NCBI GenBank assembly: GCA_030426085.1 | Contig: JAUHYW010000086.1 | Coordinates: 1 to 41,060 of the forward strand | DNA: 41,060 bases | Direction: 5' to 3' | From: a bacterium | GTDB taxonomy: Bacteria > Myxococcota_A > Bradymonadia > UBA7976 > UBA1532 | Shown: positions 1-41,060 of the stretch, piece by piece | How positions within the stretch are numbered: position 1 is the first letter of the stretch | Layout of the letters: every line of letters begins with the position of its first letter | Notes under the pieces: generated by a model | Databases searched by the model: none | The model's input: only the letters and a program-made list of their open reading frames with translations | What the model was told of the DNA's origin: nothing | Made by a program: the position numbers and the translations under genes

Positions 1-353
1 GCCGCCGCGCCCGCGGCCCCGGCCGCCGCGCCTTCTCGCCCCGCCGCCGCGCCCGCGGCTCCGGCGCCGCCGGCCGCGTCGGTTGGAGCGGCCGCGTCGG
101 TTGGAGCGGCCGCGTCCTCCCGATCGGCGCCGTTCGGCTGCCCGGCGGCGCCCGGCTCGACCTGCTCGCTCGGCGTCTCGGCCCCGCTGCCCATCGCCCG
201 GGCCATCGCCGCCCGCATCTCGCGCGCCTGCCGCCGCCGACCCCGCCGACCCGCCGCCCGCAGCGCCAGATCGCGGCGGCCGCCGTCGTCCTCGGCCACC
301 GCCTCGTCGCGCTGATGTCCAGCGCGGGCCAGCTCGTCGACGCGCAGGCTCAC
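1..353 (-). CDS. Ala/Gly-rich hypothetical protein, N-terminal part (runs off window)
   Basis: A GTG codon at 353-351 overlaps the TGA stop of the upstream AAA+ ATPase (352-350) as GTGA, so translation is probably coupled. The frame stays open for 117 codons to the window edge. The first ~55 residues are charged (VSLRVDELARAGHQRDEAVA..., then an Arg-rich stretch). The rest is low-complexity Ala/Gly/Pro with two copies of an 18-base repeat (73-108) encoding AAPTDA. No domain is recognisable in the visible part. Coupling to an injection-system type ATPase suggests a shared function, but this is inference. The C-terminus is missing, so any domain beyond the linker cannot be judged. Confidence 0.5.
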   Translation of the reverse strand, partial: MSLRVDELARAGHQRDEAVAEDDGGRRDLALRAAGRRGRRRQAREMRAAMARAMGSGAETPSEQVEPGAAGQPNGADREDAAAPTDAAAPTDAAGGAGAAGAAAGREGAAAGAAGAA

Positions 354-2341
354 AGGCGCCCCATCTCCCGCCGCTCGGCGTCGGCGGCCTTGTTCAGCAG
401 CGCGTGGGTCAGCACGCCCTCACCGTCGGCGGCGTAGAAGGCCGCCCGCAGCACCGCGTTCTTGATCGAGCCGCCGCTGAACTTGAACTGCTTGCCCAAC
501 GACGCCCACCGGATGTCGTCGGCGATCGCCATCTGCTCGGGCACCATGCGCTGCCACAGCTCGGCCCGCTGCTCGGCGTCGGGCATCGGGAAGTGCACCC
601 GGAACTTCAGCCGCCGCTTGAACGCGTCGTCGATGCTGCGCTCGAAGTTGGTGGTGAGGATGGACATGCCGTCGTACTGCTCCATGCGCTGGAGCAGATA
701 GTTGACCTCCATATTGGCGAAGCGGTCGTTGGCCCCTTTGACCTCCGTCCGCTTCGAGAATAGGCTGTCCGCCTCGTCGAAGAACAGGATCACCTGCGCC
801 CGCTCGGCCTCGTCGAAGACCCGGGCGAGGTTCTTCTCGGTCTCCCCGACCCACTTGCTGACAATCCGGCTGAGGTCGACCCGGTAGAGCACCCGACCGA
901 GGTCGTTGGCGATGATGCCGGCCATCATCGTCTTGCCGGTGCCCGGCGGCCCGCTGAACAGGCACGCCAGCCCCCGCCCGTAGGCCATCTTGCGCCGGAA
1001 GCCCCACTCGTCGAAGACCCGGGTGCGGTGGCGGGCCTGGGCCCGGATCTCCTCCAGGCTGTCGCGGACCTCGTCGGGCAGCACGACATCCTGCCACCCG
1101 AGGGTCGTCTCGACCGGATCGGCGACGCTGTCCAGCGCGTGGTCGATCCGGGCCCGCAGCAGCGCCGCGCAGGCCGCCTCGTCGACCTCGCCCCCCCGGC
1201 GGACCGTCGCCGCGGTCTCGATCACCGCCCCGGGGGGCATGCTGAACCGGTCGGACAGCCGCCGGGCCCGGGCGTCGTCGGCGTCGCCCAGGGCCGCCTG
1301 CCACAGCTCGATCTGGACCAGGGTCGGCAGCGGCGGCAACTCGAAGACCCGGGCGTCGCCCAGGCCCCGCAGCAGCGCCCCGCTCGACCGGCGGGCGGCG
1401 AGCGCGACCGGCAGCGGCCCCGGCCGGCGGGCCCGCTCGAGCCCGACGTGCAGCGCGGCGGCCGCGTCGTCGGGCAGGTCGTCGGCCCGCACCAGCAGCC
1501 CCCCGCCCGAGGCCCGGGCCTCACGGGCCAGGTCGCCGACGACCGCCGCCAGCCCGTCGGCCGGCGCCCGGGCCGCGTCGAGCACCACCAGCGGCATGCC
1601 CCGCCGCGCGGCCGCGTGGCGCAGGGCCGTGCGCCGGCCGCTGCCCGGCGCCCCGGACAGGACCAGCACCGGCCGGCCGCTCTCGCACGCCTCGCCCCAC
1701 GCCGCGCCGATGCGCTCGGCCAGCCCCCGGTCGAGCCACAGCCGCTGCCCGGGCGGCTCGGCCGGCTCGAGGCGCCCGGCCCCGTGCAGCAGCGGCGCCT
1801 CGCCCCGCAGCCGGGCCAGCACCGCCTCGGGCACGGTCACCCCCATGTGGATGAGCGGCGGGTCGGGGCGCCAGTGGTCGGTGACGTGCAGGGTGAGCAG
1901 CCGGTGCTGCACCAGCTTGCCGTCGGGGCGCAGCGCGGCCACCGCCCGGGCGCTCGCCGCCCGGTCGTCGGCGGCCAGCTCGGCCAGGAAGCCGGCGGTG
2001 GGCAGCTTCAGGGTGAAGTCGCCCCAGGCGAAGGTGTACAGCCGGGCCAGGTCGCGGTCGAGGCCGGGGGCGGCGGCGAGCAGCAAGAGCTCCTGCTCGA
2101 GCGGGTCGAGGCCGAAGCGGGCCCCGAGGGCTTCGAAGGCCGGCGGCATGGCGCTCTTCAGCGAGCCCCCGGCGCCCGAGGGCGCGCCGTCCATGATGCG
2201 GCGGGCCTCGCCGACGCTGACGTACAGGTCGTCGAGCGCGCCGTCGCTGGTGGTCAGTCGGTGCCCGAATCGCTCGAGGTGCCGCTCGATGCGTTCGATG
2301 GCCCGCGCGAGCGGGTGCGCCCCGTCCTGGACGCCGTCCAT
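350..2341 (-). CDS. AAA+ ATPase, two-module, contractile injection system type
   Basis: About 663 residues. The C-terminal module is a complete AAA+ ATPase: Walker A GPPGTGKT (464-471), Walker B LFFDEAD (519-525), and a sensor region TTNFERSIDDAFKRRL near 563-578. The middle part has a second, degenerate P-loop, GAPGSGRRT (230-238). The N-terminal ~200 residues are helical, with LDPLEQELLLLAAAPGLD. The segment before Walker A (LPDEVRDSL...RVFDEWGFRRK...GRG) closely matches ATPases encoded in extracellular contractile injection (Afp15/PVC15-like) loci; that match is recalled, not searched. I use ATG 2341; GTG 2347 is also in frame and both sit behind an AGGGGG. The next gene leftwards overlaps by GTGA. 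No sheath, tube or baseplate gene lies in the window, so a full system would have to lie to the left. Confidence 0.85.
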   Translation of the reverse strand: MDGVQDGAHPLARAIERIERHLERFGHRLTTSDGALDDLYVSVGEARRIMDGAPSGAGGSLKSAMPPAFEALGARFGLDPLEQELLLLAAAPGLDRDLARLYTFAWGDFTLKLPTAGFLAELAADDRAASARAVAALRPDGKLVQHRLLTLHVTDHWRPDPPLIHMGVTVPEAVLARLRGEAPLLHGAGRLEPAEPPGQRLWLDRGLAERIGAAWGEACESGRPVLVLSGAPGSGRRTALRHAAARRGMPLVVLDAARAPADGLAAVVGDLAREARASGGGLLVRADDLPDDAAAALHVGLERARRPGPLPVALAARRSSGALLRGLGDARVFELPPLPTLVQIELWQAALGDADDARARRLSDRFSMPPGAVIETAATVRRGGEVDEAACAALLRARIDHALDSVADPVETTLGWQDVVLPDEVRDSLEEIRAQARHRTRVFDEWGFRRKMAYGRGLACLFSGPPGTGKTMMAGIIANDLGRVLYRVDLSRIVSKWVGETEKNLARVFDEAERAQVILFFDEADSLFSKRTEVKGANDRFANMEVNYLLQRMEQYDGMSILTTNFERSIDDAFKRRLKFRVHFPMPDAEQRAELWQRMVPEQMAIADDIRWASLGKQFKFSGGSIKNAVLRAAFYAADGEGVLTHALLNKAADAERREMGRL

Positions 2342-2351
2342 ATGCACACAA

Positions 2352-2369
2352 CCCCCTGCCGTGAGGGGG
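2352..2369. promoter_or_regulatory. Inverted repeat over the AAA+ ATPase ribosome-binding site
   Basis: CCCCCT (2352-2357), a six-base loop, then AGGGGG (2364-2369) form a perfect 6-bp stem. On the minus strand the CAGGGGG arm lies just before the ATPase start codons, so the likely Shine-Dalgarno sequence would be paired in the hairpin. It could damp ATPase translation or be a weak terminator of the methyltransferase transcript; no T-run follows. Confidence 0.35.
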
Positions 2370-2415
2370 CCAGCCTACCAGATCTGCCGGGAGATGCGCC
2401 CGCCGCCGACCGACG

Positions 2416-3216
2416 CTACCGCCGCCCGCACATCAGCAGCATCGAGTCCGAGTCGCCCACCAGCGGCCCGCCCTCGAAGTCGCCGAGGGCGTAGAGCACC
2501 TCGAAGCCGGCGTAGTGCAGGAGCGCCTGGAGCTCCTGGGGATAGTAGTAGCGGTGGCTGAGCTGCACGACGTAGTGCGCCGGGCCCGGCCCCTCGGGCT
2601 CGGCCTTGTCGTAGTGGAACCACATCTGGTTGATCTGGCTGACCGGATCCCAGGCGCTCTGCTCGCTGTAGGTGTACGGCGTGCCGTAGCGGGGGTGCTT
2701 GAAGGTCACCCCCTCGAAGCGCTTGTAGGGCGAGCGCTGGAAGTAGTCCAGGTCGGGCATCAGCACGTCGAGCACGAAGAGGCCGCCGGGGGCGAGGGCC
2801 GCCGCGACCGAGGCCAGGCAGCGCTCGGCGTCCTGCCGGGTGTAGAGGTGCATGAAGGCGTTGAACGGGCAGCTCACCAGCGAGAACCGGCGGCCGAACG
2901 CAAACGCCCGCATGTCGGCCCGGGCCAGCTCGAGGTTGCCCCGCTTCGCCTTCGGCAGCCGCGCCCGGCGCTCGGCGGCCCGCTCGAGCATCGTCTGGGA
3001 GAGGTCGATGCCGTAGACCTCGGCCCCCTCCCGGGCGGCCTTGAGCGCGATGCGCCCCGAGCCGACCGCCAGCTCGAGCACCGGGCCGTCGGTGTCGAGA
3101 TACTGGTCGACGTACCACGCCACGTCGGCCCGGCGGTTGCGGAACTCGTGATCGTAGTAGACCGGATCCCGGTAGAAGTCGGTCGTGCCGGCGTGCAGGT
3201 CGAAGTCGGCGGTCAC
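2416..3216 (-). CDS. Class I SAM-dependent methyltransferase
   Basis: 266 residues with GTG start; GAGG lies seven bases upstream. The glycine-rich motif I, VLELAVGSGRIAL, sits near residues 46-58, and the acidic residue after strand 2 is in VYGIDLS. The order then follows the Methyltransf_25 type: ADMRAFAFG, a strand-4 region with CPFNAFMHL, and ALAPGGLFVLDVL. The C-terminal half is rich in Tyr/Phe and probably binds the acceptor, which cannot be named from sequence. It sits 18 bases after the DUF4920 gene and ahead of the AAA+ ATPase on the same strand, so the three may share an mRNA. A small-molecule substrate is more likely than DNA or rRNA, by resemblance only. Confidence 0.85.
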   Translation of the reverse strand: MTADFDLHAGTTDFYRDPVYYDHEFRNRRADVAWYVDQYLDTDGPVLELAVGSGRIALKAAREGAEVYGIDLSQTMLERAAERRARLPKAKRGNLELARADMRAFAFGRRFSLVSCPFNAFMHLYTRQDAERCLASVAAALAPGGLFVLDVLMPDLDYFQRSPYKRFEGVTFKHPRYGTPYTYSEQSAWDPVSQINQMWFHYDKAEPEGPGPAHYVVQLSHRYYYPQELQALLHYAGFEVLYALGDFEGGPLVGDSDSMLLMCGRR

Positions 3217-3234
3217 CGGATGCCTCGCCGCCGG

Positions 3235-3726
3235 CTACTCGCCCGCCGGGGCCGGGCGCCGCAGCTCGACGGCGGTCGCCACCACCCGCAGCTCGTGCTC
3301 GGGGATGTCGGCGATGGTCTTGCCCGCGTCCTCGGCGAGGTGCTTGCGCTCGGCCTCGGAGAGCGTCTTCACCTCGACGGCGCCCTCGACGACCGCGGCG
3401 CTGCCGGCCGAGTCGAGGGGCACGAAGAAGCCGTAGTCCTTGAAGGTGATGCGGGCCCGGGCCTTCTCGCCGGCGAGCACCATCCAGCAGCCCTTCTTGA
3501 CGCAGGCCGACTTGACGGTGCCCGACACCTGCACGGTCTTGCCGGCCATCTCGGGGGCCTTGGCGGCGACCGCGTCGAGGGTCATGCGGTCCTTCTCGGC
3601 GAGGGTGAACGCCGCCCCCCGGTGCAGGACGGGGGTCTCGGCCATCTTGACGGCGGCGGCGGGCTGGCTGGCGGGGCCGCCGGCCGGGTGGAACAGAGCG
3701 GCGATGAGGGCCATGGTCTGCAACAT
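3235..3726 (-). CDS. DUF4920 domain protein, probably periplasmic
   Basis: 163 residues with ATG start behind GGGAGA. The motif CVKKGCWM followed by ITFKDYGFFVPLD is the hallmark of DUF4920, a small OB-fold-like family of unknown function in Myxococcota and Bacteroidota. The N-terminal stretch MLQTMALIAALFHP is short and hydrophobic and may act as a weak signal peptide. The two conserved cysteines are spaced as in a metal or redox site, but that is inference. It is the first gene of a close run with the methyltransferase 18 bases downstream. Confidence 0.85.
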   Translation of the reverse strand: MLQTMALIAALFHPAGGPASQPAAAVKMAETPVLHRGAAFTLAEKDRMTLDAVAAKAPEMAGKTVQVSGTVKSACVKKGCWMVLAGEKARARITFKDYGFFVPLDSAGSAAVVEGAVEVKTLSEAERKHLAEDAGKTIADIPEHELRVVATAVELRRPAPAGE

Positions 3727-3751
3727 CGTATCTCTCCCGATGGTGGATCGT

Positions 3752-3765
3752 GCGCCCCGGGGCGC
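3752..3765. repeat. 14-bp perfect palindrome upstream of the DUF4920 gene
   Basis: GCGCCCCGGGGCGC reads the same on both strands. It lies in the 83-base gap between the TPR-like gene and the DUF4920 gene, about 25 bases upstream of the DUF4920 start. It could be an operator or the stem of a GC-rich terminator. There is no T-run on either side. Confidence 0.4.
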
Positions 3766-3809
3766 TTACCGACGGCGGCCGGGGATCTACCACGGACGCC
3801 GCCGCGCCT

Positions 3810-5102
3810 TCAACGCGGGGCCGGTCCGCCTATTCGCTCCCGGCGCAGGACCCGCCCCAGGCGGCGCAGCACGAAGACGCCCATCACCAGGATGATCAGG
3901 GCGATGCCCACCCGGGCCCGCAGGTCGACCGTCGGCCGGGCCTCGATGGCCGCCTGCACCCGGGGGCGCAGCGAGTCCAGGGCCCGGGCCGCCTCGAGGT
4001 GGGCCTCGCCCGCTTCGAAGGCGCCCTCGCCGTAGCGCAGCAGCGCCAGCTCGGCGTGGGTGTCGGCCAGCCGGGCCCGATCGGGCGGGGCCTGCGCCAG
4101 CCAGAAGCCGGCCCGGTACCAGCCCGCCGCCCCCGCCAGATCACCCCCCGCCCGGCGCGTATCCCCCCGGGCCCGGAAGAGCGCCGCCGCCCGCCGGGCG
4201 AGGTCGGGGCCGCAGACCGGCCCGGCCAGGCGCAGCCAGCCCTCGGCGGCCAGCAGCCGATCGCGGCCCAGGGCCTGCTGGGCGGCGGTGTCCAGCGCGC
4301 CGCACGCCATGCGGGCGACCTCGGGATCGAGCGGGCCGCCGGCCAGCCCCGCCGCCAGCGCCGCCGCGGCTTCGAAGTCGCCCGCCTCCAAGGCCGACGC
4401 CAGCCGGAGGGGCGCGTCGGGCGGCGCCTGCGAGGGGTCGAGCTGGGGCCCGACGCCCCGGTCGAGGGCCCAGCCGGGCTGGGCCCGCAGCGCGGGCAGC
4501 GCCGCCATGCCGTGGGCCTCGATCGCCCGGCGCACGCCCTCCACCAGCGGGGGCAGGCCGGCGTAGGCCGCGGGCCACGGGGGGTGGGTCTCGGCGGGGT
4601 CGACCGCCGCGAGCAGAGGCCCGAGCGCCGCCGCGGGCGCGTGGCGGGCGGCCCGGGCGGCCAGGGCCCGCCGCAGCGGGGGGCCGGTGGCCCAGGCGGC
4701 CATCGCCTCGGGGTCGATCGCCGCCAGCAGCCGCAGGTTGAGCGCCTCGTCGGGGGCGCCGGCGGGCCCGGCGTCGATCGTATCGAGGAAGTGGCCCGCG
4801 GTGCGCAGGTGGGTGTCGGCCCAGCCGGGCGAGAGGTCGTCCAGCGCCCGGGCCCAGTCGGCGGGGTCGAAGCGGCCGGCGACGACCGCGTCGGCCGCGG
4901 CCCGCACCGTCGCCGACTCGCCGGGCCCCAGCCGGTTCAGCCGGGCCTCGCCGACCCGCAGGGCCACCACCGGGGCCGGCCCCGGGTTGTGCAGGCGCAG
5001 GCCGCCCTCGACCGCCTCGGCCCGCAGCCCCTGCCCCGCGGCGGGCGCGGCCCACAGCGCGGCCCACAGCGCGAGCCAGACCCGGGGCCGGGCGGCGCTC
5101 AG
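3810..5102 (-). CDS. Membrane-anchored TPR-like protein, probable CTG start
   Basis: About 430 residues. Directly after the mrp stop the frame reads SAARPRVWLALWAALWAAPAAGQG, a good signal peptide. A long Ala/Leu-rich region of short helices follows, with TPR-like pieces (LAAEGWLRLAGP, AAGWYRAGFWLAQ, LADTHAELALLRYGEGAFEAGEAHLEAARAL). It ends with a membrane segment, VGIALIILVMGVFVL, and a basic tail. No ATG, GTG or TTG lies between the overlap with mrp and the signal peptide. The only plausible start is CTG 5102-5100, overlapping the mrp TGA (5101-5099) as CTGA. Any internal GTG would remove the signal peptide. Topology should be periplasmic with a C-terminal anchor. Function unknown. Confidence 0.7.
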   Translation of the reverse strand: MSAARPRVWLALWAALWAAPAAGQGLRAEAVEGGLRLHNPGPAPVVALRVGEARLNRLGPGESATVRAAADAVVAGRFDPADWARALDDLSPGWADTHLRTAGHFLDTIDAGPAGAPDEALNLRLLAAIDPEAMAAWATGPPLRRALAARAARHAPAAALGPLLAAVDPAETHPPWPAAYAGLPPLVEGVRRAIEAHGMAALPALRAQPGWALDRGVGPQLDPSQAPPDAPLRLASALEAGDFEAAAALAAGLAGGPLDPEVARMACGALDTAAQQALGRDRLLAAEGWLRLAGPVCGPDLARRAAALFRARGDTRRAGGDLAGAAGWYRAGFWLAQAPPDRARLADTHAELALLRYGEGAFEAGEAHLEAARALDSLRPRVQAAIEARPTVDLRARVGIALIILVMGVFVLRRLGRVLRRERIGGPAPR

Positions 5103-6259
5103 CGCTTGAAGAGGTTGGCCAGGAAGCCCTTCTTCTTCCCCTCTTCGGCTTGGAACGGGCACTTCTCGATCACCGCCGCGGCCACCGCGTCGAACCCCTT
5201 GCCCTGGGGCGAGTCGGCGGCGGTGGCCATCACCGGCCGACCCTCGTCCCCCCCGCGCTGGATGGCGTGGTCGATGGGGATGTGCCCCAGCATACCCACC
5301 TCGAACTGCGCCGAGACCCGCTCGGTGCCCCCGGTGTTGAACGGGTGGCTCTCGTGGCCGCAGCTCTCGCAGATGTAGTGGCTCATGTTCTCGACGAGGC
5401 CGAGCACCGGGGTGTCGACCTTGCGGAACATCTGCAAGCCCTTCACCGCGTCGATGAGGGCCAGCTCGCTGGGCGTGGTCACGATGATCGCCCCGGTGAG
5501 CGGGGCCGACTGGCTCAGGGTGAGCTGGGCGTCGCCGGTGCCCGGGGGCATGTCGATGACGAGGTAGTCCAGCGCGCCCCACTCGACGTCTTCGAGGAAC
5601 TGCTTGACCACCGACGACACGATGGGCCCCCGCCAGATGACCGGGGTGTCGTCGTCGACGAGGAACCCGATCGACATCACCGAGACCCCGTAGGCCTCGA
5701 CCGGCACGAAGCGCTTCTGACTGGCCGAGACCCCCGGCTTGGCCTTGGCGACCCCCATCTGGGTCGGCACCGAGGGGCCGTAGATGTCGAGGTCGCACAG
5801 CCCGACCCGGGCCCCGCGGGCCTTGAGCGCGAGCGCGAGGTTGACCGCGACGGTCGACTTGCCGACCCCGCCCTTGCCCGAGGCGACCGCGATGAGGTGG
5901 CGCACCTCGGAGAGCGCGTTCTTGGGGGGCTTGACCGCCGGCTTCGACCCGCCGCCGCCGCCTCCGCCGCCGCCGCCATACATCGTCACCCCGTCGTCGG
6001 CGGGGGGCGGCTCGGGCATCGACTCCAGCTCGACCTCGATGAGCACGTCGTCGACGCCCTCCTGCCCTTCGAGGGCGGCGAGCACCGCGTCCTCGATGGC
6101 GTGGCGGGCCTCGCGGTCGAAGCCGTCGAGGGCGAGCACCACCGTCACCTCGCCGCCGTCGATCTCGATCTCGGAGACCCGGCCGGCTGCGACCAGATCC
6201 TCGTCGTGTCCCGGCAGCGCGACCGCCGCCAGGCGCTGCTCGATAGTCTCCCGGTTCAT
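5099..6259 (-). CDS. mrp: Mrp/ApbC-type Fe-S carrier P-loop ATPase
   Basis: 386 residues from ATG 6259, preceded by CGGAGA. Residues 1-85 resemble the MIP18/DUF59 domain found at the N-terminus of many Mrp proteins. Ten consecutive glycines (95-104) form a linker. The ATPase has the deviant Walker A GKGGVGKST (128-136), DLDIYGPSVP, switch II DMPPGTGD (236-243), and the Fe-S-binding CxxC pair C297/C300 in ICESC. The family binds and transfers 4Fe-4S clusters as a homodimer in the cytosol. A Lys-rich tail follows. The downstream membrane TPR protein overlaps its stop codon. The assignment is secure; whether it acts as a general or dedicated cluster carrier is not visible. Confidence 0.95.
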   Translation of the reverse strand: MNRETIEQRLAAVALPGHDEDLVAAGRVSEIEIDGGEVTVVLALDGFDREARHAIEDAVLAALEGQEGVDDVLIEVELESMPEPPPADDGVTMYGGGGGGGGGGSKPAVKPPKNALSEVRHLIAVASGKGGVGKSTVAVNLALALKARGARVGLCDLDIYGPSVPTQMGVAKAKPGVSASQKRFVPVEAYGVSVMSIGFLVDDDTPVIWRGPIVSSVVKQFLEDVEWGALDYLVIDMPPGTGDAQLTLSQSAPLTGAIIVTTPSELALIDAVKGLQMFRKVDTPVLGLVENMSHYICESCGHESHPFNTGGTERVSAQFEVGMLGHIPIDHAIQRGGDEGRPVMATAADSPQGKGFDAVAAAVIEKCPFQAEEGKKKGFLANLFKR

Positions 6260-6375
6260 CCTGTCTCCGCATGAGGGGGCGCCGGACACCGCGCCCGGGT
6301 CTGAAGTCTCGGCACGAACGACACGCCACGGACGCCCCGGGTCGCGCGGCGGGGCACGCGCCGGCCTTTGGCGCT

Positions 6376-7317
6376 ATGATGTCGCCGGCCGGCTTCGGGG
6401 GACGTTTGAACCAGCGACTCGGCGAGATCCTGATCGAGCGGGGGCTGATCGACGAGCGACGCCTGCGGGCGGCGCTGTCGGAGGCCGCCTTGTGGGGCCA
6501 GCGGCTGGGCGAGGTGCTCGTCGCCCGGGGCGACTGCCCGACCGACGCGGTGCTCGACGCGCTGTCGGACCAGCTCGGGGTGCCCGTGGCCCGGCTCTAC
6601 GCCCACCCCCGGCTCGAGCCGAGCCTCATCGCGCGGGTGCCGGCCGACGAGGCCCGCCGGCGCAAGGTGCTGCCCCTCGGCCACGACCGGGACGGGGCGC
6701 TCATCGTCGCGATGGCCGACCCCCGCGACCCGGTGCTGCTCGCCGCGGTCGGCACCCTCACCGGCGAGGCGATCAGCGCCCGGCTGGCCCTCGCCAGCCA
6801 GATCGACGCGGCCATCGACCGGCTCTACTTCGACGGCAGCCCGCCGCCCAGCGACGGGCAGTTCCGCCGGCTGGCGACCCCCGCCCGGGGCGTCGCCCGC
6901 CCCGGGCGCCGGGCGAGCGTCAACCGCAGCGCGACCCCGCCCCGGGGGCTGCCCGCCGCCCTGACCCCGGCCCGGGGCATGCCGGCGACCTTGACCCCGT
7001 CCCGGGGGTTCCCGGCGGGGGAGCCGGGGCACACCCCCGCCCGGGGCTTCACCGTCGAGGGGGCCCCCAGCCGGGGGCGCAAGACGCTCGACGACCCCGG
7101 CCGCTCGGGGGAGCGCCGGGGCAGCGAGGCGGTGGCCGCCCTGCGGGCCGAGGTCGAGCTGCTGCGGCGGCAGCTCCAGCGGGCCTACGACGCCCTGCGG
7201 GAGACCAACGTCGCCCACCGGGTGCTGCTCGAGCAGCTCCGGGATGGGGGCGTGCTCGACACCGAGGCCTACACCAGGGCGGTACAAATACACATGGAGC
7301 GGCTTCGTCGCCCGTAG
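6376..7317 (+). CDS. MshEN (GspE/PilB N-terminal) domain protein with TPxRG repeats
   Basis: Up to 313 residues. Residues ~11-150 match the MshEN fold of type II secretion and type IV pilus ATPases (LNQRLGEILIERGLIDERRL...ALSDQLGVPVARL...ALIVAMADPRDPVLLAAV). In some proteins this fold binds c-di-GMP. No ATPase domain follows. Instead there is a basic, Pro-rich linker with six TPxRG-type repeats (TPARGV, TPPRGL, TPARGM, TPSRGF, TPARGF, APSRGR), then a C-terminal coiled coil (VAALRAEVELLRRQLQRAYDAL). Start choice is uncertain: ATG 6376 or 6379, or TTG 6406 behind GGGGGA, which would suit the TATGAT at 6375-6380 as a -10 box. Probably a regulatory or adaptor protein. The upstream divergent gene is mrp. 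Confidence 0.8.
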   Translation: MMSPAGFGGRLNQRLGEILIERGLIDERRLRAALSEAALWGQRLGEVLVARGDCPTDAVLDALSDQLGVPVARLYAHPRLEPSLIARVPADEARRRKVLPLGHDRDGALIVAMADPRDPVLLAAVGTLTGEAISARLALASQIDAAIDRLYFDGSPPPSDGQFRRLATPARGVARPGRRASVNRSATPPRGLPAALTPARGMPATLTPSRGFPAGEPGHTPARGFTVEGAPSRGRKTLDDPGRSGERRGSEAVAALRAEVELLRRQLQRAYDALRETNVAHRVLLEQLRDGGVLDTEAYTRAVQIHMERLRRP

Positions 7318-7725
7318 ACGGGAGCCGATGGGGCCGGGGTGGGTCGGGCTATCTATCCGGAACTGGATCGCTTTTTGCTGTCGACCTCGCCGGCCGCGGG
7401 GCCCGCGCAGAAAACATCCTTTTGGTTTACGAGCACTTGTGACAGGATCTGGCCGCCCCGCCCCGGCGACCGAGCGCGGATCGCCGGCTTAAAAGTTTGC
7501 CTGACCGCAGGGGGTGACTTATGAAGATCCTCGTGGTCGGGAAGACGGAGGAGACGCCGACCGGCAGCGCGAGAGCCCACCCCCCCGAGGGTGCGGCGGC
7601 GCCGGTCGACGCGAGGGTCCGAACGTCGGGTCGACGTTCCCCCGAGCGGTCTCCCGCGGGTCGTTTCGACGGCGGAACGGTCGCACCCGGTCGGGTCACC
7701 GGTGTCAAGTGTGCGTGAGGTCGCG
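7318..7725. other. Gene-poor interval with an AT-rich patch
   Basis: Between the MshEN gene and the small acidic protein lie 408 bases with no clear conserved gene. Two patches are unusually AT-rich for this DNA: 7410-7445 (agaaaacatccttttggttt and after) and 7488-7502 (cttaaaagtttgcc). They probably mark promoter or leader sequence for the plus-strand gene at 7726. One short ORF (7521-7718) has a good ribosome-binding site but no recognisable product. No tRNA, riboswitch or strong terminator was recognised. Confidence 0.4.
7521..7718 (+). CDS. Possible 65-residue small protein or leader ORF
   Basis: ATG 7521 follows AGGGGGTGACTT, a fair Shine-Dalgarno with seven-base spacing. The frame ends seven bases before the next gene's start at 7726. 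The product starts MKILVVGKTEETPTG and becomes Arg/Pro/Gly-rich, with no recognised domain. The composition is close to what out-of-frame GC-rich sequence would give, so it may be a leader ORF or not translated. The ribosome-binding site and the tight spacing to the next gene are the only support. Confidence 0.3.
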   Translation: MKILVVGKTEETPTGSARAHPPEGAAAPVDARVRTSGRRSPERSPAGRFDGGTVAPGRVTGVKCA

Positions 7726-8028
7726 GTGAAGAAGCACGAGGATCAGAGCACCACCACCACCACGGTGATCTCCGACATCCGGGGACCGACCGCGGAAGAA
7801 GAGCGGGTCCTGCGGATGCGGGCGGGCGCGTCGCTGCCCCCCGGCGCACCGCTGGGCAACAAGCTCGACGCGGTCTCCGGCCCCGCTCGGGACGAGCTGG
7901 CCGCCCGGCTGCGGCTCATCGAGTCCGAGGCGCTGTCGATGGTCGCCGCACCGGAAGCGGAGGCCGACCCGGGCAGCAAGAAGGCCCGCATCATCGCCGC
8001 CCTGCGCAATACGCCCGAAGAAGAGTAG
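7726..8028 (+). CDS. Small acidic hypothetical protein (100 aa)
   Basis: GTG 7726 is preceded by GAGGT at five bases, a better start than the earlier GTG 7711. The product begins VKKHEDQSTTTTTVISDIRG, with a five-Thr run, continues TAEEERVLRMRAGASLPPGAPLGNKLD, and ends with two short helices and an acidic tail, NTPEEE. No signal peptide or membrane segment, so probably cytosolic. I recognise no named family, though the central EEERVLRMRxGA segment looks like conserved small Myxococcota proteins. Codon use is typical of the neighbours, supporting a real gene. Confidence 0.65.
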   Translation: MKKHEDQSTTTTTVISDIRGPTAEEERVLRMRAGASLPPGAPLGNKLDAVSGPARDELAARLRLIESEALSMVAAPEAEADPGSKKARIIAALRNTPEEE

Positions 8029-8111
8029 CCTCCGGCGCGCCCGGTGCCCCCGTGACGGCCCCCCGCCGCCCGGGCGGGCATCCTCCCATCCCCCGTATTC
8101 GTCGCTTTCGG

Positions 8112-8117
8112 TATAGT
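8112..8117 (+). promoter_or_regulatory. Candidate -10 box for the VWA/MopE gene
   Basis: TATAGT followed by CC, in a locally less GC-rich stretch (gtattcgtcgctttcggtatagtcc). No convincing -35 box lies 16-18 bases upstream. The predicted start of transcription is about 25 bases before the start codon at 8149, leaving room for the GGAGG ribosome-binding site. Confidence 0.4.
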
Positions 8118-8148
8118 CCCGCCGACTCCCATCGACGTGGAGGACCGC

Positions 8149-10824
8149 ATGCGCCGGTCGATCACCCGCTGCCCGCCCCCGTGCGCCCTGGCCCTGCTGG
8201 CGACCGCCCTGCTGGCGACGCCGGCCCTGGCCCAGCAGACCGCCCCCCGGGTCTTCGTCATCTTCGACACCTCGGGCTCGATGCTGTGGACCCCCACCGG
8301 CGACGTCGACTGCCGGGGCGACGGCAGCCCGGGCCACGAGCACCGGGGCTGCGCCGAGGGCAGCAAGATGTTCCACGCCAAGGCGGCCGTCTCCCAGGTG
8401 GTCGGCGAGGTGGACGGCATCGAGTTCGCCCTGCTGCGCTACGGGCAGCTCGAGCCGGGTGATCCGGGCTTCAACGACAGCCACGTCGGCGCCCGCTACC
8501 GGGACGACGCGGGGGTCGAGTTCGCGATCAACTACGACGGCTCGACCAACGGCTGCGGGCCGGCCGATCTGCTGGTCGAGCCGGGGCCGATGAGCCGGGA
8601 CGACATCCTGTCGTGGATGGACGGGGCCGAGGACTACCCCGCCGAGAAGGAGCTGCGGGCCGACGGCTACACCCCGCTGACCGACTCGGTGGCCAGCGCC
8701 CGGGAGATGGTCATCCGGGCCATCGGCGATGACCCGGAGGCCAACTGCCGGCCGTATTACGTGCTGCTGCTCACCGACGGCTATCAGCAGTGCCCCGACG
8801 GCAGCGCCGATGATCCGGCGTATCGGGCCATCGTGCGCGAGCTGCTCATCGATCAGGCCGAGGAGCTGCGCGAGCTGCCGGTGATGGGTCGGCGGCACGA
8901 CGTGCGCACCTTCGTCGTCGGCTTCGGCGCCGGCACCCGCTTCGCGACCGAGCTGGACGACGTGGCCCGGGCGGGGGGCACGGCGGTGGACGCCGCGGGG
9001 CGCATCGATCTGGCCAACGGCACCGCCTATCAGGCCGACGACCCCCAGTCGCTCCAGGCGGCGCTGGCCTCGGCGGTGCAGAACGCCCGCCCCCGGGAGA
9101 CCTGCGACGGGGTGGACGACGACTGCGATGGGCAGGTCGACGAGGGGTTCGCCCGCCTGGGCGAAGAGTGCCGGGTCGGCCGGGGCGCCTGCGCGGCGGT
9201 GGGCGAGCTGGTCTGCGCGGCGAACGGCGAGGGGGTCGCGTGCAGCGCCCGGGAGGGTGATCCGGTGCCCGAGCGGTGCAACGGGGCCGACGACGACTGC
9301 GACGGGCAGGCCGACGAGGGCGTGCTCAACCGCTGCGGGGCCTGCGGTGAGGTCGCCCCCGAGGTGTGCAACCTGATGGACGACGACTGCGACGGCACCG
9401 CCGACGAGGGCGTGCTCAACGCCTGCGGGGCGTGCGGTCCGGTGCCGGCCGAGGACTGCGACGGGGCCGACGACGACTGCGACGGCCGGATCGACGAGGG
9501 CGCGCTCAACGCCTGCGGCGCGTGCGGGCCGCTGCCGGCCGACGACTGCTCGTGCGCCGACGAGGACTGCGACAACCGCATCGACGAGGACGGTCGGGAC
9601 TGCCCCCGCTGCGACTGCGACCCCCAGCCGGAGACGTGCAACGACCGCGACGACGACTGCGACTTCAGGATCGACGAGGGCACCCTCAACGCCTGCGGGC
9701 GCTGCGGCGAGGTGCCGGTCGAGATCTGCAACGGCCTCGACGACGACTGCGACGCCCGGGTGGACGAGAGCTTCCCCGAGGAGGGCGAGGCGTGCGGCAC
9801 CGACGCGGGCGCCTGCGCCCCGGGCGCCTCGGCCTGCGTGGGCGGCGAGCTGGTCTGCGCCGGCGAGACCCCGCCGACGACCGAGGTGTGCGACGCGGTG
9901 GACAACGACTGCGACGGCGCGCTGGACGAGGGCAGCCTCAACGCCTGCGGCTACTGCGGGGCGACCCGGCTCGAGGTCTGCGACAACGTCGACAACGACT
10001 GCGACGGGCAGGCCGACGAGGGCGAGGGGCTGTGCGCCGACGGGGCCCGCTGCTTCAACGGGGAGTGCGCCGATCCGTGCGAGGTGGGCGAGTGCTTCGG
10101 CGGCCGGGTCTGCCTCGAGGGGCACTGCGTGACCCCCTGCCGCAACGCCGACTGCCCCTCGGGCCAGGTCTGCGACGGCGGGCGCTGTGTCGACCCGTGC
10201 GACGGGGTCGACTGCCCGGCGGAGAGCTACTGCACCCTGGGGCGCTGCGTGCCGCTCGACTGCCACGCCGAGGGCTGCCCCGAGGGCACCGTCTGCCGCG
10301 ACGGGCGGTGCGACGCCGACCCTTGCGCCGGCGCCGGCTGCGACGCCGACCAGGGCTGCTTCGCCGGGGACTGCTTCGACGACTGCCGCCAGATCGCCTG
10401 CCCCGAGGGCACGCTGTGCATCAACGGCGGCTGCACCGACGACCCCTGCGCCCGGGTGACCTGCCCGTTCCCCCAGGCGTGCGTCGACGGCACCTGCGCG
10501 GTCGACCCGTGCTACGAGGTCGACTGCCCGGTGGGCCGGGTCTGCCGGGACGGCCGCTGCGTGGCCGATCTGTGCATCGGGGTCACCTGCCCCGCGGGCG
10601 CCACCTGCGCCCGGGGCCGCTGCTCGGGGGTGACCGGCGGCGGCGTGCCGCCGGACGAGACGCCGGAGCCGGAGCCCGGCATCATCCCCGACACCCCGGA
10701 GCCCGACGCCGAGCCGCTGCCCGAGGAGACCGGCTGCAACTGCGAGGCGGCCGAGGGCGGGCCGAGCGGACTCGGCTGGCTGCTGCTCGCGGGCCTGCTG
10801 GGCCTGGGCCGGCGGCGGCGCTGA
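8149..10824 (+). CDS. VWA domain surface protein with MopE repeats and MYXO-CTERM-like tail
   Basis: 891 residues from ATG 8149, chosen because GTGGAGG sits five bases upstream. Signal peptide (LALLATALLATPALAQ) is followed by a von Willebrand factor A domain with MIDAS motif DTSGSM (40-45). From ~319 to 625 come nine copies of the MopE metal-binding motif, consensus CnGxDDDCDGxxDEG, spaced by NACGxCG linkers. Then follow nine ~20-residue Cys modules of the type DPCxxVxCPxGxxCxDGRC (about 640-825). A Pro/Glu linker leads to TGCNC and GLGWLLLAGLLGLGRRRR, the pattern of a MYXO-CTERM sorting signal. It is therefore probably processed and attached to the outer membrane. Likely roles are calcium-dependent adhesion or surface structure; the ligand is unknown. 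Confidence 0.9.
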   Translation: MRRSITRCPPPCALALLATALLATPALAQQTAPRVFVIFDTSGSMLWTPTGDVDCRGDGSPGHEHRGCAEGSKMFHAKAAVSQVVGEVDGIEFALLRYGQLEPGDPGFNDSHVGARYRDDAGVEFAINYDGSTNGCGPADLLVEPGPMSRDDILSWMDGAEDYPAEKELRADGYTPLTDSVASAREMVIRAIGDDPEANCRPYYVLLLTDGYQQCPDGSADDPAYRAIVRELLIDQAEELRELPVMGRRHDVRTFVVGFGAGTRFATELDDVARAGGTAVDAAGRIDLANGTAYQADDPQSLQAALASAVQNARPRETCDGVDDDCDGQVDEGFARLGEECRVGRGACAAVGELVCAANGEGVACSAREGDPVPERCNGADDDCDGQADEGVLNRCGACGEVAPEVCNLMDDDCDGTADEGVLNACGACGPVPAEDCDGADDDCDGRIDEGALNACGACGPLPADDCSCADEDCDNRIDEDGRDCPRCDCDPQPETCNDRDDDCDFRIDEGTLNACGRCGEVPVEICNGLDDDCDARVDESFPEEGEACGTDAGACAPGASACVGGELVCAGETPPTTEVCDAVDNDCDGALDEGSLNACGYCGATRLEVCDNVDNDCDGQADEGEGLCADGARCFNGECADPCEVGECFGGRVCLEGHCVTPCRNADCPSGQVCDGGRCVDPCDGVDCPAESYCTLGRCVPLDCHAEGCPEGTVCRDGRCDADPCAGAGCDADQGCFAGDCFDDCRQIACPEGTLCINGGCTDDPCARVTCPFPQACVDGTCAVDPCYEVDCPVGRVCRDGRCVADLCIGVTCPAGATCARGRCSGVTGGGVPPDETPEPEPGIIPDTPEPDAEPLPEETGCNCEAAEGGPSGLGWLLLAGLLGLGRRRR

Positions 10825-10914
10825 TCGGGCCGGGGCCGCCCCCTTGCGGCGACCGCCTCCGAGCGGGCATCATCCGCGACCCGGCACGCCGCCGGCCGCC
10901 GTCGTGGAGCCCCG

Positions 10915-11313
10915 ATGTCACGCACCGCCGCCATCGCCCCCAACCCGGTCGCCCTCACCGGCGCCCAGCGCCGCCACCTGCGCGGGCTGGGGCACAGCCT
11001 CAAGCCGGTCGTGCGGGTCGGCAAGAACGGGGTCACCGAGGGGGTGATCGAGGCGGCGGCGGTGGCCCTCGACGACCACGAGCTGATCAAGCTGGCCATC
11101 GCCGGATTGAGCAAGGCCGACCGGCAGGCCGACGCCGAGCGGATCGCAGCGGCGACCGGCAGCCACTTCGTGCAACTCCTCGGGGGCACCGCGCTGCTCT
11201 ATCGCCGCCGGCTCGACGCCCCCCGGGTCGAGCTGCCGGGCACCTTCGTCGAGGCCCGGCCGAGCGAGGCCGTGGTCGATTCCCACGCCCCACAGCCCCG
11301 GGAGGCCCCATGA
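10915..11313 (+). CDS. yhbY: YhbY-family RNA-binding protein (CRM domain)
   Basis: 132 residues from ATG 10915, with TGGAG nine bases upstream. The domain LTGAQRRHLRGLGHSLKPVVRVGKNGVTEGVIEAAAVALDDHELIKL contains the GxxG-like loop (VGKNG) of the CRS1-YhbY fold. The family associates with pre-50S ribosomal subunits. The C-terminal ~35 residues beyond the domain (LPGTFVEARPSEAV...) are longer than in the ~97-residue E. coli protein. Its stop TGA overlaps the sua5 ATG as ATGA, so the two are a translationally coupled pair. Confidence 0.93.
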   Translation: MSRTAAIAPNPVALTGAQRRHLRGLGHSLKPVVRVGKNGVTEGVIEAAAVALDDHELIKLAIAGLSKADRQADAERIAAATGSHFVQLLGGTALLYRRRLDAPRVELPGTFVEARPSEAVVDSHAPQPREAP

Positions 11314-11921
11314 TCATCCAGATCGACGAGCGCCACCCCTCGCCCTACCGCATCGACCGGGTGGTGACCTTCCTCGAGGACGACGGGGTCATCGCCGTCC
11401 CCACCGACTGCACCTACTCGCTGGCCTGCCTGCCCGACAACAAGGTGGCGGTGCAGAAGCTGATGGCCCTGCGCCGGCTCGACCCCAAGAAGCCGCTGGC
11501 GCTCGTCTTCCGCGACATCCAGCAGATCAGCGAGTACGCCAAGCTGCCCGACGCCACCTACCGCATCCTCAAGCGGGTGCTGCCGGGGCCGTACAGCTTC
11601 ATCCTCGAGGCCAACAAGACCCTGCCCCGCTTCGTCGGCGACAAGCGCAAGCGCATCGGGGTCCGGGTGCCCGACCACAGCGTGCCCCAGGCGATCATCG
11701 AGGCGGTGGGCAAGCCGCTGATCGTCACCAGCGCCGTCGACCCCGACACCGACATGATGGCCAACGACCCGTGGACGGTGGAGAACATCTTCGGCCACGG
11801 GCTGGCGGCGGTCATCGACGCCGGCATGGTGCCCGGCGGGGTCTCGACCATCATCGACCTCACCACCGAGGTGCCCGAGATCCTGCGCCACGGGCTGGGC
11901 GACACCGCGCTCTTCGAGTAG
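11310..11921 (+). CDS. L-threonylcarbamoyladenylate synthase (Sua5/YciO/YrdC family)
   Basis: 203 residues. ATG 11310 overlaps the yhbY stop. It shows the YrdC fold: VIAVPTDCTYSLACLP near the N-terminus, then KxR and KPL elements (LMALRRLDPKKPLALVF), LPGPYSFILEANK, IGVRVPDH, PLIVTSAVDP and the final GGVSTIIDLT. The reaction makes threonylcarbamoyl-AMP from threonine, bicarbonate and ATP for t6A37 tRNA modification. It lacks the C-terminal Sua5 domain, so it is YrdC/YciO length. The CTYSLACL segment (rather than TVYGLGC) and overall wording are closer to the YciO branch, whose own role is less certain. Confidence 0.88.
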   Translation: MIIQIDERHPSPYRIDRVVTFLEDDGVIAVPTDCTYSLACLPDNKVAVQKLMALRRLDPKKPLALVFRDIQQISEYAKLPDATYRILKRVLPGPYSFILEANKTLPRFVGDKRKRIGVRVPDHSVPQAIIEAVGKPLIVTSAVDPDTDMMANDPWTVENIFGHGLAAVIDAGMVPGGVSTIIDLTTEVPEILRHGLGDTALFE

Positions 11922-11983
11922 GCCCCTGCCGACGCCCCGCCACCGGGCGGCGGCGCGCGGCGAAGGCCCCGCCCCGCCGCCGG

Positions 11984-12012
11984 TTGAAGCACATCCGAGC
12001 GATCCATATGGT
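11984..12012 (+). promoter_or_regulatory. Promoter of the ceramidase-like lipoprotein gene
   Basis: TTGAAG (11984-11989), a 17-base spacer, then TATGGT (12007-12012). The GTG start codon at 12019 is only six bases beyond the -10 box and there is no Shine-Dalgarno sequence, so the mRNA is probably leaderless or nearly so. Confidence 0.55.
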
Positions 12013-12018
12013 CGGGGC

Positions 12019-14604
12019 GTGATCCGACATCACTCCCGATTCGGCGCCCCGTGGCCCGCCTTGCTGGCGGCCCTCGCCCTGAGCGGGTGCTACGAAGACA
12101 CCCCCATCCCGACCGATCCGCCGACCGACGCCGCGGCCGAGGCGGGCGACGCCTCCGACGGCTTCGAGGACCCCGACCAGCGCTTGCCGGACCTCGGGGT
12201 CGATACCGACGCGGGGCCGGCGGGCTGCGTCGACGACGGCGAGTGCGGCGCGGGCTGGTGCGCGACCGACGGCACCTGCCGCCCGGCGGCCGAGGCGTCG
12301 GTCTTCGCGACGCCGATGGACGGGCTGCTGCGGGTCGGCGGGGCCTCGTTCGACCTGCTGCCGGGCTACCTCGAGCCGTGGACCGACGCCGCCGGGCCCG
12401 ACTGCCCCGGCAACCGCCCGGGGGTCTTCGACGGCGACCGGTACACCCCGAACCCCGACGACCCCTGCCGGGACGGCTTCGACGACATCGACGGGGACGG
12501 GCGCTTCGCCGCGGTGTGGATGGCCGGGGCCGGGCTCGACCGGCCGGCGCGGGGCATCCACCCCGACCGCCCGCCGGCGGGGCGGGTGGTGCTCTTCATG
12601 CGGGACGACGCGGCGCACCTGCTGGTGACCCTGGACGTCTTCGCCGTCGACGCCGCCCGGGTGGAGGCGCTCGCCGACCGCGTCGGCCGCCGCCTGGGCC
12701 TGCGCCCGGAGCAGATCGCGATCCACGCCACCGGGGTGCGCACCGGCCCCGACGCGGTGGGGCTGTGGGGCCCCTCGCTGACCGCCTCGGGCGAGCCGGG
12801 GGCCCGGGCCCTGCGGGACGCGCTCGACGGCTCGGGGGGGCTGCTTGCCGAGCTGCCCCAGGCCAGCGGCGTCGACCCCGGGTGGTGGGCGGCCCTGCCG
12901 GGGCGCGTCGCCGGCGCCGCCCGGCAGGCGGGCACCGAGGCCGGGCCGGTGGCGCTGCGGGCCGTCGAAGACCGCCTGCCCCTGGCCGGCCCCCGCTTCG
13001 CCGGGGCCATCGAGCTGCCCGACGCCGACGGGGACGGGGTGCGCAACGACGCCGACGACCTCGCCGCGTGGCGCACCGCGCCCCCGGCCCTCGCCTGGGA
13101 CGACCGCCTGCCGGGCGGGGTCGACCCGGTCGTCCGGCTGCTGGCACTCGACGCGGTGGAGACCGGCCGCCCCCGGGTCCTGATCGCGGGGTGGAGCGCG
13201 GCCCCGGCCAGCGCGCCCCCCGCCGACGCGCTGCTCGACGCCGACCACCCCGGCGCGGTGCGGGCCCTGCTCGAAGAGCGCTTCCCCGACGCGACCGCGG
13301 TCTGGCTCACCGGCGCCGCCGGGGATACGTTCCGCGCCGGCGGCGGGGCCCGGGTGGGCGTCGAGCTGGAGGACGGCCGGTTCGAAGGCCCCGACGGGGA
13401 GCCGGTGGATCAGCCGCTCGACGCCGCCGAGGCCGAGGACCCCCCCGCGGCGCTGGCGGCGATGATCGTCGACCGGCTGCTGCCCGCGCTGGAGGACGCC
13501 CCCCGCCAGCCGGCGCGGTTCGAGCCGACCCGGCGCTACGCCTGGATCCCCCTGCACAACCCCCGGATCGGCCTCGCCGCCCGCCTGGGCCTGCTGCCCC
13601 ACCTGCGGGACTGGCTGCGGGGGCGGGTGCCCACCGCCGGCTGGGTCGACGGCGACAGCGCCCCCGGCTGCGGCGGGCTGGGCTGCCTGCGCTATCGGCT
13701 CGACCAGCTCGACCTGGGCCCGGTCGTGCTGCTGACGACCCCCGGCGCGCTCGACCGGGCCTACGTCGACGGCCGCGCCGAGTCCCGGCTGCCCCTGGGC
13801 GACGCCCGCAACCTCGACGACCTCGACCTCGACGGTCAGCCCGACGCGGAGGACGACGAAATCCGGATCCAGGTGCGGGCCGGCGGCGCCGAGCTGAGCC
13901 TCGAGCTGCCCGGCCCGGCCAACCCCCAGCGGTTCCCGGCCATCGGCGGCCTGGGCCGCACCGGCACATGGCTCGTCGGGCGGACCAACGGCGGCATCGG
14001 CTCGCTGCGCAGCCCCGCCGAGTGGATCAACCCCTTCGAGGGCCAGCTCGAGCCGCTGGTGGCGCTGGCCCGAGACGAGCCCGAGCGCAGCCTGTGCGGG
14101 TGGAGTCACCCCTGCGAGGGCGGCGCCGGGCTGGCCGATCTGGTGGACCGCACCTGGCAGGCCCAGCCGGCGGTGCTGGCCGATCTGCCCGGCAGCCGCG
14201 AGCTGCGGCTGGTCGACCCCCCGGCGCTCGACGGCCCGGTGGCGTGGCGCATCGAGGGCCCCGACGGTGAGCCGCGGGCCGAGGGCGAGGCGCTGATCCT
14301 GGGGCCCCGGGACCGGGCCTTCACCGGGGACGTCGATCTGGTGGCGGCGGGGGTCGAGCCGGGGGACATGCTGATCGTGTTCGGCGGCCCGGCCGGCTCG
14401 GCGCTGGCCCCGGTCGAGGTCGCCGGGGTGGTGCCCATCGAGCTGCGCCGGCACCCCAACATCGGCGACGCGTGGCGCTCGCTGGCCCCGGCCGGCGGCG
14501 ATCTGATCTACAACACCGCCTGCGAGCTCATCTACGCCGGCCCCTGCCCCACCCGGCGCCCGGTGGCCGACGACCCCAACAGCGGCCTGCCCCGCACGCC
14601 GTGA
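12019..14604 (+). CDS. Lipoprotein related to neutral/alkaline ceramidases, histidines replaced
   Basis: 861 residues from GTG 12019. Signal peptide with lipobox LSGC (Cys24), then an Asp/Ala/Pro-rich linker and a small Cys cluster (CVDDGECGAGWCATDGTC). The core resembles myxobacterial proteins annotated with the neutral/alkaline non-lysosomal ceramidase N-terminal domain: DIDGDGRFAAVWMAG near 157-171, RVVLFMRDDAAHLLVTLD near 189-206, and IHATGVRTGPDAVGLWGP near 235-252. In the active family the last segment reads like THTHxGPD. Here the two histidines are replaced (TGVR, 238-241). A zinc hydrolase is therefore doubtful and a binding role is more likely. A DADGDGVRNDADD loop may bind calcium. 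The C-terminal ~350 residues are unassigned. Confidence 0.75.
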   Translation: MIRHHSRFGAPWPALLAALALSGCYEDTPIPTDPPTDAAAEAGDASDGFEDPDQRLPDLGVDTDAGPAGCVDDGECGAGWCATDGTCRPAAEASVFATPMDGLLRVGGASFDLLPGYLEPWTDAAGPDCPGNRPGVFDGDRYTPNPDDPCRDGFDDIDGDGRFAAVWMAGAGLDRPARGIHPDRPPAGRVVLFMRDDAAHLLVTLDVFAVDAARVEALADRVGRRLGLRPEQIAIHATGVRTGPDAVGLWGPSLTASGEPGARALRDALDGSGGLLAELPQASGVDPGWWAALPGRVAGAARQAGTEAGPVALRAVEDRLPLAGPRFAGAIELPDADGDGVRNDADDLAAWRTAPPALAWDDRLPGGVDPVVRLLALDAVETGRPRVLIAGWSAAPASAPPADALLDADHPGAVRALLEERFPDATAVWLTGAAGDTFRAGGGARVGVELEDGRFEGPDGEPVDQPLDAAEAEDPPAALAAMIVDRLLPALEDAPRQPARFEPTRRYAWIPLHNPRIGLAARLGLLPHLRDWLRGRVPTAGWVDGDSAPGCGGLGCLRYRLDQLDLGPVVLLTTPGALDRAYVDGRAESRLPLGDARNLDDLDLDGQPDAEDDEIRIQVRAGGAELSLELPGPANPQRFPAIGGLGRTGTWLVGRTNGGIGSLRSPAEWINPFEGQLEPLVALARDEPERSLCGWSHPCEGGAGLADLVDRTWQAQPAVLADLPGSRELRLVDPPALDGPVAWRIEGPDGEPRAEGEALILGPRDRAFTGDVDLVAAGVEPGDMLIVFGGPAGSALAPVEVAGVVPIELRRHPNIGDAWRSLAPAGGDLIYNTACELIYAGPCPTRRPVADDPNSGLPRTP

Positions 14605-14616
14605 GCCGACCGGCCG

Positions 14617-15291
14617 TCAGTCGACCCGCTCGGCGACCTCCGGCCCCTGGTTGCGCACGCTGTTGACCGCCTGGCTGACCCGGTAGATCTCGAGCACCTC
14701 GGCCGGCGTGCCCCGGGCCAGCGCCAGCAGCGCCTCGCGGTCGGCCGCGGGGTCGAGCCAGCGATCCCAGTGGTCGGGGTGCAGGATCACCGGCATCCGG
14801 TGGTGCAGATCGCCCAGCGCGCCTTCCGGATCACAGGTCAGGACCGAGAACGTCTCCAGCGGCTCGGCCCCCGCCTCGGCGTCCTTGGGGGTCCACGACG
14901 ACCAGATGCCGGCCATCGAGAAGACCTCGGCCTCCCGGATGCGGATGAGGTGGGGCACCTTCTGCTTGCCGGCCCGCTTCCACTCGTAGAACCCGGTCGC
15001 CGGCACCAGGCACCGCCGCCGCTTGAACGGGCTGCGGAACGAGGGCTTGTCGGCCACCGTCTCCGCCCGGGCGTTGATCATGCGGGCCCCGATCTTCTTG
15101 TCCTTGGCCCAGTGGGGCACCAGCCCCCAGGCGAGGTCGTCGACCACCCGCCGGTCGTCGACGCGCCGGACCACCGGCACCCGGCTGGTCGGGGGGATGT
15201 TGAATCGCGGCCGGTGCTCGGCCCGCACCTCGGCGTCGTACACCAGCGCGAGCTGGTCCCGGTCGATGGTCAGCTGATAGCGGCCACACAT
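14617..15291 (-). CDS. HMCES/YedK-family abasic-site processing protein
   Basis: 224 residues from ATG 15291, behind GAAGGAGGAG. Cys2 of MCGRYQL becomes the N-terminal catalytic residue after Met removal. The family motifs follow: PRFNIPPTSRVPVVR, WGLVPHWAKDKKIGARMINARAETV, RRCLVPATGFYEWKR, and HHRMPVIL with the conserved His. The family forms a thiazolidine DNA-protein crosslink with abasic sites in single-stranded DNA and so shields them from error-prone repair. Length is normal. It converges on the ceramidase-like gene with only 12 bases between stops. The frameshifted lipoprotein lies 22 bases upstream on the same strand. Confidence 0.95.
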   Translation of the reverse strand: MCGRYQLTIDRDQLALVYDAEVRAEHRPRFNIPPTSRVPVVRRVDDRRVVDDLAWGLVPHWAKDKKIGARMINARAETVADKPSFRSPFKRRRCLVPATGFYEWKRAGKQKVPHLIRIREAEVFSMAGIWSSWTPKDAEAGAEPLETFSVLTCDPEGALGDLHHRMPVILHPDHWDRWLDPAADREALLALARGTPAEVLEIYRVSQAVNSVRNQGPEVAERVD

Positions 15292-15313
15292 GGCTCGGGC
15301 TCCTCCTTCGGGC

Positions 15314-16212
15314 TCACGGCACGCAGATCTCGAACGCCTGCACCCCCAGCCGGCCGCAGCCCCGGCCGGCGGTCAGGATCAGGGCGGTGTCGTCGGGCTG
15401 GAAGGCGGGCAGGGCGGCGAAGTGCCACTGGTACTCGAACTGCTGGCCCACCGGACCGCCGCTCAGGGTCCAGCCGCCGGTGGGGCTCTCCAGGTCGAAC
15501 TCGGTGGACGCGGCGGCGCACAGCGATCGCCCGAGCACGTAGAACACCGCCGCCTGCACGCCCAGCCCCTGGCTGTCGAACCAGATGAGCAGGTCGTCGC
15601 TGCCGTCGAGCTCGACCGCTCCGGTGTTCGTGCGGCCGACGTCGCAGCCGACCCCGCCCCGGCAGCGGTCGAACACCCCGCAGGCGTCGTTGATGCGGAT
15701 GGAGTAGTCGCACGGCGGGTCCCAATGGTCGACCCGGGGGCTGTCGCTGAACTCATCGTAGCTGATCCGCAGGAGGCTCCAGCCGGGGCCCTGGAGGCAC
15801 GCTCGCGCCCGGGCGGGATGTCGGGGCCCATGTCGGGCGGCGGCGGGGCCATGTCGATCGGGGGCGGGGCCATGTCGATCGGGGGCGGTGCCGTGTCCAA
15901 CGGGCGGGGCTCCATGTCGAGGGGTCGCCCCCGGTCGGGGCCCGAACCGGCGTCCGGATCGGAGCCGAGGTCCACGCCCGGCCCACCGTCCTGCCCCGGC
16001 CCACCGTCCTGCCCCGGCCCGCCGTCGTCACCCGGCGCCCCGTCGACCCGGGCCGCGTCTCCCGGCCCGTCGGCCCGGGGCCCGTCCCCCAGCGTCGGCC
16101 GCACGTCGCGCAGGCGGAAGTCGAGCCGGCCGCCCTCGCCGGCCACGTCGTCCTCGCACCCGGTCGCCGGCCCCCAGGCCAGCAGGCCGATCAGCAGACC
16201 CGCCCGCAGCAT
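15314..16212 (-). CDS. Lipoprotein with an apparent single-base frameshift
   Basis: ATG 16212-16210 overlaps the stop of the hemerythrin-like gene (TGATG). The first frame gives a signal peptide and lipobox (LRAGLLIGLLAWGPATGC), then Asp/Gly/Pro repeats (DGGPGQ, PPPIDMA). Near 15797-15817 sensible sequence moves to another frame: ACLQGPGWSLLRISYDEFSD, then a Cys-containing, Trp/Tyr-rich domain (CDYSIRINDACGVFDRCRGGVGCDVG) ending ...GVQAFEICVP at 15314. The first frame continues as unnatural Ser/Thr/Ala/Arg sequence to 15463. The second frame has no start codon before GTG 15676. Joining them needs one added base or a -1 shift. It is either a disrupted gene, an assembly error in a GC run, or programmed shifting. 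Function unknown. Confidence 0.65.
15845..15886. repeat. 21-bp tandem repeat inside the frameshifted lipoprotein gene
   Basis: Two exact copies of a 21-base unit beginning ggggccatgtcgatcggggg. On the minus strand it encodes PPPIDMA twice, in the linker after the lipobox. A shortened and diverged third copy flanks it. Confidence 0.8.
15977..16012. repeat. 18-bp tandem repeat inside the frameshifted lipoprotein gene
   Basis: Two exact copies of cccggcccaccgtcctgc, followed to ~16030 by a third copy with three changes. The minus strand encodes a DGGPGQ repeat in the lipoprotein linker. Confidence 0.8.
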
Positions 16213-16628
16213 CAGCCCTGGTCGAGCCGGGGCAGCAGCAGGCGCGTCTCGGCGTCGAGGTGGGCCTTGAGCTGCGCCAGCACGCCGCGCACGGTGGTCA
16301 TGAACCGCTCCCGGTCGACCGGCATGTCGTCCCGCACGTCCTGGATCATGGCCAGCAGCGTGCGGTAGTGGGTCGTCAGGTCGCGGTGCTGGGCGAGCAG
16401 GTCGGCGAGCGCCGCGTCGTCGGCGTCGAACACCGAGCGAGCCAGCTTCTCCTGGGCGGGGAAGTGGCGGTCCATATCGGCCTTGAGCACCTGGGCCAGC
16501 CGGTCGAGCTCGTCGAAGCCCTCGTCCCGGGCGAGCAGCTCGACCAGCTCCTCCATCCGCTTCAGCTCCCGCTCGAGCCGCGCGTGCTCGGCGCGCAGCG
16601 CATCTGCGCCGGGCAGTTCGTCGCTCAT
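16212..16628 (-). CDS. Hemerythrin HHE-domain protein
   Basis: 138 residues from ATG 16628, behind a strong AGGAGGTG. The four-helix pattern and its ligands are visible: LRAEHARLERELKRMEE, DRHFPAQEKLARS (HxxxE), LLAQHRDLTTHYRTLL, and LKAHLDAETRLLLPRL (HxxxE). The family binds a di-iron centre and senses or stores O2 or NO, or takes part in iron and redox stress. There is no signal peptide, so it should be cytosolic. Its stop overlaps the lipoprotein start (TGATG), and it follows hsdS by 80 bases on the same strand. Confidence 0.88.
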   Translation of the reverse strand: MSDELPGADALRAEHARLERELKRMEELVELLARDEGFDELDRLAQVLKADMDRHFPAQEKLARSVFDADDAALADLLAQHRDLTTHYRTLLAMIQDVRDDMPVDRERFMTTVRGVLAQLKAHLDAETRLLLPRLDQG

Positions 16629-16708
16629 GGCGCACACCTCCTGTTTGGGGGGCGAGCGTACCACGAGGCTCGCCGCCGCAGCGCCCGGTGTCGGCAGTCG
16701 GTGGCCGG

Positions 16709-17938
16709 TCAGTGGAGCCGCAGCCGCCCGTGGGTCAGCCCGAAGATGCGCCCCGCCCGCAGCGCCCTCAAGGTCCCGATCGTGCGCCGGGTCAGGGCCA
16801 GCAGGCGGTCGATGCGCGCCACCCGGATGCGCAGCGCCTCGACGATGCGGTCCTGCTCGGCCAGCGGCGGCAGGGGGATGGTCAGCCGGCGCAGCTCGGG
16901 CAGGCCGAGGGTGTCGATGGTGGCCCCCGTCGCCCGCCGCTCGAGCTCGGGGCGCATGGTGTACAGCGCGTACAGCAGCCAGCCGTTGCGCAGCGCCGGG
17001 CCGCAGGTCCAGCCGACGAGGTGCTGGCTGATGGCCATGTCGACCCCGGCGATGGCCGCCAGCCCGATGCTCGCGTCCCGGGTGAGCACCACCGTGCCCG
17101 CCGGCAGGATGCGGGCCGACGAGGCGTCGAGCCCGGCCCGGCTCAGCTTCACCTCGGTCTCGGTGATGACGTCCTGCGCCGCCAGGGTCCGGGTATCGGC
17201 CAGCGAGGCGAAGGGGATGTCGCAGTCGACCCACAGCTCGGCGTCGCCCCGGGGCGGGGTGTGCCCGGTGGACATGCGGGCCAGCCACTTCAGCCGCTGC
17301 GCCCGCCAGCCCCGGGGCAGGTCGCCGATCCAGCCGATGTCGGTGTCCTGGCGGGGGCCGGGCCGGTCCGCCCCCCGCACCGCGGCCCGCACCCGGGCGG
17401 CGCGCAGGGCCTCGAGCTGCTCGACGCGGGCCCGGCGCAGCGCGATCAGGCGGTCGATGGCCCCCACGTCGGCGTCGAGTCGATCGGCCAGCGCCCGCTG
17501 CTCGGTGGGCGGAGGCACCGGCACGTAGAGCCCGTGGGCCAGGTCGCGGCTGAGGCCCGGCACCCCGGTGTCCTGGGAGACCGCGTCGAGCCGCAGCCCC
17601 TCGAGCAGCCACGCCAGCCAGCGCAGCTCGACCCCCGGGGCGTGGCGCCGGTCGACGAAGAAGGCGGTGTCGATGCAGAAGGCCGGCTCGGGGCTGAGGT
17701 GCACCTTGCCGAAGCTGCCCTTGCGCCCCACGATCACCGCCGGCCCCTCGGTGTTGGCCACCCGGTGCCGCCCGACGACGCCGTTGCTGCCGAAGACCGG
17801 GATCGGGCCGTCGGCCCGGGCGCGGGCCGGCAGGCTATCCCCGTATTGCAGCCGGGCGAGGTGCTTGAGCCGCACCACCTTCCAGTGGCCGGGCACCGCC
17901 GCCAGCCGGGCCTCGTCGATGGGGCGGGCGCTCAGCAC
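16709..17938 (-). CDS. hsdS: Type I restriction-modification specificity subunit HsdS
   Basis: 409 residues from GTG 17938, overlapping the end of hsdM by seven bases. Two target-recognition halves are visible. The first opens with VPGHWKVVRLKHLARLQYGDSL and ends in a conserved helix, PPPTEQRALADRLDADVGAIDRLIALRRARVEQLEALR. The second opens with IGDLPRGWRAQRLKWLARMSTGHTPP and ends PPLAEQDRIVEALRIRVARIDRLLALTRRTIGTLRALR. Such a two-TRD protein normally recognises a split DNA site and docks two HsdM subunits. Both halves look complete. The target sequence cannot be read from the protein. Confidence 0.93.
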   Translation of the reverse strand: MLSARPIDEARLAAVPGHWKVVRLKHLARLQYGDSLPARARADGPIPVFGSNGVVGRHRVANTEGPAVIVGRKGSFGKVHLSPEPAFCIDTAFFVDRRHAPGVELRWLAWLLEGLRLDAVSQDTGVPGLSRDLAHGLYVPVPPPTEQRALADRLDADVGAIDRLIALRRARVEQLEALRAARVRAAVRGADRPGPRQDTDIGWIGDLPRGWRAQRLKWLARMSTGHTPPRGDAELWVDCDIPFASLADTRTLAAQDVITETEVKLSRAGLDASSARILPAGTVVLTRDASIGLAAIAGVDMAISQHLVGWTCGPALRNGWLLYALYTMRPELERRATGATIDTLGLPELRRLTIPLPPLAEQDRIVEALRIRVARIDRLLALTRRTIGTLRALRAGRIFGLTHGRLRLH

Positions 17939-19962
17939 CGCTCGCCCGTGCAGGGCAGGATCTCGGCCAGCAGCGCCGCGCTCTCGGCCTCGAGGGCCCG
18001 CAGCTCGGCCTCGATCTCCGACACCGGGCGGGGCTCGGTCCAGGTGTGGAAGACCCGGTCGAACGGGATCTGATAGCCCACCCGGGCCTTCTCCGGCTCG
18101 GTCCACGCGTCGGGCACGTAGGGCAGGACCTCGCGGGCCATGAAGGCCCCGATGGACCCCTCGAGCGGCACGTCCTCGGTGTCCCGGAGCTGGGGGTCGG
18201 GCTCGGGCAGGCCATCCCGGGCGAGGCACGGAGCCGCCTCGGGGTCCCGCTCGCCGATGGCCAGCCCGATGGCCTTGCGCAGCCGGGCGGTCGTCTTCGC
18301 GCCGAAGCGGCGCAGGGCCGCCTCGAGCACCGGCACGAACGCCGCCCGGTCGCGGAAGACCCGCTCCGACCCGATCGAGGCCAGCGCCTCGAGGATCGCC
18401 CGCTGCAGCGCCCGCCCGTCGGCGTCGTCCTCCAGGCGGCCGAAGGTCGACAGCGCCCGCACCCGGCCGATGGCCGCCGCGTCCACGCAGAACCTCAGCC
18501 GCAGAGGCCGCTCGATGGTCACCCGGCGGAAGGCGAAGGCGTCGTCGTCGAAGATGCGGACCCGCTCGCCAGGGGCGAAGGCCCGGTACAGCCGCACCAC
18601 CTCGGCGATGTGGGCCGGGGTCATGCGGTGCCGCTTGTCGCCCAGCGAGCGGGGCATGCGCTCGCACAGCGCGGTGGCGTCGATGAGCTGGATCCTGCGC
18701 TGACGCCGGGGCCGCTTGCGGTTGCACAGCAGCCAGACGTAGGTCCGGATGGCGGTGTTGTAGAAGAGCCCCGGGGGCAGGGCGATGACCGCCTCGAGCC
18801 AGTCGTTCTCGATGATCCAGCGCCGGATCTCGCTCTCGCCGGTGCCCGGGGCCCCGGTGAAGAGCGGCGAGCCGGCGAAGATCACCGCGATGCGCGACCC
18901 GCCGTCCCGCGGGCGCCGGGTCTTGCTCAGCATGTGTTGGAGGAACAGCAGCGAGCCGTCGCTCACCCGGGGCAGCCCCGCCGCGAACCGCCCGCCCTTG
19001 CCGTGGCGCGCCTCTTCCTTCAGAGCGGCCCGCACCTTCTTCCAGCTCACCCCGTAGGGCGGGTTGCAGACGCAGTAGTCGAACTTCGCCTCGGGGAAGA
19101 GGTCGGCGGTCAGCGAGTTGCCGTGGGCCACGCTCAACGGGTCGCGGCCGCGCAGCATCGCGTCGGCGAGCGCGATGGCGTACGAGGCGTCGTTGATCTC
19201 CTGGCCGTAGACCCGCAGCGGCGGGGCCTCGTCGGGGCGGGGCAGACCGGGGTCTTCCAGGGCCCGCTCCCGGGCCCGCTCCTCCGCGGCAGCGAGCATG
19301 CCGCCGGTCCCGCACGCCGGGTCGTAGAGGGTCGCGCCCGGCCGGGGCGGCGACTCGCAGAACAGCAGATCGACGATCAGGCGCACGACCTCCCGGGGGG
19401 TGAAGTGCTCGCCGGCCGTCTCGCCGCTCTGCTCTTTGAACTTCCGGATGAGCTCTTCGAAGATGTAGCCCATCTCGTGGTTGTCGACCGCGCGTCGGCC
19501 GGCCGGCGCGCGCCCGGGGGGGTAGAGCCCGAAGGCGGCGAACCGGCGGACCACCGGGGCGAGCAGCCTCTTCTTCGCCAGCACCCCGATGGTCTCGTCG
19601 AGCCCGAAGCGGGCCAGGACGTGGCGGGCGTCGGGGTCGAACGCGGCGATGTAGGCCCGCAGGCGCCGGGGCAGCGCGTCCCGGTCCAGCGCGGCCAGCC
19701 GGCCCAGGTCGTCGGGGCTGTGGTTGTAGACCGGCGCGCCGGCGGCGGCGAGCAGCATCGCGTGGCGGGTGTCGGGGTCGGCCCCGACGCAGCGGTCGGC
19801 GGCGGCGAGCACCGCCGGCTTGCTGGCCTCGAGCACGCAGTCGAAGCGGCGCAGCACGGTGAACGGCAGCACCACCGTCTCGTAGTCGGGGGCCTTGAAG
19901 TCGCCCCGCAGGACGTCGGCCACCTCCCAGATGAAGTTGACCGTCTCGCCGAATGCCTCCAC
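17932..19962 (-). CDS. hsdM: Type I restriction-modification DNA methyltransferase HsdM
   Basis: 676 residues from GTG 19962, chosen for GGAGAGGAG seven bases upstream and because VEAFGETVNFIWEVADVLRG is the usual family N-terminus. SAM-binding motif I is DPACGTGGML and the catalytic motif IV is NPPYG, giving N6-adenine methylation. The long N-terminal helical domain and HFTPREVVRLIVDLL match N6_Mtase/HsdM proteins. The C-terminal ~170 residues (AREVLPYVPDAW...VGYQIPFDRVFHTWTEPRP) are typical of the longer HsdM subgroup. HsdS overlaps its 3-prime end. No HsdR helicase-nuclease gene is in the window; a GST gene lies immediately upstream. Confidence 0.95.
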   Translation of the reverse strand: MEAFGETVNFIWEVADVLRGDFKAPDYETVVLPFTVLRRFDCVLEASKPAVLAAADRCVGADPDTRHAMLLAAAGAPVYNHSPDDLGRLAALDRDALPRRLRAYIAAFDPDARHVLARFGLDETIGVLAKKRLLAPVVRRFAAFGLYPPGRAPAGRRAVDNHEMGYIFEELIRKFKEQSGETAGEHFTPREVVRLIVDLLFCESPPRPGATLYDPACGTGGMLAAAEERARERALEDPGLPRPDEAPPLRVYGQEINDASYAIALADAMLRGRDPLSVAHGNSLTADLFPEAKFDYCVCNPPYGVSWKKVRAALKEEARHGKGGRFAAGLPRVSDGSLLFLQHMLSKTRRPRDGGSRIAVIFAGSPLFTGAPGTGESEIRRWIIENDWLEAVIALPPGLFYNTAIRTYVWLLCNRKRPRRQRRIQLIDATALCERMPRSLGDKRHRMTPAHIAEVVRLYRAFAPGERVRIFDDDAFAFRRVTIERPLRLRFCVDAAAIGRVRALSTFGRLEDDADGRALQRAILEALASIGSERVFRDRAAFVPVLEAALRRFGAKTTARLRKAIGLAIGERDPEAAPCLARDGLPEPDPQLRDTEDVPLEGSIGAFMAREVLPYVPDAWTEPEKARVGYQIPFDRVFHTWTEPRPVSEIEAELRALEAESAALLAEILPCTGERC

Positions 19963-19987
19963 TGCGCGCTCCTCTCCAGTAGACGGT

Positions 19988-20007
19988 CCGCGGTTGTCGA
20001 TCCGCGG
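19988..20007. promoter_or_regulatory. CCGCGG inverted repeat in the hsdM leader
   Basis: CCGCGG (19988-19993) and CCGCGG (20002-20007) are separated by eight bases, 26 bases or more upstream of the hsdM start. TTGACT on the minus strand (20022-20017) lies beside it and could be a -35 box, though the matching -10 is poor. The repeat could be an operator controlling methyltransferase expression, or a hairpin. Confidence 0.3.
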
Positions 20008-20085
20008 CGCGGCGCAAGTCAAGAGGAGTCGGAGGTGGAGTCGGGTCGGCGGGGCGGGGCTCTTCCGAGAGCGGTAGGGCGCGGC

Positions 20086-20721
20086 TCAGCCCTGGCTGGG
20101 GGCCGCCCCGCGGAAGGCGTCGAGCCCCATCAGCCGGCCGAGGTGGGCCTGGAGCGTCGGGGCCTCGCCGAGCAGCGCCTTGCCCTCGGGGAACATGCCC
20201 AGCACCGCCACCAGCGGGCCGACGTAGAGGTCGGCCAGGGTCGGCCCGTCGCCCACGAACCAGTCGCCGTCGCCCAGGGCGTCGGCGAGCACGCCGAGCA
20301 CCCGCTCGATGTCGGGCAGGGCCCCCTCGATGGTCTTCCGGTCGGGCTGACCGTCGGCGCCCCGGGGGAAGATGTACTGCAGCGCGTAGCGCACCACGCC
20401 CGCCGGGTAGAGGTAGCTGTCGGCGATGGACACGATCTGCCGGGCGCGGGCCCGCTCGGCGGCGCCCTTCGGCATGAGCCCCGGCCCGTCGAACGCGGCG
20501 TCGACGTACTCGCAGATGGCGGTGGTCTCGTAGAGCGACAGCCCCTCGTGCTCGAAGACGGGCACCTTGCCCCACGGGTGGCGGGCGAGGTGCTCGGGGG
20601 TCCGGTTGGCCGGCGGGGCGATGGGCTGGAAGTCGTGCTCGACGCCCTTGATGCCCAGCGCGCTGCGCGCGGTCCAGACGTAGGTGCTCTGGGGGAACCC
20701 GATGATGGTCGGCTTGCTCAC
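20086..20721 (-). CDS. Glutathione S-transferase family protein
   Basis: 211 residues from GTG 20721, preceded by GGAGGAC. The N-terminal thioredoxin-like domain reads KPTIIGFPQSTYVWTARSALGIKGVEHDF, with the conserved cis-Pro in GKVPVFEHEG and glutathione-binding LYETTAICEYVD. The C-terminal helical domain follows, with GDGDWFVGDGPTLADLYVGPLVAVL, the usual GST core motif. Ser13-Thr14 in PQSTYVW could supply the catalytic hydroxyl. Substrate unknown. It has its own promoter and is separated from hsdM by about 120 bases. Confidence 0.92.
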   Translation of the reverse strand: MSKPTIIGFPQSTYVWTARSALGIKGVEHDFQPIAPPANRTPEHLARHPWGKVPVFEHEGLSLYETTAICEYVDAAFDGPGLMPKGAAERARARQIVSIADSYLYPAGVVRYALQYIFPRGADGQPDRKTIEGALPDIERVLGVLADALGDGDWFVGDGPTLADLYVGPLVAVLGMFPEGKALLGEAPTLQAHLGRLMGLDAFRGAAPSQG

Positions 20722-20748
20722 GGCGGTCCTCCGGGTGGTGGTGCCCGG

Positions 20749-20777
20749 ACGATAGATCCGGCGTCGGCCGGGGACAA
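20749..20777 (-). promoter_or_regulatory. Promoter of the glutathione S-transferase gene
   Basis: On the minus strand TTGTCC (20777-20772), a 17-base spacer, and TATCGT (20754-20749) followed by CC. The predicted transcript starts about 20 bases before the GTG start and includes the GGAGG ribosome-binding site. Confidence 0.55.
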
Positions 20778-20835
20778 GCGCCTCACCCGCTTTCGGACCG
20801 CGGGCCCCCGGGCGGCCGGATTTCGCGCCCGACGC

Positions 20836-20864
20836 TTGACCCGCGGCCGGCGGCCGGTCACCGT
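20836..20864 (+). promoter_or_regulatory. Candidate promoter of the holin-like gene
   Basis: TTGACC (20836-20841), a 17-base spacer, then CACCGT (20859-20864). The -35 box is good and the -10 box weak, but its CGT core resembles the other promoters here. The start codon is at 20916. Confidence 0.35.
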
Positions 20865-20915
20865 CGGAGCGTCGCCCGCATCTCACCCCCGTCCCGCCGA
20901 CTCGAGGAGGCTGTC

Positions 20916-21278
20916 ATGATCGATCTGCTCGTCACCTGGGTGGTCTACGCCGCCGCGCTCATGGTCGGGGCCAAGGCGCTGACCACCGTCCGCATCAACG
21001 ACTGGGGCGCCGCCTTCGGCGCCGCGGCGGCGTTCGGGGTGGTCAACGTGCTGCTCGGCTGGCTCATCACCTGGGTGGTGACCGTGCTCAGCCTGCCGGC
21101 GATCATCCTCACCCTGGGCCTGTTCGCGCTGTTCATCCACATCATCGTCAACATGATCCTGCTCAAGCTGGCCGACGCGGTGACCGGCAAGGCGTTCGAC
21201 GTCGACAGCATGGGCGGCCTCTTCGGGCTGGCGCTCATCATGAGCCTCGCCGGGTGGGTCGCCGGCCGGCTCACCTGA
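20916..21278 (+). CDS. Phage-holin-superfamily-IV type membrane protein
   Basis: 120 residues from ATG 20916, with GAGGAGG five bases upstream. Three to four hydrophobic segments: LLVTWVVYAAALMVGAKAL, AAFGAAAAFGVVNVLLGWLI, VVTVLSLPAIILTLGLFALFIHIIVNMILL and FGLALIMSLAGWVAG. The LPAIILTLGLFALFIHIIVNMILL region is the core of the small membrane family PF04020, often called phage holin family. In chromosomes these are usually stand-alone proteins of unknown role, not lysis genes. No endolysin or phage gene is nearby. It converges on radA with 15 bases between stops. Confidence 0.85.
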   Translation: MIDLLVTWVVYAAALMVGAKALTTVRINDWGAAFGAAAAFGVVNVLLGWLITWVVTVLSLPAIILTLGLFALFIHIIVNMILLKLADAVTGKAFDVDSMGGLFGLALIMSLAGWVAGRLT

Positions 21279-21293
21279 CCCCGGCCGCCGCTC

Positions 21294-22652
21294 TCAGAAC
21301 AGCACGTCGAGCGCCTGCTCGACGGTGGAGACCGGCACCAGCCCCTGCTCGCCGAGCTGCCGGGCCGCGTCGCGGTTACCGGCGGGCAGCACGATGCGCT
21401 CGAAGCCCAGCCGGCGGGCCTCGACGATGCGGGCGTCGGCCCCGATCACGCCCCGGATCTCACCCCCCAGCCCCACCTCGCCGAACACCGCCACCTTGGG
21501 GTCGAGCGGCCGGTCGCGGTGGCTCGACGCCAGCGCCGCGATCACCGGCAGATCGGCCGCCGGCTCGTCGAGCCGCATGCCGCCGGCCACGTTCACGAAG
21601 ACGTCACCCCCCACATCGAGCCCCGCCTTGCGCTCGAGCACCGCGAGCAGCAGCGCGGTGCGGTTGCCGTCGAAGCCGATCGCGGTGCGCCGGGGGGTGC
21701 CGTGGGCCTCGTGGGTCACCAGCGCCTGCACCTCGACCAGCAGCGGGCGGGTGCCCTCGAAGCAGGCGGCGACCACCGAGCCCGACGCGCCGGCGGCCCG
21801 CTCGGCGAGGAACAGCGCGCTGGGGTTGTCCACCTCGGCCAGCCCGTCGGACTTCATCTCGAAGGCGCCGAGCTCGTCGGTGTTGCCGAAGCGGTTCTTG
21901 ACCGCCCGCAGCAGCCGGAACGGGTGCCCCCGCTGCCCCTCGAGGTAGAGCACCGTGTCGACCATGTGCTCGAGCATGCGCGGCCCGGCGAGGTTGCCCG
22001 CCTTGGTGACGTGCCCCACCACGAAGGTCACGATCTCCCGCCCCTTGGCCAGCGCCATCAGCCGGCTGGTGATCGCCCGGAGCTGGGCCACGCTGCCCGG
22101 CGCGCTGCCCACGTCTTCGGTGTAGAGCGTCTGCACCGAGTCGATGACCAGCACCCGCGGCTCGAGCTTCGCGACGTGGTGCTCGATGCGGCTCAGCGAG
22201 GTCTCGGCCACCAGCCACAGGCTCTCGGCCTCGGCCCCGATGCGGTCGAAGCGCAGCCGGGTCTGGCGGGCGCTCTCCTCGCCGCTGACGTAGAGCACCG
22301 GCACGTCGAACCGGGCGATGCGGTCGCTGGCCTGCAAGAGCAGCGTGCTCTTGCCGATGCCCGGGTCGCCCCCGATGAGCACCAGCGCCCCGGGCACCAG
22401 CCCCCCGCCGAGCACCCGGTCCAGCTCGCCGATGCCGGTCGAGGCCCGGTGGGGCGCGCCGCCCTCGACCTCCTTGAGCCGGAGGGGCTTGCTGACCGGC
22501 AGCCCGGCGCGGCCCCCGCCCGGGGGAGGCGCCGGCGGGGCGGCCTCTTCTTCGACGGTGCCCCACTCGCCGCAGGCGGTGCACCGGCCGAGCCACTTGG
22601 GGTGGGTCTGCCCGCAGGCGGTGCAGGCGTAGGTCGTGCGCTTGCGAGCCAT
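21294..22652 (-). CDS. radA: DNA repair protein RadA (Sms)
   Basis: 452 residues from ATG 22652. Zinc finger with C10, C13, C24, C27 (ACTACGQ...GRCTACGEW). Walker A GDPGIGKST (95-103) and LVIDSVQTLY form the RecA-like ATPase. The KNRFG motif specific to RadA is present (AVKNRFGNTDE), and the C-terminal Lon-protease-like domain is complete (NVAGGMRLDEPAADLPVIAALASS...GEVGLGGEIRGV). RadA is a hexameric helicase promoting branch migration in recombination. Length is normal. The barrel-protein gene lies 40 bases upstream on the same strand and could be cotranscribed. Confidence 0.97.
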   Translation of the reverse strand: MARKRTTYACTACGQTHPKWLGRCTACGEWGTVEEEAAPPAPPPGGGRAGLPVSKPLRLKEVEGGAPHRASTGIGELDRVLGGGLVPGALVLIGGDPGIGKSTLLLQASDRIARFDVPVLYVSGEESARQTRLRFDRIGAEAESLWLVAETSLSRIEHHVAKLEPRVLVIDSVQTLYTEDVGSAPGSVAQLRAITSRLMALAKGREIVTFVVGHVTKAGNLAGPRMLEHMVDTVLYLEGQRGHPFRLLRAVKNRFGNTDELGAFEMKSDGLAEVDNPSALFLAERAAGASGSVVAACFEGTRPLLVEVQALVTHEAHGTPRRTAIGFDGNRTALLLAVLERKAGLDVGGDVFVNVAGGMRLDEPAADLPVIAALASSHRDRPLDPKVAVFGEVGLGGEIRGVIGADARIVEARRLGFERIVLPAGNRDAARQLGEQGLVPVSTVEQALDVLF

Positions 22653-22692
22653 CAGCGGCGCCCCCCGCCCCGGTGGGCGATCACGCGGGCCC

Positions 22693-23340
22693 TCACCAGC
22701 CGTAGCCCGGGCCCAGGTGCCCCACGAAGAGCACCCCCGGCCGCCCGACCCCGCTGAAGGCCTTGAACCCGGCCTCGGCCCGCACGAACCAGTGGTCGTC
22801 GAACCACATGTCGACCCCGCCGCTGACGTTGATCGTGACCCCACCCGACGGGCCGTTGGCAGAGGTGAAGAAGGCTTCATCACCCAGCGTGGGGTCGCCG
22901 TGGTTGGCGATGTCCAGCTCGCTGTCGACCAGGTCGAACCCCACCCCCAGGCCGCCGCGCAACCAGGGGCGCAGCCGGTCCTCGGTGAACAGGTACTCGA
23001 CGCCCACCAGGTCGATGTGCAGGAAGCGCATCGGGCCGTCGTCGGGCAGCGCCTCGTAGACGTGCACCCCCCAGGCGAGCCGGGCCGGGCCGATCCGGTA
23101 GGCGAAGCCCAGGCCGAAGACCAGGGGCGTGCCCCCGGCCAGCGGGGCCCGGTCGGTGAACCAGTGGTTGTAGCCCCCGACGTCGAGCCAGAGGATGCTC
23201 TCGCCCTCGATCTCTTCGGGGTAGAGCGGGATGTCACCCGGCGCGGGCCCGTCGTCGGGCGCGGCGATGGCCGGCCCGGCGGCGGCCGGCAGGGTGAGCA
23301 GGAGCGCGAGCAGGACCGTCTTCGGAGTTGCGTGCTGCAT
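22693..23340 (-). CDS. Small outer-membrane beta-barrel-like protein
   Basis: 215 residues from ATG 23340; an upstream in-frame ATG (23358) would put extra residues ahead of the signal peptide. Signal peptide TVLLALLLTLPAAAGPAIAA. The mature protein is a series of alternating aromatic strands: ILWLDVGGYNHWF, PLVFGLGFAYRIG, ARLAWGVHVYEA, FLHIDLVGVEYLF, RPWLRGGLGVGFDL, GGVTINVSGGVDMWFDDHWFVRAEAGF, VLFVGHLGPGYGW. This fits an eight-strand OmpA/OmpW-like barrel, with the RPWLRGGLGVGFD and GVDMWFDDHWFVRAEAGF pieces typical of outer-membrane-protein-beta-barrel families. Function unknown. Confidence 0.75.
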   Translation of the reverse strand: MQHATPKTVLLALLLTLPAAAGPAIAAPDDGPAPGDIPLYPEEIEGESILWLDVGGYNHWFTDRAPLAGGTPLVFGLGFAYRIGPARLAWGVHVYEALPDDGPMRFLHIDLVGVEYLFTEDRLRPWLRGGLGVGFDLVDSELDIANHGDPTLGDEAFFTSANGPSGGVTINVSGGVDMWFDDHWFVRAEAGFKAFSGVGRPGVLFVGHLGPGYGW

Positions 23341-23399
23341 GGTCCCGGCATACTGCAAGAAGCGGGGCCACGATGGAATGCCGGCTCCGGGAGTGGGGT

Positions 23400-23418
23400 G
23401 CGTTCAGTCGCTGAACGC
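23400..23418. terminator. Hairpin downstream of the Gly-rich lipoprotein gene
   Basis: GCGTTCAG, loop TCG, CTGAACGC: a perfect 8-bp stem 60 bases beyond the stop of the lipoprotein gene on the minus strand. No T-run follows, so it may be a weak terminator or an RNA-stability element. A 9-base direct repeat, GCGTCCAGA twice, lies beside it at about 23421-23438. Confidence 0.4.
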
Positions 23419-23476
23419 CGGCGTCCAGAGCGTCCAGATCGGGGACGCATCGGCGGCGGGGCGCGGGTTGTGGCCC

Positions 23477-24298
23477 CTACTGCGACAGGGTGCCGGTGAC
23501 GTGGATCGTGATCCCGGTGTCGGGGGCCTCGCCGCTGACCGCCGCGGTGACGTCGATCGGACCGTCGAGGGCCCAGACGTCGAGGGTGATCGTGCCCACC
23601 TCGTAGTCGACGGTCTCCTCGGCGGTCAGCCAGGCCACCGGGTACTCGGCGGCGTCGAGCGGCGCGCTGTCGGCGGCGTTGGCCAGATCATCGAACTCGA
23701 TCCCGTAGAAGGTGCCGTCGACCTCGAAGTAGACCTCGAGATCGCCCGGCGCGCCGTCGCCCTTGGCCCCGACCACCGCCCAGGCGTCGGATGAAGCGAG
23801 CAGCTCCCCGTCGCCATTGTCTCGGGTGACGGTCACCGAGACCCCGCCCGGAGCCCCGGCGTTGTGGCCGTCGTCGTCGGTCAGGCAGACGGCGAACGCC
23901 CGGCAGTCCCCGGTCGACTCCGCCCGCTCGCAGGCCACCGCGGCCCGCTGCAGGATGGGCTCGTCGGGGGCCTCGGCGAGGCCGTTGGCCAGGTCTTCGC
24001 AATCGTTGCAGTTGCCGATCACCGCCAGCGCCTGGGGGCAGTCGCGCTCGAATGCGTCGCAGATGGCGGCGCAGTCGAACGGCCCATCGGCCGCGCCGCC
24101 CATGCCGCCGACGCCCCCGCTCCCGCCGGTCCCGCCCATGCCGCCCTCACCGCCGTCGACGTCGGGGACCTGCCCCCCGCTCCCGCCGGCCCCGGCGTCG
24201 GGGTCGGCGGACTCGTCGTCGAGGCAGCCGGACAGCGGGGCGACGGCCAGGGCCAGCGCGAGGGCGAGGGGGCGGGGCGCACGGGGCGGGGCACGCAT
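23477..24298 (-). CDS. Gly-rich-linker lipoprotein
   Basis: 273 residues from ATG 24298. Signal peptide LALALALAVAPLSGC gives a lipobox with LSGC. A Gly/Asp linker follows (GAGGSGG, GGMGGTGGSGGVGGMGGA), a pattern common in myxobacterial lipoproteins. A Cys-rich helical region (CAAICDAFERDCPQA...CNDCEDLANG...CRAFAVCL) resembles small disulfide domains found after such linkers. The C-terminal ~130 residues are beta-rich (VSVTVTRDNGDGELL, DLEVYFEVDGTFYGIEFDD, GTITLDVWALDGPIDVTAAVSGE), like a small jelly-roll or barrel lipocalin fold. No function assigned. Confidence 0.75.
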   Translation of the reverse strand: MRAPPRAPRPLALALALAVAPLSGCLDDESADPDAGAGGSGGQVPDVDGGEGGMGGTGGSGGVGGMGGAADGPFDCAAICDAFERDCPQALAVIGNCNDCEDLANGLAEAPDEPILQRAAVACERAESTGDCRAFAVCLTDDDGHNAGAPGGVSVTVTRDNGDGELLASSDAWAVVGAKGDGAPGDLEVYFEVDGTFYGIEFDDLANAADSAPLDAAEYPVAWLTAEETVDYEVGTITLDVWALDGPIDVTAAVSGEAPDTGITIHVTGTLSQ

Positions 24299-24393
24299 CG
24301 GGATACTCCGGGTCGGGGTTGCCGCCCCGCAATGCCCGACCGCCCGGCGCCTGATCCAGCAACAATCTGGCAACGCCCCCGCCCCGCCGGAGG

Positions 24394-24409
24394 GCCGGTG
24401 GAGACCGGC
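24394..24409. terminator. Hairpin after the cytochrome-like lipoprotein gene
   Basis: GCCGGT, loop GGAG, ACCGGC: a perfect 6-bp GC-rich stem ten bases beyond the stop at 24419 in the minus direction. There is no T-run. It probably marks the 3-prime end of the lipoprotein mRNA. Confidence 0.4.
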
Positions 24410-24418
24410 GCGCGCGGG

Positions 24419-25120
24419 CTACAAGTGCTCGACCCAGCGGATGATCTGCCGCCGCTCGTCGTCGGTGAGGGTCTTCTCCATGCCCCGGACCCCCGGGTAG
24501 CCGGCCAGCACCCGCAGCACCAGAACGCTGTCCAGCGGGCGGCCCGGCTCGACGAGCAGCGCGTCCGCCCGGCGGCGCGAGGGCACCCCCACCAGCGCCT
24601 CGCGGGTCAGCGCCGGAGACGCCGCCGGCGCCGGCCCGTGGCACCCGCAGCGGCGGGCGAACAGGTCGGCCATCTCCCCGTCGGACGGCGCCGGCGGCGG
24701 GGCCCGGCCCTCGGCCGGCCCGGCCCGGAAGCTCACCGTGACCGGCGCCCCTCCCACCTCGCCGCCGAGGGCGGTCAGGCGGGCGCCGTCGAGGGTCAGG
24801 GTGTAGCCCAGATCGGGGCGCAGCGGGGTGTAGGGGCGCACCACCACCGCCGGCCCGACCGGGTCGTAGGCCACCGACACCGCCGTCTCCAGCTCGCCGG
24901 AGGACAGCGTCGCGACCCCGTCGCGCACGGTGCGCGGGTCGAGCCACGACCCGTAGGTCACCGTCAGCGGCCGGTCGGCGGGCCACACCTCGCCCGGGGC
25001 CGGCCGGGTCGCCTCGACGACCGGTACGAGGGTATCGCCGTCGGCCCCACATGCACTCAGGTGCGCCCACCCCAACAGGGACGTGACGAGTACGAGGCGG
25101 AATCGCGGAGCGGCGGTCAT
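24419..25120 (-). CDS. Lipoprotein with Ig-like domain and cytochrome-c-like C-terminus
   Basis: 233 residues from ATG 25120; ATG 25135 and 25147 are also in frame, but 25120 gives a compact signal peptide and keeps the pal -35 box outside the gene. Signal LVLVTSLLGWAHLSAC gives lipobox LSAC. The middle region, ATRPAPGEVWPADRPLTVTYGSWLDPRTV...YTPLRPDLGYTLTLDGA, is the Big_5/SbsA-type Ig-like domain. The C-terminus (MADLFARRCGCHGP...LVEPGRPLDSVLVLRVLAG...LTDDERRQIIRWVEHL) is the pattern of cytochrome-c-like domains from surface lipoproteins. The heme site reads CGCH, one residue shorter than CxxCH. Confidence 0.75.
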   Translation of the reverse strand: MTAAPRFRLVLVTSLLGWAHLSACGADGDTLVPVVEATRPAPGEVWPADRPLTVTYGSWLDPRTVRDGVATLSSGELETAVSVAYDPVGPAVVVRPYTPLRPDLGYTLTLDGARLTALGGEVGGAPVTVSFRAGPAEGRAPPPAPSDGEMADLFARRCGCHGPAPAASPALTREALVGVPSRRRADALLVEPGRPLDSVLVLRVLAGYPGVRGMEKTLTDDERRQIIRWVEHL

Positions 25121-25128
25121 TCGAGCAG

Positions 25129-25157
25129 TTGACATCCCGTTCGGCATGAACTAGCGT
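25129..25157 (+). promoter_or_regulatory. Promoter of the pal-like gene
   Basis: Consensus TTGACA (25129-25134), a 17-base spacer, and TAGCGT (25152-25157) followed by CC. It points rightwards to the pal-like gene with a leader of about 70 bases that holds an unusual run of A residues. The -10 box is identical to that of the TonB-dependent receptor gene. Confidence 0.6.
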
Positions 25158-25232
25158 CCGGCACAATCGGAGGCTCTCACCGTGCCCCGTGTCCGCACTT
25201 CAATCGAGAAAAAACCTTCACGGGTGACTGTC

Positions 25233-26000
25233 ATGATCCCAACTCGTCGTCTGCTTTTCGCGATGGTGCTCGGGGGCTCGGCCCTGCTCGCCAGCGGCTG
25301 TGGCCCCACCTACCCCAAGTGCGAGAACGATGGCCACTGCCGTGAGAAGGGCGAGTACTGCCTGCAGGGCACCTGTCAGGAGTGTCGCGACAACAGCCAC
25401 TGCGAAGGGCCGGGCATGATGTGCGCGGCGGGCAAGTGTCAGCGGCAGCCGGGGTACTGTGACGAGAACGTCGCCTGCGTCGGCAACCAGAAGTGCCGCG
25501 ACAACCAGTGCGGCCCCCAGTGCCTCGGGGACGACGAGTGCGACGGCAAGGAGTACTGCGAGGGCGGCACCTGCACCCCGCGGCCCGAGTGCGGCGACAA
25601 CTCGCTGACGCCCGCCTGCCCCGAGGGCCAGGAGTGCATCGGCGGGAGCTGTCAGGTCAAGGCCGTGCAGTGCACCGCCGAGCCGGTCTACTTCGACTTC
25701 AACCGGTCGAACATCAAGCGCGGCCAGCGCACCAAGCTCGACGAGGTCGCCTCGTGCCTCGCCGACCCCAACGCCGCCACGGTGGTGCTCGGGGGCCACG
25801 CCGACGAGCGGGGCACCGAGGAGTACAACCTCGCGCTGAGCGAGCGCCGGGCCGACGCCGCCAAGCGGTACCTGGTCAACAAGGGCGCGGCGAGCAGCAA
25901 GCTCGAGACCATCGGCTACGGCGAGAGCAGCCCGGCGGTGAACGGCAGCAACGAGCGGGCGTGGTCCCGCAACCGCCGGGTCGAGTTCACCCCCCGCTGA
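25233..26000 (+). CDS. pal: Pal-like lipoprotein with Cys-rich insert and OmpA domain
   Basis: 255 residues from ATG 25233, giving signal peptide LLFAMVLGGSALLASGC with Cys23 as the lipidated residue. GTG 25182 would add 17 hydrophilic residues. Residues ~30-140 form a Cys-rich region of short modules (CENDGHCREKGEYCLQGTCQ, CRDNSHC, CDGKEYCEGGTCTP), absent from ordinary Pal. The OmpA C-terminal peptidoglycan-binding domain follows: VYFDFNRSNIKRGQRTKLDE, GGHADERGTEEYNLALSERRA, and RNRRVEF. Pal holds the outer membrane to the cell wall with TolB. A CpoB-like gene follows 97 bases later, as in tol-pal operons, but no tolQRAB is in the window. Confidence 0.88.
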   Translation: MIPTRRLLFAMVLGGSALLASGCGPTYPKCENDGHCREKGEYCLQGTCQECRDNSHCEGPGMMCAAGKCQRQPGYCDENVACVGNQKCRDNQCGPQCLGDDECDGKEYCEGGTCTPRPECGDNSLTPACPEGQECIGGSCQVKAVQCTAEPVYFDFNRSNIKRGQRTKLDEVASCLADPNAATVVLGGHADERGTEEYNLALSERRADAAKRYLVNKGAASSKLETIGYGESSPAVNGSNERAWSRNRRVEFTPR

Positions 26001-26039
26001 GCCTCGCCCCCGCGCCCCGCGCGGGAAGAGCACGCCGCG

Positions 26040-26061
26040 ACGGCCGGGTTCTCCCGGCCGT
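26040..26061. terminator. Hairpin between pal-like and cpoB-like genes
   Basis: ACGGCCGGG, loop TTCT, CCCGGCCGT: a perfect 9-bp GC-rich stem 40 bases after the pal-like stop. The tail TTGCCCGTTC is only mildly T-rich. It could reduce read-through into the next gene or stabilise the pal transcript. Confidence 0.5.
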
Positions 26062-26097
26062 TGCCCGTTCATGCCCACCCGAACCCGGGAGTGACCG

Positions 26098-26877
26098 ATG
26101 CGGTTCCTCCGATTCCTGGCCCTCGCCCTGCTGCTGCCCGCGCTCTCCGGCTGCGTGAGCTACTGGAAGGGGCAGGAGATGGACGCCGAGCTCAAGGCCC
26201 TGCAAGGGCAGGTCGAGCAGCTCGTCGAAGACCAGCGCACCACCCGCGAAGCCCATCAGAAGTCGCTCACCGGGCTCGACGGCCGGGTGGCGGCCCTGGA
26301 GGGCGAGCTGTCGCAATCCCTCGAGCGGCTGCGGTCGAACAGCGCCGACAGCGGGCTCGAGCTGCAGAAGCTGCGGGAGGAGCTCGCCGCCATCAAGGGC
26401 GAGATCGAGACGGTCAAGCACAAGGCGGCCAGCCAGCCCGACGACGGTCTGCCGGTCGTCTCGCCGCCGGCCGGCGCGCCGCCGCTGCCCGACAACCCGG
26501 CCGACCTCTACCGCTACGGCTACGAGCGCAAGCGGGCCAACGACTGCCCCGAGGCCATCCGGGCGTTCGTCAAGCTGGCCCGGGACTTCCCCGACTACGG
26601 CCGCTCGGACAACGGGCTGGCCCTGGCGGCCGAGTGTCAGTATGCGAGCCAGGACTACCCCGGCTCGCTGCGCACGCTGAAGCTGATCACCGACAAGTAC
26701 ACCACCGGCGACAAGATCGACGACGCGCTGGTGCTGATGCACGACAACTTCGTCGCCCTCGGCCAGTGCCAGCAGGCGGTGCTGTTCCTCGAGACGATGA
26801 TCAAGGACCACCCCACCTCGAACCGCATCGACGAGGCCCGCACCAAGCTGCGGGAGACCAAGCGCGCCTGCCGCTGA
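26098..26877 (+). CDS. CpoB/YbgF-like tol-pal associated lipoprotein
   Basis: 259 residues from ATG 26098 behind GGGAGTG. Lipobox LSGC at Cys19. Residues ~27-115 are a coiled coil (MDAELKALQGQVEQLVEDQ...LREELAAIKGEIETVKHK), the trimerisation region of CpoB. After a Pro-rich linker, residues ~140-255 form a TPR domain: LYRYGYERKRANDCPEAIRAFVKLARDFPDYGRSDNGLALAAECQYASQDYPGSLRTLKLITDKY. E. coli CpoB coordinates outer-membrane constriction with peptidoglycan synthesis and is soluble, whereas this one is a lipoprotein. It probably works with the Pal-like protein just upstream. Confidence 0.85.
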   Translation: MRFLRFLALALLLPALSGCVSYWKGQEMDAELKALQGQVEQLVEDQRTTREAHQKSLTGLDGRVAALEGELSQSLERLRSNSADSGLELQKLREELAAIKGEIETVKHKAASQPDDGLPVVSPPAGAPPLPDNPADLYRYGYERKRANDCPEAIRAFVKLARDFPDYGRSDNGLALAAECQYASQDYPGSLRTLKLITDKYTTGDKIDDALVLMHDNFVALGQCQQAVLFLETMIKDHPTSNRIDEARTKLRETKRACR

Positions 26878-27048
26878 CCCTCGGACGGCGACCGACCCGA
26901 TCCCCCACCCCGAACGCCCCGGAGGGCAGCGCCGAATCCGGTTTCGACGCGCCGTCCGCGCCGCGACCGCGCCGTCCTCGCCCGGGTCACCTCGAAAATC
27001 CACGGCGTTCGGCCGCGGGCCGCGTCACCGCGCCCGCCCGGGCCTCGG

Positions 27049-27074
27049 AGATCTGCGGTTTCATCCGCAGATCT
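27049..27074. promoter_or_regulatory. 10-bp hairpin upstream of the Gly-Glu lipoprotein gene
   Basis: AGATCTGCGG, loop TTTCAT, CCGCAGATCT: a perfect 10-bp stem in the 283-base gap between the cpoB-like gene and the Gly-Glu lipoprotein. It is 87 bases before the lipoprotein start. No T-run follows. It could be an operator, an attenuator or the 3-prime end of the cpoB-like transcript. The rest of the gap shows no gene. Confidence 0.5.
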
Positions 27075-27160
27075 TCGTGGGGGCAACCCCGCACGTCGGC
27101 TTTGATCTCGACCCGCCGGCTCCCTCACCATCGAGGCAGTGACGACAAGGAGGAGCGACG

Positions 27161-29437
<2,277 letters not shown>

Positions 29438-29444
29438 GCGCCGA

Positions 29445-29467
29445 GGCTCAGGCCCCCGGCCTCAGCC
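29445..29467. terminator. Shared terminator-like hairpin between convergent genes
   Basis: GGCTCAGGCC, loop CCC, GGCCTCAGCC: a 10-bp stem with one C-C mismatch. It sits right after the Gly-Glu lipoprotein stop and overlaps the stop codon region of the convergent reductase gene (29462-29464). It could serve both strands. No T-run. Confidence 0.5.
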
Positions 29468-30658
29468 CTCGATGTCGAACTGCACGCCAGCCGCCCGAAT
29501 CCGCTCGAGCAGCCGCAGCCCGAGCCCGGTGGCCGGCGTGAGCACCCCCCCGCCCCCGGGCAGGCGATCCCCATCCAGGGCCAGCGCCAGGGCCGACTCG
29601 CACAGCATGAGCACGGTCACCCGGTTGCCGGGGTCGCCTCGGGCGAACAGCGTGGCCCGGATCTGGCCCCCGTCCTCGCCGACGCCGAGGTAGCGGGTCT
29701 TGACGAAGCCGCCGTCCATCGTCGCCTCGTCCGGCCCCTGGCCCGGATCGGGCCCGAAGCGGGCCAGCAGCGCCCGCCCGCTGTCCGAGGCCATGAGCGG
29801 GGCGACCGCGGCCAGCCCGGCGCCGACGCCCACCGCCATCGCCAGCCCCTTGGCCCCCCGGCCGCAGTCCATCCACTCCTGGTAGGCGAAGGTCGGGCCG
29901 TAGCCCTTGCCCCGCCCGGCCCACAGCGCGTGGCTGCGGCGCACGACCCGGGTGTTGATCGGGCCCATGAGGAACGGCGCCAGCCACCGCCCCTCGTGGC
30001 GCCGGGGCCCCTGGGGGTCGGGCTCGGCGTGGGGGTCGGGGCGCCGCTCGGGGGGGTTGAGCAGCGAGGGGTCGTCCACCTCGCCCAGCCAGCCCTGCTC
30101 GCCCATCGCCCGGGCCGAGGCCAGGGTGCCGCCGTTGAAGCCGCCCTTGCCGGCGAAGTACGCCTCGACCCGGGCGGTGGCGGTGCCCCGCCGACGCAGG
30201 TGCTCGACGAGCGCCAGGGTGCCGATGTCGCTGGGCACCGAGTCGAAGCCGCAGAAGGGGATGATGCGGGTGCCGTCGGTGGCCGCCTTGTCGTGGTGGC
30301 GGTCGATGAGCCGTCGGACCCAGGGGGACTCCCCGGTGATGTCGACGTAGTCGACGCCGTGGAAGACGCAGGCGTCGACGACCAGATCACCGAACCGGGA
30401 GAAGGGCCCGGCGGTGGTCGACAGCACCCGGGTCCGGGCGCACATCGCGCTGACGGCGTCCCGGTCGAGGCCGTTGGCCACCACCACCCCGTCGGGGGCC
30501 CGGTCGAGCGCGCCGGCGAGGGCGTCGAGCTTGTCCGGGTCGCGGCCGGCGATGGCCCAGCGCAGCCCGTCGGGCGCGTTGCGGGCGAAGTAGTCCGCGC
30601 TCTGACGCCCGGTGAACCCGGTCGCCCCGTACAGGATCACGTCGAATTCGCGCTTCAC
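29462..30658 (-). CDS. Saccharopine dehydrogenase-like / trans-acting enoyl reductase family protein
   Basis: 398 residues from GTG 30658 behind GGAGG. The N-terminal Rossmann fold reads FDVILYGATGFTGRQSADYFA, with AIAGRDPDKLDAL after strand 2, typical for NADP binding. VLSTTAGPFSRFGDLVVDACVFHGVDYVDITGE and FCGFDSVPSDIGTL are the signatures of the saccharopine dehydrogenase NADP-binding family, including mycobacterial trans-acting enoyl reductases of phenolic lipid synthesis. The real substrate is unknown. A hydrophobic Ala-rich segment (GLAMAVGVGAGLAAVAPLMA) may contact lipid or membrane. The helical-repeat gene lies upstream on the same strand with an 84-base gap. Confidence 0.88.
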   Translation of the reverse strand: MKREFDVILYGATGFTGRQSADYFARNAPDGLRWAIAGRDPDKLDALAGALDRAPDGVVVANGLDRDAVSAMCARTRVLSTTAGPFSRFGDLVVDACVFHGVDYVDITGESPWVRRLIDRHHDKAATDGTRIIPFCGFDSVPSDIGTLALVEHLRRRGTATARVEAYFAGKGGFNGGTLASARAMGEQGWLGEVDDPSLLNPPERRPDPHAEPDPQGPRRHEGRWLAPFLMGPINTRVVRRSHALWAGRGKGYGPTFAYQEWMDCGRGAKGLAMAVGVGAGLAAVAPLMASDSGRALLARFGPDPGQGPDEATMDGGFVKTRYLGVGEDGGQIRATLFARGDPGNRVTVLMLCESALALALDGDRLPGGGGVLTPATGLGLRLLERIRAAGVQFDIEG

Positions 30659-30742
30659 CGGCGCCTCCGTGTTGCGGTCGTGCGAGGGGAGGATGTCCCG
30701 GCGGGGCGCCCGGTGGCGGGCGACGCGCAGCGAGCGGGGCGG

Positions 30743-31720
30743 TCAGCCGGCGCGGAAGGCCTTGATGGCGCCGGCGGCGTCGCCCGGGTGGGCGTCGACG
30801 ACCGCCCGCAGGCGGCCGAGGCTGGGCGAGATCAGCTCGACGCTGGCCTCGGGCAGCAGGTCGAGGTCGGGCTCGAGCATCTCCCAGTCGTTGCCGAGCA
30901 GCAGCTCCTGGAGGAGCTGATAGGTCAGCTCGTACTCCGGCAGGGTCGACTGGGCCATGAGGTAGTAGGTCAGCGCGACCTTGGGCTGGCGCATGCCGTA
31001 GACATGGATCTCGCCCATCGTCAGCATGTAGGTCACCGCCAGCTCGGGGCGCTTCTTGCGGCGCTGCATCTTGTCGATGAGCGCGTGGCAGGTCTCGATG
31101 GCCTCTTCCCAGTTCTCGAGCTCGAGGTCGAGCTTGAGCATCTTGTCGAGCAGCTTGGTCTCGTCGCCGAGCACCTGCCGGGCCCGGATGTAGCACGGGC
31201 GGGCCTTCTTCGGCGCGGCCAGCTTGCGCCAGTGCACGTCGCCCAGCTTCTGCCACGCCCGCCCGCCGGCCTCGCCCGGCTGGTCGACGAGGCGCTCGAG
31301 GCACTCGGCCACCTGGGGCCAGCGGCTGGCGGCCCCGGCCAGCGCCGCCCGGGCGCGCAGGCTGGGGAAGTGCAGCGGGTCGTCTTCGAGGGCGTCGGCC
31401 AGGGCGGCCTCGGCGGCCTCACGGGACTCGGCGGGCAGGGTCTCGAGGATCGGAGCGGCGCCCGACTCGCCGGCGAGCTGCCGATCGAGCTGACGGCTCA
31501 GCCGGTCGACGAGCCCGCCGGCGTCGCCCTCGTCGGTGAGCGCCTCGCCGGCCGTCTCGGGGTCTTCGAGCACCGCCCGCTTCAGCCGGACCACCGCCAC
31601 CCGGTGCAGCAGCGGGGCGACGAAGGTCGCCGGGATGCGGCCCCGGGTCGCGTCGAGCAGGCGGGTCAGGTCGCCTTCGACGGCGCCCCAGGCATCGATG
31701 TCCAACTGCCGTGCGTCCAT
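30743..31720 (-). CDS. Helical-repeat (TPR-like) hypothetical protein
   Basis: 325 residues from ATG 31720. No signal peptide. All-helical, with TPR-like pairs: DPLHFPSLRARAALAGAASRWPQVAECLERLVDQ, AWQKLGDVHWRKLAAPKKARPCYIRARQVL, LDKMLKLDLELENWEEAIETCHALIDKM, AVTYMLTMGEIHVYGMRQPKVALTYYLMAQ. Such proteins usually scaffold others. A TTGCCT...TAGACT promoter ends seven bases before the ATG, so the mRNA is probably leaderless. It is divergent from proA across 148 bases. Partner unknown. Confidence 0.75.
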   Translation of the reverse strand: MDARQLDIDAWGAVEGDLTRLLDATRGRIPATFVAPLLHRVAVVRLKRAVLEDPETAGEALTDEGDAGGLVDRLSRQLDRQLAGESGAAPILETLPAESREAAEAALADALEDDPLHFPSLRARAALAGAASRWPQVAECLERLVDQPGEAGGRAWQKLGDVHWRKLAAPKKARPCYIRARQVLGDETKLLDKMLKLDLELENWEEAIETCHALIDKMQRRKKRPELAVTYMLTMGEIHVYGMRQPKVALTYYLMAQSTLPEYELTYQLLQELLLGNDWEMLEPDLDLLPEASVELISPSLGRLRAVVDAHPGDAAGAIKAFRAG

Positions 31721-31727
31721 GATCGGC

Positions 31728-31755
31728 AGTCTAACACCCTCCCGCCGACAGGCAA
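31728..31755 (-). promoter_or_regulatory. Promoter of the helical-repeat gene, probably leaderless
   Basis: On the minus strand TTGCCT (31755-31750), a 16-base spacer, and TAGACT (31733-31728). Only seven bases separate the -10 box from the ATG at 31720. A GGAGGG lies in the spacer, too far upstream to act as a ribosome-binding site if the transcript starts at the ATG. Confidence 0.5.
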
Positions 31756-31778
31756 CGTTCTGTGTGCCGAAGCGCGCG

Positions 31779-31798
31779 TCGGGCCCGCGCGGGCCCGA
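31779..31798. promoter_or_regulatory. 20-bp perfect palindrome in the proA divergent region
   Basis: TCGGGCCCGCGCGGGCCCGA is self-complementary over all 20 bases. It lies between the two divergent promoters of the helical-repeat gene and proA, 71 bases before proA. A dimeric repressor site is the simplest reading; a cruciform or terminator stem is also possible. Confidence 0.5.
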
Positions 31799-31868
31799 TC
31801 CGGGTGTATCCCGCGGGCGCGGTCTGGCATCATGCCCGACGGCGAACGCCTCGAACGGGAGCGGAGCG

Positions 31869-33125
31869 ATGGACGCGAGCGAACAGATGGCGCAGCTCGG
31901 GCGCCGGGCGCGGGCGGCGGCGCGCGCGCTGGCCAAGGCCCCCGGCCGCATGCGGACCGACGCGCTGCTGCGCATGGCCGACGCCCTCGAGGCCCACCGG
32001 GGGCGCATCGCCGAGGCCAACGCCCGCGACCTCGCCGCGGCGGACGAGAAGGGCATCAAGGGCGCTTTCCGCGACCGGCTGAAGCTCACCGACAGCCGGC
32101 TGGCGGGCATGGTGCAAGGGCTGCGCGAGGTGGCGGCGATGCCCGATCCGGTCGGCGAGCTGACCGGCGAGCGGGTGCGGCCCAACGGCCTGCGGGTGGC
32201 GCAGATGCGCATTCCGCTGGGCGTGGTGGGCATCATCTACGAGGCCCGGCCCAACGTGACCGCCGACGCCGCCGGGCTGTGCCTCAAGAGCGGCAACGCG
32301 GTCTTCCTGCGGGGGGGCAGCGAGGCGAAGCACAGCAACGCGGCCATCCTCGAGGTGCTGCGCGAGGCGGTGGTCGCCGCCGGGCTGCCGGCCGACGCGC
32401 TGATGAGCCTGCCGAGCACCGACCGGGCCTGGATCATGGAGATGCTCCAGGCCGAAGAGCACCTGGACGTGGTCATCCCCCGGGGCGGCGAGGCGCTGAT
32501 CCGGTTCGTCGCCGAGAACGCCCGCATGCCGGTGATCAAGCACTACAAGGGCGTGTGCCACGTCTTCGTCGACCGGGCGGCCGATCTGGAGAAGGCCCTC
32601 GACATCGGGTTCAACGCCAAGGTGCAGCGCCCCGGGGTGTGCAACGCGATGGAGACCCTGCTGGTGCACGCCGCCGTCGCCGAGCGGTTCCTGCCGCCGA
32701 TGGCCGACCGCCTGATCGGGGCCGGGGTCGAGCTGCGCGGCTGCGACCGCACCCGGGCGCTGGTGCCGGCGGCGAAGGCGGCCACCGAGGACGACTGGTA
32801 CGAGGAGTACACCGACCTCATCCTCGCCGTCCGGGTCGTCGACGACCTCGACGCGGCCATCGCCCACATCGAGACCTACGGCTCGGACCACACCGAGTCG
32901 ATCGTCAGCGAGGACTACTCCGCGGTGCAGCGCTTCCTCGAGGAGGTGTCGAGCAGCGTCGTGATCGCCAACGCCTCGACCCGCTTCGCCGACGGCGGCC
33001 AGATGGGGCTGGGGGCCGAGATCGGCATCAGCACCACCCGGCTGCACGCCTACGGCCCGATGGGGGTCGTCGACCTCACCACCCGCAAGTACGTGATCCG
33101 CGGCGCGGGTCAGATCCGGACCTGA
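31869..33125 (+). CDS. proA: Gamma-glutamyl phosphate reductase ProA
   Basis: 418 residues from ATG 31869 behind GGGAGCGGAG. Aldehyde-dehydrogenase-fold enzyme reducing gamma-glutamyl phosphate to glutamate semialdehyde with NADPH, the second step of proline synthesis. Family motifs: IPLGVVGIIYEARPNVTADAAGLCLKSGNAVFLRGG, the catalytic-Cys segment KVQRPGVCNAMETLLVH, YGSDHTESIVSEDY, and the C-terminal VIANASTRFADGGQMGLGAEIGISTTRLHAYGPMG. Length is normal. proB is not in the window. rsfS starts 49 bases downstream on the same strand. Confidence 0.97.
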   Translation: MDASEQMAQLGRRARAAARALAKAPGRMRTDALLRMADALEAHRGRIAEANARDLAAADEKGIKGAFRDRLKLTDSRLAGMVQGLREVAAMPDPVGELTGERVRPNGLRVAQMRIPLGVVGIIYEARPNVTADAAGLCLKSGNAVFLRGGSEAKHSNAAILEVLREAVVAAGLPADALMSLPSTDRAWIMEMLQAEEHLDVVIPRGGEALIRFVAENARMPVIKHYKGVCHVFVDRAADLEKALDIGFNAKVQRPGVCNAMETLLVHAAVAERFLPPMADRLIGAGVELRGCDRTRALVPAAKAATEDDWYEEYTDLILAVRVVDDLDAAIAHIETYGSDHTESIVSEDYSAVQRFLEEVSSSVVIANASTRFADGGQMGLGAEIGISTTRLHAYGPMGVVDLTTRKYVIRGAGQIRT

Positions 33126-33174
33126 TGCCGGACCGCGCCGCCCCGCCACGGCCCGCCGAGGCCGCAAGGACTCC

Positions 33175-33531
33175 ATGGAACCGATCGAACTGACCCGGCT
33201 GTTGGCCGACGCGGCCGACGAGAAGGCCGCCGAGGATCTGCTCGTGCTCGACGTCGAGAAGCTGGTGGGCTACGCGGCCTACTTCGTCATCTGCTCGGCC
33301 CGCAGCGGGCGGCAGGTGCAGGCCATCGCCGACCACGTCGTGCGGCGGCTGCGCACCGAGTACGGCTACCGACCCCTCGGCACCGACGGGGTGGGCATCA
33401 AGGCCAACTGGGCGGTGCTGGACTACGGCGACGTCGTGATGCACGTCTTCCGCAACGACGAGCGGGCGCTCTACGACCTCGAGGGGCTGTGGCAGGACGC
33501 GCCCCGGGTCGAGCTGGAGCAGGCGAGCTGA
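33175..33531 (+). CDS. rsfS: Ribosomal silencing factor RsfS
   Basis: 118 residues from ATG 33175 behind AAGGA. The family core is complete: DEKAAEDLLVLDVEKLVGYAAYFVICSARSGRQVQAIADHV, GTDGVGIKANWAVLDYGDVVMHVF and YDLEGLWQDAPRV. RsfS binds ribosomal protein uL14 on the 50S subunit and blocks joining with 30S during starvation. It is followed after seven bases by rlmH, the usual arrangement. nadD, commonly just before rsfS, is missing here. Confidence 0.97.
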   Translation: MEPIELTRLLADAADEKAAEDLLVLDVEKLVGYAAYFVICSARSGRQVQAIADHVVRRLRTEYGYRPLGTDGVGIKANWAVLDYGDVVMHVFRNDERALYDLEGLWQDAPRVELEQAS

Positions 33532-33538
33532 GAGCGCC

Positions 33539-34012
33539 GTGAAGATCTGCGTGATCGCGGTGGGCAAGCTGCGGGCGGACTACGCCCGCAGCGGCTGCGG
33601 GGACTTCTTCGACCGGGCCGGGCGCTACCTGGACGTCGAGGTGGTCGAGGTGCGCGACGCCCGCCGGTCGAAGCGGGGCGATCCGGCGCGGTACAAGACC
33701 GACGAGGCCGAGCGGCTGCTGGCCGCGATCCCGACCGGGGCGACGGTGCTGGCCCTCGACGAGCGGGGCCGGCAGTGGGACAGCCGGGGCTTCGCCGGCT
33801 ACGTCGAGACGCTGCGCGACCGGGCGGTGCCCTGCCTCGCGCTGCTGCTCGGGGGGCCCGACGGGCTCGACCCGGCGGTGCGGCGGCGGGCCGATCGGGT
33901 GTGGGCCCTGGGGTCGCTGACGATGAGCCACGAGCTGGCCCGGCTGGTCCTCGCCGAGCAGATCTACCGGGCGGGCACCATCCTGGCCGGGCTGCCCTAC
34001 CACCGGGACTGA
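33539..34012 (+). CDS. rlmH: 23S rRNA (pseudouridine1915-N3)-methyltransferase RlmH
   Basis: 157 residues from GTG 33539. A SPOUT methyltransferase: MKICVIAVGKL at the start, VLALDERGRQWDSRGFAGYVE in the middle, the knot motif LLLGGPDGLDPAVRRRAD, and the C-terminal SLTMSHELARLVLAEQIYRAGTILAGLPYHRD. It methylates pseudouridine 1915 in helix 69 of 23S rRNA in assembled ribosomes. Length is normal. It converges with the kinase gene, with nine bases between stops. Confidence 0.97.
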   Translation: MKICVIAVGKLRADYARSGCGDFFDRAGRYLDVEVVEVRDARRSKRGDPARYKTDEAERLLAAIPTGATVLALDERGRQWDSRGFAGYVETLRDRAVPCLALLLGGPDGLDPAVRRRADRVWALGSLTMSHELARLVLAEQIYRAGTILAGLPYHRD

Positions 34013-34021
34013 CCGCCCAGG

Positions 34022-35239
34022 CTACATGCCCCCGAAGGCCCACACGAGCCCGGCGACCGCGGCGAGCGCCACCGCGCCCAGGATCCAGGTCAGCGCGCCG
34101 CCGCCCTCCCGGGCGGGCGCGCTCGGCGGGGGCTCGACCTCGGGCCGGGCCCCGATCGGCAGATCGGCCTCGCTGGCGAGCCCGGCGAACTCGGCGAGCA
34201 TGTCCTCCGAGATGAGCCGCATCGCGCCCGACTCGCTGCCCACCGGGGTGCTGGCCCGCACCTCGCCCCCCAGCGCCTGACGGCGGGCCTTGTCGATGTC
34301 GGCGGTCATGTCGTCGATGCGCTGGGCGAAGAGCCCCCGCATCAGCTCGGCGAAGGCCTCGGGCTGCACGTCCTCGCCCCGGGCCGCGAGCCACGCCTCG
34401 AGGTCGGCCTGCATGTCGCCCGCGTAGGGGTAGCGGTCCTCGGCGTCCCGGGCCATCGCCCGGCTCAGGATGGCGTCGAGCTCGGCATCCACCGCGGGGT
34501 TGATCGCCGAGGCCGGCTCGAACTCGGCCCGCCGGACCCGCTCCATGGTCGCGAAGTCGCCCTCGTCGTGGAAGGGCTGGACCCCGGTGAGCATCTCGTA
34601 GAGCACCGTGCCGAGGCCGAAGATGTCGACCCGGTGGTCCACCGGCAGGCCCCGGACCTGCTCCGGCGCCATGTAGCTGATCTTGCCCTTGATCGAGCCG
34701 ATCTGGCTCTTCACGTCGATGGTCGTCTGGGCGATGCCGAAGTCGATGAGCCGGATGTGCCCGTCGAAGCCGATCATGATGTTGCCCGGGCTGACGTCGC
34801 GGTTGACGATCTCGAGCGGGCGGTCGAACTCGTCGACGAGCCCGTGGGCGTAGTGCAGCGCCGAGGCGACGTCCCGGGCGAGGGCCGCGGCGAGCGGGGC
34901 CGGCATGTGCCGCCCCTCCTTGCGCAGCTGGCGCAGCGCGGTCGACACGTCGAACCCGAAGATGAAGTCCATCGCGATGAACGGGCCGCCCCGCTCGGTG
35001 CCGTGCTCGACGGTGCGCACGATGTGGGGGTGGCGCAGCCGCACGGCGACCTTGCCCTCGGCGTCGAACATCTCGCGGTAGGTCCGCTGCTTGCGCAGCT
35101 CGGGCAGCAGGGTCTTGATGGCGAGCAGCGCCTCGGGCCGCTCGGGGTCGATGGCCAGGAAGACCCGGGCCATGCCGCCTTTCTTGAGGCTCTTGAAGAG
35201 GACGTAGCGCCCGAGGCGGGCCTGATTGCGGGCGGCCAT
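34022..35239 (-). CDS. Membrane-anchored Ser/Thr protein kinase with NRD motif
   Basis: 405 residues from ATG 35239; GTG 35248 is also in frame. Hanks-type kinase: glycine loop region SLKKGGMARVFLA, catalytic Lys42 (AIKTL), DFG at 166-168 (LIDFGIA), APE segment ISYMAPEQVRG, and YEMLTGVQPF. The catalytic loop reads NRDVSPGN (146-153), where His of the usual HRD is Asn; the Asp base and Asn are kept, so activity is still possible. A linker of ~90 residues leads to a single C-terminal membrane segment (LTWILGAVALAAVAGLVWAFGG). There is no extracellular sensor. Substrates unknown. Confidence 0.9.
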   Translation of the reverse strand: MAARNQARLGRYVLFKSLKKGGMARVFLAIDPERPEALLAIKTLLPELRKQRTYREMFDAEGKVAVRLRHPHIVRTVEHGTERGGPFIAMDFIFGFDVSTALRQLRKEGRHMPAPLAAALARDVASALHYAHGLVDEFDRPLEIVNRDVSPGNIMIGFDGHIRLIDFGIAQTTIDVKSQIGSIKGKISYMAPEQVRGLPVDHRVDIFGLGTVLYEMLTGVQPFHDEGDFATMERVRRAEFEPASAINPAVDAELDAILSRAMARDAEDRYPYAGDMQADLEAWLAARGEDVQPEAFAELMRGLFAQRIDDMTADIDKARRQALGGEVRASTPVGSESGAMRLISEDMLAEFAGLASEADLPIGARPEVEPPPSAPAREGGGALTWILGAVALAAVAGLVWAFGGM

Positions 35240-35325
35240 GGGGGCCACTTCAACCCGAGCCGACCAGCGGCGTCAACCGGGGCGCGCTCGAGCCGGCCTC
35301 CTGACACGATCGGCGGCCGGAGTTG

Positions 35326-35354
35326 TTGAACCCACGCCGGATCGGGGTTAGCGT
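35326..35354 (+). promoter_or_regulatory. Promoter of the TonB-dependent receptor gene, probably leaderless
   Basis: TTGAAC (35326-35331), a 17-base spacer, and TAGCGT (35349-35354) followed by CC. The ATG at 35362 is seven bases beyond and no Shine-Dalgarno lies between, so transcription should start at or next to the ATG. Confidence 0.6.
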
Positions 35355-35361
35355 CCCTGCC

Positions 35362-37779
35362 ATGCGCGCTGTGGCGCTGACGCTGATCGGCCTCCTGGCG
35401 ATCGCCTCGTCCGCCGAGGCGCAGATGGAGGAGCTGTCGCCCTTCGACTTCGAGGACGACGCCGACGCCCCCGGCGAGGGGGAGGGTGAGGCCGAGGCCC
35501 CCCTGCTCGAAGAGTTCGAGGTCGACGCCCGCGACGCGGTGCTCTCGGCGGCCCGGACCAAGACCACCATCCAGGAGGCGCCGGGCATCATCACGGTCGT
35601 CACCGCGGCCGAGATCGAGGCCCGGGGGCACCGCACGCTCAACGACGTGCTGCGCACGGTGCCCGGCTTCGAGGGCGACCGGCTCGAGAGCAACGGCTGG
35701 TTCAACGAGTCCATCGCCCGGGGCCAGCCGCGCACGCTGCTCATCCTGCTCAACGGGGTGAACATCACCGAGCCCATCCGCAACACGCTGAGCATCGACC
35801 GCAAGATCCCGCTGGCGAGCGTCAAGCGCATCGAGGTCACCTCGGGGCCCGGCGGGGTGCTGTGGGGCTCGAACGCGCTGCTGGGGGTGGTCAACATCAT
35901 CCTCAAGGATCACACCGACGTCGACGGGGTCGAGGTGGCCGCCGGCGGGGGCCACGGGCCGGGCGCGATGGAGGCGTTCGGGGCCCGGGCGGCGGTGGGC
36001 GAGTCGTTCTTCGACGGGCAGCTCGAGCTGTACACCGCGGTCGACTTCTACAGCGACCGGGGCGCCGAGCTGCGGGTCGGTGAGCGCAAGGTGCTCGGCG
36101 CGCTGCCCCAGCCCGAGCTGGACAGCAAGACGCTCTACGACCCCGAGGACGGGGTGACCGACTTCAACAGCCGCGACTGGTGGCTGGCCCACACCCTGGT
36201 GCTGCGGGTGTTCGACACGCTCACGATCGACTGGCAGCTCCAGTTCGAGACCGACCACCGCCAGCTCGCCACCGGCGGGGCGCTGCTCGAGGGCAGCCGG
36301 CGCGACCCCGAGACCGGGGCGGTCGAGCCGGTGTACGTCGAGACCATCGGCGAGGACCCGCTGCAAGTCGTGGGGCTCAACTGGCGGGACCGCTTCGCCG
36401 ACGACGCCCTCGGGCTGAGCGCCCGGGTCTACGGGGTGCGGTTCCAGATCAAGGAGCAGCCGTTCTGGGCCTTCCCCCCCCGGGACGTGCCGGGGGTCGA
36501 CGCGCTGGCCGACGGGGTCTCCATCGGGCTCGAGGTGGACCACCAGGTGCGCTACGGGCTGAACCTGGACGCCGACGTCAGCCTGGACGACCACACGGTG
36601 GTCTTCGGCTTCGAGGCGTTCCAGGAGCGGCTGGTCGAGGCGTGGCGCCAGGACACCCTGCGCAAGCGCATCCACCTGCCCCGGGTGCGGACCCGCGACC
36701 CGGAGACCGGCGAGATCCCCGAGGTGGCGATCTTCGGCCCCGGCAACTGCCCCCGGGCCGGGCGGCGCACGGTGGCCATCGACGGACAGCTCACCAACGA
36801 CGTGATCTTCCTCGACGACGACTGCCGCTTCGAGGAGCGCTTCCTCGACGACGCGACCCGCACGGTGGGCGCGTTCTACGTCAGCGACGAGTGGCGACTG
36901 GCCCGCCGGCTGACGCTACAGCCGGGTTTCAGGGCTCAGTACTACACCGAGCGCTACGGGCTGGTGCCGCTCTTCAGCGGGGCCCTGGTGTGGAACATCG
37001 TCGACAAGCTCTACCTCAAGCTGAACTACGCCGAGGGCTTCCGCCCGCCGTCGTTCGACTCGACCGAGATCAAGGAGCTGGCGATCAGCACCCTGAGCTA
37101 CCAGTCCGACGAGGGGCTCGACGTCGAGACCTCCCGGGCGGGCGAGATCGAGCTGAACGCGGTGCTCTTCGAGAACCAGGGGCCGCTGCGCCGGCTGTAC
37201 GTGCGCGGGGACTACGCCTACACCGTGCTGTCGGACGTCATCCGCAACGTGGGGGGTCAGTTCGCCAACTCCGGCGAGCGGCAGATCCACAGCGCCGAGG
37301 TGTTCACCCGGGTCGAGTTCGACGGGGACCACGAGCTGTGGTTCGGGGGGCACTTCATCAAAGCCGAGGACTCGGTCTTCGGGCCGGTGCGCAACTTCCC
37401 CGAGCTGGCGTTCACCGGCGGGGCCCGGGTCCGGGTGGTGGGCCCGCTGGAGCTGTCGGGGCTGGCGATGTGGTACGGGGCGCAGGAGGACTTCAACCGC
37501 CCGCCCACCGTGAGCGAGTTCCCTCCCGGCAGCGGCTATCAGCAGGCCGACGCGTCGGACGCGGTGGTGGAGTACATCGAGCCCAGCCTGACCCTGCGCT
37601 TCGGGGCCCGGGTGGTCGAGGTGTTCGACGAGCGGGTCGACGTCTCGCTGTTCGTCTACAACGCGCTCGACGCGCGGCGGCAGGACCCGGACTTCTTCTT
37701 CGACGATCGGGTGATCTCGCGCCCCCAGCCGCGGCCCGGCTGGAGCGCCTTCGCCCAGGTGCGCGCGAGGCTGTTCTGA
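35362..37779 (+). CDS. TonB-dependent outer-membrane receptor
   Basis: 805 residues from ATG 35362. Signal peptide MRAVALTLIGLLAIASSAEA. An acidic N-terminal segment contains GEGEGEAEAP. The plug domain is clear: RTKTTIQEAPGIITVVTAAEIEARGHRTLNDVLRTVPGF, ILLNGVNITEP, VKRIEVTSGPGGVLWGSNALLGVVNIILK. The rest is a 22-strand-type barrel ending with an aromatic strand, WSAFAQVRARLF. LNYAEGFRPPSFDSTE is the usual family barrel motif. It imports a ligand using TonB/ExbBD energy; the ligand is not evident. Two lipoprotein genes follow with overlaps or near overlaps, so they probably form one functional unit. Confidence 0.92.
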   Translation: MRAVALTLIGLLAIASSAEAQMEELSPFDFEDDADAPGEGEGEAEAPLLEEFEVDARDAVLSAARTKTTIQEAPGIITVVTAAEIEARGHRTLNDVLRTVPGFEGDRLESNGWFNESIARGQPRTLLILLNGVNITEPIRNTLSIDRKIPLASVKRIEVTSGPGGVLWGSNALLGVVNIILKDHTDVDGVEVAAGGGHGPGAMEAFGARAAVGESFFDGQLELYTAVDFYSDRGAELRVGERKVLGALPQPELDSKTLYDPEDGVTDFNSRDWWLAHTLVLRVFDTLTIDWQLQFETDHRQLATGGALLEGSRRDPETGAVEPVYVETIGEDPLQVVGLNWRDRFADDALGLSARVYGVRFQIKEQPFWAFPPRDVPGVDALADGVSIGLEVDHQVRYGLNLDADVSLDDHTVVFGFEAFQERLVEAWRQDTLRKRIHLPRVRTRDPETGEIPEVAIFGPGNCPRAGRRTVAIDGQLTNDVIFLDDDCRFEERFLDDATRTVGAFYVSDEWRLARRLTLQPGFRAQYYTERYGLVPLFSGALVWNIVDKLYLKLNYAEGFRPPSFDSTEIKELAISTLSYQSDEGLDVETSRAGEIELNAVLFENQGPLRRLYVRGDYAYTVLSDVIRNVGGQFANSGERQIHSAEVFTRVEFDGDHELWFGGHFIKAEDSVFGPVRNFPELAFTGGARVRVVGPLELSGLAMWYGAQEDFNRPPTVSEFPPGSGYQQADASDAVVEYIEPSLTLRFGARVVEVFDERVDVSLFVYNALDARRQDPDFFFDDRVISRPQPRPGWSAFAQVRARLF

Positions 37780-38447
37780 TGCGGGTGGCGGCTCTGATGC
37801 GGGGGGCGGCGACCCCGCTGGTGATGCTCGCGCTGCTCTGGGCGCCGGGCTGCGTGGACTACAACCGGGGCGCGGTGGTGCAGATGAACATCTCCGCCGA
37901 GGGGCTGCCGGCCAACGACGACGACCTGCACTACGCGCTCTACGCGCTGCTCGACGGCAGCCCGGTCGAGGTCCAGCGGTTCAAGGTGCTGCACAGCATC
38001 GAGGACTGCTTCGCCGACCCCCAGCTCACCAGCCCGGTGCTGACGGTGCAGCGCTTCGTGCACCCCCGGGACGAGGAGACCATCCTCTGCGCCAGCGAGC
38101 GGCGGATGGGCGCGCTGGACACCATCGACCCCGCGGCGGGGCAGCTCATCGGCGGGATCCGGATCGACACCGCCATCGACCTGTCGACCGCCGAGCGGCT
38201 CCTCATCACCCGGGAGTTCGACTCGATCGCGGTGCTGCCCGACCGGGAGCGGGCCCCGGGCCCGGCGGTGCTGGTGGCCGACATGGCCGACGAGGTGGCG
38301 CCGTTCGAGGCGGCCTGTTCCCGGGTGGCGCCCGACCCCCGGCGGGGGGTGCGCCGGGGGGCCTGGGTCCGGGCGCCGGGCGAGACCCCGTGCGCCGGGC
38401 GGGTGGGCACGGTGACGGTGGTGCCGGCGGTGGACGAGACCCGATGA
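37779..38447 (+). CDS. Lipoprotein downstream of the TonB-dependent receptor
   Basis: 222 residues. ATG 37779 shares its A with the receptor stop (TGATG), indicating coupled translation. Signal peptide with lipobox APGC (TPLVMLALLWAPGC). The mature protein is mostly beta-like: VVQMNISAEGLPANDDDLHYALYALLDGSPVEVQRFKVLHSI, with Cys pairs near the middle and C-terminus. I recognise no family. Cotranscription with the receptor suggests a partner role, such as a surface-exposed ligand-binding lipoprotein, but this is inference. Confidence 0.78.
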   Translation: MRVAALMRGAATPLVMLALLWAPGCVDYNRGAVVQMNISAEGLPANDDDLHYALYALLDGSPVEVQRFKVLHSIEDCFADPQLTSPVLTVQRFVHPRDEETILCASERRMGALDTIDPAAGQLIGGIRIDTAIDLSTAERLLITREFDSIAVLPDRERAPGPAVLVADMADEVAPFEAACSRVAPDPRRGVRRGAWVRAPGETPCAGRVGTVTVVPAVDETR

Positions 38448-38458
38448 GGAGGCGAGCG

Positions 38459-39496
38459 ATGGGCTGGGCGAGGCGGGCCGCAGCGGGCGGGCTGGTCGGG
38501 CTGATGGTGGGCGGGGCCGGCTGCGACCCGCTCGACTGCGGGCCGGGCACCCACCGGGACGGCGCCGAGTGCGTGGCCAACGCGCCGGTGGCCTGCGGCG
38601 AGGGCACGATCCTGCGCGACGGCCGCTGCGAGCTCGACCCGACGAGCCTGCCCGACGCCGGCGGCCTCGAGTGCCCGCCGGGCACCTCGCCCCAGGGCGG
38701 GGTCTGCGCGCCCGATCCGGTGCCCTTCGTGGCGTGCGAGGGCGGCGAGGCCCCGGTGGCCGGCCCCGGCTGCGAGGCGATGGAGCCGGGCGAGTACTGC
38801 GTGACCGGCACGGCGGTGGACGTCGTCACCGGCTGTCCGCCGGGCGCCGACGCCGGGCTGGGCGCCATCCTGATCGACCCGATCGCCCGGCTGGCCGACC
38901 CCGAGGCCCCGCCCCTGGGCGCGGCGCCGCTCGGCCCGGGGGGCAGCTTCGCGCTCGCCGCGTCGGGCACGCCCAGCCGGCTGGTGGTGGTCATCGACGA
39001 GCTGGACGAGGGCGCGCCCGACACCTGGACCCGCTCGCTGACCGGGGTGCTCAACGCGGCGCCGGTGGCCGGCGACACCTACCGCCTGGTGGCCCCGGCG
39101 ACGACCCAGGCCGACCGGGCGATGTGGGCCGCGGCGCTGCCCGAGGTCGACGACCTGCTCGAGGGGGGCTATCTGGTGGGCCGGGTGCTGGCCGAGGTCG
39201 ACGGGGTGTCGGTGGCGGCCGAGGGGGTCACCGTCGAGACCAACCGCCAGGGGCTGACCGACTGCGCCGGCGGGCCCTGCCTGCGCTACTTCGGCGACGA
39301 CCCGGGGCTGGGCGACTTCCAGCCGGCGGGCGCCGATACGACCGGGGCCAGCGGGGCCTTCCTGCTGGTGCACGACGGCTCGGGGCTGCTGCAGCTCGAC
39401 TTCACCGTGAGCGGCGGCGCCGACGACTGGCCCACGGTCACCGCGGGGGCCAACGCGGGCAGCGCCTTCCACCTCGTGCTGGCCCCGAGCCCCTGA
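38459..39496 (+). CDS. Cys-rich lipoprotein, third gene of the receptor unit
   Basis: 345 residues from ATG 38459, chosen because GAGGAGG (38446-38452) lies six bases upstream; ATG 38444, overlapping the preceding stop, is the alternative. Lipobox GAGC follows RRAAAGGLVGLMVGGAGC. The first ~90 mature residues contain short Cys modules (DCGPGTHRDGAECV, CGEGTILRDGRCE, CPPGTSPQGGVCAP). The remainder is a beta-rich region (LVVVIDELDEG, GGYLVGRVLAEVDGVSVAAEGVTVETN, GASGAFLLVHDGSGLLQLDFTV) that looks like a carboxypeptidase-regulatory or Ig-like fold. No specific function. Likely expressed with the receptor. Confidence 0.8.
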   Translation: MGWARRAAAGGLVGLMVGGAGCDPLDCGPGTHRDGAECVANAPVACGEGTILRDGRCELDPTSLPDAGGLECPPGTSPQGGVCAPDPVPFVACEGGEAPVAGPGCEAMEPGEYCVTGTAVDVVTGCPPGADAGLGAILIDPIARLADPEAPPLGAAPLGPGGSFALAASGTPSRLVVVIDELDEGAPDTWTRSLTGVLNAAPVAGDTYRLVAPATTQADRAMWAAALPEVDDLLEGGYLVGRVLAEVDGVSVAAEGVTVETNRQGLTDCAGGPCLRYFGDDPGLGDFQPAGADTTGASGAFLLVHDGSGLLQLDFTVSGGADDWPTVTAGANAGSAFHLVLAPSP

Positions 39497-39558
39497 GCTT
39501 CCCCGGCCCGGCCGCGCCGATTCTCGATCGGTGTCGCGGGCGGGTGCTATCCTCCCCA

Positions 39559-39576
39559 CTCGGGTCTCCACCCGAG
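39559..39576 (+). promoter_or_regulatory. Leader hairpin of the second kinase gene
   Basis: CTCGGGT, loop CTCC, ACCCGAG: a perfect 7-bp stem just downstream of a possible -10 box, TATCCT (39548-39553) followed by CC. The ribosome-binding site GGAGAGG lies 3-prime of it, so it forms part of the kinase mRNA leader. Confidence 0.45.
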
Positions 39577-39594
39577 AGAAGGTCTGGAGAGGGG

Positions 39595-41060
39595 ATGTCG
39601 AGCGACTGGATCTGCCCGACCTGCGGTCGGAGCGACGCGACGAGCGTCGGCCCCGGCGCGCTGTGTCGCCATGACGGGCGGGTGCTGGTCGATATCGAGC
39701 ACGCCGGCCTGGCCGGGTCCGATCCGGTGCTGGGGCGGGTCGTCGGCGGCCAGTACGCGGTCTACGCCCGCCTGGGGCGGGGCGGCATGGGCGCGGTCTA
39801 CCGGGCGGTGCACCGCCGGCTGCGGCGGCAGGTGGCGCTCAAGACCATCCTGCCCGATCGCATCGACGAGGACGCCGACGAGCTGCGGGCGCGCTTCGAG
39901 CAGGAGGCGCTGATGCTCTCCGAGCTGCGCCACCCGGGCATCGTGACGGTCTACGACTTCGGCGAGGAGGACGGCGTCCTCTACATGGTGCTCGAGCTGA
40001 TCGAGGGCACCTCCCTGGCCGACGTGCTGCGGGCCACGCCGACGCTGCCCCTCGAGCGGGCGGTCGAGATCGGCCGCCAGCTCCTCGACGCGCTCGGCGA
40101 GCCGCACGGGCGGGGGCTCATCCACCGGGACATCAAGCCCAGCAACATCATGATCGAGCCCCGCCCCGACGGCAGCGAGCGGGTGGTGCTCATCGACTTC
40201 GGGGTGGCCAAGGCCCGGGCGGGGGTGATGCCGGAGTACGGCCCGACCCCCCGGACCCAGACCGGGGTCGCGGTGGGCACCCCGCGCTACATGGCCCCCG
40301 AGCAGCTCGCCGGGGGCACCCTCGGGCCGTGGACCGACCACTACGCGGTGGCGGTGGTCCTGTATCGCATGCTGGCCGGCCAGAGCCCGTTCACCGGGGC
40401 CCCGGCGGAGATGATCGCGGCCCACCTGCGGGATCCGGTGCCCCCGCTGCCGCCGGCCTTCGCCGCGCTCGATCCGGTGATCGCCCGGGCGATGGCCAAG
40501 ACGCCCGCCCAGCGGTTCCCCGACGGGCCGGCCTTCGTCGCCGCGCTGGAGGCCGGCCGGGCGCACGGGGCGTCGGGGGCGATCGAGCCCAGCGACTCGC
40601 CGCAGCGCACGGTGCCGATGGCGGTGGTCGTCACCGATCCGTCGGCCCCGGCGCTCGACCCGGCGCTGGCCCGGCTCGGCTCGCTGGCTCCGGCCCCCGA
40701 GCCGACGCCGAGCGACTTCTCCTCGGGCTGGCGGGGCGCGGTCGACGCCACCCGCCACGCCGAGGTCGCCTCGTTCGGCTCGACCCGCCGCCGTCGCTGG
40801 CTGCTGGGCACCGCGGCCCTGGTGCTGCTGGCGATGACGATCGGCGCGCTGCTGGCGACCCGCGACGACCCGGGCGACCTGTCAGGCGACGAGCTGGCGG
40901 CGGCGAGCGCCGACCGGGCGGAGCCGGTCGTGATCGCCCACCCGGACGCCGCCCCGCCGCCTCCCCCGCCCGACGCGGCTGTGCCCGACGCGGCCCCCGA
41001 CGCGACGCCGCCCGACGCCGCCCCGCCCGACGCCGCCCCGGTCCGCCGCGCCGCCCGCAC
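39595..41060 (+). CDS. PknB-type Ser/Thr protein kinase, C-terminus beyond window
   Basis: At least 488 residues from ATG 39595 behind GGAGAGG. A short zinc-ribbon-like start (WICPTCGRSD...LCRHDG) precedes a complete kinase domain: glycine loop LGRGGMGAVYRA, VALKT Lys, HRDIKPSN catalytic loop, IDFGVAK, and GTPRYMAPEQ. All catalytic residues are present, unlike the kinase at 34022. A ~100-residue linker leads to a membrane segment (WLLGTAALVLLAMTIGALLA) and an extracytoplasmic Pro/Asp/Ala repeat tail (PDAAPP) that runs off the window. The sensor part is therefore not visible. An N-terminal zinc ribbon of this type is common in myxobacterial kinases. Confidence 0.93.
   Translation, partial: MSSDWICPTCGRSDATSVGPGALCRHDGRVLVDIEHAGLAGSDPVLGRVVGGQYAVYARLGRGGMGAVYRAVHRRLRRQVALKTILPDRIDEDADELRARFEQEALMLSELRHPGIVTVYDFGEEDGVLYMVLELIEGTSLADVLRATPTLPLERAVEIGRQLLDALGEPHGRGLIHRDIKPSNIMIEPRPDGSERVVLIDFGVAKARAGVMPEYGPTPRTQTGVAVGTPRYMAPEQLAGGTLGPWTDHYAVAVVLYRMLAGQSPFTGAPAEMIAAHLRDPVPPLPPAFAALDPVIARAMAKTPAQRFPDGPAFVAALEAGRAHGASGAIEPSDSPQRTVPMAVVVTDPSAPALDPALARLGSLAPAPEPTPSDFSSGWRGAVDATRHAEVASFGSTRRRRWLLGTAALVLLAMTIGALLATRDDPGDLSGDELAAASADRAEPVVIAHPDAAPPPPPPDAAVPDAAPDATPPDAAPPDAAPVRRAAR

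Follow-up and report, generated by a model that had tools for sequence, protein, structure and literature searches.

A lipoprotein gene divided between two reading frames, with one-piece relatives across its phylum

A single lipoprotein gene on the minus strand, at 16212-15314 of the window (the whole stretch of 41,060 nucleotides that was analysed, from a GC-rich, myxobacterium-like organism), is divided between two reading frames by a frame change far beyond chance. We consider it to be an ordinary frameshifted gene, for which a null allele and an assembly error share nearly all of the probability. The initial annotation, which did not name the strand, placed a lipobox and Asp/Pro repeats in one frame and a globular domain in another, and translation of the two frames agrees with that description. 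The joined protein, head plus tail, is the right annotation of this locus, and neither the out-of-frame continuation of the head nor the open reading frame that starts at GTG 15676 should be annotated as a gene.

The head of the gene (15800..16212, minus strand) is read in frame A from ATG 16212 (MLRAGLLIGLLAWGPATGC...) and encodes an N-terminal signal peptide with a lipobox cysteine (...PATGC), as expected of a lipoprotein, followed by a Gly/Asp/Pro-rich spacer (DGGPGQDGGPGQ, PPPIDMAPPPIDMAPPPPDMGPD); the codon model prefers this frame throughout. The residue at position -3 of the lipobox is Ala, a weaker type, and the relatives carry LAAC, LTGC, FGGC or LGGC. Frame A stays open until a stop at 15463, giving 249 aa, of which the last ~111 (15463..15799) form a Ser/Thr/Arg-rich missense tail. 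The tail of the gene (15314..15805, minus strand) lies in frame B, at -1 relative to the head, and reads ACLQGPGWSLLRISYDEF...CDYSIRINDACGVFDRC..., including CLQGPGWSLLRISYDEF...EICVP, as far as the stop at 15314-15316; it encodes a conserved domain of ~160 aa. The nearest upstream stop in frame B is at 16030 and the first start codon after it is GTG 15676, exactly as initially annotated.

The switch itself was located by two procedures. Under a codon-usage model trained on the surrounding genes, a reading that switches once from A to B gains 130 nats over whichever single frame scores best, and the near-equal optimal switch points form a plateau at 15793-15820. A Viterbi gene model that covers all six frames and penalises frameshifts called a single frameshift in the whole window, at 15799-15801. 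Considering also the junction PPGRTPC in the homologue L014, we place the net -1 change in the interval 15793..15823, most likely at about 15799-15805. Past this point the coding score is -107.5 nats for frame A against +70.8 nats for frame B, so that two adjoining segments in different frames each have native codon usage, and the frame A continuation, previously described as unnatural, scores accordingly. The site falls in a GC-rich, palindromic, self-complementary stretch (CGCCCGGGCG).

In 841 kb sampled from the same genome, in which 68 of 105 simulated single-base losses (~65%) were detected, we found four strong internal frame changes, the one in the window being the strongest; the assembly is therefore not generally prone to indels. 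One of the others, at position 2127 of a type I restriction-modification locus (L037:661-2687), joins the hsdM and hsdS coding regions, the old frame having no stop for 183 nt; either an ordinary overlap of two genes or a frameshift could account for it. The remaining two (L031:11588 and L084 near 14636) are weaker than that of the window in the codon model, and no Pfam match was found for the pieces of the L031 change.

Both segments are united in intact homologues. Of 58 genomes searched, 11 have the tail domain, counting that of the window itself, and a profile search of 379 genomes from the phylum found it in 43; in the 42 of these other than the window's own, no stop lies inside the matched domain. 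Judged on contigs long enough to show the start, lipobox, spacer and domain are encoded in one open frame in L012-L018, L064 and L067, and no homologue was found that ends in the first frame, an outcome that would have told against the joined protein. Head and domain share a frame in every full-length relative that was read through. L014 (...IPDLGIPGVPPGRTPCDLWGEGW...) and L011 (...APGVPAGRTPCARGPGW...) are in frame straight over the place where the window copy switches. As the relatives are in one piece and these two are continuous across the junction, a single lipoprotein gene was the ancestral state; as all read-through relatives are in one frame and stops are lacking in the 42 genomes, the frameshift is a singleton.

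The window copy thus has in common with the relatives L012-L019, L064 and L067 a lipobox, a low-complexity spacer and the C-terminal domain, and differs from them in being split in frame. Some relatives have Cys-rich-repeat spacers, with CGDG...CDDGN repeats after or instead of the Asp/Pro spacer. No relative was found on plasmids, and when named genomes were scanned with the domain the only match was the MAG of a congener.

This congener (G001, contigs L010 and L020), the only one found, is represented by a draft MAG of about 10x coverage, and supplies the evidence on selection. Substitutions between the two copies are distributed 19/15/35 over the three codon positions of frame B. The dN/dS ratio is 0.35 in frame B and 1.5 for the same DNA read in frame A, compared with 0.46 in the neighbouring intact hemerythrin-like gene. 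To judge from these substitution patterns, the tail was under purifying selection in frame B, which is its protein-coding frame.

In the congener the locus order hsdM-hsdS-hemerythrin-lipoprotein tail-SRAP is kept. In its assembly, the syntenic gene (L020:4970-5399) is without ~480 bp, a loss that removes the start codon, signal peptide and spacer and shortens the domain by its first 28 residues. The one congener found thus lost its head through a separate deletion, and on this comparison of sequences the gene appears to be dispensable in the genus. Amino acid replacements number 10 in the congener against 3 in the window copy with L011 as outgroup, and 6 against 0 with the outgroup majority; these counts, although small, fit an older loss in the congener and a recent or absent loss in the window.

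We suggest that the ancestral gene encoded an exported lipoprotein in which a disordered Asp/Pro spacer joins a lipidated anchor to a folded C-terminal domain of ~160 aa; with such an architecture the domain would be held out from the cell envelope on a flexible stalk. The frame would then have been shifted by a net -1 through the change of a single base at about 15793-15823, and translation from 16212 would now yield the lipidated head and spacer followed by the missense tail ending at 15463, the domain not being made. The reading that we prefer, at slightly better than an even chance, is that this is a real one-base allele, null or polymorphic, of a gene dispensable in the genus, presumably with a non-functional product; it would be recent, since the domain still shows the marks of selection. 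We hold to it with little more than balanced confidence, as the tail has no second lesion and has evolved slowly up to the present, and an assembly error would look alike.

Such an error, in which the gene is intact and in one piece in the cell and one base was miscalled in the GC-rich, self-complementary stretch, is almost as likely as the real allele. The conserved tail frame free of other lesions, the slower evolution of the window copy than of the congener's and the palindromic composition of the switch site all speak for it, and so does the literature: homology-validated singleton frameshifts are pseudogenes or sequencing errors, and mostly errors are to be expected (Antonov et al., PMC3711429). 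The rarity of strong frame changes in this assembly stands on the other side, together with the independent breakage of the congener's gene, which makes breakage within the genus plausible. With one frame transition in one genome, intact homologues and no conserved recoding motif, the window gene resembles the singleton "fs-genes" of class "H-pseudo / Error" (Antonov et al. 2013, PMC3711429), and it shares the pseudogene-or-error ambiguity of that class without notable difference.

The null allele and the assembly error, both proposed in the initial annotation, thus stay, whereas its third proposal, a programmed -1 shift, is not supported: the frameshift is a singleton and has no structural stimulator. 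Programmed -1 ribosomal frameshifting or transcriptional slippage would give a spacer-only lipoprotein besides the full protein, and we consider this very improbable. The direction of the shift is right and no stop interrupts either frame in the region, as in the dnaX-type programmed -1 frameshift, in which both are likewise open past the site. The nearest heptamer of the form X_XXY_YYZ is GGGCCCC at 15829; it is in the right phase and sits at the border of the interval that codon usage permits. It would take a lineage-specific -1 slip on this GC heptamer for one gene to yield both a spacer-only lipoprotein and the full one with its domain, and such a slip would be most unexpected. The same heptamer recurs at 15943 of the same gene, where no shift is wanted, and composition alone predicts 0.93 heptamers per 138 codons, with a 6% chance of one within 12 codons. 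Moreover, GGGCCCC is of GC type, unlike the A-rich heptamers of the dnaX type and the seven A-rich ones among those over-represented at bacterial frame transitions (PMC3711429). The RNA downstream of the shift does not fold more stably than shuffled sequence (z +1.6 and +0.9) and thus revealed no stimulatory structure, so that the window gene, unlike the dnaX type, has neither a hairpin better than shuffles nor a slippery site conserved across genera. The frame transition is found in no relative: those read through are all in one piece, and the congener is without the region.

Translation of the tail as a separate protein, whether from an internal start at GTG 15676 or by re-initiation there, also seems highly doubtful. 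This codon does open frame B, and the congener has a headless tail as well; however, a start there would remove the first ~45 conserved residues of the domain, the congener does not share the codon (GIFDRC there, GVFDRC in the window), and in neither case would the product be exported.

The tail represents a C-terminal lipoprotein domain that, at its frequency in the phylum, is still unnamed and without a Pfam entry: by itself it matched nothing in Pfam or NCBIfam, and none of the 11 members of its family matched in Pfam. Ten columns are invariant in the alignment of the domain (window 15314-15805 minus, L011-L019, L064 and L067), three of them cysteines. The sole match among PDB profiles, a phage distal tail protein, was weak (60 residues, E 0.005) and was not used. 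An AlphaFold model built for the tail from an alignment of two sequences had a mean pLDDT of 59.8, and its Foldseek matches to CBM-like beta-sandwiches all had E > 0.001 and TM <= 0.44. Given this low-confidence model and these weak matches, we describe the domain only as probably beta-rich.

Finally, the gene directly upstream (16212..16628, minus strand) encodes a hemerythrin-like (HHE) protein (Pfam Hemerythrin, 1.5e-9), and its TGA stop overlaps the ATG of the lipoprotein in the sequence TGATG, from which the translation of the lipoprotein is probably coupled to that of the hemerythrin-like gene. Downstream lies a gene for an SOS response associated peptidase (14617..15291, minus strand; Pfam SRAP, 3.6e-74), in the same order as in the congener (synteny with L020). 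A further lipoprotein-like protein of 861 aa (12019-14604, plus strand), for which no Pfam or NCBIfam match was found, has the lipobox LSGC and an Asp-rich start, and adjoins the SRAP gene in the congener too.
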